From the NCBI RefSeq assembly GCF_964355755.1, contig NC_092670.1, positions 20,955,201-21,019,200 on the forward strand: 64,000 nt of DNA, given 5' to 3'. The notes under the pieces were generated by a model. The model was given only the letters and a program-made list of their open reading frames with translations. It did no database searches and was not told the origin of the DNA. The position numbers and the translations under genes are program-made. Shown piece after piece: positions 1 through 64,000 of the stretch (positions are counted from its first letter, which is position 1; the number at the start of each line of letters is the position of its first letter). Origin of the DNA: Antedon mediterranea. Lineage: Eukaryota; Echinodermata; Crinoidea; Comatulida; Antedonidae.

Positions 1-330
1 ATCATCATGTTGGAGGTATAAAATTAGCTCACACACCCATCACACAGCAAACGTCGGCCTAGCTAAGAGAGGCCTAGCCTAGGCCCTAGACCTAACCCTA
101 GCTAGCCTAGTAGGCTAGAGAGGCTAGGCCTAGCTAGGCTAAGGCTACTACTACTAGCCTAGCCTACTAGGAGCTTAGCTAGCTAGCTAGGGCCTATATA
201 GGCCTACCCTACCTAGGCTAGGCCTAGGCCTAGGCCTACTACCTCAATTATCTGTCTCTCTTCCTATTTACAAAGTCAATTTTAATAATAAAACTAATCT
301 TACTAGCTAGGCCTAGGCCTATACTGTACT
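1..330. repeat. AGGCCT/CTAG-rich island
   Basis: This stretch is built largely from overlapping AGGCCT, CTAG and GGCCTA words, with at least eight AGGCCT copies in about 330 bases. The surrounding DNA is AT-rich, where this word should be rare. No ORF or tRNA-like structure is visible. Similar islands lie near the first exons of LUC7L3 and GET4 in this window. Confidence 0.6.
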
Positions 331-990
331 ATACAATCAGCTCTTCAGACAGAGCTCTAATTCGTCTGTTTTTGTTGCCATGTGAATTTAAAGTCAAATT
401 TCGATTTGACCTTTCTCCTTCTTCCGTTCCACACACACGTACGACGACGCTAGCTGTGTGACGTGCCTGTGCTAAAACTGTTATCAAAATTAAAACGCGT
501 CAATATTGACAGATAACGCGTTATATGTCAAGAAGTAAGAACATAACGTCATGTGAGGTTTTTTTGGTCCTTCTAAGTCTCTTATTGATAAATATATATA
601 TTTCTCATCATCACGATACTTAATATAAAGATAAAATTACTGTTTTAGCCACTTTTAATACCCTTGCAGAACTTAACCATAATTGAAAGAGTTACGACAT
701 TCGTTCACGGATTATAGAAATATATACTCCCTTTTGCGCCCTGCCAACAACCCGTGCAGCGCGCGCATTGTGCAAACTCCGCGCATCACATGGCGCCGTT
801 CTTATTACTATGGTAATTTACTATGGTAGTAATACAATTTATTTTAGAAGCACCACCACCACCACCTTGCTTACTTTTGTTGCATTGTAAGACCATTCCT
901 GTTTTGGGGGCATATATCCAGTCAAAAAATATCGGGTAAAAAACATCAGACCTTGATATGACTAAAGCGATTGAGTTTTAAAACTAAAAC
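331..990 (+). promoter_or_regulatory. Probable upstream region of the orphan gene at 991
   Basis: No coding sequence is seen here. A locally GC-rich patch at about 730-800 with several GCGC words lies 200-260 bases before the downstream start codon, and a short CACCAC run sits at about 851-866. I infer promoter function only from position. No clear TATA box in a convincing place was found. Confidence 0.3.
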
Positions 991-1671
991 ATGTACTCAG
1001 GATTGTCAACAAGCTCAAACGACACCGCCACTGTCCCGAAAGTTGCCGAAGACACTTTCAGAAAACTTCGGAAAGTTCTGGACAAACAGGTTCGTTATTC
1101 GTTGCATAAGTACACATTGACGCAATATATCAAGTCAGGGCTTATTCCACGAGGTCTAAGAATTCAACTTGAGCCATCGATAGGGAACTGTGATGTAACA
1201 TTTGTCGAGCAATGGGACGCCTTCCTGACCAAAACCTCGAATGAATTGATGGGGATGGTTATAACATTCTGTGATGAGCAAGAAGAACTGTTAAAACAAG
1301 AAGCCGATAAATTAGAATCCCACATAGAATTAGAGATAACAGACCCTGTAGTGTTAGCCAACACTAAGTCACTGCTGTGGACACTGACGGAAAGAGTTCG
1401 TGCCCGGGCACTTGAAACGAAAGAGAGGAAGTTTCATAGAGATACTCACCCTCACGACAGCCTGTCACCAAGCTCACCACGTCATACTCAACAAGGTGAA
1501 ACATCGTCTAGAAGTACCCCAAGAACACCCAGATCTCCCATCAGTCCGATGTATTATTCAGAGGCCACACTAGGCTGTGTTTCGCCTCATTTTCAACCAC
1601 TTGGTAATGACCACAGCCAACAACATGATTCAGGATGTACGGAAAACAAGAAACAGAGAACGAACACATGA
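991..1671 (+). CDS. Orphan single-exon protein, 226 aa, with a basic Ser/Pro-rich tail
   Basis: An intact reading frame runs from the first ATG to a TGA, followed within 60 bases by AATAAA signals, so this is a plausible intronless gene. I do not recognise it with certainty. Residues about 20-140 are predicted mostly helical and contain an IPRGLRI-type segment (about residues 52-58) followed by a charged helix (about 95-115). From memory, similar helical modules with a 'PRGLR' motif occur in uncharacterised, possibly transposon-linked proteins of fish, frogs and invertebrates. This is a weak recollection and no function follows from it. Residues about 150-190 are rich in Ser, Pro, Thr and Arg with several SPxSP/TPR sites, which looks disordered and phosphorylatable. 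No signal peptide or membrane segment is seen. Lack of introns fits either a retrogene or a mobile-element ORF. Confidence 0.5.
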   Translation: MYSGLSTSSNDTATVPKVAEDTFRKLRKVLDKQVRYSLHKYTLTQYIKSGLIPRGLRIQLEPSIGNCDVTFVEQWDAFLTKTSNELMGMVITFCDEQEELLKQEADKLESHIELEITDPVVLANTKSLLWTLTERVRARALETKERKFHRDTHPHDSLSPSSPRHTQQGETSSRSTPRTPRSPISPMYYSEATLGCVSPHFQPLGNDHSQQHDSGCTENKKQRTNT

Positions 1672-1708
1672 GCAGCAGATGATATGACTATACATTTTTA
1701 TTTTTAAT

Positions 1709-1726
1709 AATAAATGAAAGAATAAA
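1709..1726 (+). terminator. Poly(A) signals of the orphan gene
   Basis: Two AATAAA hexamers, at 1709-1714 and 1721-1726, follow the stop codon at 1671 by about 40-50 bases. That is a normal distance for a short 3' UTR. Confidence 0.5.
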
Positions 1727-1984
1727 GTAAAGTTCAAAGTGCAAAGCGTCTTCGAAGTTTATTTCTACTATTCATAAAGTAGCATGATAAAAAAACGATT
1801 CTGAAACGATTTTTACATAATTTAACAAAGTTGTGAGGTGAGAGGGAATTGAAAATAAAATAACTTCTGAATTCCCCCACCCCTATAAATGGGTATGTGG
1901 GTTCAGTATTGATAGACCAGCTAGAAATAGCTGCATTTCGTATAAACTGTATGTTGCCATAGTGAGCAACGCACATAAACAAAC

Positions 1985-2262
1985 TAATCCGTTTCTATAA
2001 TTTACAGGCTAAAATAAAATGGTATCAAAGATCAATAGCTTGAACCAGGTTGTAATGTTAATTAAAATTGAAACCAAACATTATATATATAATAAATGTT
2101 TTTTCGGCGTGCTATTGGTGTTTGAAAATACAATCACAATCGACGGCACTTAAAACATTGTACCATGTGTTAATAGGCCTATATATATATATGTAAACAC
2201 TTCTTTTTTTTATATATCTTTGATACCATTTTATTTTAGCCTGTAAATTATAGAAAAGGATT
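1985..2262. mobile_element. Palindromic MITE, about 280 bp
   Basis: About 45 bases at the left end (AATCCGTTTCTATAATTTAC and onward through the GGTATCAAAGAT region) recur inverted at the right end (2213-2262). The interior is AT-rich and non-coding. The structure fits a miniature inverted-repeat transposable element. No clean target-site duplication was identified, so the ends are approximate. Confidence 0.6.
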
Positions 2263-2275
2263 GTATATAATAACA

Positions 2276-2713
2276 CATCAGGTAAAGAACATTAATTCTA
2301 AACCGCCCAGTGATATACTAAAATTTAATTAATTAATTTGAAACAATAAAGATGAGGAAATCTGTGAGAATGAGAAAAAGTCCCCCCAACCAAGACTCGA
2401 ACTCGGACCGCCTGCTTGATATGCAGATGTTCTAACCATTAGACCACTGGAGATTTCATGGTATTGTTCAAACTCGATTGGATAGCGACTCTTTAACATT
2501 CTCGGCGTGGTGTACGGCGGAACAGCACTAGTCCTCAGTTGTACGCACGCGCACCAGTGATAAAATTGATACGCTCTCATCTTTCAGTATTTTTATTCAC
2601 GCGAGGCGGGATCTCCGAAGAGATACTTTTTATATAATAAACAAATCAGGCAAAGAACATTAATTCTACACCGCCCGGTGATATACTGAAATTTAATTAA
2701 TTAATCTTAAACG
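2276..2713. repeat. Direct repeat pair flanking a tRNA-like unit
   Basis: A block of about 65 bases starting around 2276 (AAAGAACATTAATTCTA and onward, ending in an ATTTAATTAATTAAT run) is repeated with a few changes at about 2643-2706. The roughly 300 bases between the copies hold the tRNA-like sequence at 2381-2453. Either a segment was duplicated or an element inserted between two copies. Confidence 0.55.
2381..2453 (-). tRNA. tRNA-like sequence (probable pseudogene, anticodon ATC)
   Basis: On the minus strand 73 bases fold as a cloverleaf. The A-box-like D arm reads TGGTCTAATGG. The anticodon stem TCTGC/GCAGG encloses the loop ATATCAA, and the T arm CCGAG-TTCGAGT-CTTGG is well formed. 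The acceptor stem pairs only with several G-U wobbles. The anticodon would be ATC, which reads the Asp codon GAT, whereas animal tRNA-Asp normally has GTC. A T-rich run that could stop Pol III follows on the minus strand. The odd anticodon, weak acceptor stem and repeat-flanked setting favour a tRNA-derived pseudogene or SINE head. Confidence 0.4.
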
Positions 2714-3324
2714 ATATAATTATATTGTTGTTGTTTATATATAATTTGTTACAGAGCTATGGAGAATTAAGTTTTTTTTCCGAAATAAAAGATGAATGAA
2801 TGAATGGTTATGAACGATCATACGATCGTCGGGCCCACGGAAGATAGGGCCCATTCAAGACGATCAGGTACCCAACACCTTGGACCCGATCGTCTGTTTA
2901 CCTGGATGGAACACGTTCAATGAGGATGAAGAGAAGTCTAACGATAAAAAAAAAGTAATACAAAGAAATTGTATTGCAGATATCGTTTTAGTTCGGTCTT
3001 CTTTAAACGGCCACCCGGGACTACTTTCTGTTTCAGGTTCAGATTGCATTGTCTTCAAGAATGAAGCATTCGGATTTCCGCAAAACATGATCTGATTTAG
3101 CCTCAATTGTTTATAGGCCTAATAGTGGGAAATGGGTCGTGTACATTTGACATTTGATCCCGTAAGTCCTGTCCATGAAATAAAAACAGCATAAAAATTA
3201 AAATAAATTATTATTAATCATAATTATCTTGTGAGTTCCGTATCTGTCTACTACGTATGAATTTTTCGATACAATATTATAACCTGAAATGTGATCTCTC
3301 GTTCTTCTTAAATCAGGGATGTTG
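2714..3324. other. Intergenic, no gene recognised
   Basis: There is a short open frame at 2880-3095 on plus and its antisense shadow, neither with recognisable features. The segment lies just downstream of the minus-strand hydroxy-acid oxidase copy A and could hold its 3' UTR. An AATAAA in minus orientation (TTTATT in plus) was not found at a convincing distance. Confidence 0.3.
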
Positions 3325-6300
3325 CTAAAGTCTAGACGATGTCGATTTCTTTATAACCGTTTCGTTTATGTCACTTAAGGATGGACAACCTGCAAGCAAA
3401 AGAAAATGATATCTAAGCAATGTAACTGAAGATTGAGGTACTCCTCATGAATAGACTGTAGTGCTTCATGTTGACATTATAACTAGGCCTATACCATCTC
3501 TTTGACTATAATATGCCTATATTCACACAATGCATATCGATGAATTCAATGGATGGTGATCTAAATCACATGGAAAAACAAGGCCATATACAATGGCTGC
3601 AGTCGCGTGATCAAGTTAGTGTTTACCGACCAACCGACAGACCGATCGACTAAAAAGTTGAATTGGATTGTGGTACGCGCATTTAGTATGACTAAGAGGA
3701 ATGTCTTAGGCCATGTTTCCACAGCCACAAATTAACCGATAATTAATCGATAACAATTAACCGATAATAACCGATAAAAATCAACCGATAAACTGCCTGT
3801 GGAAACGGAGTTTAACCGATTTCCCCACTCGAGAAAATTAACCGATAATTATCTCAATCAAATCAGATAATTTTTTACCTTTGACGTGGAGAACAAAATG
3901 TTTGCGTTGTGATGATCAATCTGGTTGTTTTGGTAATAACTTTAAAGCGCACTTTATTGGTTAAAACATTAACCGATAATTCTGTTTTGGCGTCGGAAAG
4001 ACGGCCTTTACATTGTGTCAGACTCACAACTTTACACTACATCGACATGCATATACAAATATTTTAGGCCTAAATCAAATAAAAATAATTACGTAATCTT
4101 ACCACATAAACCCATTGATATCCTAAGCTCATTTTTCAGGATTTCAAGTACAGATTTCACCCCGTTTTCACCCTTTAAAATAAAAGAATATCATTATGTT
4201 AGGCCTACTGTTGTTTTGTTTTGTTTATTTTTATTTTTTTACGGTAAAAAATGTTCACACGTTGAACTTAAAATACTAAAAGAACGTACGTTCACTGCGA
4301 GTCCCCATACTATTGGTCGTCCAACCATTACAGCTTTCGCGCCAAGTGCGAGCGCTTTAATGACGTCAGTTCCTTTACGTATACCGCTGTCCATCAAAAT
4401 ATCAACCCCGGTATGTTTTACAGCGTCTACAATTTCCGACAACGCATCAATCTGTGAAATAAAATGTTACACTTTCTGTATGCAATGTTGAATGTGTGAC
4501 GTAATCAACACGACATTTGCCTACAGTACACACAGCATGAGATCAACATTATGTGTCGTATTATCATCTTAACTGAAAGTTATTATTGGAGATGACCAAC
4601 CGAAGCTTCTACACAGTCGAGGGCTCTTCCACCATGGTTTGAAACAACAATACCATCTACGCCGTGTTGAACCGCTTCGATTGCGTCTTCTCCTAACAAA
4701 CACAGAAAATTCAAATGAAAATCATCATGAGATTTAATCAACATACGTTATTTTAACTGCTTAATGGTGATTCTTACTTGTCATAATGCCTTTGACGGCG
4801 ACTTGTAACTTTGTAATGCTTTTTAACCAACTAATATCTTCCCAGGATAAAGAAGGTAGATAGAAACTGAAATTATCGTCAGCGGGAACAACATTGGGAG
4901 AACTGAAAATGTTAAAGAAATATGATTTATACAACTATTAGCGTTATGTGTAGTATTGATGCATTCCGCTTCAAACCTGATACCAAGTACTGTTTTCGCA
5001 GGAAAAGAAAGGGAAAAAACTTGCTGGGTGTATTGTGACGGATTTTGTTCACACGAAGCAACATTATATGATAAAAGGAGCTTAAACATTGGTTGGTTCC
5101 ACCAGGAAAAAATGGATCAAGGTTCATAGACATGGGTTACAGACGGCCGGCCGGACATCACTACGCTAGAGACAAAGTATACATGGAAGAAGACACGACA
5201 AACAATAATGGTACAAGAGCAGTTTAAGATTGTTCAAGTTAGTGGTGAAATATTCAAGTTGGTTTGTACTTTGTATTGTGTGGATTCGTCCTACTTTATT
5301 ATCACACTCTGTAATAGCATAGCATAGCAATTTTTTCCTCTCGTTTATATGTTACGTTATAAGTAGTTGTAATAAAAACATTTGCATGTATATACACAAA
5401 ATGATTGATATTGATGTTTTTAAAACCATATTTGCATTCGTTATTTTACATTTAAAAAAAAGTAATTTAAATATATATAATATAAAATAGCATGTCATTA
5501 TTCTATAAAGCTCGTGTTCGGGTAGAGCTTAGGGGAAAGAGGGCTGAGAGGCTATAAACTAAGGGGATTTTAATCTAATACAAACCGTAACGACTTTGGG
5601 TTTGCCACTGTGAACTGATTTCTCTTGTCAGTCAACCTGTTTGACGGAATCTTCAGATCGATTGTCACCAATATTGCTTTATAGCCATGTCGTTCCGCTT
5701 TACGGACAACGTTAACAATGACGCGTCGATCTTTGACAAGATAGAGTTGAAGCCACTTTACTCCAGTTGGACTCTCTTTAGCTACGTCGTCTATACTTGT
5801 CGTCGTCCACGGGCTGAACGTGAACGCGGTGCCCATTCCAGCACATGCTAAAGGGATATATAACATTATTTATTTAGTTAGTTTCTGGTTAAGTCGTGTG
5901 ATGGTCTAGTAGTGGTATTTATTTATGTGTTGAACCAACCATAGGATAACGAACCAACCATAGGATAACGTAACACAACGTAAATGTCTGTTAATTATGA
6001 TGAACCCATTTTTTTTCTTTTTTTTTTATTCAATCGAAACCAACAGCGATAATTACCTTTTGTTGCGTTTTAAGTCAATAAAACATACCTCTGGCCACTG
6101 CATATTCTCCATCTGGGTGGGCCATCTTTGCCGCTGCAAACGGAGCGACGACAACGGGAAAGTCTATGTCGCATCCTAGTACTCTCTGCTTTGTGTTGAT
6201 CGTCGATATATCACGCATGTGCCGTGGCCTTAATTTATATCTGAAAAAGTACAATCCAAAACTATATAATTATGGTTACCGGCTTTCATTAATGATCGAA

Positions 6301-7185
6301 TCGCACCGCTCTTGAACAACTCACACCCGCGTCAGCGATTGATTTTCGAGCATTATATTATATTATATTTTCTGCTTACTGTATCTACACGCACCATTAA
6401 TTGTCTTCCTCGCATGAAAAAAAAACCATTTCTTATGCAATTAGTTATTACATAGTTATCCACTTTGGCAAAAAAATTGGATCGATAAAATTATTAAAAT
6501 ACTGAAATACACTGTAATTTGAGCAAAAATAGTCTTTTAACCGTTTAGTTGGTGTATTTATTATAAGTGTAAACATTATTATTTTTCATTAACTTGAATA
6601 AAATTGTAAAATGGCCTATTTCAAAGTTTTTTTGTTATTAACATTTATTTTTTTATGTTTTTTGGGGACAATAAATAAGTTTCGCGTACATTCTAGAAGT
6701 TTCGCGTACACCTTGTTCGCCTAGTCTTATCTGTGGTATATCACTACATTAGTCCTACTGATACTATTATGTACTCAGTTAAGAAGGTCATTACAGCAAT
6801 ACAGCTTTTAATCTGATATGAGAACAGGACTTCGGTACCTCGATCAGTAGTCAGGGAGAACAATACACTGGCTGTGTGTTACAAGGAAACAAAATGAATC
6901 AAACATAACATATCAACTATAACATGTGTAGCAATGAATACATTTTGGCATGAAAGATCGTTTCACACACGAAACATGCGTGCGCTGCGCTGTATCCATC
7001 GAATCCGTTATGGCCTACACTAAAAATATTATTTACCTCGAAAAGGCTGCAAGATTATGACGCAACGTCTCTGTTCCTTCCGTTCCTTCGTTGAAATAGC
7101 CAAGTGCTCCGGTGTCAGTTATTTTCAATTCCGCTTGTTTTTCAAAGTCGGCAACAGAGTAACACTTTTCCTGAGTCTTATCCAT
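3325..7185 (-). CDS. HAO1: (S)-2-hydroxy-acid oxidase, copy A (358 aa, 8 exons, peroxisomal)
   Basis: Exons, in minus-strand order: 7185-7037, 6240-6089, 5847-5586, 4902-4778, 4692-4601, 4451-4290, 4172-4103, 3389-3325. They join in phase to 358 codons; human HAO1 has 370. The family is an FMN-dependent alpha/beta barrel that oxidises glycolate and other 2-hydroxy acids to 2-oxo acids plus H2O2 in peroxisomes. Visible family residues are Tyr30 in GALGYFNEG, Tyr136 in WLQLY, Lys225 in AVKGIM, and the catalytic pair His249/Arg252 in SNHGGR, followed by [10 protein letters not shown] and GRPIVWGLA, which bind the FMN phosphate. The protein ends in SRL, a PTS1 peroxisomal signal. Exon 3 must end at CG|GTTTGT; other donors break the frame. 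Intron 7 carries a MITE. It sits head-to-tail with copy B, 941 bases away. HAO1 versus HAO2 orthology cannot be decided here. Confidence 0.9.
3706..4012. mobile_element. MITE with repeated ACCGATAA motif
   Basis: Intron 7 of copy A is 713 bases, against 129 in copy B. The excess is largely this element. Its ends are imperfect inverted repeats (AGGCCATGTTTCC at left, GGAAAGACGGCCT at right). Inside, the word AACCGATAA and variants occur about ten times, and a second inverted pair (TTTCCACAG / CTGTGGAAA) is present. The exact ends and duplication were not resolved. Confidence 0.5.
5932..5969. repeat. Tandem 19-bp duplication
   Basis: The 19-base unit GAACCAACCATAGGATAAC occurs twice in perfect tandem inside intron 2 of hydroxy-acid oxidase copy A. 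Confidence 0.85.
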
Positions 7186-8125
7186 AGTAGGCTTATTGCT
7201 ATTGCTAACATACTATACTATCCACTTCCTGTTTGTATGCCTTACTGACATCTTAATTGTTTGTAATGGCGGAATCAGAGTTCAGATCGTGAGGGCGTAT
7301 AAAATTGAAATATGATACAGTAATAATATAACATTAATAATAGTTTATTGGCCTACGGCATATAAGAATATAGACTACCTCTCTCTCATACGATACTTCT
7401 TGGCGCGGCCTAGTATTAAGTATTATTGTTTCCATTTGAATTGTATTCTTGGACGCAACGCAACTTCACAAGTACGTAAGTAAGCGCAACGCAATTGACC
7501 AATCACAAGCGATGGATTATGCAGTCAATGATCAACTCGCTTTAGTAGCGTATACGTGTGTTGCGTCCCTGTGGCAACCAAGATTGATCACCGTCATTTC
7601 AAAGATGAAAAAAAGCATTTGTATACCGTATGACACCTTGTAGCATTATGGGTGTCTTTTTTAACCGTTCTATTCTGGATTTTGTGAATAAATACATAAC
7701 AATGTAAGACACGTTAAGCTGGTCTGACATTTAAATTTGTGTACCAGGAAAAATGAAAGTTTACATGCGTAGAGCTATTTCTGCCCTCTTCTCATTATGT
7801 TACACACTATAACTTTTCCTGTTCCGTTTCTAAAACCCATGGAATTTCACGTAGGCCTATCCTTAAATTTATTATTATATTAATTTACTATTATATTAAT
7901 TTATATTATAATAGAACAGCGAAATCATTATGTAATCGATTAAAAGCAGAGAATAATCCGTAATATGAATGAAGGTGGTGTACTGTTTCCACACATCAAT
8001 ACAATAAATACAATACTATTTCATTCCTTTAATATCCATGCGTACCGACGGGGCTCATCCTACAACATAATATGTTTATCATAATTATTAATTTAACCCC
8101 TCTCCTCATTGAAGCCCCCTCTGTT
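7186..8125. other. Intergenic between the two hydroxy-acid oxidase copies
   Basis: No gene is seen. The segment should contain the promoter of copy A (right of 7185) and the 3' end of copy B (left of 8126). About 7449-7600 resembles the GTTCCCACTAG-type palindromic MITEs of the 47-49 kb cluster. It has the same words GACGCAACGCAA and GACCAATCACAAGCGATGG, and the decayed right end GTGGCAACCAAG. Confidence 0.4.
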
Positions 8126-11100
8126 TTACAGTCTGGACGATGTCGATTTCTTGATAACCGTTTGATTAATATCACTCAGAGATTGACAACCTGAAAAGAA
8201 AATATGATTGAACATAGTGTCAATGTTTACACGGAAAGTGGAGATGAAATAAGTGCGGCAATGGCCGATGTGAATTGTTTTCGTTAATCGTTAATTGGTC
8301 TAGTCTTTCGTAATCTTACCACATAAACCCATTGATATCCTAAGCTCATTTTTCAGGATTTCCAGTACAGATTTCACACCGTTTTCGCCCTGTCAAAAAA
8401 AGAAGAATATAAAAAAATAAAATGTTTTTTGACAAACTCAATGAACTTTAAAGAAGAAGAAAAAGAACGTACATCTACTGCGAGTCCCCATACTATTGGT
8501 CGACCAACCATTACAGCTTTCGCACCAAGTGCGAGCGCTTTGATGACGTCAGTTCCTTTACGTATACCACTGTCCATCAAAATATCAACCCCGCTATGTT
8601 TTACGGCCTCTACTATTTCCGATAACGCATCAATCTGTGAAATAAAATGATGAAACGTAATACAAATAATATATCGCGTAAAAAAAACCGTTTGGTTGCT
8701 TTAATGACATAACCAACACGGCATTTGTACAGTGCATTACGATATTGCGTCTCATGCAATATCAACCAAAACGAAAAAGGGACCTATAATAGATGACATA
8801 CCGATGCTTCTACACAGTCGAGGGCTCTTCCACCATGGTTTGAAACAACAATACCATCTACGCCGTGTTGGACCGCTTCGATTGCGTCTTCTCCTATAAT
8901 TGAAACATTCGAGTTTGACATTGGTATATAAGAGACAATAACCATGACGTCAACAGCATTATTTGATTTGTCTTAAGCCTGTTTTCCTGTCGACGTTAGT
9001 CGACGCTATCATCGTTAATCGTTAAGAGCCATTGTCTGTAAAAATCAAAGATTTGGTGGCAGATGTAAAAAAATGGATTTCTCTCAAATTTTTACCATGA
9101 ATAGACATTTCAATAAAAATCATATCTACAACATTCATTTTAATTTTTAGCCTCCGTTGCCATGACAACGGTCAATTATCCAAATTTTGATGTTTTTGCC
9201 ATTTTTCACAGATTTTCTATAGTGAAAAAGTACAAACTTGTATACTTATTTAAACCAAAAATACTTACAGTATACAGTTTTTGTTTATAGCAGTGTAAAC
9301 AACATGTATTGAGTTCCATTTAATGTAGAAAAAAAATAAATTACAAAATGGAGTTTGGTTGATACCATTATTTTAAAAAGGGGTGTTTTTAAAAAATATT
9401 TTTTTTATAAAAGTATACCTCATAAACGTACCTATAACTTCCAAAGTGGTGTTTTTAAATCAATGAGGTTTTTTAATTTGATAGTCAATAGGTTTTTCAA
9501 CAATAATCACGAAAAAAATACTGGGGTAAATTTCGTACATAGGTTTTGTGTTGCCAGGAAAATACGAAAAATATAAAAAATATAACAAAATATCAACAAA
9601 CAAAACACATGAAACACAATTTAAATATGGCTAATCCAATAATAAAATGTATATGTGGCTTGTCATAATGCTACTAGAGTCATACGAATAGTTTAGATAA
9701 AATAGGAGAATGTGTTGCCAGGTTTATTTAAATTAATTGCCAGAAAAACAGTATTTTGCATTGAAATATTTAGTTGATGGAAAATAATGTTAAACTTGGA
9801 AATAATTGCGTCAATGGTTTTTATAAATTGTTAAATCTATTTTGTGTAAAGAGATACAGAAAGACCTCCCAAATAATCTGACCTTGTAAATAGGTCATTT
9901 GAGGTAAAAAGGGGTCAGAATGCAAAACAGGACAGGTCCTCACTTTACTACAACTATTAATGTTTGATCAAAATTTACAAGATAGTTCATAACAATTCTC
10001 AACAATTTTCATATTTTACCTATAGTGTTACCTTAGCAACCATTTCTATGTGTAACTAAGGAAAGTAATTTTTTTTTAAACGTAAAAAATGGCGTTTTTA
10101 TAAATACAAAGAATTGATTGCATTTGTAATTTTTCTCAATTTTACTTCTACTGCATTCCATTAATGACAAACTTGACCTTGTAAATTCATTCATTTTGAG
10201 GTCAACATTTTACCATAGTAACTGTTTCTATGCGAAAATCTAAAAAAAATAAGGGGTTTTTCATAAATACAAAACATTTTTTCTACATAGTTTTACATTT
10301 CTACTTTTTGCCAAATTTACTTTAAATACTGAATCCTAATAATCTCAGAAAGAACGTCTTGACGAATCTGAATAAAGGTAAACAAAATTACCTTTAGTGT
10401 TATCTTAAACCTGTTTACGTAACAAATGATATTTAAAAAAAAAATTAAATATGGAGTTTCATGAAAAAAAATAAATTTTACATATTGAGGTCAAATGACA
10501 TCAACATTTTACCTATAGTGTATTGTAGCAACTGTTTCTATACGTAACTAAGTACAATATTTTTAATATGGGGTTTCATGACTACAAACAATAGATTACA
10601 TAGCTTTACTACCTTTTCCCAAATTTACTTATCTACTGAATCCCAGAAAATGTCTGACCTTGTGAAAGGGTCATTTGTTGGGTCAAGTTATGTCAAAATG
10701 TATTATTTATGTTATCTTAGAACCTGTTTCTATGCATAACTAAGGATAATTGTTTTTTAAAATACAGTTGAACCTCCCGTAAGTGGCCACCCTCGGGACC
10801 TGGAAAAGTGGCCGCTTACGGGCGGTGACCCCTTACGGGAGGTTCTGCCGATAAAGGGCCAAAATCACTTATTATGGCTATATACGATATTCTTAACGAA
10901 ACGAGCCTCTCAATTTTCCAGCTAATTGTAGACCTATTATTATTAATAATCAGGTGGTTTAGTATTTTTTTAGCATTTTCAGACAAATTTTAAAAACTTT
11001 TATCATATGAAAAATGGTCGGTCAAAATCTGTGTAGTTTTCTCATCTCTTCACAGTAATGTTTTTAAAACCTTTTCAAAATAAAGCTAATATATAAAGAA

Positions 11101-14100
11101 ATACAATAAACATGCACCTCTAATTCATAGGTCCATGCAATAAGTATCACATTTTTCGATTTGCCGCTTACAAAAAATCTCATTTTTAGTATAAAAAGGT
11201 GCCCGCAGCTGCTTACGGTAAGCACCAAATGCACTAATTAGATAGGAAGAACCAAACAGGCTTTTCAAAGTGCGTCCGTTAAGGGAGGTGGCCGCTGTAA
11301 ATAAAATATGGGGTTTTCATGAATAAAAATAATCACAGAAGAAAGTGCTTACGAATATGACCTTGTGAAACGGTAATTTGAAAATGCAAATAAGGCATGC
11401 CTGCTAATAATCTACAAATTTAAATTTGTATGAGATAAATATGCAAAATCTAAAGAATATCTTTTTAGTTACCATAGTAACTGTTGCTATGCATAACTAA
11501 GGGAAATTAAATAATTATCAGATAATTATTAATTAATAATTAATACTGAATCCAACCATCACAGTAAAAAAGATATAGAATTTAAAACCAATATTTAATA
11601 ATAAAGTGTGATATTTTACATGCTGACCTTAAATGAAATGAAATTTCAAATCAGGGCTTCAATATTTGTTATGTAGCATTAACATACCTGAGTATATCAT
11701 TGACTTTTGATTGGTTCTATTTTGGGGAGGGGAAAGTGGTGGACCCAGGACTTTTAAATAGTTAGGAGGTTGAAGGCGAGGGTCTAAAAACTTAACTTTA
11801 TGTCCTATCTTTTGCATTGCAATTTTTAACTTGGGGTGGGTGGGGGCTTGGAGAAAGGGGGAGGGGGTGGGATGGAGGAGTTTGAATCCGTCTATTTATT
11901 GGGGCGATAGTAGCGGCAGTGTGGGTGGTGCTTGAATTCATGCATTTGACACTCTATAGTGGATGATCGACCAAAGTGTTGCAGTTTTATGGTTATAGTC
12001 GGGGTGGGGGGGGGGGGGGGTAGTAGTCGAAAGTGGTGGTGGATGGGCATGTGGGATCTGCTTAGGTTAGCAAATAAAAGAAGTAAACAAATGAAAGAGG
12101 AGCTTCAAAATAAGAGAGGAGTAATCTGTTGCAAAGATTAAAATTCACAACGATCTGATAATTTATTCAAATTTCCAGAGGATATAACCTATAAAATGAC
12201 ATTAAAACTGGGAAATGCAGAATCTATAATTAGATTTCTCACAACACAACTAGAACTATATAAAACATTAAGAATTTTTCTGACCAATGAGTTTCAAATC
12301 AAATAATCAAAGAAAATAAAATGTTTTTACTAATATACCATGTTTTTTTTTTATAAAAATGCCTATGTTTCTCGCAACACTGCTTGTAGATTTTAAATTT
12401 ACCCCAGTATTTTATTTTAGAAATCAATTATTAAACATTAGAACTACCTATTTGTAATAAATCAGCTAAAAAAATACACCACTTTGGGCGTTATGGTGAA
12501 GTAAAGTTTAGTTGCATTGAACAATTTAAAAAAAGTGAAAAACACCCTTTTTTAAATAAATGGTATCTCCCAAAGTATGAAATAAAAAAAAATAAAAAAA
12601 TTTGAAACAGGTACACAATGCATTGTTATTATGCATACACTAATTATTTTTTATAATTAAATGAACAAAACAAAAATATCGTTCATCAAAGTAGTACCTA
12701 TATCCATTTTAAAAAACCTTAAAAAAGGACAAAATTTGTCAAAAACACAAATTTGGCCGTTGCCATGGAAATATACGTGTGAAATAAAAAATACTTCATA
12801 TTTGATTTCTCTCAACACATATATAGCCATGTGCAAAATTTGAAAGAAATCCATTTTTTTGAGTCTGCCACTCTTTTTGATATTTCTTTGATTCTTACAG
12901 ACAATGGCTCTTAAAAGTTCAACTTGATCGTTTGAAAACGATCAAGTTGAAATAATAACGATAGCGAGTACCTTTTCCTGTAAATCGTTAACATTTCAAT
13001 GTCTTCGTAGAAGATCGCCGATTATTGTTAACGATAGCGTCGACTAACGTCGACAGGAAAACAGGCTTTACTTGTCATAACGCCTTTGACGGCGACTTGT
13101 AACTTCGTAATGCTTTTTAACCAACTAATATCGTCCCAGGATAAAGAAAGTAGATGAAACTGGTCTGTATCGTCAATGGAAGCATTGGGGGATCTGCAAA
13201 TAATAAAACATTATTATATTAAACATTATAGAAAAATTATTCCTATAATGACAATTTGACAAATCTATTTGAACTATGTATGTTTTGTTCACTCCGTTTC
13301 CTCCTCAGATAGAGTTAGGGTACGCGGATTGTTTGAGGTGCCGGACATCCATGCGAGTGTAGTGGCACCCACCTTTCTCCCTATCCTGGATGAGCTTCTG
13401 ACTTTTTGTAACAAAATCAATTGTGATAATAAAGAATTGTATTCATTCTTACAAACCGTAACAACTCTGAGTTTCCCATTGTGAACTGATTCCTCTTGTC
13501 AGTCAGCCTGTTTGACGGAATCTTCAGATCGATTGTCACCAATATCGCTTTGAAACCATGTCGTTCCGCTTTACGGACAACGTTAACAATGACGCGTCGA
13601 TCTTTGACAAGATAAAGTTGAAGCCACTTTACTCCAGTTGAACTCTCTTTTGTTACGTCGTCTATACTTTTCGACGTCCACGAGCTGAGCGTGAACGCGG
13701 TATCCATTCCAGCGCATGCTATGGAACAGAACAAAACTGTTTTTATCATCCGTTAACTTTGCTTAGAACTCTCACCAAAAAACATTTGTCATAGGCTACT
13801 TTGAACGCGTGTGTCAACATTGTCTGGTCATGATAGTCCAAACACTGGCATTTCAAAGTATTGAACAACATGGCTGCATGCATAACCAAATTACAGTGCC
13901 ATAACGTAGGGTAGGTTGTTTTCGACTAGGAGAAAAGACGTAAGTCGGCTAATTTTGACGAAATGATCACCCATCTGAACAACCGGCCGCTTGTGATTGG
14001 ATATATAAATATTTGATTGTACGTGTTTGTATTTCCCCCTATATAAGTGGGACCAAGATATAATGATAAATAGACGGCGTAGTTAACCTTACATACCTCT

Positions 14101-15175
14101 GGCCACTGCATATTCTCCATCTGGGTGGGCCATCTTTGCGAACGCAAACGGAGCGACGACAACGGGAAAGTCTATGTCGCATCCCAGTACTCTCTGCTTT
14201 GTGTTGATCGTCGATATATCACGCATGTGCCGCGGCCTTAATTTATATCTGAAAAAGTAAAACTTTTAACTAATCTTTATCGGCTATAAATGCTGTCATT
14301 TCTCATTTCTTTATTTGTTTCATTCCACAACAAACATTACATAATAAAATCAAACTTTACCGCTCGTCTGTGTATATTGAAAAAAAAATGTCTTCGATTC
14401 GGTCATTGACGGTTGAATATTGAATAAAATGCAAATTATCTCCTGTACAACCTGCTCTTAAAAGTTGGTTTATATTATTTTGGTGTATTCTTTGAGAACG
14501 GCAATAATTCGGCGTAGTTTTTCATACTCTTCACACATGCCTTTTCATAAGTCTTTGGCGTTTATACAAAGAGGGTAATTTATATGAAATCGATTATTAA
14601 TGATTTAATAGCAAAGCAATCTAACAACAGGGTGCTCTTCGGAGATCAAAGGGTTTATCTGTGGCTGCGACACGATCAGTAGACAGTACTGTTTGCATTT
14701 GTCGCAGCCATACAATCAAAGACTAGAGATATCTTAGTTTTAAATAGAGATTTTTCTATTAATAGATATCTTTATAGTTTAAAACTAAGATATCTATATT
14801 TCCGAATAAAATGACAGCTTGCCGCGCCATAAATTACTGTTACGCGTTCCAATCTTGGCAAGGAAAGCTCAGTGTCCTTTTGCCTTAATCTTATATCTAC
14901 CAAATTTAAACTTCATTCTTGCATAAAAGAAGCAGGTGAGCTCGTCTCCGGCCAAGCGTGGAAAGCCATTTGTTCGTTAACCCTACCACCAGCAATTCGG
15001 TATTCAAATAATATTGCCATTTTTACCTCGAAAAGGCTGCAAGATTATCACGTAACGTCTCTGTTCCTTCCGTTCCTCCGTTGAAATAGCCAAGTGCTGC
15101 GGTGTCAGTTATTTTCAATTCCGCTTGTTTTTCGTAGTCGGCAACAGAGTAACATTTTACCCGAGTTTTATCCAT
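8126..15175 (-). CDS. HAO1: (S)-2-hydroxy-acid oxidase, copy B (357 aa, 8 exons, peroxisomal)
   Basis: Exons: 15175-15027, 14248-14097, 13718-13457, 13193-13072, 8893-8802, 8634-8473, 8389-8320, 8190-8126. Lengths equal copy A exon by exon, except that exon 4 is one codon shorter (357 aa). The same FMN-oxidase residues are present: the GALGYF-type Tyr (here AALGYF), WLQLY, AVKGVM Lys, SNHGGR and [10 protein letters not shown]. The C terminus is again SRL (PTS1). Both reading frames are intact, so neither copy looks like a pseudogene. Changes from A include EGTEG to GGTEG near the active-site Tyr and PFAAAK to PFAFAK. An ATG two codons upstream (15181) is in frame and could also serve as the start. 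Intron 4 is 4178 bases, against 85 in copy A, because of a transposon. High nucleotide similarity of the exons implies a young tandem duplication or gene conversion. Confidence 0.9.
10020..11510. repeat. Degenerate internal tandem repeats of the 4.1-kb transposon
   Basis: A block of about 120-220 bases recurs with many changes. Each copy carries a GTTA-CCTTAGCAAC-type segment, then TTTCTATG, a TAACTAAGG-type segment, an AT-rich tract and a GACCTTGTAAA-type segment. Anchor segments lie near 10029, 10211, 10400, 10516, 10710 and 11471. The long last interval is explained by the nested insertion at 10765-11297. Confidence 0.55.
10765..11297. mobile_element. Nested pogo/Tigger-like MITE, 533 bp
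   Basis: The left end CAGTTGAACCTCCCGTAAG and the right end (inverted CAGCGGCCACCTCCCTTAA) form imperfect terminal inverted repeats. TA dinucleotides flank both sides (10763-10764 and 11298-11299). The CAGTTGAACCTC-type terminus and TA duplication are typical of pogo-type Tc1/mariner elements. No transposase is present. It interrupts the internal repeats of the older 4.1-kb transposon. Confidence 0.65.
14627..14885. repeat. Dispersed repeat, copy 1 (second copy at 58285)
   Basis: This segment in intron 1 of hydroxy-acid oxidase copy B shares the blocks AAAGGGTTTATCTGTGGCT, TTTGTCGCAGCC and AAGCTCAGTGTCCT, in the same order, with 58285-58475. The first two blocks are partly inverted to each other (GGCTGCGAC / GTCGCAGCC), suggesting a small DNA transposon. 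An 18-bp inverted repeat (AGATATCTTAGTTTTAAA and complement, about 14727-14795) lies within this copy only. Confidence 0.55.
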
Positions 15176-15579
15176 CGTCATATACAATACGAAAGAATAA
15201 TAGGTCTCTGTGTATTGTTAAACGACGCCTGGACTTCAGTCCTACACTGATACCATGGATCGAGAATACAGTAGTCAGTACCAGTGACAGCGAATCCGCT
15301 CACAACGTGGGGGCGCGCAAACATCAAATTTTGTTATGCATTTCCGTGTTATTAGTCGCGTGGACGCGACTCTTTAGTTCACTATGTCGTTCGGTCGGTC
15401 TGTCTGTCGGTCCGGTATCACTATGCGTTTTAGCACGCGACTTATGGCTGTTGGCCTTGTTTACTGATCGGATCACATGTCAGGGAATAGAAAAGCGTCT
15501 GTAGGCCTATAATATCATAACGTTTTAGCATTATTGTCTAAACAATCTGAATATTCTAATAAACGCTGAATTTTAAAAA

Positions 15580-15616
15580 CTAGATGGTACGCTCGCTTCG
15601 CTCGCGTACCATCTAG
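15580..15616. repeat. Short perfect hairpin
   Basis: Arms CTAGATGGTACGC (15580-15592) and GCGTACCATCTAG (15604-15616) are perfectly inverted around an 11-base centre, TCGCTTCGCTC. The centre resembles the GCGAGCGAAGCGAGC motif found twice in the transposon at 33.9-36.1 kb, so it may be a transposon remnant. Confidence 0.7.
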
Positions 15617-15779
15617 GTCGTGCCCACAGATGGTTCTCGAATACATAATAATTTCAGCTTAAAAAACTGGCGATTTCAAATGTACGTACCGCAGGCTGTA
15701 CAGGAACGAATAAATAGACACTGTGATTTATGTACTCAACTAAAATTAGCACCATGGGAATTACTTCCGAAAGAGAAGC

Positions 15780-16073
15780 TTGTCACAAAATGAGACCAAT
15801 TTTAAGTCAAATTTAAACAAACTTAATTTGTGTTTTGTATGTAACATTAGGGTTGAGGGATGCGGAAGAGGATGGGTGCAAAAAGGAACAATTTTTAAAT
15901 ATATTCTTTATCCATTTAGTAACGAAATATTAATTGAACTTATTCAACCTTATGTTCCTAAGCGGTCTCTGATGAGATCTAGATCTGAGTCTCTTCTTGC
16001 CCATATATTTCATCCTTCCACTAAGTTTAATGAAAACCACCTCTATTCGGGGAAAATCATAAATTCGATTTAA
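15780..16073 (+). pseudogene. Possible C-terminal fragment of a LINE reverse transcriptase
   Basis: A 97-codon frame contains a segment of the type IQPYVPKRSLMRSRSESLL followed by a TKFNENHLYSGKI segment. The order 'P-x-RSLRS ... LL ... T-K-aromatic ... S ... N-S' is reminiscent of the region after the reverse transcriptase domain in CR1/Jockey-type LINEs. The match is weak and from memory. A trailing sequence (about 16049-16130) recurs at 16752-16830, as LINE 3' ends often do. It could equally be random open sequence. Confidence 0.25.
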
Positions 16074-16130
16074 TCGTCAATAAGTATTAAATTATCTAAC
16101 TCGACTTAATTAGTAGGCCTAATGGTTTTC

Positions 16131-19100
16131 AATTGTTTCTTAGAGCCAATTCATGCTTAAGTTGGTTCCTACCCTACCCACCAAAGTTGTTCTGCGTTTA
16201 GGGCATGTGATGTAGGCTACCGTAGGCCTATCCTCTACTGGTTTTACAACGCTACTAATGCCAGTGAGGGAAGGGTGATGATGTGGGTGGTTTAACTGCA
16301 ATAATAAAGATTTATACATAATATACGGCAAGTGAAAACGCTAGCTCTTTATCCGTTTAAAAAAATGTCTATTATATCCAACCTCTGCATGCAGCACAGA
16401 TTGAAAAAAAAATGGATCGAATTTCTGTTATGAGTATACAGTACTTGCCTACGACGCCTGAGGGAATAGACACTTGTGGAACAGAGATTGGAATGTTCCA
16501 TTCATCGCAAATCAATACATTTGTATAAACGTATATTAAATCTATCAAAATAGTATTTTTTAAAGAAAATCGGCCTGTCTTCAACATTATGATGCTGTAC
16601 TCTAGCTGTTCAACCGGTTTTCAGCTATTAAAAACAATTATCGTAGGAGGAGATAGGAAAATGCGAAGCCTCCTCGCATTTTTGTGGCGGGTATTTTTCA
16701 AGATGGACATCCATTAGACAGTGTATACCACGATCGGAAAACACCCCTATTTGGGGCAAATCGTTGAACCTAAATTCGTTTTAATCGTCAATAACTAATT
16801 ATCTAACTTAATTTAATTAGTAAACAGGGTTACATCAGGTGGTTAAAATCAGTACCGAAAGTACGAACCAACTTTATATACCATCGAGTAAAAATTCTAG
16901 AAGTAAGGCGCGATTTACCGAATTTTGCCCTTACGTAAATTTATATATAGAAGACAGTAAATCACCTTTTTTACCCACGGTTTTTAAACCGATTAAAATT
17001 ACAGTTTGACTCATGCGTGTAAATAAATATACCAGTACAATACAGTAGTTTCTTTTTGGGAAAGGCTTATTATATGTAGACCCTTTCTCTCGTTTACTTT
17101 CTAAATACAGTACACTAAACAAAAGGGAAATGTGGTAATTCATATTTAAAAGTATATTATTACATAATTCTGTCCGTTATTAATTATGTTAACTCCGCCT
17201 TTTTTAGGAAAAAAATAAATGGTTTTGCTTTATATAAGTGCCGATGCTGTATATTTGTTTGTTTTGTTGCTTTTTTTATGTTAGGCTAATTTTATCAAAT
17301 ATGTTTGGTGTAATAATAAAGAATGATTAGTAGGCCCTATGGCGAGCTATCGTAATGAATTTAAATTCCCACGCGACATACCAATCCATTACAGTTAGTA
17401 GTAAGCTTACTATTAATTATATACTATTATGTATATTGTTAATATTATTCCTATACTAATAATAGTGATAATAATAATGGCTAGTCAAATACAACAGTTA
17501 AAAAGCAATGACAACTTTAACAATATTTATAAAGCAATCGTTTATTCTGAAAATAATGCAATTTGATTTTAACAAAGTTGAAACCAAAATAAGCCATAAA
17601 ATAAAATAATAAAACACACAACACTGTGGAAAATAATTACAGTATTAACTATAATTACATATATTAACTAAATTTTATGAATCATTACATTTTATTCCTA
17701 AAAAAAAATCAGAAATCACGGGGGAAAATACAGTATACGTAAGACGAGTGAAGGCTTCTTAGCGATGATGTACAGTACATACATTTGTCTACAGTAACAA
17801 TATTTATAGGTAAATCAGGTTAAGACACTGTAAAGTTACCGTTATGAAAGCAATTCGATCAACCCGTTAGTACAGTATCAATCCTTGACAATTTTATTTT
17901 ATTAGAATTTAAATTAACTGTCAAAATAAAGAGCTAAAAATATCCTAATTGTATTTATTAATGACTAGAATACATACTACATTTTATATACTATTTATGG
18001 ACCGAATAAATTTGTCTGAGATAAAAAGTATTATATCATCCACAACTAATTCAACAGTTAGATTCTGTGTGCAAACATAGACACAGACAACGTGTACTAG
18101 ACCTACATAATATACACCAATAATGGTACAATATCCCATATGATATATTTAACATATTACCAATGCTTAACATGTATATAAACACACATACAGTAACAGA
18201 CATTAATATACCAGATATATCTAGAAACAACATTATTTTTCTATTACATTTACAGTATTAATGCATATGATCTATCTATGGTTATTAAATATGAAGTTAT
18301 TGCTGTAGAATAAAATGTTTCCTAATTTCTACGATGTTAGAAAACGAAATTGCTTATACTGTATAGGCCATCTAACATTTGAACTTTGACATTTAATGAG
18401 TGAATTTTGATATATAATGGGAGAACTTTATTCAAAATGATATTCAGAGGCTTGTGAAATGTAAACAATAATCAAAATAATGTACATTGTTTCATTTTAA
18501 TTTGTTTAGGGTTGTTTTATGTCGTAACTAAGTTTTTTCTTTAATATTTTTAAAAATTTCAAATTAAGAAAAAATAGACAATTATTTGCAATAGGACAAG
18601 GTAACGAATGATATGTAAATGTATTAATTGTGCTCCCATTCAAATGAGTTTATTAAGTATAAATTCTGGCTACAATTAGGCTGTAGAGCACCTATTCCTT
18701 TCCGATTACTGTATACAGTTCCAAAAGTAATAAGTCATTAAAGTGATTCAACATAAATTAACTTTATTTAATTTGAGCAAAATGGAATGCAACACCTACC
18801 AAGAACAAAATTACATTGAATCATTTAATGGGAAAACAAATTACTGAAAATTCATTCTGCTGGAGTAAGTTGTAATGTATTTATCTGTAAATACCAATGT
18901 TTCCTGTATTTACCATCTATCTTAGAAAATTTTTGTTTCACCTCGCTGAAACGATTTATTTTAATTGAAAACATTTGGTTTCATTTTAAAGGGTTTTTTT
19001 CACAAGGATAGCACAACATTAAATTGATTTTTATTACGAGTGTGGTTTTAAAACTAAATCTAACCTGTTATTCTTCATTGACAATATTTACTGAAAAGTT

Positions 19101-21526
19101 TTTAAAGCAATTTAACCGGAATTTGTATAGCACATACTAGAGTAAATCATTGATTCACCTGTTAACTGAAATATCGTCCAATTTATAACTTCAGAATACA
19201 TACAGCTCCGTTTCAATACCGGTTCCGAGGATTTTGAAAGTTGCAATATTCCATTTTGTCATCTCTGTAAATAATTCTGCAATTTAAACACACAAGAAAG
19301 ATATAGATGACAAAGTTTTCAAGACAAATTTTATATATAGTTTTTGCAATTATTATTATTAAGTATTTTACCAAGAAAATCGGTTGAAGAAAAAATATAA
19401 TAATACTGTAATAATGTCATCATCCCATTCAAATTTATTTTTAATTTTTTTAAATTTCATCATTATTCAAAATTAAAAAAAAAACAACATATAATAGCGT
19501 ATTGCAATGGATGCTTTAGTAAAATGCGACATATTTTGAAACACTTTTTATGATTAAAAAAATCCTTATACAATCCTTTTTTTTTTTTGCTCAAAAGTAT
19601 ATTAATAATTAATAAGAATTGACAATGTATACTGATTAGTTATTTGTAAGTTACAAGAACAAATCTGTATAAATGCATAACTTTTATGAACAAATAAAAT
19701 TATTTTGTTTGTGATGACAGCTTATTTCTATTTTTCAAAAAAATATATAACTAATTGTATTGTACATTCTGGCAACTTAATTGACCTCTAACCTTTATAA
19801 AGGCAAGAAGCATAATATTGAGAAGTGGACATTTTTATGTCGTGTATGTATCGCTGAACTCTGCCATAATCTCTTGCAATCCACAGAACTTGTAGAAATA
19901 ATTAAATCTAGGAAGAATGGCAATTGGAAATGCCTTTTGTAAAAGATAAACAACCTGAAACAAAACTTTTCCATTAGAAAACAAGAGATACGCAATCAAC
20001 AGCATCCATCTCAGTTGCTCCCGTCCATTTCCAGGAAAGTAACGTGGCCCGTTTATGGAAACACATAATACCTACTGCCGAACTTTAAATTGAAAATTAA
20101 AATGGAACTATTGCCAACTTAACATGCAAGGCAAATTTGATTTTATAAAAGAGTAAAGAAATGTAAAGATGTCATACAGTTTTCCTGATGTAGGTCAAAT
20201 TGAGAACAATAAAGGAAGGTAGCAAAGCTATTACATTTTAATCTGAATAGATTTGTTTTTGGCTAGGATGAGTGCGAGGACCAGATCTATTTGAATCCAT
20301 TGTGGTGTGTCAGAAAGCTTAAAAGAGTAATTCCCGACCTTGAGAGAGACTTCATCCCAACCAAAATACATTAATTTAGCATCGAACTCTCAGTCTCAGA
20401 TACTAAATTTCTATACTACAGTAAACTCTTCCAATACCGGACTCCGTCAAAACCGAAAACTCTCTCAAAACCAGACTTTTCTTTAGGCCCAAAAGGTCCC
20501 AAATTTGTTTTTACCATAAAAAACACATTCCGAATACTAGACTTTTCAGAAAATCAGACATATTGGGCCAGTCCAAAAGGTGTCCAGTATTGGGAGAGTT
20601 GACTGTGTATTTGTGGTCTGGAAGCTTAGGTTGGAAAACACTTGTTTTTCATGCAGTTGAGAAGAAAATGTGATGTATTCTTAATAAACAATCGCCATGC
20701 AGCCTTTATCATCATATACAGCACAGCTGCGTAGAAATGCATACAGTATATATGTATATATATCAACCTTTTAATGTAAAAAAGAAATGTACCAATTTAT
20801 GTAAACTCAAGGATTAAGTCAACAAGAGTTGTTGGTTACAAAGCTGGCCATGGACTCTCATGCACACACACACTCAAAATAGGAAACGCTTAACCTGTTG
20901 GTACTGTACAGGCATTATATACCACGTCAGCAAAACCGACCTGTGTAAAAAATGCTTTTTGTAGGTGGGATATTTTTCTCTTAATTATGCAATGTTTTAA
21001 TAGATAAGTATATAAATAGACCAACTTTCACTTGCCTGAGAGGCATACCTTAAATTATGTGTGATCTCCTGTCTCAACTGGTTCTAAAACAATAGTGTGT
21101 TTATACGTCCAGCTGGTGTCATGACAACCGCACTTACGAGGGCGCTTACCGTCTCTTCAACAACCGCCTTATGCAATATTTCAGCATGTGACAATTAGAC
21201 ATATGCAATAACAGTGATCTTACAATTTATCTTATTTATCTCTACTACAATATTATTCAATTATAGTTATCTAAGAGATTTTCTTATCAAAATATTTAAA
21301 AAAAATGTATAATTAACAACAAAAAACATAATTTTGGAAATCTGTAAGCCAAATTTGTAATAATTAAAAATTTTTTAATATTACATAGTTTTTAAATTTC
21401 TGTCTTTTAATAAACATCTATATTTAGTATTTACGATCAAAACTCTATTCTTTTCATACTTTCTTCAAATTTGTAGCCATTCTTGTTGCTGGTCCCACCT
21501 AATATCTACACAATCCACTCACCTTA
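16131..21526. other. Long AT-rich stretch without a recognised gene
   Basis: Only short, featureless open frames occur on both strands. A repeat of 16049-16130 (TTTAATCGTCAATAA and following TTATCTAACT block) lies at 16752-16830, and a pogo-like MITE lies at 20419-20605. The part nearest LUC7L3 may hold its 3' UTR, because a strong splice donor directly follows the LUC7L3 stop codon and implies at least one more exon downstream on the minus strand. I could not place that exon. Confidence 0.4.
20419..20605. mobile_element. Pogo/Tigger-like MITE, about 190 bp
   Basis: The left end CAGTAAACTCTTCCAATACC and the inverted right end CAGTCAACTCTCCCAATACT match at most positions. Termini of the form CAGTnnACTC are typical of pogo-like Tc1/mariner MITEs. 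TA precedes the left end; on the right a TA lies two bases away, so the duplication is not clean. Confidence 0.6.
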
Positions 21527-24500
21527 TTAAGCAACATTTTGCTCAACTTTTTCCATTTCTTCTAAGCTAGGCTTAGATTCCAGTGGCTCTGGAACAACTG
21601 TCTGGTCCTCAACAGGCTCACAGCTGATTGGCTCATCTGGAACCTGCTCTGTTTTGATTTGTTCCATTTCAATAGCATCAGATTCCTTTACCTCCCTGTT
21701 GCCATCTGTAGAAGACACTTCTCCATATTGATGAGGCTCTGATGCTGCTGTTTCCATTTCTTCTGTATTTTCTTCTTTAATTTCTGAAAACAAATTCAAT
21801 TAGTTTTTAAGTCACAGGGTCAGAAATCATCTGTTTTAGAAGAAAAAACTGTTGTGAAGATAAATTGTACATACTGTACAGGCCTTGTCTTTTAAAAATT
21901 ATAGGTGTGCTACAAATTGCACTCCTCAATACATTCAGGGGTGATGTAAGTGTTTAACAAATTTAAGTCATAAATCACACACCTTAAGGGCAGTTTAGGA
22001 GTGCCTTAGGCGAGTGATCGTACTCGCTCGCTTTAAAAGACAAGGCCTGTACATAGACACACAGGCACAACTGTAATAATGTCCATTCCAAAGGATGACA
22101 ATAAACTAATCTAATCCTGCCCATTCTACACTATTCATAATTCAATTTTCCTATACTTTTAATCAGAAACTCACTTTCTTGTTGCTCAGCTGAAGCTTCT
22201 TCCTTTTTCTCTCCATCTGACGGCTTCTTTTCTCTACTACGTTCTCTATCACGATCAGTTCTCTCACTGCTCTTTTTTCGTTCATGACTTTTTGAGCGAC
22301 GTCTATCTCTAGAGCGTGAACGCGAATATTTTCTGCTGCGAGAACCCGATCTTGATCTTCGCTTATCTCTGCTTCGTGAGCGCGACCGCCTTCTACGATC
22401 TCGACTACGACTCTTTCTGCGCCTAAAAGTAATAGATAATAAAAATATCATATCCAGTAATTTAGTTTAATTTAAAAGTACTGTATTTAGTATAATTTTT
22501 TTAATGTATAATACCTGTCCCTGTCTCTATCCCTGTCTCGGCTTTTGCTTCGACGTCTTCGGTCACGGCTCCTCGACCGTCTCCTGTCACGAGATCTACT
22601 CCTGCGACGACGATCCCTTGACCTAGATCGTGACCTTCTGTCTTTTCGCTCTTTCTCTTTTTTTTTCCGTCTTTCCTCTCTTTCTTTCTCACGTTCCTCT
22701 CTTTCTTTCTCACGTTCCTTTTCCCTTTCTTCTCGCCTTTTTTGACGTTCTTCTTTTTCTTTCTCCCTTTCCTTTTCACGTTCCTCACGTTCTTTTGCCC
22801 GTTTAGCTTCCAGCTCCTCTATTGGACGTCTTTGTTCTTTCTACAACACACAACATGATAAAGCATTATAAATCAAAAAGATTCATCTCATACCTTCAAA
22901 CAAATAATAAATGTATATGCAATACAGTGCTAAACAATACTAATAATTGATATTTATTAAATAATAATAATTGACATTACAATACCTTAATTTCATCAAT
23001 GGTGGCTTTAATCTTGGCATAACCCATGTGTTGTTTTCCCATCAAGTGTTCATCTACTCTTGACTTGGCATCTCCTATAATAAGGAAGGCCGCACACACC
23101 TGGCATACCTCCATCTGCTTCTCTTGTGAAGCTATAGACTCGACAGACTGAAATTGCAAGGGAATTGATATTACAATACTAAGACTCAGCACACCCAATA
23201 TTTATAAAAAAAAATTAACAATTTAAATTAACAAATACATTACAAAATAATGTATTGCCATTCTAGGTGTGGAAGAGAGAACTTATTAATTCAAGTCAGT
23301 TTATTTATTCAAATATCAATAGTATATAAGAAATGAATAAATATAAAAAAGGACTAATAATGCATTAACTATCAGTCAGACGGTAACATGATATAACAAC
23401 AAGTAGTGATGATTTTGGCATCGGAAAAACCCAGGCACAGTAGCAAAGTCAGGATTTAAAATCAGGACTGAACTCTGCAAACATTTTAACAACTAAGTTG
23501 AAGTTTCACTAAATTAATCAATTAATACTCCAAATACACATCAATCATTGGACCATTTAAAAAAGTCACCCATTGTTTTTGTCACCCATTGTTTTTGTCA
23601 CCCATTCTTAGTTCCATTTGTTGTCACATAGTGTATATGACATTACCGCGAAAGTGGTAAATCGCAAGCAATTATGTACAGTACGCGAAAATAATGGCAT
23701 ATACAGTATTCTTTGTCACCCATCCTGTGCAGTAATAACACACTTACTACTCTTAGCTGTTCTCTCTCATCTTTCAGTTGGTCCACTAATTTCATAGTGC
23801 CCTCTGCTTCCTCTACTTTACCATCGCATCCCAACTGCTCCACTTGTTCCAGTAAGTTGTTAATCTTCTCAGTCAAAAACTTTATCTTCTCTTCATTTTT
23901 ATTCTTTAATGGTGTGTGAAGCTGTCAATCAAATGAGTAAAATAAATGTCATTCTTTAATTATACAGTAAAACCTCTATTAAGGGGACATATTTAATAGC
24001 TACCAAAGTTCCCCCTGAATACATGTTTGTTGTAGTGTTACAGAACTGGTAAACTTCAATCAAAATACATACTGAATTTGATGTGTTGTTCAGAGCCAGT
24101 CTAGAGTGCCCTCTACGGATGCGTCGTTCAACGTCTTGCATGACCTGTTCTAGGCAACTCAGAAACGCATCCTCGTATCCCATTTTTTTAAACCTGGAAC
24201 TCTCACGATATCTATATAAAGAAAATAAGTGCCTATTATTATTATAAGGTATATTTGATTGCTTTGGAATTTGGAGTTAGTTTTAAAGCTATCACAACAA
24301 TTAGTTTGGGAGCATAAATATAATAATTTTTTGATATTTTCTTTGTTTGAACTAAGATAAAGTAAAACTAAATTTCTGGATTTTTGCATTACATGATTGT
24401 GTAAGATTTAATTGAGTAAACAAATAAAATACTTACGCTTTCCGCAATTCCTCATCATGAAGCTTAGTACATGGTCCTGCAAAAAAACATAAATAATTAT

Positions 24501-26320
24501 TAGGAACAATGCAAACCTATAATATATTTCTTTATTTTGTATCTTAGTTTTAACTTTTATTTAAGCAATAATAATATTTATTTATTAAAGGCCTCGAACC
24601 TTATTATGTCAGGTCAGGGCGAATAAAAAGTACTGTATAATAATATTAATAATTATGGTTTGTGATTTATCTAAATATCTTTAAATTAATGAACATTAAA
24701 ATTACAAAAAAGCTTGAATTATTTATTTGGAATAAAAATAATAATACTTTACCAAGATCTGATCGTGTGTTAATGAAAAGTTCATGAGGACAATACTGTA
24801 CTAAAAAATGTTTACACACCTGAAAAAAAAGTTATTCCAATTAAATACACAGTAACTAGGCCTAAATCACTAAATTGACATGATTAAGCCTAAATCAGTA
24901 TTGTGGCTATTTTATTGCTCAATTAAGTGTATTTGTATTGTATATATAATTAAATATAGGGCCTGGCCCTAGGCTAGGCCTAGTAGGCTAGCATAGTGAT
25001 ATTTTAAACGCGCAATTTGAACGTGAATTTTCTTGCGCACTTCCACAGTATATATGTCCAAAGGAGGCGCTACTGCAGTTTCGCACCACACTGTTATATC
25101 TTCGATTTCTCACCTAAACTTTCCTTTTTCACACTCACAACATAATATTATGTAACATGTTTATACGATTAAACCACTTACGAAGTAATTTTTTTTAAAT
25201 AACAATAGTTTTCAAAACATTTTAAACGATATTGAACTCAGTGTCAACACACTGCGAAATGTTCGCCATCTTATATTTAACAATTAATTGCCAGAATGTA
25301 TGCTTCATTTTGCCCAAAATTATTAGAAACTATAAAGGGTAGATTATAAAATCCGATTAAACATGTATTTACTTTTGAAATAGAAACCCGAATAGAAATG
25401 TTTTCAGCTGGCGTAATAGGCCTAGGCCCTAGATGTTAAATTAATATTTCATTATTATTATTCATATTAATAGGGCCTATCAAAGAAAATTATCTTGGTC
25501 ACTAATCAATACATTCACTAAAACATAAACAAATCATTTTCTATTTTTAATACAGTATATTAACAATAATTATTTGCTATGACGACGATTTTAGATATGA
25601 GTTTTACATATTGAAATTGAAATATGGTTAATGTTTTTTAAAACTGTGAATTGTTAAAAAAAAATTTAAATGTTATATGTACGGACTCATATCGTCGCCC
25701 TTTTGATATGTACAGCAGGTTCTTTATAAAACCACACTGCAGTTTTAAAATAAAAACCGAAAAATAAAACATACATTGATTTCTGGCAATTTTCTGATTC
25801 TAAAATGGCCACAGTTCGATCGAAGTATTTGCATTTTTTATTGTGATAAATGTAATTTAACGGTGGCTAAATCATGGATGGGAACATGTTACATAATAGC
25901 CCAAAATTGTATGATGTGAGTGTGAGAAAAAATGTAGGTGAGAAATCGAAGATATAACAGTGTGGTGCGAAACTGCAGTAGCGCCTCCAAACAAAGGCTA
26001 TGTATTTTGTATGTAGGCCTAGACTAGCCTCTGACTATACTATTACTAGCCTAGGCTAGGTTAGTAGAGAGTCTCTAGGCCTACTAGGCCTCACAGGCTC
26101 AGTCTCTCAGTGTGACTTGGTTTTGGATTGAGGTAGCAAAAACAAACGGGGTTTATAAGCTTAAAATACTACTTATCTTGAATTAAAGACACAGTATACG
26201 AACAAATAAATTACTTACATCTTCACTATCCCATCGTATATTTCTATTTGCGTCATCTGGGCGAAGATTTCGATTTCTGCCCATAAGCTCATCAAGCAAA
26301 GCAGCAGCGGCGTGCGCCAT
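21527..26320 (-). CDS. LUC7L3: LUC7-like protein 3, U1 snRNP-associated SR splicing factor (504 aa, 9 exons)
   Basis: Exons: 26320-26219, 24819-24753, 24476-24437, 24211-24073, 23921-23748, 23147-22986, 22840-22515, 22422-22175, 21783-21527. They join in phase to 505 codons including the stop. LUC7 proteins bind U1 snRNP and help choose 5' splice sites in the nucleus. The N terminus contains LLDELMGRNRNL, the family signature. Zinc finger 1 is CCCH (Cys36, Cys44, Cys59, His63) and zinc finger 2 is C2H2 (Cys189, Cys192, His208, His214, in the MEVCQVC...HLMGKQH region). Between them lie RRIRRGH and a long helix. Residues about 229-420 form a Glu/Arg/Lys-rich coil and an Arg-Ser domain; the tail is acidic. 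The vertebrate C-terminal extension is absent. A consensus donor (AAG|GTGAGT) follows the stop by three bases, implying a 3'-UTR intron. Intron 1 contains a transposon. It is head-to-head with ANKRD40. Confidence 0.93.
25063..25988. mobile_element. 926-bp DNA transposon in LUC7L3 intron 1
   Basis: About 115 bases at each end are near-perfect inverted repeats, starting GGAGGCGCTACTGCAGTTTC and continuing through CACCACACTG, CTTCGATTTCTCACC and the TATGTAACATG block. The interior is AT-rich and has no open frame of note. It is therefore a non-autonomous element. The target duplication is unclear, since AAA runs flank both ends. Confidence 0.8.
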
Positions 26321-26879
26321 TTTTATTTGTCTTTACACAAAAAGGCTTTTTTTTTCGGGGGGAAGAAACTATAGAGGGCGCCGTGTGATTATTTTTCTTG
26401 CTGCTCTAAAAACTTCTGGAAAAAAACCATTTCAGGAAAAAAAACATTGCACTCTAATTGCTTCTGTAGTTTTTAATATTAGCTTCTACGATTATATAGA
26501 AAACTACCAGAGGGCCTATTTATTTTAGTATGCATATTTTCAATTTTTAACATTAAATAGTGTGAAATGCTATGAATACGAGGTTAGAGCCAGGCCTCCT
26601 AGCCTAGGCACCTACCTACACAATTACATCAGGGCACAGGCTGACCCTGCATGCTGTGTGTGGTGTACTGCACCAATAATGGACATCTGGGTCTATGTGT
26701 CTCTAACCTTTTGCCAAAACGCATCTCTCTTCCCTTCCTTAAGATGATATAGGCCTAATGCTACCTATGTTGCAATAATCTGCAGAATTTTCTAAAAATA
26801 TATTTATTAACACAAGTCACAATGTATTTTTTATTGTATTTTCAGGATTTTTTACTATTATTAAGTTTAACCTCTTTAA
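26321..26879. promoter_or_regulatory. Shared LUC7L3/ANKRD40 bidirectional promoter region
   Basis: The two start codons are 559 bases apart and diverge, so both promoters must lie in this gap or in close upstream exons. A splice acceptor (TTTTCAG, ending 26845) precedes the ANKRD40 ATG by 34 bases, so ANKRD40 probably has a non-coding first exon within the gap. The sequence next to the LUC7L3 start holds a G-rich patch and GAGGGCGCCG (about 26375). No TATA box is evident. Confidence 0.55.
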
Positions 26880-29271
26880 ATGGAAAAAAGGCAACAATTA
26901 CTTTTAGAAGAGAGGCTCAGAGAAGCTGCTTCACTCGGTGACAATGATGAAATAGTAAAGTTATTAAATTTAGGCGTTGAGATCAACAGCAGGAATCAAG
27001 TCAACGGGTGGTAAGTCATACAGACGGTCATCATACCATAGAGATATTATAGTGAACTATAATATCTCTATGGTCATACTAAACACCACATAACACTACT
27101 ACTAGTAATACATGCGCCTACTTCACTCCTAAATATAACTTAAGCTAGCCCTCTAAAATAATCTCTTCTAGAAAAATAATGTGCTGTTTAGTAAGACCGA
27201 TCATACACTCTACATACAGTGGCAGATCAAGGATTCTGAAATAGGGAGGGCCAGGGCCTACAAATGGTGAAATAAATTAAATGAGTTTAGTTTGATTTTC
27301 TATCTTTTGCATTACAATTTCCAAAATTTAGGGGGCCTGGGCTGGCTGAGCCTTCCGTTGAATCCCTGACATGCTGGTATATATTTTTAGGTGTCTTTTT
27401 ATGCCAAAAATTAATATATTTTTTTTTTTATTAGGTCGCCGCTGCATTGGGCATGCAAGAGGGGTCAAGTAAAATCAGTTGGCATACTGCTGGAGAGAGA
27501 TGCAGATAAAACAATAGAAACTAATAGTGGAGAAACACCAGATCAGCTAACAACCAAAACAGAAATACACCAAATGTTAGGAGGTAAGGACAATAGTATA
27601 CTGCAGTAGGACTGTGGTTGCTGCAGTGATTTTACTACAGCTTCCTACTGCAAATCTTGTTTGTGGCACCAAATTGCAGAAGCCAAATTAGACCATAAAG
27701 CCTATTTTCGACTAGTCAAACATGTGTATTCATGTTTCCATCTTCCAAATCTTATATATGCATGCGTATAAGCTGACGCTTTCAGTGCGCGTGAACAAAT
27801 TTGCCTAGTGGAAAATCGGCTTAAAAGAGTTCTGGTATGCTTTGTCAATACGGAAACAATAGAACATTAAATTAATTTTTTTTATTATATTTATTAGTTT
27901 CTTCTGTCAATTTAATTTAACCTACTAAAAATTTTAATGGCTTTATATAATTACAGGTTTCATCTCTAACTAATTAAATCATTGATTTCTGTATACTGTA
28001 CTAGATAGTTTATCAAAGACATAACAAATTTGAAATTATCAAAAACTGATCGTGCACTTTTAATGACCTTCATAATGCAAAACATTATTACTGTACTTTT
28101 CTTGCTCACGATAATCAAATTACTCTCCATTAAAAATTTAGCTTTAAAAGATATGCTGAACCATTGCTCCAAGGTTTAATTATCTGTTTTATGTTGTTAT
28201 GCCTTTACGAGCACCACCAGGCAACGTTTTGAGTTGTGTCTGTAAACTAGATGATTCCAGCTCAAGTGTTATACGTATGAAATGCCATGTGCCAAAACTT
28301 TTTATCAATATTAAGTCGAATTGCCATCTAAAACCTAGACTACCTGAATCAGTAATGATATTATCAGGGAGTTGCAACTCCCTGCTGGATATTATATAAT
28401 AATAAATGTTCATTTTATGATGTTTAGTGAATATTATATTTGTTTACAGTAACACCAGAATCCATAGCATCACCTACAACTTTACCAATCACCCCAAACT
28501 ATTTACAACACTCTATAGCAACGTATACCACGTACAATGGTGGTGAACAAAGGTCAGAGGTCAACCCACCAAGTCATCCATCGAAACCAATAGCAACAAC
28601 AAACAATGATGGTGAGATTTGTACCATTTAATTGTGGGTTATTATAACAGTCACCAGATATCCTAAATTGAAAAAAATGGAAACTTTACAAATGCATAGC
28701 CAACCCATAGAGGGTGCTACACCATTTGTAAATGACATCCAAACGTAGAAGGTGCTATAAAAATTCTCTAGCATCAGCATCTGTTGTATACAAAAAGTAT
28801 GCCATTTCTAGGCACTTAATAATTGTGGAAGATACGTCAATAACAAATTTTTCGGAAAGAAATTGCACATTTAGGGACAGATCACTTGAAATATTATTGG
28901 AAGACTTTTTAGGATTGAACCAAGAATTATTTATTTTTAATCCAATCATAAATATTAATAATACTATTTCTTTTTTTAAACCAGAACTTGTATTAAAAGT
29001 GCGTGTGGCCAGTGCACTTGAGAGCGACTTTATCGAAGTAGAACTAGATCTAGCAAATCTAACGTTCCAAAACTTGATAGAAGTTTGTTGCCGAGAGCTT
29101 TACATTAAACCGGAACTTTTGGTAAAGGTTCGAAAACTACCAAATACAATTGTGCGGAAAGACAAAGATGTCCAACGATTTCACGACTTCCAGGAACTCG
29201 AGTTTGTCTTACGAAAAACAACGGTGGACAATCATGCTGTCCCGTTCCAAAATCAAAGTATTTATTATTGA
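26880..29271 (+). CDS. ANKRD40: Ankyrin repeat domain protein 40 (242 aa, 4 exons)
   Basis: Exons: 26880-27010, 27435-27583, 28450-28611, 28985-29271, joining in phase to 243 codons. The N terminus (ERLREAASLGDNDEI, then VNGWSPLHWACKRGQVKSV and LLERDADKT) forms about two ankyrin repeats. A Thr/Pro/Asn-rich linker is encoded by exon 3. The C-terminal domain, from residue 148, starts ELVLKVRV and contains VRKLPNTIVRKDKDVQR followed by DFQELEFVL, matching the conserved C-terminal domain of vertebrate ANKRD40. Vertebrate ANKRD40 is longer (about 370 aa in human), mainly in the Pro-rich linker, so a linker exon may have been missed or never existed. The molecular function is not well established; ankyrin repeats mediate protein binding. 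Exon 4 is the frame after the CCAG acceptor ending 28984; open sequence before it is intronic. Confidence 0.9.
27035..27074. repeat. Perfect 18-bp inverted repeat with 4-base loop
   Basis: Arms ACCATAGAGATATTATAG (27035-27052) and the exact complement (27057-27074) enclose TGAA, inside intron 1 of ANKRD40. A related but imperfect hairpin with the same TATAGTGA and CTATAATATCTATGGT words lies at about 38150-38210. The loop is too short for a typical pre-miRNA, so a tiny palindromic transposon remnant is more likely. Confidence 0.85.
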
Positions 29272-29332
29272 TAATCTGATTACCGCAATGCTGCAGTTAT
29301 CAATTACTGCAGTAATGTAATTGGATTATTAG

Positions 29333-29338
29333 AATAAA
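29333..29338 (+). terminator. Poly(A) signal of ANKRD40
   Basis: AATAAA lies 62 bases past the stop codon. Confidence 0.5.
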
Positions 29339-29621
29339 ATGATACATGTGATTGTTTGGAAGTGGGCATACACAAACCAAAATGTAAATAAAAAAAGATG
29401 CATGTTGAACTACCACTATTTATTATAGTATTACAAAGTAGGAATACATTTTAATCAGGTAATTGTGATAGCTTTAAGAGCTGTGATTGGTATTTTTTAC
29501 AAACGTTAGTTTTTATGGTGTTTTCAATTAATAGGAATTCTAGATACTACATAATAGTAGAACTGAATGTATTTAAAAGTCTGTGTCTACACCAGGGAGT
29601 TGTAATTAATTACAACTCTTT

Positions 29622-29720
29622 GGTCTACACTATCAAACTAGTTTGACAAAAAAAATTGTTCATATCATCGTGTCCATATTGGCACATCAAAGTTTGTTGT
29701 CACAAAGTAGTGTAGACATA
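29622..29720. mobile_element. CTACACTATCAAACTAG MITE, copy 1
   Basis: The ends GTCTACACTATCAAACTAG and GTAGTGTAGAC are part of an inverted repeat. Inside are the diagnostic words GTCCATATTGGCACATCA and TTGTTGTCACA. A second, smaller inverted pair (GTTGTAATTAATTACAAC) lies just upstream. Four other copies are in this window. Confidence 0.65.
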
Positions 29721-30729
29721 ACTTAAGGTGAGGGGTTTTAGCTTGATGCTTGGCTACTACTCGGCCCCTGGTTCAAATCCTGTAAGATACTAGTATTTTT
29801 TTCAAATACAAAAACATGTGTACCAGTTAATGTAGAGCGTAGTGATAAAATTCACTAACAAATCATTTTCGACAAAATCCTTGAAAATGAATAATGAATG
29901 ACCACCAATATTATCATATTATAGACTGAATACAATAGATATTTCTTCAGTTCCACAATTCTGGGTTCGAATCTTGTGGTAATTAAAGGACTTTAGCTAT
30001 ACCAGACCTGGCTATACTAATTTGTATTTGTGATAATTTAAATAACATAAATTTAAATAGTTACTCTGAAAGGAACTGACCCTGGATCTTTCAATGATTG
30101 TCTTCATTTTTCAAGTAACCAATCAGTTACATGCATCATTATATATTGCTGCTGCATTTAATATATGCAAATGATGTTTGTTATTAATATTCATTGTATA
30201 TGAAACTGTCTGGATTGTAGAGTTGATTATGAATATTTATAGGGCGTTATGGTATTGATATGTAATGAGTGTAATTTCAATCAATATTACTTTTTATTTG
30301 GATAAAAATACATTTATTATCTTCCGAAAAATATTTGTTATATATTGGAAGAAATTTAGTCTATACAAACAATTGACTATACTGATAGATTTGAACCAGG
30401 GTTATTTACTGGGTATTTATTTTTTACATGTGACTCACCGGAAGAATAATTTTGAACGTACTAATTTAAATATTTTTTTCAACTGCACGATTGGCACAAA
30501 ATAGGCCTACGCAAGAATTCTTTGTATTGTATGCTTTTGTGAACATAGCGAATTCACTGTATTTTTTTAATGAATAAATACGAAATATTTAGGCATTTTA
30601 AAAAAGGCTAAGTAAGCCTATGGAGGCCTACACAATTATATTAGGCCTGCTAAAACAGTGACAATCAACACTTTTTGTTTAATATAATAATATATTATAC
30701 ATAAATTTAAAAGCGTTTTTTAAACGATA

Positions 30730-30935
30730 TTAAAGGCACAGTTGAACACAACTTTGTAAACAAACTGATTTCAAATATCATTTACCAGTATATAAAAAGG
30801 CGTCATTTTATATGAGAAAACATTTTTTTTGTTACGGAAGGTATTAACTTTATTAAAACTACAAAATAACCTATTCAAAAGTATGATTTAATTAATCTTC
30901 ATTTTTCCTGTATTTATGGGAAAATACATCTTTAA
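30730..30935. mobile_element. AGATGTATTGTCC-type MITE, decayed copy
   Basis: The right half shares AAAATAACCTATTCAAAA and the terminal block AAATACATCTTTAA with the copies at 40350-40690 and 46061-46320. The left end is poorly conserved, so its boundary is approximate. Confidence 0.4.
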
Positions 30936-31308
30936 AAATAGGCTATACGCTCTACATCGGTGATCGATTAAGCCCAAGCTGGCTGGCCTATATTTTCATT
31001 TTTATGCCCGAATTTGGTCACCTTGTTGCTAAACAAACAAAGAGTAAGATTTGTTGGAAATTCCCGCGTATAGCCCGGGAAATTTTAAGTTTATTTTTAA
31101 AAATTGTCTAATCAGTCATATCCGCGTGACAATGACAAATCATATTCATTATAGTCATTATACCAGACGGCTGTGTCGCTGACAGAATCATTAAGGTAAG
31201 CCTAAATCTAATCAATCTCGGTTGGGTTTTTCATTTTCATTTTCTCATCAAACCATCAGAGACTCTAGTGTTTTATATTTATTCCATTCATGACATGATC
31301 GGCTCATA

Positions 31309-31336
31309 GAGGTATAAAATTAGAATTTTATACCTC
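31309..31336. repeat. Short perfect hairpin
   Basis: GAGGTATAAAATT (31309-31321) and its exact complement (31324-31336) are separated by two bases. The same arm (GGAGGTATAAAATTA) occurs singly at the very start of the window, at about 12-26. Confidence 0.7.
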
Positions 31337-31965
31337 CATACCATGATCGGCTGACCGTTTTGTTTATGAGTTATAATAAGCATATAGTGACCATGTCTAT
31401 AGCAGATTGCTTCATCATATCACAGAGAGTTAGACCTACCACAATTGTAGTTATTATTCAACTCTGCGTTAAGTTTAAATGTAACCATTAGGCCTATTTG
31501 ATTAAAACATCCTAAGTAAAAGTCTAGAGTGGGTAGGCTTAGGCAGCTACATGCTTCTGAATCGGATTTTACAAAAGTCTATTTTTAACCCCGGAAAAAT
31601 CCCTCGATATTTAAAGAGACAATAACACGGTTATCAAATGTCACGTGATTAGGCCGTGCCTATCTTTGATCTACCGTATAAGATTCGCAATGAAATGGGG
31701 ACGTAGTGTTGATATTAATGTAGGCTAAATATAGGTATGATAATATGTATCAAAGGTCAACAACCAAACTGTTTGGAAATGGAGTAGGGAATTTTGTAAT
31801 ACTAAAATAGGCCTTTAGTTTATTTCACGAGGGTGTGGCCGGACATGTCACACTTTGTGAATTTCCATAAAGGCCTAACAAACCGTATTATTAATATTAG
31901 CTTACTGCTGCTAAAACTTGCTACATTTTTGTTAAACATTATAGGCGTTAAAAAAAAGCACGAAG

Positions 31966-34900
31966 ATGAACAGTACTACTACTAGTAGTACCGGTAGGCC
32001 AAATTCCGGGACCATATTGTATCTAGGACTATGCATATTTATAGCTATACACCTTCAAATGTCGGCGGCAACAAAGACACAGTGGAACGGAGGATGTCCA
32101 GACAGATGTAAAGAAAACCCAAGCAAATATTGTGACGAAATCACTAAGACCTGTAAGACCTGTTCGTGCACTGATGGGCCAGATGGAAAAGAATGTCGTT
32201 GGAAGTGCCAAAGTATGTACTTGTTGATCGAAACCAGGAACTCTTCCCTGGTCGAACATTGTATCGAACAGTAATAAGCATAAATGATTTGATTTATTTG
32301 TAGGCCCTTCCTCCATGAAATAATTCACTTGTAATTGTGTAATTTTTTTTTCTCTTTGGTGGGGGGGGGGGGGGGGTGTCGCATGTGCATAAACTATTAC
32401 AGACTAAATAAAATAGCCTATAGGGTTAGTAGGCCTACACCAGTGCCTAACTAATATCCATTATAATAATTTTATTTTATAATAATTCTTGCAAACATTA
32501 ATAAAAGATATGTTTATTGCTTTTCTATTGTATACATCGGCTTTTTTCTTACAGTATTTGCATGAACATTTTCTTCAACAGCATTGTTTTAGCCTATATT
32601 AATTAGCTTTTCTATATATTAACATATAATACTATATATGTTACAAAGGTTATACATAAACACAATCGAGTTAATAATATTCACAATTCTCTCTTATCCT
32701 ATTTTAACCATATCATTTTCCTTTCAATCAAGTTGACATTGTTTTTACTAATTAATATTGTTGTTATGATTCCAAATTAGAATATCTCCCAGAATCGCGA
32801 CAGAACGCTTGGGAAGGTTGTATTGATAACTGTCAGCAAGATGTATCATACTTCTGTGATCAAGGCAGCAGAACATGTATGGAGTGCCAAGATCTTTGTG
32901 ACAACGAACCACAAGAAAAATGCCTTCAGAACTGTCCAGGTATGTTTATTGATTGTATAACGCAGATTTTGTTTAAATGTGCCTATCGTTTTCTCACATA
33001 ATTTCTACTTTGAACCGACTGTTTATTGTATTGATAAAAGAGACCTATGATATTTTTTACAGAACGTACGGAAAGTTGACAAAATATGATAGTTGCCCTG
33101 TATATATCATTATTTACTGTCCTCTATAAATAATAAACTCATTTTGTTGGAGTGACGTTTGAGAACAATTGTTATCAATAATTCAATGGCGTGCCAAGAA
33201 ATTCCTTTTATTAGCCTACTGTTTACTGCTATATGTAATGACACATCCTACTTAGCATCGTTGTTTGAACGAGCGCGTCAAAGTCCCAATTGTTTTCAGA
33301 TAATAGTGTTACTGTCAGTTGAATAAAGCTCTCTCTACACTACCAAACTAGCTTGAAAAAAAAGTGTGATGTGCCCAAATATGGTAGTGATACCCATATA
33401 TGGGCACATCACATTTGTTGTCACATAATAATAATACTTGAGTGTAGACAGGGCTTTAGAAATTACTACAGTACCCATATTCTATTGTTCTATACTGCAC
33501 TACTTCTTTTCATTCCAGCTTATCTGCTGAACAAACAAAAACCAGTGGTGACAAACAGTTGGGAGGGTTGTTACGAGAACTGCCAATACGACATTTCATA
33601 TTTCTGCGAGGCAGGCAGTGGAACTTGTATGGAATGTTATGATCTTTGTGACGCTAAAGCAAGTCATTACCTTAAGCAGAATTGTTTTACAAAGTGCCCT
33701 GGTAACTATATCTATACATCCCGTCCCGGGATTTTGTTCTCTATCCGAATACCATTTTTTCGTGCCTTTCATTAAGCATTGACATAGTATGTCGTGCACC
33801 ATACACAATGCATTTTCCCGCACTAAGTATGCCTAGTGGTCAGCTGCACCCCCGTCTAGTCGGAGATTGGTATGATTTGCTAGTTCATTAGAGTACACCA
33901 GGCCCGTATGCAGCATTTATAATGGGGGGGGGGGGTGCGAGCGAAGCGAGCAACAATGGCTGGGGGCCAGGGGGCCGCCAAGGGCTCCCGGTCAGAATTT
34001 GCGTTATTTGACGTTCTAAAGACTGATTTAAGACTCTCTGTTGTGGCTTGGGCTAGTTGAACGATGGACACCAGAACTTAACGCTTTCATGATGAGGCCA
34101 ACTCAGCAGGGGTGGCGCCAGGATCTTCCCGACGCGGGGGCTACATTCCCCGACGAGGGGGCTATGCGAGCGAAGCGAGCATCACTAGGCTGAGGGCCAG
34201 GGGGCCGCCAAGGGACCCCGCTGGGGGTCCAGGGGGCGAAGCCCCCGGAAGCAACGCGTTCTAGCGTCATTTGAGGTCTTTTTAATCAGATTTAGATTCA
34301 TTTTTTATAATGCATAAATAAAATACTGCGTGCAAAAAAACGATGCGCGATGACTGTTTCAATCCATATTTTTCAATTTAAAAAATAAAAGTTCAAAGAA
34401 AATTTAGAAAAATAGAGTTGGAGGTCCCGGAAATTGGACTTCAAAACATGAAAAAAAATATATAAGTCCCTATCATGGGTTGTGACTGAGCTAAGAAATG
34501 TTTGAAAAATAGAGATGTTAGGTCCCGGAAAATGTACTTCTTGTTCTTCGAAATATGACCAGCTTTATTGTTGGGGCTGAGCTAAGAAAATGTTTAAAAC
34601 TAGAGCTGCAGGTCTTCAAAAAATTGCATTTTATACTTTGGAAACATCAGGCCTAGAGGCTTAAAAAACGCAAGCGTAGACCTTTTTCAGTCGGGGAAAT
34701 AAGTTTATTCCTCCCAGGTGTATGCATGCGTACCATCTGGACTTCCGAGTGGTGAGAAATTCATGACATACAGGATATTGAAAATGTAATAACTATAGCT
34801 ATAATGTTGGCTAAGCGAAAATGGCATGTTTTTTTGTTTAGTAATGGATGAAAAAATTATTTTATGTTCCCCACGGTACAGAAGGTTACTTGTAAATTAA

Positions 34901-37900
34901 AAAATTGGTGAACAAACGAACAATTAACATAATTCGTTTTTGCTGTAGTGTAGCGTACGTCGACGCAGTACACGACGTAACCGTCGGTAAACTTCGCCTG
35001 GAAAATAACACATTACACATTTTGGTCCCTGGATGAAACTTGATATCACGCGTCTCGACCCAACGTTGAACGATTCGTACAAAGGGATACCGCCAGACAA
35101 GTGCGTACCTAGCTATTGTTTAGTAGTAAGTTAGATCGCTGGCAATAATGAATGCATATAAAGTGCATAATATCACTCTGACGTACTCTCACGGTCAATG
35201 AAACGTCGCGGTTTTCTAGGCGCTGAAGCTAGCTACGAAGTGAACGCGAACGTTTTTTACTGTATATTATATTCCCCGGCAAAAAGTACACGTGTTCCCT
35301 TCGGTAACCGTCGGTAAACTTCGCCTGGAAAATAACTACATTACACATTTTGGTCCCTGGATGAAACTTGATATCACGCGTCTCGACCCAACGTTGAACG
35401 ATTCGTACAAAGGGATACCGCCAGACAAGTGCGTACCTAGCTAATGTTTAGTAGTAAGTTAGATCGCTGGCAATAATGAATGCATAAAAGTGCATATTAT
35501 TATTAGCCCTCTGACGTACTCTCACGGTCAATGGAACGTCGTGGTTTTCTAGGCGCTGAAGCTATATGAAGTGAACGCGAACGTTTTTTACTGTATATTA
35601 TATTCCCAGACAAAAAGTACCCGTGTTCCCCGACGGGGGGGGGGGGGGGGGCTAGGCTCCCCGACGAGGGGGCTAGAGCCCCCGTAATCCCCCCGCTGGC
35701 GCCAACACTGCAACTCAGACGACACTGTCTGAGTTGGCCTTCCCTTGTTTAGGCGCCGTATTCGATAGTGTCTGTATTTCCAGATACGTCTTTACCGCCG
35801 GTTAGTTGTCTGTATTTCTCCAGCAAACACTTTACCGCGTACCGCGTACATGAAGCGCTAAGCTATTGCTTGTCGTCACATGATCGACTGCGCATGTTTT
35901 ACATCGAGTTTGTAGTCAGTTCAGATTCCGTAATTTAATTACCGGTATTTTTTCATTTTATATTAGCATATTTTTGTTTGTATACCATTGATAATGTAAA
36001 TTTTGTATATATATAATGATATTGTCTTTAGTTAAACAAGACAAGAAAAAATACCAACCGAGAAAATAGTGGACCTTTTGGGACTTGGGGGGGGGGGGGG
36101 TGCGTCTGCACCCAACGCACCCCCCTGGATACGGGCCTGTACACGTATAGATTTCTGAAATTCGTTATCCGATTAAAAAAAAACATTTTAGTAACAGCCG
36201 GCCCAGCTGTAATTATGTCCAGTTAAACCTCTAAAATCGAAAGTTTATACACACCTATTCTTTGGCACTTGAAAAACGTTCAAACGCCAATTAAAGGTGG
36301 GATCGGAACGTATAATTTATTTTATCGTGGTACATGGCCATAAAGATGGCTGCATATACGCGTGCGCAAATTTGAGTTAGTGTACCGACCGACATAGTGA
36401 GCTATAGAGTCGACTCGACTAAAATACTGTAAGTTTAACATACACCAATAATCATGTTTTCATGTCTATAGGTTATGTGTCGACGTTTATAACTACTGCC
36501 CGTCCAACTCCAAGTAAGATGATAGTAACTCCAAGTATACCTGCTACGGGACCTGCTGTAGAGCCGGAGACAACACAGCCACCAATACCAATGAGTGATT
36601 ATACAACACAAGTAACCAATTACTCACCAACTAGTGCAGACATGGAAAGCAGAAGCTCTCACATAAATACAATATATATAGCATCAGCCATTGGCGCAAT
36701 CATCTTGGTTTTAGTTGTTGTAGGCCTACTTGGCTGTTGTCTGCTTAAAAAATCGAGGCATAGGCCTAAGCAAGACAATAAGAATAAACCTGGGGACGCA
36801 GAAAATGGAATTGCAGTGCAGCAGCAGAATCAACCTCTTGTGGATGGTCATAGTAAGCTTAATTCTGTACTCCAATTTTAACATAGCTCGTCACACATAA
36901 TACCTGTGGTTCTAAACATAATCAGGCCCGTAGCCACGGGGGGGGGGGGGGTTATGGTTCGGGCGAACCCCAATCCCCCACTCTTTACAGCGAATCCCCC
37001 TTAACTAACTGCGAACCCCCATCCCCGACATACCCAATACCTCACTCTCATCTCTGATGACGTGCCGCACACAGTACAAAAGGTTATAATTTGATAATTC
37101 GTAAACTCGTTCGTGAATAACTCGATACATTCTTTGCTGTATGAGCGTACGTCGAGCGATACGTGTCTGTAAATTTCCAAGAGTTGCAAATGAATTGCCG
37201 ATTTTCACCTGAAATCCCTGGATGTAACATGATATTGATGCGTGTATCGTACTCATAAAGTGAGCTGGGGCACAATGATTCGTACAAAGGACACCGCCAG
37301 ACAACCGCGTACCTATATTGTTTAGATCAAGGCAGTCAGCATGCATACAATATACCGTAAATCTTCCAATTGTAACCCTGGGTTATTATTTTTTGATTGT
37401 TTTTTAAGGTGGGTTACTATTAGAAAGGAGATTACTTTTATAGTACTGGGTAACTATTACTAATCTTAATTTAGGCATTTGAAAATAGTTACTCACCTCA
37501 ACTATTCCGTTCAGCAAATCATAGCAAAATAATAAAACAGTACGAATAAACAAATTTGTTTGAACTCTAACTTTTATTTTATAAACTCAAAAACACTCAA
37601 TTCCCCACTCCCTAGATCAACATGCATTATCTCCTTATTTTCAAAATACGGCTGCATCATAAACGACCAGTCTTCATATGTCATTTGTCAATAGTTTTTG
37701 TGACTCTAATAATAATAATAATAACTTTATTGTTTCTCTTTTATAACAGAGGCACAATTCTCAAGAGATGTGCAACAACAACAAAAAAATATGGACTTAT
37801 CTAATATTAACCCCATGGGTTACTATTAGAGTAGTGGATTATTATTATAGATTGACTTATAGGCCTAAGGTTGGTTACTATTAGAGTAGTGGGTTACTAT

Positions 37901-40024
37901 TATAGATTGACTTATAAGGTTGGTTACTATTAGAAGGAGGGTTACTATTAGAGTGTGGGTTACTATTATAGATTGACTTATAAGGTTGGTTACTATTAGA
38001 AGGAGGGTTACTATTAGAGTGTGGGTTACTATTAGAAGATTTACGGTATAGCCTTCCGACGTAGGCCTACATAAAAAATGGAACGCTGATGCGGTTACCT
38101 ACAGTATTTATGTGTGGCTATGAAGTATAGTGTATCATCATCATCATCATCATAGAGGGTTATAGTGAATATTAATATATTACACTATAATATCTATGGT
38201 ATCATGTACTGTAGTTTACATTATAGCATCCGATTATTTTGTTCTAGGACCACCAGCCGATACGTGGGCTACTCAACCGTATCAATACCATCTATTTACA
38301 TTGATTAATATTCAATTTCCTCAACAAATTGCTGTAAATAAATATAGGTAGAGCTATAATAAGCATTGAATTTGACTTCTCACACAAAGTGTGCTTATTT
38401 CGGGGATTCCCCTAGGCGTACGTTCACATTGAACTTGAACGCAAAACAAAATACCGAGTGAATGATCAAACAATCGGCGGTAATTATTATAGTCCACGTG
38501 TGTGAGGAGGTGGAAAAAAGTACGAATACGATTGTTTTGCTCATTGGTAGCATGCTGCATGAGAGTGTCTTTTCCGACCAATTAGAGGTACCATTTATCA
38601 TAAATATTATGTGCGAGAGTACCATTTCCGGCTCAGGGGTGTCATTTAACAACCCCTCCCCCCTGGGGCAGTGTCCTAAATACAGTGTCCGAACCCCCGA
38701 TCACACCCCCACCCCCTTTACTGTTTAATCTGATTTTTTCTTCAATGTTTCATTCCAGCTCAGGTGCAAGAAAATGGCCCACATTCCCTTAAAAATGTAA
38801 AAGCAGACAAACACAATACTGAATATATACCTCTTGTAGAGGAGGAGGATATTTTCCATGGTAAGTCTAGTAGCAGAGGTTGGTACAGTCATTGAGGAAA
38901 CCCTCCATGGTACATCATCCCAGTGTTTATGGTTCACATAGCATGAGCACTTTTTACTATTACTTAATGTGTGATTTAAATACAGTATAAAACTACATAG
39001 TACAGTAAATACACGTGTCAATCCAATATTTCTAGTGAAAATCGTTAGACCTTGATTTTAAGGAATGAAGTTTGACGAACAACCGGACAAAAACACAATT
39101 TCGCATACGAGTTTGTAAACACGTAAAATAGGACATATTAACATTATATATTTTGAAAGAATTTCATTTAGCTTCGATTTTGTATAGATGACAAATTTCG
39201 TTTTTGTAAAAGCACAAGTTAACGGAGTACTTACTCGAACGTTTCGATCTCTATCAGAGATCCTTCTCAACTGACTGCGGAGTGTTAATGCAGCTTGGTT
39301 ATTCTTGACGTCATCTGTTGATCTACGAAGTCAAAAACGAAATTTGTCATCTATAACATTATATACTTACTCCAAAAATAATATCATTTTACATTACTAA
39401 CGAAATGACGTGTTTCTTCTGAACTTGCAGATTAGGCCTACTTTCGATCAAAATGTATTAATTTTTTTCTAGCTCAACAAGAGGCTGCAAATGACACATC
39501 TTCACTTGCTGTTAATGGTAAACCCTACCATTCAAATGCATGCATTAGTAATAGTATGAAGATGACAGAAATTACCACCACCACCACCCATCCTATGATG
39601 ATGCATTCTGGTTAATATTACAAGAGGCTTTGGTTAAAACAACTCAATTTAATTTTGATTACAACGCCACCATTCGTTGTTAATGTATAGTTGGGGTGGC
39701 GGGGGCGGGTGGGGGGAGTAGGGTTACAGAAAAATCGAATACATTTTTAGTTATATCGTTATTTATTGCTAATCTTGCAAAAAAAATATACAAGTATCGT
39801 ACTATTATTTATTGAGCTCCACACTCCATATATATAAAATAAGCATGAATTTACATGTTTATACATTATAAAGTGTTTGTGTGAGGGGAATGATTTAGTA
39901 ATGGTATAATTTTCTATATTTCTGAATAGGCCTATACTGTACATGCTATGTAGAGGGCAGAGAATACAAAACGTTCTAACATTGTATATCTACAGACTGT
40001 GAAACACAGAATTATAAATATTAA
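31966..40024 (+). CDS. Type I membrane protein with three 8-Cys modules, BCMA/TACI-like TNF receptor candidate (381 aa, 7 exons)
   Basis: Exons: 31966-32212, 32781-32939, 33519-33701, 36472-36852, 38759-38860, 39473-39517, 39996-40024. Every intron is phase 1. A signal peptide (hydrophobic residues about 16-35) is followed by three modules of eight cysteines. Module 1 has Cys 44, 48, 56, 63, 66, 68, 77, 81. Module 2 has Cys 96, 100, 108, 115, 118, 122, 130, 134. Module 3 has Cys 153, 157, 165, 172, 175, 179, 191, 195. Modules 2 and 3 end C-x2-C-x3-C-x7/11-C-x3-C, the spacing of the BCMA and TACI cysteine-rich domains (Pfam TALL-1-binding class), with one extra Cys pair in front. A Thr/Pro-rich stalk (about 198-260), one membrane helix (about 264-288) and a basic stop (KKSRHR) follow. 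The cytoplasmic tail has no death domain. Without splicing at 36852, the frame stops at 36881 (332 aa). Exons 1-4 are solid; exons 5-7 rest on splice sites and phase only. Receptor identity is inference. Confidence 0.7.
33325..33458. mobile_element. CTACACTATCAAACTAG MITE, copy 2
   Basis: The ends AAAGCTCTCTCTACAC and GTGTAGACAGGGCTTT are inverted. The centre is itself palindromic: GTGATGTGCCCAAATATGG facing ATATATGGGCACATCAC. It lies in intron 2 of the cysteine-module receptor. Confidence 0.75.
33899..36139. mobile_element. 2.24-kb non-autonomous DNA transposon with TACAC duplication
   Basis: The left terminus CAGGCCCGTATGCAG and the inverted right terminus CAGGCCCGTATCCAG match at 14 of 15 positions. 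Both sides are flanked by TACAC (33894-33898 and 36140-36144), a 5-bp target duplication. Each end carries a G run followed by a GTGCG word. Inside are a second inverted pair (GCCAACTCAG near 34099 and CTGAGTTGGC near 35728), GCGAGCGAAGCGAGC motifs, and a duplicated segment at 34977-35630. No transposase frame was seen. The CAGGCCCGTA terminus recalls hAT-type elements, but a 5-bp duplication is unusual for them. It lies in intron 3 of the cysteine-module receptor. Confidence 0.8.
34977..35630. repeat. Tandem duplication of about 327 bp inside the 2.24-kb transposon
   Basis: The segment beginning GTAACCGTCGGTAAACTTCG at about 34977 repeats from about 35303 with few changes. Shared blocks include TTTTGGTCCCTGGATGAAAC, CGTCTCGACCCAACGTTGAA, AAGGGATACCGCCAGACAAG and AACGTTTTTTACTGTATATT. 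A more diverged relative lies at about 37170-37330, outside this element. Confidence 0.85.
36923..37350. mobile_element. Diverged relative of the 2.24-kb transposon (partial)
   Basis: The left edge CAGGCCCGTAGCCACGGGGG resembles the terminus of the 33.9-36.1 kb element. Further on, the blocks CCCTGGATGTAACATGATAT, ATGATTCGTACAAAGGACAC and CGCCAGACA match its duplicated segment. A matching right terminus was not found; the TACTATTAGA element begins at 37353. Confidence 0.55.
37353..38048. mobile_element. 696-bp TIR element filled with TTACTATTAGA repeats
   Basis: The ends TACCGTAAATCTTCCAATTG and, inverted, TACCGTAAATCTTCTAATAG are near identical, flanked by TA on both sides (37351-37352 and 38049-38050), which suggests a Tc1/mariner-type TA duplication. 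The right half consists of tandem copies of GGGTTACTATTAGAG and GGTTGGTTACTATTAGAAGG units mixed with a TATAGATTGACTTATAAGG unit. It is non-coding and lies in intron 4 of the cysteine-module receptor. Confidence 0.75.
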
Positions 40025-41255
40025 TTCATTCACAACCTTGATAATACATTAAAACGTTCTATACGCGTTGTATTTGTTCACCCTTTTTTAAACTTTGTTC
40101 TTAACTTTTTTTAAACAAAAACGTATGCCTGTAGGATATCGTGACAAGTTATCAAAATGTCGATTCTGTAGCATTTATTATGTTAGACCAATAAAATGTT
40201 TATTTTCTTGTTAACGGAGCGACGTGTCATGTCACGTGTTTACAGTGCAGCGTTTTTCAATTGCCGGCGCTGCCGGGCTCTTAGCCTGGAATAATTTATT
40301 AATAATATTATTCTTTTAATTATATTATTTTTAATAATAATATAATTCCTTAAAGATATTGTCTGTCCCCCTAAAAAAACATTTTTTTTATTTTGTTGTT
40401 GTTGAATATGCAATTTTAATATCACATAATAGTTAGGCCTATTCACTTGACGAAAAACTTGATCGAAAAAAAATGTTCATGAAAAATGTATTATAAAGCA
40501 TAGCATACCTAAATTGTCTGTCAGCACGGTTTTGGGGTTAAAATTAACAGTTTCTTTGTCATTTTATAAGTGAAATAATTATTGTTGTTGATTTGTTTAA
40601 ATAACTTTATTTAAACTTGAAAATGGCCTATTCAAAATCTGATTCATTAATCCTTATTTTTCATGTTTTTGGGGGACAATACATCTTTAATCACCGATCG
40701 GTAAACATTTTTCACTTTTGTTTGCAATTTAAATGTATCATTTGACTTGATTGAGGATGAATTGATAATAAGCTGCAACACTAATTATCACCTTGATTTT
40801 ATAGCCTTGATTCTCGAACATTCCATCCTTTTAATGTATTCAAAGAGCAATATCATATGCAATAAAAATACTGTAGTACATATTAAAATATCAAGTAGAC
40901 GACGATGGGCTGATTTTGTAAATAAAATAATGCGCAATTTTTGCATGAAACGATGTGAAACGAATCCGGCAATATTATAATGTTAATTTGCACTCACTGC
41001 AACTATAGTAATCCTCAATTCGTTATGTTTCGACCTACCTGTATGTGAATAAACAAATATAGCCTGTTATACGGCATTGGTTATTTGTTATTTTGTTTTC
41101 AGTAGACCCTACAATTATATTATAGTAGTAAGTAATAGAATCATTCAAAAACGGTGGAGAGGATGCATTCATCATTTATGCAGAAGATTGCAATGTAGAC
41201 GACGGGAACCAGTGAAGAATTAGAGGGGGTGTTTCCCTTGTTTTTTAAAATAAAT
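40025..41255. other. Intergenic between the cysteine-module receptor and GET4
   Basis: This holds the receptor's probable 3' UTR with AATAAA at about 40190-40195, a TTAA-flanked MITE (40350-40690) and the GET4 5' region. No other coding sequence is convincing. Confidence 0.4.
40350..40690. mobile_element. AGATGTATTGTCC-type MITE, TTAA-flanked
   Basis: The left end is TTAA followed by AGATATTGTCTGTCCCCC. The right end is GGGGGACAATACATCT followed by TTAA. The TTAA target word and short inverted ends point to a piggyBac- or Kolobok-type MITE. Relatives lie near 30730, 46061 and 56034 and, as fragments, near 6600. Confidence 0.7.
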
Positions 41256-44200
41256 ATGGCGACCAAACGTCGTAATGGTGGTGGTGTTGATAGAGTTTCG
41301 AAAAAACTAGAAGCTAGCGTTGAACGAGGCGATTACTATGAAGCTCATCAAATGTATAAAACATTGTATTTCAGGTTCGTAATATCTTCGAAATGTATAG
41401 ATAGTTAAAGCCTGTAATCGGTCGAAAAAGATACTCAAAGCTTGGCCTAGGCCCGCTCTCTCGGCGGACTGTTTACTTGCCTTGTTTGGTTATGGATGTC
41501 TAGCGAACCAGGTAGACTAGCCGCGGCCGGGAGGCGGGGCCAGTCCCGACTGATCTGGAATTTGAGCTTAAGTTTTCTAGACTAGCCTAGTAAGTAGTAG
41601 GCTACTTAAATTAGGCCTACGGCGGTCTACTCATTATTGACATCCATTGACATGCATTTTTTTAATCTACGAAAATAAATACAAAATTGCAGTAAAAATT
41701 AAACAAAACTAACTAACTAGGCCCTAGTAGGCCTAGGGAACCTATATAGATAGGCCTAGCCTAGTTTTTAGGCCAATAGTATACTCTTATTAGGCGTAGC
41801 CTACCTACTATTAGTTCTCGTCAGGCCAGGCGGTAACTGTGCTATACAACCTACCTAATACCAGGCCCATTCCCTAGACTCTATCTAGGCATAGTTCAAA
41901 ACTAGTTAGTAGGCCTAGTAGGCATCAATAATCACAATTTCTCCACCTAGATTGATGAATCAAAACAAGCACGCTGAAGCAATACAACTAGTTTATGCTG
42001 GTGCAAGTCTTCTTCTTGAACACAATCAGGTACAGTATAATTATAAGCTTATTACTGTAGGTTGAATCTGTGCAATTATCATTATGGCTATGTTATGCGC
42101 GATTTGAACGATTTGCGCAATTTGAAATTGCGCAAAAAAATCCTTGCGCAATTTGAAATTGCGCAAAGAATTCTTGCGCAATTTTAAATTGCGCAAGGAT
42201 TTTTTTGCGCAATTTCAAATTGCGCAATCAACTTGCGCAATTTCAAATTGCGCAAGAAAATCTTTGCGCAATTTTAAATTGCGCTGCACAATTTGTAAAT
42301 TGCGCAAGATAGTTCTTGCGCAATATGACACCTTTGCGCAATTTGAAAACGAACTGTAAATTTTCCCATACATGGCTAGGCTAGGCCTAGGCAGAGGAGT
42401 TTAAAATTTAGTATTTTATTATATAAATAAGACCATTTCAATGAAGATAATGTTTAATACTCACTTTTTAAGTTTTTAATATTAGTTTAAGCTAGGCCAT
42501 GTAACCTAGTCAGTATCAGTAGTCCAGACCCTAGCTAGGCTAGAGTAGTATAGCCGGCCGCCCGCGCCGCGCCCGCCTGGTGGAACACCACCGCTTCGTT
42601 TTCCTTCGTCGGTTCTTCGACGGTATGCTAACTTATAACAATATTTGCACTACTAAAATAAGGAAATGCGATATTTATCTTTAATTTTGAATCATTCTTA
42701 GAAATTACTATAAAAATATGGGTGTGCATGATTTCACAATCTGTCGAAAAACCTTGCGCAATTTGCAGATTACTTGCGCAATTTAATACGTTGCTTGCGC
42801 AATTTGAAACACATGTTTCAATTCAAATTGCGCAAGGATTTTTTTTGCGCAATTTCAAATTGCGCAAATCGTTCAAATCGCGCATAACAGCTATATACTA
42901 TTCAAACAGTTGGCTGTAACAATTCATTATTCATTCATTATTGTACAGTAGAATTGGCCTGTTGGGTACAATATACTATTTTGTAGTTTTGGTTTAGATT
43001 GTGTTTTTAATGGTTCTTATTCTTATTTAGCATGTAAGTGGAGCAGATTTATGTATGCTACTAGTTGAAGCTTTTGAAGCTTCTGGAGCACCAGTCAACT
43101 CAGCTAACATAGGTAACAATGACTTAATGTACCCTACAATTAGCCCATCAGCTAACATAGGTAACAAAATGCTAAATCCACTCCAGACGTCCAATCTAAC
43201 CTTTTCTGGTTGGCCATCAAAAAAACATAATTTGTAAATTAAAACAAAATCTGGCTTATACACTGTACTACGAAATACCATTACTGTTCTTCAGTATATT
43301 AATAATAATATATAATTATTTAAAACTTTTATTCACTACAGCCAAAGTAACTGAACTATACAAGCAAGTGAGGTCAGACGTACCGGAACGAGAACTTTTT
43401 CTAAATGCTGCCCTCAAATGGTCGGCAAAGGGTAACCCAAAAAAAGGCTGTAGTCACCCAGATCTACATCAACAGGTTGCCCTTATATTCTGGAATGGTA
43501 AGTCTAGCTCGGGGTGGCTTACAATAAAGGTCTTTAACAAAGCCTCGGGTTGAAGAATATAAGATATTAAGAATTATTTCATTTTTCATTCAATCGTTTA
43601 TTTCGGAATCTCTGGTCCATAAAAATTAAAACCTTACTAATTACTACTACTCACACCTGAGGATGGCATTCCACCTGGAGAGCATCTTTGACTTTTATAT
43701 GACGTTGCCTATAATTGTTGAGACTACAACATTTTCACTTGAATTAAGTCTACACATCAGGCCATATATCGATTTTTTTTATATCGGAATTCTACATTCC
43801 ATAAACATGAGGCTGGAACTACAATGTCGAGGCCTTTGCAACACCATTCTTAACCCAGTATTGTGTTGCCTATTATAAGTTCAAGATATATATGTACTGA
43901 TATATCTATTCTGAATGCACTTTCACATTTTATTACAGAGAAATCCTATGCCTTATCCCGTTACCATTTTGTTCATTCCATGGATGGTAAGCAATGTGCC
44001 TCAATGCTAGTTGAGTTTCATACAACTCAAGGCTACCCAAGTGAAGTAGATATGTTTATTACACAAGCTGTATTTCAGTAAGTATTTCATGGCCTTAATA
44101 CCGTGAGTAAGAATGCAATTCGCATATACACTGATCACAAATTTGAGTAACACTCGAAATTCCCATTTTTTTCTGTCAATGTCTTGTATGATGCTAATTT

Positions 44201-45880
44201 ACTGGTTCTGATTGGCTACATGAGAACAATCCAATTACTATGACCAGTGGCCTGGAGGTTATGAGGGCCCCCCTCAGCAGTACCAAGAGGAAAAACCAGG
44301 CATTCAAATAATGTCATAAAAGCTGAAAACACCCACTTAGGGCTTTTAAATCAGGGGCCTCAGGAATCTGTGTTACGCCACTGACTATGACAGTTCGAGT
44401 TTTAAACAGGCATGGATGATTTGTAAGCAATAATTACAAATTTACCGTGTTTATTATGTTAATTTCTATTTAAAATGCTGTATTATGTAAACATATTTTG
44501 TTGTTTTTCAGGCTGTTGTGTCGCAAAAATACAACAACTGCGAATGAAACATTTCAGGTTTACACAGAGAGTCACCCCAACATTGAGAAAGGTCCACCTT
44601 TTATTTTACCCCTTCTCAATTTTCTTTGGTTTTTACTGTTAGCAATTGACAGGTACTTTTGAATTATTACTTATTTTTGGTAATTAAAATAGAGTTTCAA
44701 GTTTATTGTTTCACACAATACAATATACAATACATACATACATAAATTAATAAATATAATTGTGGGAGGAGGACACATTAAGCCAAGGCTTTAAGTTTGG
44801 TCCTCCAGATAAATAAATATATATTTAATTTAAGTGAGAGAAAAAAAAACAAATTTCATTAATTTCATTAATAAAACTACAGTTAATGGGTTAATAAACC
44901 TTTTCCATTTATACCAAATGCTCAAGCAAAAGGCCAATTTACACAAAGGGTAACGGTAAGCGGAAAACCATGTAGCTTGTCCCACGTAGAATCTGTATCG
45001 ATCCCGAGCAAAAACTGCTCGTCCGCTCCGCGATGTGAGTAAATCGTAATACGAAGGTTCGAATCCCGTTCATACAACTAAAAACACGGAACTTTCGCCG
45101 ATGAGCTATGCTCGACATGATTATAAGATCATGTGCCAAATATGAGCCCTGTTTCTATAATTAGACAGTATGATTAACATATATTCTATATTTAAATTAC
45201 CATTACCACTCGTCTGTGTAAATTGGCCTTAAAAAAAAAACAACAACTGAACCTGAACAAGCAAAGAGCTAAAGCAAAAAGTGCAACAGCCAGATTGCAA
45301 TATTTTCAATCAATTTATTCTAATTGCAATACACAATAGATTATTACATACATAAAATGTATACTTCATAATAATAATGTCTGTTGGCTAACAAATGTTT
45401 TTTATATTGCAGTGGAAAATTAGTAATGTTCACTGTTCTTTGTGAAAAATACAAACCTTCATTGCAAAAGGACCCTACATACAATAGTTACCTAGACAAG
45501 ATCGGACAAATATTCTTTGGTCTACCACCACCAAAACCAAGCGGGCCAGAGGGTATAATTGGTAAGTTATAGTGTAGTATGATTAGTAGTACATGATTAT
45601 GACATCACAAACCTGACCTAATTTTAAGTTAACATGATGTGGTAGAATATAGAATACCAACGTGATGTTTTGTTATTTTTACTGATTTTCAAATAAAACG
45701 TGTTTGCATTTTGAAAGGTGCGTTTTCTGTTACAATACAATAAAGGTAAAAATCTATATTTATCTTACAGGCAACCTTGTTCAGTCACTCTTTGCAGCTG
45801 ATATAGATGACAGTGATGAAGATGAAGCCATAGCAGCCAAAAAGCCTGAGGCAGAACTTTGCGGTTTAGACCTTGATTAA
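41256..45880 (+). CDS. GET4: GET4/TRC35, tail-anchored protein targeting factor (324 aa, 8 exons)
   Basis: Exons: 41256-41374, 41951-42029, 43031-43112, 43342-43497, 43939-44077, 44512-44652, 45413-45561, 45771-45880, joining in phase to 325 codons (human GET4 327 aa). GET4 is a cytosolic alpha-solenoid of the BAG6-UBL4A-GET4 complex, which hands tail-anchored membrane proteins to GET3. Matching segments include [19 protein letters not shown] at the N terminus, the [11 protein letters not shown] region, [51 protein letters not shown], and [15 protein letters not shown] near the end. The protein finishes with an acidic stretch (DIDDSDEDE) and LDLD. Intron 2 contains a transposon rich in TTGCGCAA. 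The exon 3 donor is duplicated 48 bases downstream, in frame. AATAAA follows the stop by about 90 bases. Confidence 0.94.
42091..42889. mobile_element. 799-bp transposon with about 20 TTGCGCAA palindromes
   Basis: The ends are long inverted repeats starting TGTTATGCGCGATTTGAACG followed by ATTTGCGCAATTTG. GCTA flanks both sides (42087-42090 and 42890-42893), a 4-bp target duplication. The left third is an array of palindromes of the form TTGCGCAATTTnAAATTGCGCAA; I count 14 TTGCGCAA words at the left and 6 at the right. The middle has AGGCCT words and a GC-rich patch (about 42552-42590). It lies in GET4 intron 2. Confidence 0.85.
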
Positions 45881-45971
45881 TGATGTGTATCAGTCGCTGC
45901 ACTGTAATGTACAATCAACCAAGCTTTCATATATTGATTTTTTTCCGTTCTTCGTTTAAAGACTATTTTTT

Positions 45972-45977
45972 AATAAA
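45972..45977 (+). terminator. Poly(A) signal of GET4
   Basis: AATAAA lies about 92 bases after the stop codon. Confidence 0.5.
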
Positions 45978-46060
45978 ATTGTTTGTATTACACAACACTC
46001 GGACTGTGTTTTTAAAAAGAAATATTTACACATTTATTGTATGTACAGTATTGTGCGATA

Positions 46061-46320
46061 TTAAAGATGTATTGTCCCTCACAAACATGAATAGGTTATT
46101 TTGTAGTTTTAATAGAGTAAATCCCTTCCATAGAAAAAAAAAAATGTACTCACTTATAAAATGACAAAATAAATGTTTAAATTCAACTAAAAACCCATTG
46201 GCTGGCAGCCAATTTGGCTATTTTTGGTCAAAGCGGATAACTATTATGTGACATTAAAATGGCATATTCAACAACAAAAAGTGTAAGAAGTATTTTTTCA
46301 GGGGAACAATACATCTTTAA
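46061..46320. mobile_element. AGATGTATTGTCC-type MITE, TTAA-flanked, 260 bp
   Basis: It starts TTAA-AGATGTATTGTCC and ends GGAACAATACATCT-TTAA. The interior shares AATAGGTTATTTTGTAG, AACTAAAAACCCATTGGCTG and AACTATTATGTGACATT with the copy at 56034-56312. Confidence 0.75.
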
Positions 46321-46874
46321 AACAAATAGTGGAGTAGTAAAAACCCTTTTTTAGGGTACACATTCAAGAACCAACAACCTGACACCCCCCCCCCCTCCCT
46401 TAACAGGGTCAATGTGTCTCCTGAATATTGGCTTTTGTAGTGTTAAAACACCCTCATATATCCTCTCATTCGTCTCGCGTGTTCCCTCAATAGGGGGGTT
46501 CTTTAAGAATGGTATCAATTGTACAATGTACAATTATCGGTAAGGGATTAAATACTATAGTTACATGGAGTTTTTTTTGGTATATTCTTTTTCATGAAAA
46601 AACATATGGTCCCATAAAATTTATTAATTTGTCTTACCTACATTTATTGTATTTAAAAGAATATTCAATTTGTTTAATTTACTGTAATAGATTAAAAGAG
46701 TCATAATTTATAATGTTTACTATATTATACTAGATTCCTGATGTGTTAGTTCATGTTTAATAGAAAGAAATTAAATTAAATAAAAGCTTTACTACATTAG
46801 ATAAATTATTTTTCATTAATTTGTCAAAATTTAGGACTGTTTTGGTTCAAATCTATAGCATACTGAACATAAAG

Positions 46875-47036
46875 AAAGCTCTACACTATCAAACTAGTTT
46901 AACAAGAAAGTGTGATGTCCCCAAATATGGTAGTGAAATGCCCAAATATGGTAGTGATATAACGGCATCACTACCACATATGGGCACATCACAGTTTTTT
47001 TGTCACATAAAGTTTGATAGTGTAGACAGAGCTTTA
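46875..47036. mobile_element. CTACACTATCAAACTAG MITE, copy 3
   Basis: It runs from AAAGCTCTACACTATCAAAC to GTTTGATAGTGTAGACAGAG plus CTTT. The centre contains GTGATGTCCCCAAATATGG and its near complement. Confidence 0.75.
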
Positions 47037-47145
47037 GAGTTGTGAAATCAGTATCTAAAAAAATCAAATTTCGCCAGCACAAACCCACCTTATACGAACT
47101 ATGCTTTGGAGTTGGAAGCTTACATTCTCAGTGAGAAAAAGCCCT

Positions 47146-47290
47146 AAAGCTCTGTCTACACTATCAAGCTTTACGTAACAACCAATGTAATGTGCCCATA
47201 TATGGACACGATGACGATATATTATTACTACCATAATTAGGCACATCACACTTCTTGTCAAACTCGTTTGATAGTGTGTAGACAGAGATT
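47146..47290. mobile_element. CTACACTATCAAACTAG MITE, copy 4
   Basis: It runs from AAAGCTCTGTCTACACTATC to GATAGTGTGTAGACAGAG, only about 110 bases from copy 3. The centre has TGATGTG/GGCACATCACA-type arms as in the other copies. Confidence 0.75.
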
Positions 47291-47620
47291 TACTCCAAAT
47301 TCAGATCAGCATTTATGGCTAACCACAATAAAAGTGTTCCTTTCCGATTCTGTCAATCTATCAGAGATCATACAAAACGCAATTCCCCTACTCACTGTCA
47401 ATCAATCTACGGTGACCTTGATGTTACACTGATTTATTAAGTGGTGTTTACCTTTTTCTATTAATTTTGTATTGAATGTTCTATATTTAACATAATCAAT
47501 TCGCATGGGTGTAGGGTTTCTCGTTTTGTATATTGCATTAATAGCTACCAGTGGGTATGTTTGCTTTAGGAGGCCTACTCATTAGTTTCTACGGAGGCAT
47601 AAAGTGGCCGAATTTTTGTA

Positions 47621-49209
47621 AAGTTTGGTTCTCACTAGGACGTAAACGCAACGCAAGCGTGTTGACCAATGACAAGCGACAGTTCAAATAATTTATCGCT
47701 TGTAAGGCTTGGTTCCCACTAGCGACGCAACGCAAGGACGTGATGCAACGTAAGTGATTTGACCAATCACAAGCGATGGATTATTCGAACAGTAGCTTGT
47801 CATTGGTCAACTCGCTTGCTTTGCGCGTACAACGTCTTTAGTGGAAACCACGCTTAATTGGTGAACTGCCTTACGTTACGTCCTTGTCTTGCGTCTCAAG
47901 CATTACCACAAAATACGTATAATATGCGTTAACTTGCCTGTAGTCTCTTTTGTGGAAACACTGGTGAAGGTTGCAGGCATATGCCTGTTTATCGTGGAAT
48001 ATGCGTGGCTCATGGAATACATTATCATCATTCCATATTTAATTAAGTCTGATACATTTGTTTTTATAATAAATTATTTGCGATATTTCACCTAGAGCGT
48101 CCGTAAAGTTTGTAGTTAAATTTCTCTAACGTAGTTGCAGTGATAATATATGAAATTGAATACACTCTGTTCGATATTCGTTCTAATATAAATATATGCA
48201 CATTTAACTTAATCATGCTTTTAATTAATTTGAACACGTTTCTATTAGGCCAATAATGCAAAAGGACCTTCGTGCTTCTTGACAAAGTGACGGCACTGAT
48301 GTGTTTTCATTATCAAAGCTCGGTTTCCCAGTTCGACGCAAGCGCGTACACAACACAAGTGAGTTGACCAATCACAAGCATGACGGACGGACCATCGCGT
48401 TGTGATTGGTCAAATTACTTGTGTTGCGCTCTTACGACATTGCGTCCTGGAGGTGGGAACCAAGCTTAAGATATAATACTTAAACAAGTTATTCTTCCAG
48501 ACGATAAACGTCCAAATTAAGAAGGTACCGACTAAACTTAGTTTGTTATTTATTTGTCTAAACTTGGTTCCCACTAGAACGTAACGCAAGGACGTAAACG
48601 CAACGCAAGCGTTGTAACCAATGACAAGCAAAGTTATAGACAGTTAGCAATCACAAGCGAATAAGTCATCGCTTGTGATTGGTCAATTCATTTGTGTTGC
48701 GTTACGTCCTTGCGTTGCGTCGCTAGTGGGAACCACGCTTTAGAAAGAAAAGAAAATCAAAGTTTAGGTATAAGGCCTATACTGTAATTGTTGTAGCAAC
48801 TATTAAAGCTTGGTTCCCACTAGAACGTAACGCAAGGACGTAAACGCAACGCAAGTGAATTGACCAATCACAAGCGATGGCTTACTCGCTTGTGATTGCT
48901 AACTGTCTATAACTTCGCCTGTCATTGGTTAAAACGCTTGCGTTGCGTTTACGTCCTTGCGTTACGTTCTAGTGGGAACCAAGCTTAACAATTATTTGGT
49001 AGCAAATAGTGATTAATTAACACCAAATGAAACAAATAATGTAGAATTGATAGATATATTGCTAAACTGTTTATAATCCCCCAACATGGTGACCGCCAAC
49101 AATGACGTAACACACTGATTTGACCAATCACGACGCGATGGGTGATCCAAAATGTCGTTTGAATGGTACGTACGCCATGCGTTGCGTACAAGTGGAAACC
49201 AAGTTTTAA
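47621..49209. mobile_element. Cluster of about six GTTCCCACTAG palindromic MITEs
   Basis: Copies lie at about 47621-47700 (truncated), 47706-47855, 48315-48469, 48559-48742, 48803-48988 and 49078-49209 (diverged). A full copy starts AAAGCTTGGTTCCCACTAG, followed by a block of the GACGTAAACGCAACGCAAG type, carries GACCAATCACAAGCGATGG in the middle, and ends as the inverse of its start. Copies are therefore almost complete palindromes. A decayed relative is at about 7449-7600. No transposase gene is present. Confidence 0.8.
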
Positions 49210-50406
49210 CATCACTTTACGGAGCAGCACAGCGATGACGTACATTTCGGCTATAATTATATTTCCATCGTTTCTACAAAAACAGACGGACGATTTCTTC
49301 AATGCAATTGCTTAAATTAATTGTAAACACACAGCTACATAAAAAATAGTTTTCGGTTATCTTTTCACTTTTATCGATTTTTAAAATAAATGTTATTACT
49401 AGATTTTCAATCAATATAAATGGTTTTCACGTTCCCAATAATAAATTGTTTATTAATGATGTTGTAAATTGTTATTTGTCTCTAAGAAGCAAGTGTCATC
49501 ATACACTTGCTCGAAGTCTGTATTCATTGTCTTTTTTATTTATTTTTTTTAATCTCGATTTTTGTTATTTGTTTTTTTAATTCTGAAATATCGAATCTCA
49601 AGTAGTATACGTATGAAACGCCATATGTGCAAAAATATTTATCTTTTTATTAAAATTAGAACAAAACTAGTGTAATCATAATTATTATTATAAATCATTT
49701 ATTCAAATTATCAATAATTACAACGGTATACCAGTTTTTTACCATATAAAGGGTCTATCACAGTTTCGTTTTCATGAGGCTATGCGCATATCGATTGGCG
49801 CATAGCCGCGTGTAGCGTCGTTAAAACGGAATACTGACGGCGCCGGATTTTGGATATGTATACCAAATATCGATTTATCTGCATCTGCGTCCGTCAAATT
49901 GTGTCTCTTGTGTAAACAGCCAATCATCGCCGAGTGTGTTATATAAAATTGATGGAGGACCGATTGAAGTGCTGTGTTAAAATCAATATCACTGCGCGCT
50001 CTTTAGGCCTAAGTATATTAATGCAGTTAAAATGCAAATAGTTGACACTCAACTTAATCAAACTCAATTTTTAATAGTTTAACTTAACTTTAACGTGGCC
50101 TTCGGTTCACTGATTGAAATGTGTAATTTTCAATTCAATATTTTTGATTGGATCGTATTAGGCTCTATAAAACAATTTTAAGCTGAAGTTATTACACCTT
50201 GAGAAAATGACAAAAAAATCTCTCGACGGTTTCGCGTGCGTGTTCGATGTCGACATTATGTGGTAAGTGGTAGCTTGTGTTTGTCAGAGTTGTCGCCCGC
50301 GTGTTTGTCCTGTGCACAATTAGAAAGAAGTCATCATTGTCGGTCTGTTTTACTCGTTATCTTTTTTTTTGTGGTATAGTCAAAAGGTTTTCTCGTTTTT
50401 TTGCGT

Positions 50407-50570
50407 TAAGCTCTGTCTACACTCTATCACACTTTATGTGGCAACCAAATTTGATGTGCCCAATGGACGATGATGATGTCATATCACTGCCATATTTGGG
50501 CATATCACTGCCATATGGGCAAATCACACTTGTTTTTGTCAAACTAGTTTGATGGTGTAGACGGATCTTA
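50407..50570. mobile_element. CTACACTATCAAACTAG MITE, copy 5
   Basis: It runs from TAAGCTCTGTCTACACTCTA to AAACTAGTTTGATGGTGTAG plus ACGG. The centre carries TTTGATGTGCCCAATGG and CATATGGGCAAATCAC. Confidence 0.7.
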
Positions 50571-50737
50571 AACTACCACTTTTTTCATTTCATCATATCA
50601 TAATAAATACATCATCCTTTTTTATATTGTTATTTTCGTTCTTATATTATATATATATATATTTTTTTTTTTCAGTAAGTGGTTGGATCATTACAATTTG
50701 ATGAATAAGTTACTTAGTTTGATTTGTGAAAACTGAA

Positions 50738-50812
50738 TCACCAGTAGGCCTATCACCAGTAGGCCTATCACCAGTAGGCCTATCACCAGTAGGCCTATCA
50801 CCAGTAGGCCTA
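50738..50812. repeat. 15-bp tandem repeat, five copies
   Basis: The unit TCACCAGTAGGCCTA is repeated five times without change. Each unit contains the AGGCCT word that is frequent in this window. Confidence 0.92.
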
Positions 50813-51331
50813 TCAAATAACACAAAGAGAATGTTTCTATAATGTATTTACAATCCTTTTAATAATTTAATGTTAAACTTTAAAACGACTAAAGAAAGCA
50901 AGGTAATGGACATAAACGTGACGTCAACACGTACGTAGGCCTAATTGTCCTTCTTCTTCTTCCTGTGGCATGCTTCATTAATGCCAGGCACCATTATAAT
51001 GAGAGGCACACAGTTGACGTATGCGTACACACGTTCTTGATGACTCCTTGACGACTACAACTTTTTTTTAAAGTTACATAAAATAATCGTAATTATTCTT
51101 ATGGAACCGAAATCCAAGCATACATTTTCAATTATATTATTTATAGCAACACCATGGCAATCTGTTATAGCAATCTGTCAGATTGCCTTGCAATCTGTCA
51201 GATTGCCTTGGTGCTAATATTGACGTTACTAAACAATGCTTTTCTAGAATAAATTGCAATCTGCTCAGAGCTGCCATTGTTTTCTATTAAAGGCGGTAAG
51301 AAGATCACTCAGGTCCTACTGTAATTCCTCG

Positions 51332-52411
51332 TCACTTCCACTTGATACATTTTACCATAGCAATCCGGACCTTTTTATTAGTTATGGCGTAAAGTATGGG
51401 ATTGAACACGGAATCTGCATACATAATCAAATGTATCCACTTCCAGTGTCTTCTGTCTTCAAACACCATCGTAAAATTTTTCATAACTCCAGTTATCCCC
51501 AACGGGGCCCAACAAACTAAGAACGTTGATAGTATCACGCCCATCATAATCGCTGGTTTAATGTATCTTCGCTTGAAGTCTACATGTGTCGATGATTTAT
51601 TTTTATCAGTAGGCCTATGCACGTTCGGAAATTTTGATGACATGTCGTCTGCGTTTTGAGCGCGATCATTTTTGGATGGGTTTACTGCAACGGTGTTAAC
51701 TGTGGCGGACGCACCATCGTCCATAATTCCTACTCTACGTCGGCGTAGAATTCTTTTTCGGATATTCAAAAACGTATTCAAATTGAAATATGCAATTACC
51801 GACATTGGCACGAATAACAGAATAAATAGAAGAAATAAGTTTGATAATGTTTCGGGTATGGTATGGAAGTTACAATACAGATCGTCTGCTGTTGTGTCAT
51901 TAAATCCCACTACCTCATAGTAGACAATCTCATTGGTTGTCATTGTTACTATTGAGAACACCCAGGTGAAACTAATTTGCATATTCACTTTTCGCTTTGT
52001 TTGAGCTTCCAGGTAAACGGGGTATTCCTTGTGAACGAGCAAGTAACGATCTAAGCTTATGAACGCAATGGTATAAATCGTCACAATGAGAAAGCTTCCC
52101 TCTATTATAGATTTAAGCATGCACATGACTACGCCAAATGGCCATCGGTCTAGCGTGGTGACAACGATCAGCAGTGGTAGTGGGATCAGTCCAACACCAA
52201 GATCAGCCGTGGCTAGACTCATGATGTGCCGGTTGCTTTGTGGGTTATTCCTTAATGTTGCGTTTCGCGTGAATACGATAATCGTTAATGCGTTTCCACC
52301 TATGGCTATTATAGACAGGATGCTAACGAGTATATGGGTGAGTATCAATCCTGCAGTAACTTCAAATTCGTCAGACACGTCAGATGTTGACGCATTCTCG
52401 TCAAACTCCAT
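51332..52411 (-). CDS. Class A (rhodopsin-family) G protein-coupled receptor, single coding exon, 359 aa
   Basis: Seven hydrophobic helices carry class A landmarks: Asn40 (GNAL, 1.50), Asp70 (ATADLG, 2.50), Cys97 (3.25), Asp-Arg-Tyr 121-123, Trp150 (4.50), Cys180 (loop 2), Pro202 (5.50), Cys-Trp-Ala-Pro 300-303, and Asn-Pro-x-x-Tyr 337-341. Asn6 (NAS) is a possible glycosylation site. Position 3.32 is Glu104, not the Asp of aminergic receptors, so a biogenic-amine ligand is not supported. The third intracellular loop is long (about 215-280) and basic. The C-terminal tail is very short (CIKWK). The start is the first ATG after in-frame non-coding sequence. A splice acceptor at about 52508 (TTTTTTGTGTAG on minus) suggests a non-coding upstream exon. 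Candidate donors lie at 57019 and 57859 but are unproven. Intronless class A receptors are commonly expanded in echinoderms. The ligand is unknown. Confidence 0.9.
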   Translation of the reverse strand: MEFDENASTSDVSDEFEVTAGLILTHILVSILSIIAIGGNALTIIVFTRNATLRNNPQSNRHIMSLATADLGVGLIPLPLLIVVTTLDRWPFGVVMCMLKSIIEGSFLIVTIYTIAFISLDRYLLVHKEYPVYLEAQTKRKVNMQISFTWVFSIVTMTTNEIVYYEVVGFNDTTADDLYCNFHTIPETLSNLFLLFILLFVPMSVIAYFNLNTFLNIRKRILRRRRVGIMDDGASATVNTVAVNPSKNDRAQNADDMSSKFPNVHRPTDKNKSSTHVDFKRRYIKPAIMMGVILSTFLVCWAPLGITGVMKNFTMVFEDRRHWKWIHLIMYADSVFNPILYAITNKKVRIAMVKCIKWK

Positions 52412-53329
52412 TTTCAGCAGGAATTCATCGATGAAATATGAAATTTAATCACTACAACGTACGATGACAGTCATTTATCAACTGTCTCAGCAAAGATAAC
52501 CAAGACTCTACACAAAAAAAAGGAAAATTTTAAAAATAAAAATATAATTCGTTTATTTTGACAGTTACTGTCAATTTACGACCTTTAAGCATCAATTAAC
52601 TTATTGACATTTTAGCCATATCAATAGATTGCATTCGATATCGATCGCAAGGCATACGTATAGTTAATTTAAAAGTCTAATAAACCCGTTTCTTCATTTA
52701 ATACTTCACAATGAACAATATTGGCTAGATGTATCTAAATAAAGGAGTAATTGTAACATTAGATGATAATAACGACTTTACAGGGAAAAAATAAAACACT
52801 AACTAGGTCAACACTTTTAAAATTAGTTTTAAGGTATAGGCCTATGCGATTATATTCACAGTCGATGGTAAATTATTGATAATACATTAAAAAGTGCAGT
52901 ACTCTAAATTCTATTTAATATAATTTGATCGATACCTCGTAGAAGATTAGTATTTTATGGAAAGATGCGCTTGGTATTGATCAATATACGACAAGATGAT
53001 AATAATTTTAAGATGCAATGTAATATAAAAAAAATGTGTTTTATTTTGATTAGAAAAGACCTCAGTTTTGCCTCATTAAGATGGAAATGAATTGTAAAGG
53101 TTAGCTGAAAGCGACGGCATGAAATTAAAATTATAATTTCATACTAGAATAATAATAGTTCAATGAAAATATTTTAAAAACATTGGAACGAAATGAAATA
53201 TGCTAATTAGTTGATAAAAATAAAATTTGCATGGACGCTTGATAATGATAATAAGAAAATAACGCCTTATACTATAAATGGTGGAAACAATGGCATGTTG
53301 AAGATAGACGATGATTTAAAACAAATTTC
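52412..53329. other. Upstream region of the GPCR, no gene recognised
   Basis: Apart from the possible 5' UTR and splice acceptor near 52508, only AT-rich sequence is seen. Confidence 0.4.
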
Positions 53330-53790
53330 TTTGTTACGATACTGATGGTAACGTTGTTGCCATGATAATGATGACGTTGTTGGTTGCCATGATAATGATG
53401 GAGTAGTTTCCATGATAATAATGGAGTAGTTTTCATGATAATGACGTTTTCTTTATCATGAAGCTTTGTTATGATATTGATGATGACGTTGTTGCCATGA
53501 TAATGATGACGTTGTTGCCATGATAATGATGGAGTAGTTGCCATGATAATGATGGAGTAGTTGTCATCAGTTGGTTGTCATGATAATGACGTTTTATTTA
53601 TCATGAAGCTTTGTTATGATACTGATGATGACGTTGTTGCCATGATAATGATGAAGTAGTTGTCATGATAATGATAGAGTAGTTGTCAAGATAATGACGT
53701 TTTCTTTACATTATCATAAAGCTTTTGTTATGATGCTGATGATGACGTTGTACTGATAATGATAATTATGACATTCTTGTTATGATAATG
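53330..53790. repeat. CATGATAATGATG minisatellite
   Basis: Units such as GTTGCCATGATAATGATG plus either ACGTT or GAGTA are repeated irregularly about 15 times. Longer blocks (CATGAAGCTTTGTTATGATA and following) recur about every 140 bases. The result is a nested, impure tandem array. The antisense open frame here (53272-53544) is a by-product. Confidence 0.8.
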
Positions 53791-53816
53791 ACGGTTCTGG
53801 TGGTAGAACAAGTCTT

Positions 53817-54050
53817 CTTCTAAGGACTATAAAAAGGACTAGTGTACACATCTGGCTCATGTGCACATTAAAGAACCTAGTACACCTTTCGAGACGAGTA
53901 GAGGGTTACCCCGTTGTACTAGTTCAGACACAGCCACTATCACAAACTTATAGTACGGTAGTGTACTACACACTGGGCCCTCTCTGGGAGAACAGTCTTA
54001 GACTGAAGAGGCTACCCAGTATAAAGAATAAATAATTAATAAATAACGAC
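53817..54050 (+). repeat. SINE-like element
   Basis: A body with CTGGCTCATGTGCACATTAA, AGAACCTAGTACACC, CGAGACGAGTAGAGGGTTAC and CCCGTTGTAC ends in an AAATAATTAATAAATAA tail. I recall similar 'cattaaagaaccnngtacac' sequences as widespread short repeats in marine invertebrates, but cannot name the family. No tRNA head was identified. Confidence 0.4.
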
Positions 54051-55524
54051 TACGATAACGAAGAACAAAAATGGTAATTGTTGATATCTATATTATTATT
54101 ATACACTATTATAATCAGACAGGGGAATATATAGTAAGCTTGAGGATTCATTCAATTAACCAGTCAATCACGTCTGTTGTTTCCTCAATACACTAAAGAT
54201 TCAGAACTACTCTAATAGATTGATTACAAAGCGTCATTCACATTCAACACATTACCTTATTGCCCCAAAAAATAGTAAAAAGGGTTTTGGCAATTAGCAA
54301 TATTTATTACTTTTTAAAGAAAAAACAGATTGAAGAACTTATATAAAAGATTACAAAAATGTAAGCTTCTTAAACTAGCAACTCCGGCTGATTTTCACTG
54401 CTTTTGTATTATTGAAATTAATTAATTTCCAGTTATTACCGGCGGTCTAAAGTTTTTCTATTTTTTAGATTATTTTCTTTCTTTCTTTCCTTGAAAAAAA
54501 GAAACATTTATTATATATGGCGTTTGGCCCAAATAATATGTAACAGATAAATAAACTTAACATCAGAGTGCGTTTAAAAATGCTGCTCTACCTTTAAATG
54601 AAATAAATAAATATTTTCCAAGCTTACTAACGAGATCAGTATTTCTAGTAGACATAAGATAAATATATTTTAATTTAGATGGGGATATTCGTTCTAATAT
54701 CTCAATAAAATAACAAACTAAAGTGAAGTAATTTCAATAATCTTTCATTTATATTAATACGATTCCATCTTCCTTTTTAAATTTTCAATTCTAATATCCC
54801 TAGTCTTCGTTTAATCATATTTTTTTTATGATTGTAATTTCTTAATTAAATTAAGTATTCAATTCCAAAATTATAATTTTAATGCGTGTGTAATATTGGA
54901 ACTTAGACTTTCATGGAATTTTGTTATCGGTTAGCTTTTGTTTAAAATTTGAAATAAAAGTATATAAGTTGTTGACCTGTTGAGCATGCCGTATGTTGCT
55001 ACTATGTATACATAGGCCTAATATTTGTTTTACGTCATTGGCCCAACATTGCTAATTTCTTTGAGCTTTTTTATATTGAAAATCATTGTTTAATATATTT
55101 ATCATTGCCTTCAGCCAGTAACGAATTACATTACTGCTACTGTACTGGGAATGTGGATTGGGGACTCTTGGTACAGAATTACCTATTCCTAAAATATATA
55201 TACAGAATTTTAAGTGAATTTTCTCTAATATTGATATATCTTTCAACCCCCATATTTCACTCTACCATAAAGTAAAATTGGTAGAATCTAGAATAGAATG
55301 AAATATAGGCCTAATGATTTTATTTTAACTTGTAAGTTCAAAACGCCTTTTATGTAAACAAAGCCTTATTAGGTTGTTGACAACTGTTTCCTTTCTTTAT
55401 TCCAATTACTATTTGAGTTGAAAACAACTCCTAAATATTTGAAAGATTTGACAATGTCAATTGTATTTCCATTTTTCAAATTTCTTAAGATTACTACCAT
55501 TTTTAAACACTACACTATTACTGT

Positions 55525-55545
55525 TGGTGTGTGTGTGTGTGTGTC
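55525..55545. repeat. (GT)n microsatellite
   Basis: About nine GT dinucleotides occur in a row. Confidence 0.85.
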
Positions 55546-56033
55546 TGTGATGTATATGTGTATGTGCAGTTACATGTTTACATTTATATTATATATAAGT
55601 ATATAATATTCTTACATGGCTTCCCAATATACAAGTTTTCAATTGGATTTTTGTTTCCAATTGATCGATACTTTCTTGGTTTTTTTTTGCCTCTTTTATT
55701 TTTTATATTACTGAATCACCTTTTTTCATACACTATGATTTACTGTATTATAACTCTAAAAAAAATATATATATATAAAATATCAGAAATTATAATGTTT
55801 TACTCAAATATGAATATGAAAGAAATAGATGTTTATTTGAATTGAATTGAATTGAATTGAACTTTTAACATTGACAGTTACATCCCATCTTTTACAATAA
55901 GCAGACAACTTATTTAAATAATGTTGCAAACCACAAACAGTATCACCAAATAATACAAGATCATATGCATAACGTAGATGTGTAATTGATACATCTCCTA
56001 TTCAAATTCTATGTTACGCTTATTAAATCATTA

Positions 56034-56312
56034 TGTATTGTCCTAAAAAACATGAAAAATGAAGATTAACATTGCATCAGGCTTTGAATAGGTTATTTTG
56101 TAGTAAATCTCTTCCATATAGGAAAACAACCGAAAAAAAATATTTTCACTTATAAAGTGATAAAATAAATTGTTAAATTGAACTAAAAACCCATTGGCTG
56201 ACAGCCAATTTGACACTTTTTCAGTAAATAATTTGTTCAAATTCAAAGTGGATAATTATTATGTGACATTCATTCAACAACAACAACAATTTAAATGTTA
56301 AATACATCTTAA
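56034..56312. mobile_element. AGATGTATTGTCC-type MITE, decayed copy
   Basis: It shares AACTAAAAACCCATTGGCTG, CAGCCAATTTG, TTATTATGTGACATT and the end AAATACATCTTAA with 46061-46320. Both termini have lost the full TTAA border. Confidence 0.6.
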
Positions 56313-58284
56313 AAATATTAAATAAAAAGGACGAAAGTGGGGAAACCTGTTGTAGGGCCTATATTGATTAAACATTTTAAAGAAATACTAATATTGCCAT
56401 CGGCCTTAACATGAATATACTCTGTATGTATTTTGTTGTTAAATGATTACTAGATTCAACATTCCCTAATAAATATTTTTATAATAGAATCTATCTCCGA
56501 TCCAACTATCCTTTACGAGTTCAATTCAACAACAACAATCGATCATCTTTAATGTATGGGTAATAACAGGCTGAGGTAAAAAGGTAAACATCTTATGTTT
56601 TAATGATTTTTTTTGGATATTTCAATTTTGCAAATGTCAATTAATATTGAACGGAGTGGTTCAGATGTGCATCGTACACGTTTACCCTTTCCGTTACTGG
56701 TTTTGTATTTTTGTCAAGGATTTTCGTCAAAAGTATTAAAATAAAAATGTATAGGTATTCGGTACTTACTGTTAAGCCATGCTTTCGAGTATCGACAGCC
56801 AAAAATAATTGACAAAACCGCTTGGGCTAAAAGTGTGATAGGCACTATACGTTGAGCATAAACCCCGCATCTCGCACTATAACTGTATGGTAAAGGTATG
56901 TTCTTGGTAGCCTACTGTACTGCAGGTTGTGAAAACCGTCGTATACTTGTTAACATTAATTGTAAGGAAATGAAAAAATGGCAATTAGACCACAAGAATA
57001 AATACTAACAATACTTACCATTCGGTCTAATTAGATCGCCGCGTACTAAATCTGATTTCCGTCTATACGCATGACAAAACCAAAATAATTGGAAGAAAAT
57101 TAAAGAATATTTTGATTCATGAAGTTACACAGAGCCTGAACCTCTGTGATCACTGCTTCCTTAACCACAGTAACTAAGCAATTAATGAGTAGTCTGGAAA
57201 CACATTCTACCACCAACTGACTTTACACTTTCTCCACCAGTGTACAATGTATTTAGGCTTTGATTGACCGTAATGAATTAAATATAATTGGTCAGTTAGG
57301 AAACGTAGGCCTAAGATACGGGTCACAGAAGATTAACAGAAGAATGAGTTCAGATTGGTCCCATTAGGACTCAAGTTGACTATGGTTGTCTAACGCGTGC
57401 ACACGAATCACGAAGCACACGTTTGTTCAGTAAATGTGCATAATTACAATGGTTAGTTCCTCGATGGTTAGTTGTAGACCCAGGCCTTTATGTTACCAAG
57501 GAATACCATGCATAACATAATGTCATCATAATTATTAACTGTGTAAAGGTTTTGATTCCTTGGTAAAAACAAGCCTATAGTTTTCATTGCTTTTTGGTAT
57601 TCAACGACAAATTGAATACAAAACACTTTATATATCGAAAACAGGTTTATCTTCGGAAAACGTACCTGATTGACAAAGAAAAGGATGTAAAAGTTTAATC
57701 ATTCGAGAGCAAGCACAGGAATTGTGTAAAGTAAGCTTATTTGGAACTGGTGTCTAGTAGTAATAGAAACGTACTAGGCCTAGTACATCAGTAGGCCTAA
57801 ATGGTATTGCGGGAAAACTAGAATTCAGTAGGGCAGCGCGGCTCGGTCGTGATACTTACATCTTCTGGCCTTCCTATAGTAATAGCATGAACCACAACTC
57901 CTCCTTTTGTTATTTGTCATTGATTTATTTCTAATATTATAAATTTGAAATCTGAAACTATTGTTTGGTTGATTTGTACTAGGGTGTTTTTAATTGTATA
58001 ACGTATAGAAAAGGCCACTTTAATTACTATTTAGAATGACGCACATGACGTCACAAATGTTTTTTAGAATTGTATAATTTCATTTCAAGGACATGACATA
58101 ATGATACTAATGGATATATTAGATAACATTTCATTTCCTTATATTTAAATACAATAGTGTCAACAATAACACAATAGCGGGGGCGCTATTACGGTTTTTC
58201 TGATTGTGATTTTCAACTCAGTCGCGACAGACAGGTTCTTAACAATTATTCATAAGAGTTTGAGTAGTTAGAGCAAGGCAACCT

Positions 58285-58475
58285 AACGGGATGTTAAGCT
58301 TCGGGGTGCAAAGGGTTTATCTGTGGCTACGACACGAGACCAGCTCCACGCCCCTTAAACAGACAACGGAATATAGTACAGTATACTGTTGGAATTTGTC
58401 GCAGCCGGACATAAGATCAAAATGATATACGATTTCCTATCTTGACAAGGCAAGCTCAGTGTCCTGTTGTTAGTG
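58285..58475. repeat. Dispersed repeat, copy 2 (first copy at 14627)
   Basis: It has the same order of blocks as 14627-14885: CAAAGGGTTTATCTGTGGCT, ATTTGTCGCAGCC and AAGCTCAGTGTCCT. The intervening sequence differs (CCACGCCCC segment here only). Confidence 0.55.
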
Positions 58476-59505
58476 CCTTGGTTAGAGCATGGATAAAATG
58501 AGAGAGAAGGATTTGTATCGGCGCTAACATTAATCAACAATCAAATCTTCTAGTCTGCTTTCAAACACGACGACCGAGATACATTGTGTGTTTATTTATC
58601 ACTTATATATTTTATTCAGTTATTCAAGTATACCCAAACGCAAAACTTGAATGGTCAAAAACCCCGGGGTGTCTCCGGAGATCACTCCGGAGTTTTGGTG
58701 TGAAAGGGGTATTATATACATAAAAATACATTCATAAAATTTATCAGCAGGAAAAAAGTAACATTTTGCAGTTGAATGCACTTTTTGATAACAGAAAAGG
58801 ATTACAATAAAAAAAAATAAAATAAACACATTCCAAATTTAACTCATAAAAGTAACTGATAAATATGATAAGGGACTATAGTCTTACAACGCACCGCATT
58901 ACAATGTTACCGTATGTACGTATCCTGTCAGCATTGCGAGTATAATATTTATGAATGAAATAGTATTACCTCTAGGTGGAAGAAGTGGGAACAACTAGGA
59001 TTCAAAATGGATTTCACAAAGGATATACAAAGATCTCTACGCCTTTCACTAAGGCTCTTTAGAAGCAACACAATCAAAGCATTATTGTATGAAATATAAT
59101 TTCTTCCTACATTAACAACATTTTCAATGCACGTTTCTTAACTCGCTCAATTTTTCTTTTCAATCTCAATTTTTTTTCTTTCTTTTTTTTGTATTTATAT
59201 GGTGTTGGTGATTGTAAAAACAATCAATGTTGATTGAACAAGTTGTACTGTGCATCAGTCTCGTGAATAAACAAAGTTTTTTTAAAATATGGTTTAATAT
59301 TAAGCCTCCATTCCAAACCGGAGCGGCGTATTATAACACCGGTCTAACATAACCTATATACACTGACATAAGGTTGAGGGAAGAGACACCACGGCGTTAT
59401 AATGTCCTTAAATAGTACAGTTTACTGCTGTTTCCCTTCTTTTTCATAGATATCACTGTTCTTCTAAACTTGAAAGGACTAACCTTCTTTAAACCGCAAC
59501 CACAT

Positions 59506-62500
59506 ACTGGTATGAATGTAGTGCGAGGAATGCGGGAAAGGGCATCGTATAAGGTATGAATGTAGTGCGAGGAATGCGGGAAAGGGCACCGTATAACTGG
59601 TATGAATGTAGTGCGATGAATGCAGGAAAGGGCACCGTATAACTGGTATGAATGTAGTGCGAGGAATGCGGGAAATGGCATCGTATAAGGTATGAATGTA
59701 GTGCGAGGAATGCGGGAAATGGCATCGTATAACTGGTATGAATGTAGTGCGAGGAATGCGGGAAATGGCATCGTATAAGGTATGAATGTAGTGCGAGGAA
59801 TGCGGGAAATGGCATCGTATAACTGGTATGAATGTAGTGCGAGGAATGCGGGAAATGGCATCGTATAACTGGTATGAATGTAGTGCGAGGAATGCGGGAA
59901 AGGACATCGTATAACTGGTATGAATGTAGTGCGAGGAATGCGGGAAAGGGCATCGTATAACTGGTATGAATGTAGTGCGAGGAATGCGGGAAAGGGCATC
60001 GTATAAGGTATGAATGTAGTGCGATGAATGCGGGAAATGGCACCGTATAACTGGTATGAATGTAGTGCGAGGAATGCGGGAAAGGACATCGTATAAGATA
60101 TGAATGTAGTGCGAGGAATGCGGGAAAGGGCACCGTATAACTGGTATGAATGTAGTGCGAGGAATGCGGGAAATGGCACCGTATAACTGGTATGAATGTA
60201 GTGCGAGGAATGCGGGAAATGGCATCGTATAAGATATGAATGTAGTGCGAGGAATGCGGGAAAGGGCACCGTATAACTGGTATGAATGTAGTGCGAGGAA
60301 TGCGGGAAATGGCACCGTATAACTGGTATGAATGTAGTGCGAGGAATGCGGGAAAGGGCACCGTATAACTGGTATGAATGTAGTGCGAGGAATGCGGGAA
60401 AGGGCATCGTATAAGATATGAATGTAGTGCGAGGAATGCGGGAAAGGGCACCGTATAACTGGTATGAATGTAGTGCGAGGAATGCGGGAAATGGCATCGT
60501 ATAAGGTATGAATGTAGTGCGAGGAATGCGGGAAAGGGCATCGTATAAGATATGAATGTAGTGCGAGGAATGCGGGAAAGGGCACCGTATAACTGGTATG
60601 AATGTAGTGCGAGGAATGCGGGAAATGGCACCGTATAACTGGTATGAATGTAGTGCGAGGAATGCGGGAAAGGGCACCGTATAACTGGTATGAATGTAGT
60701 GCGAGGAATGCGGGAAAGGGCATCGTATAACTGGTATGAATGTAGTGCGAGGAATGCGGGAAAGAGCATCGTATAACTGGTATGAATGTAGTGCGAGGAA
60801 TGCGGGAAAGGGCATCGTATAAGGTATGAATGTAGTGCGAAGAATGCGGGAAAGGGCACCGTATAACTGGTATGAATGTAGTGCGAGGAATGCGGGAAAT
60901 GGCACCGTATAACTGGTATGAATGTAGTGCGAGGAATGCGGGAAATGGCATCGTATAAGGTATGAATGTAGTGCGAGGAATGCGGGAAAGGGCATCGTAT
61001 AAGATATGAATGTAGTGCGAGGAATGCGGGAAAGGGCACCGTATAACTGGTATGAATGTAGTGCGAGGAATGCGGGAAATGGCACCGTATAACTGGTATG
61101 AATGTAGTGCGAGGAATGCGGGAAAGGGCACCGTATAACTGGTATGAATGTAGTGCGAGGAATGCGGGAAAGGGCATCGTATAACTGGTATGAATGTAGT
61201 GCGAGGAATGCGGGAAAGGGCATCGTATAACTGGTATGAATGTAGTGCGAGGAATGCGGGAAAGGGCATCGTATAAGGTATGAATGTAGTGCGAAGAATG
61301 CGGGAAAGGGCACCGTATAACTGGTATGAATGTAGTGCAAGGAATGCGGGAAATGGCACCGTATAACTGGTATGAATGTAGTGCGAGGAATGCGGGAAAG
61401 GGCATCGTATAAGGTATGAATGTAGTGCGAGGAATGCGGGAAAGGGCACCGTATAACTGGTATGAATGTAGTGCGAGGAATGCGGGAAATGGCACCGTAT
61501 AACTGGTATGAATGTAGTGCGAGGAATGCGGGAAAGGGCACCGTATAACTGGTATGAATGTAGTGCGAGGAATGCGGGAAATGGCACCGTATAACTGGTA
61601 TGAATGTGGTGCGAGGAATGCGGGAAATGGCACCGTATAACTGGTATGAATGTAGTGCGAGGAATGCGGGAAAGGGCACCGTATAAGGTATGAATGTAGT
61701 GCGAGGAATGCGGGAAATGGCACCGTATAACTGGTATGAATGTAGTGCGAGGAATGCGGGAAAGGGCATCGTATAACTGGTATGAATGTAGTGCGAGGAA
61801 TGCGGGAAATGGCACCGTATAACTGGTATGAATGTAGTGCGAGGAATGCGGGAAAGGACATCGTATAAGGTATGAATGTAGTGCGAGGAATGCGGGAAAT
61901 GGCACCGTATAACTGGTATGAATGTAGTGCGAGGAATGCGGGAAGTGCATCGTATAAGGTATGAATGTAGTGCGAGGAATGCGGGAAAGGGCACCGTATA
62001 AGGTATGAATGTAGTGCGAGGAATGCGGGAAATGGCATCGTATAACTGGTATGAACGTAGTGCGAAGAATGCGGGAAATGGCATCGTATAACTGGTATGA
62101 ATGTAGTGCGAGGAATGCGGGAAAGGGCACCGTATAAGGTATGAATGTAGTGCGAGGAATGCGGGAAAGGGCATCGTATAAGGTATGAATGTAGTGCGAG
62201 GAATGCGGGAAATGGCATCGTATAAGGTATGAATGTAGTGCGAGGAATGCGGGAAATGGCATCGTATAACTGGTATGAATGTAGTGCGAGGAATGCGGGA
62301 AAGGGCATCGTATAAGGTATGAATGTAGTGCGATGAATGCAGGAAAGGGCACCGTATAACTGGTATGAATGTAGTGCGAGGAATGCGGGAAAGGGCATCG
62401 TATAACTGGTATGAATGTAGTGCGAGGAATGCGGGAAAGGGCATCGTATAAGGTATGAATGTAGTGCGATGAATGCGGGAAATGGCACCGTATAACTGGT

Positions 62501-64000
62501 ATGAATGTAGTGCGAGGAATGCGGGAAAGGACATCGTATAAGATATGAATGTAGTGCGAGGAATGCGGGAAAGGGCACCGTATAACTGGTATGAATGTAG
62601 TGCGAGGAATGCGGGAAATGGCACCGTATAACTGGTATGAATGTAGTGCGAGGAATGCGGGAAATGGCATCGTATAAGATATGAATGTAGTGCGAGGAAT
62701 GCGGGAAAGGGCACCGTATAACTGGTATGAATGTAGTGCGAGGAATGCGGGAAATGGCACCGTATAACTGGTATGAATGTAGTGCGAGGAATGCGGGAAA
62801 GGGCACCGTATAACTGGTATGAATGTAGTGCGAGGAATGCGGGAAAGGGCATCGTATAAGATATGAATGTAGTGCGAGGAATGCGGGAAAGGGCACCGTA
62901 TAACTGGTATGAATGTAGTGCGAGGAATGCGGGAAATGGCATCGTATAAGGTATGAATGTAGTGCGAGGAATGCGGGAAAGGGCATCGTATAAGATATGA
63001 ATGTAGTGCGAGAAATGCGGGAAAGGGCACCGTATAACTGGTATGAATGTAGTGCGAGGAATGCGGGAAATGGCACCGTATAACTGGTATGAATGTAGTG
63101 CGAGGAATGCGGGAAAGGGCACCGTATAACTGGTATGAATGTAGTGCGAGGAATGCGGGAAAGGGCATCGTATAACTGGTATGAATGTAGTGCGAGGAAT
63201 GCGGGAAAGGGCATCGTATAACTGGTATGAATGTAGTGCGAGGAATGCGGGAAAGGGCATCGTATAAGGTATGAATGTAGTGCGAAGAATGCGGGAAAGG
63301 GCACCGTATAACTGGTATGAATGTAGTGCGAGGATCGGAATGCGGGAAATGGCACCGTATAACTGGTATGAATGTAGTGCGAGGAATGCGGGAAATGGCA
63401 TCGTATAAGGTATGAATGTAGTGCGAGGAATGCGGGAAAGGGCATCGTATAAGATATGAATGTAGTGCGAGGAATGCGGGAAAGGGCACCGTATAACTGG
63501 TATGAATGTAGTGCGAGGAATGCGGGAAATGGCACCGTATAACTGGTATGAATGTAGTGCGAGGAATGCGGGAAAGGGCACCGTATAACTGGTATGAATG
63601 TAGTGCGAGGAATGCGGGAAAGGGCATCGTATAACTGGTATGAATGTAGTGCGAGGAATGCGGGAAAGGGCATCGTATAACTGGTATGAATGTAGTGCGA
63701 GGAATGCGGGAAAGGGCATCGTATAAGGTATGAATGTAGTGCGAAGAATGCGGGAAAGGGCACCGTATAACTGGTATGAATGTAGTGCGAGGAATGCGGG
63801 AAATGGCACCGTATAACTGGTATGAATGTAGTGCGAGGAATGCGGGAAAGGGCATCGTATAAGGTATGAATGTAGTGCGAGGAATGCGGGAAAGGGCACC
63901 GTATAACTGGTATGAATGTAGTGCGAGGAATGCGGGAAATGGCACCGTATAACTGGTATGAATGTAGTGCGAGGAATGCGGGAAAGGGCACCGTATAACT
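59506..64000. repeat. 46/44-bp satellite array with higher-order structure
   Basis: About 99 units of GGTATGAATGTAGTGCGAGG followed by AATGCGGGAAAGGGCACCGT and ATAACT fill the end of the window and continue beyond it. Units are 46 bases, or 44 when the join reads ATAAGG or ATAAGA instead of ATAACTGG. Variant sites (GGG or ATGG before CA; CACC or CATC; GCGAGG, GCGAAG or GCGATG) recur in order: a block of 454 bases repeats at 60837 and 61291, and a block of about 2445 bases repeats (60021 to 62466, 60837 to 63282). The three overlapping minus-strand frames of about 1500 codons exist only because the unit has no stop codon in any minus frame, and should not be called genes. Confidence 0.97.

Follow-up and report, generated by a model that had tools for sequence, protein, structure and literature searches.

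The 64,000-nucleotide stretch of Antedon mediterranea DNA analysed here (the window; contig NC_092670.1, positions 20,955,201 to 21,019,200) carries a gene for a cysteine-rich membrane protein, and the question it raises is to which kind of receptor, if any, this protein belongs. A first-pass annotation had assigned it to the TNF receptors, with the cysteine spacing of the BAFF/APRIL receptors BCMA and TACI. Our analysis points elsewhere within this superfamily: the gene probably encodes a triple-module TNF receptor of an echinoderm, of the type represented by Drosophila Grindelwald.

The gene model consists of six coding exons on the plus strand, spanning positions 31966-39615 of the window, which yield a predicted type I membrane protein of 404 residues. 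All of the acceptors are AG and all of the donors GT, every junction is in phase 1, and the stop codon (TAA) occupies positions 39613-39615. The exons are as follows:

31966..32212, plus strand: coding exon 1, hydrophobic N-terminal signal sequence and module 1 (Cys 44-81, spacing 3,7,6,2,1,8,3); reading frame open from its ATG, GT donor, phase 1
32781..32939, plus strand: coding exon 2, module 2 (Cys 96-134, spacing 3,7,6,2,3,7,3); AG/GT splice sites, phase 1-1
33519..33701, plus strand: coding exon 3, module 3 (Cys 153-195, spacing 3,7,6,2,3,11,3), the nearest to Drosophila Grindelwald spacing as compared with PDB 6ZSY; AG/GT splice sites, phase 1-1
36472..36852, plus strand: coding exon 4, Thr/Pro-rich stalk, the one membrane helix (residues ~264-288) and start of the tail; from hydropathy and splice sites
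38759..38860, plus strand: coding exon 5, cytoplasmic tail including YIPL (YxxPhi-type); from splice sites and phase
39473..39615, plus strand: coding exon 6, end of the tail, containing AQQE (TRAF2-type consensus), and stop; splice acceptor, frame open to TAA

The N-terminal hydrophobic stretch comprises residues 14-33. One strong membrane helix was found at approximately residues 264-288, with a hydropathy peak of 3.09 at 270-288, and is followed by a tail of about 117 residues. A Pfam scan detected neither a death domain nor any other domain in the protein. Thus, the features read from the letters in the first pass (one module per exon in phase 1, a Thr/Pro stalk, a single helix and no death domain) were all seen, although the seven exons counted at that stage were reduced to six. 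The short TRAF and sorting motifs of the tail were dropped as evidence, since both are at chance level: AQQE is present in 27% of shuffled tails, and YIPL does not exceed chance expectation.

Several other features were recorded in the same DNA. The intron preceding coding exon 5 contains tandem units of the GGTTACTATTAGA type, with a 66-base period (37873-38038). A satellite array with a 46-base unit (approximately 99 copies, 93% matches) and strong strand asymmetry (GC skew 0.5) occupies positions 59506-64000 and continues past the end of the window. On the minus strand there is a long single-exon frame of a rhodopsin-type GPCR (51332-52444; Pfam 7tm_1, E 1.9e-39), as well as a tRNA-like gene (2382-2453; Rfam tRNA score 39), identified by ARAGORN as tRNA-Asp with the unusual anticodon atc. 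The genome also contains a bindin gene (E 2.3e-28), bindin not being known outside the echinoderms, and a tektin-1 exon with 78/111 identities to a tektin of PDB 8SNB, the sea-urchin sperm doublet, versus 65/111 to human tektin-1. Both findings give good support to an echinoderm source, as assumed in the first pass.

The eight-cysteine plan of the modules is real and is single-copy in the genome. In a search of all six frames of the window, a loose regular expression for this plan matched nowhere but at the three module sites, and it did not occur in any of 60 simulated windows with equal dinucleotide content. This bears out the plan described in the first-pass annotation, whose residue ranges for modules 2 and 3 agree with ours. 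Module 3 differs from module 2 in loop 6 alone and from module 1 in both loop 5 and loop 6; the identity between modules 2 and 3 is about 60%. It had also been proposed that the same gene be sought elsewhere; the search, performed in the animal's own genome (354 Mb), revealed no second copy or close paralogue. The residue directly before Cys3 is aromatic in every module (F, F and Y in modules 2, 3 and 1, respectively), and the Cys3-Cys4 loops (DQGSRT, EAGSGT and DEITKT) all contain Ser or Thr (S in modules 2 and 3, T in module 1). The BAFF/APRIL-contact motif Asp-x-Leu is missing from the loops of all three modules.

This plan closely resembles that of Grindelwald. In the Grindelwald sequence of PDB 6ZSY, the loops are 4,6,6,2,3,11,3, so that five of the seven are identical in length to those of module 3, while loops 1 and 2 differ in length but have an equal sum. 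Grindelwald has eight cysteines forming four disulfides, arranged in an X2 hairpin (two intercalated bonds) followed by a C2 helix-loop-helix (nested bonds), and its topology is similar to that of the second domain of TACI and of BCMA and Fn14, although their Asp-x-Leu ligand motif is not present in it (PMC8024323). Its Phe46, which packs between X2 and C2, is required for the fold and for Eiger binding, and the substitution of Thr51 by Ala abolishes this binding (PMC8024323). Phe46 corresponds to the position before Cys3, which is aromatic in all three Antedon modules, and the Thr51 position is occupied by Ser or Thr in all three. The extra Cys pair at the front of each module, previously regarded as a new variant, is not one, because Drosophila Grindelwald shows a matching eight-cysteine plan with this pair lying within the X2 hairpin. 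By analogy with Grindelwald, the disulfides would be expected to link cysteines 1-3 and 2-4, with 5-8 and 6-7 nested, rather than to follow the 1-2, 3-5, 4-6 pattern that had been anticipated for the last six.

Profile comparisons were used to gauge the strength of this resemblance. In hhalign, the modules scored 19.6 with Grindelwald (P 0.0007 for this pair), 18.0 with TACI, 11.6 with BCMA and 9.7 with a BCMA-like module of the same genome, and 7-11 with six ordinary TNFR modules, also from this genome. None of 300 full shuffles reached the real score for Grindelwald and one of 300 did so for TACI. When the cysteines were kept fixed, the real score was reached by 20/300 shuffles for Grindelwald and 13/300 for TACI (4-7%), which shows that the signal comes mainly from cysteine spacing and that the residues between the cysteines add little. 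For the same reason (20 equal scores among 300) we refer to the gene as Grindelwald-like, and not as a Grindelwald orthologue. A three-module profile compared with all sequences of solved structures (n=177,635) placed TACI CRD2 first, at a non-significant E of 0.4; one such alignment omitted four loop residues of module 3 to bring the cysteines into register. Grindelwald was absent from the results of the modules' profile against solved-structure sequences at E <= 10. A profile that included Grindelwald recovered Grindelwald alone and, being circular, was not counted, and a genome search with Grindelwald as the query returned only a low-complexity repeat (L037).

It is conceivable, at perhaps rather better than one chance in four, that the gene encodes an unrelated cysteine-rich membrane protein (an adhesion molecule, a decoy or a pattern-recognition receptor) whose spacing is convergent. 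No search gave a significant match to any family, whether with Pfam, phmmer or the modules' profile against PDB, which favours this explanation, as does the weak likeness outside the cysteines. The Pfam scan of the whole protein and of single modules yielded no credible family, including the TNFR and BCMA/TACI models against which a check had been recommended, and phmmer searches of PDB with the three modules and with module 3 alone returned nothing at E 10. However, Pfam also fails on Drosophila Grindelwald itself, and therefore the absence of a Pfam match is uninformative either way; a failure of this type has likewise been remarked for the Grindelwald homologues of other species (PMC9646898). 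In the literature covered, which comprised papers available without subscription, such homologues are mentioned for insects only.

Structure prediction was performed with AlphaFold for modules 3 and 2 singly, with an alignment composed of the other modules only. In these models, whose mean pLDDT of 54 and 64 denotes low confidence, the second half forms two helices and is C2-like, and the first half is helical, with no hairpin. The helical first half also fits an unrelated protein. Of the modelling check proposed in the first pass, the C2-like helix pair was thus obtained, whereas the hairpin was not, at confidence values too low for judging fold or disulfides; Foldseek searches with these models gave no match, and neither did VIA-align. 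Three observations argue against a merely convergent protein: the top two comparisons are with Grindelwald and TACI, the latter reached through an unbiased search; each of the three modules keeps an aromatic residue ahead of Cys3 and a Ser or Thr between Cys3 and Cys4; and the protein as a whole has the topology of a TNF receptor.

The original proposal of a true invertebrate relative of BCMA and TACI, binding BAFF/APRIL-type ligands, now appears improbable. Its best arguments are the first rank of TACI CRD2 among the PDB matches, the TACI-like Cys4-Cys8 spacing of module 2 and the presence in the genome of a ligand of the EDA/APRIL cluster. Against the BCMA/TACI/BAFF-R spacing of x12, x2, x3, x7-8, x3, cysteines 4-8 fit, but the gap between Cys2 and Cys4 is 14 instead of 12, and there are two additional cysteines. 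In the TACI alignment, the six cysteines of TACI pair with Cys2, Cys4 and Cys5-Cys8 of the modules, which indicates that the cysteines extra relative to TACI are Cys1 and Cys3, and not the first two. The eight-cysteine plan is that of Grindelwald rather than that of TACI. Moreover, the Asp-x-Leu motif is lacking and the BCMA score is no better than chance. The protein does not match the Pfam TACI-CRD2 or BCMA models, genome searches with these and with the Fn14 model omitted the gene, and none of the 20 genome matches to Pfam TNFR_c6, which represent ordinary TNF receptors, falls within it, nor does the protein match this model. Of the earlier TNF-receptor assignment, the superfamily remains a reasonable lead, with TACI as the top though non-significant profile match, whereas BCMA/TACI membership is displaced by the better fit to Grindelwald.

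Another locus is closer to BCMA. The genome search with the TACI-CRD2 model led to an exon (L031:1381-1593; G000:C3, around 9924475, plus strand) that encodes a signal sequence together with a single module of six cysteines, CGDNEVYDSNIRACVDCNICVEHPDEAACEKC, with spacing x12,x2,x2,x8,x2 and a YDSN motif. It matched BCMA in PDB weakly (E 0.019), and the Pfam TACI-CRD2, BAFF-R and Fn14 models below the cut-off. Judging from these matches, it seems a better echinoderm candidate for a BCMA/Fn14-type receptor than the gene in the window. Finally, an error in the gene model, or decay of the locus into a copy from which no receptor is made, is very hard to credit, since, although predicted exons 5 and 6 are based solely on splice sites and an open frame, all six exons have intact frames with consistent phase and splice sites, and modules 2 and 3 conserve cysteines and motif residues between them.

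The BAFF/APRIL-like ligands for which a search had been suggested are represented in this genome by TNF ligands resembling EDA, APRIL and Eiger. Several ligand exons were detected (L023-L026 and L028; G000:C5: 547720-548772, 21113997 and 24885036-24885719), and one of them, compared with solved structures, had its best matches in ectodysplasin A (3e-9), APRIL (5e-8) and Eiger (1.8e-6). A further candidate (L027:925-1809; G000:C9, 23249458), a single frame of 295 aa with a long collagen repeat and a C1q/TNF-like end, was rejected, since the collagen repeat marks it, on our reading of the sequence, as a C1q-like protein and not a TNF ligand.

For the fold, disulfides, ligand binding and signalling of a Grindelwald-type receptor in Antedon we infer the following scheme. 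The protein would be a type I cell-surface receptor of an echinoderm, belonging to the TNF-receptor superfamily, and would carry on the outside three tandem Grindelwald-type domains, in each of which an X2 hairpin (Cys1-3, Cys2-4) precedes a C2 helix-loop-helix (Cys5-8, Cys6-7). Its ligand would most likely be a trimeric TNF of the EDA/APRIL/Eiger cluster, of which several are encoded in the same genome, and one module (probably the distal one or the Grindelwald-like third) may insert its hairpin between two ligand protomers. Ligand engagement would cluster the receptors, and the short tail might then recruit TRAF-type adaptors by a route other than a death domain.

Grindelwald has been described as the first TNF receptor to unite an X2 with a C2 module. 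We tentatively suggest, at somewhat less than even odds, that receptors of this type predate insects and were already present in the ancestor that insects share with echinoderms, the echinoderm forms being multi-module, existing beside BCMA-like and ordinary TNF receptors, and hidden from sequence-based annotation. If this is true, the receptor type is placed at or before the insect/echinoderm split and could bridge Grindelwald and the BCMA/TACI/Fn14 receptors, and the family models now in use miss an entire class of TNF receptors encoded by invertebrates.

Three known or candidate systems can be set beside the Antedon gene. From TACI (TNFRSF13B) and BCMA (TNFRSF17) it differs in the extra Cys1 and Cys3, the three modules, the signal sequence and the lack of Asp-x-Leu. 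The L031 exon resembles it as a secreted or membrane cysteine-rich protein with the single-CRD kind of TNF-receptor module; however, L031 has six cysteines and a direct, weak match to BCMA, whereas the window gene has no such match. In comparison with Grindelwald (Drosophila; PDB 6ZSY, 6ZT0), the receptor for Eiger, the Antedon protein has three tandem modules instead of one and a long Thr/Pro stalk, the Eiger contacts His66, Asn67, Tyr48 and Glu52 are not conserved in its modules, its host is an echinoderm and not an insect, and the overall sequence match is not significant. The two proteins nevertheless share a signal sequence, a single membrane helix, and the absence of a death domain, of Asp-x-Leu and of any Pfam match. 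What would be new, if confirmed, is a three-module Grindelwald-like receptor in an echinoderm, built on an eight-cysteine design that is itself already known.
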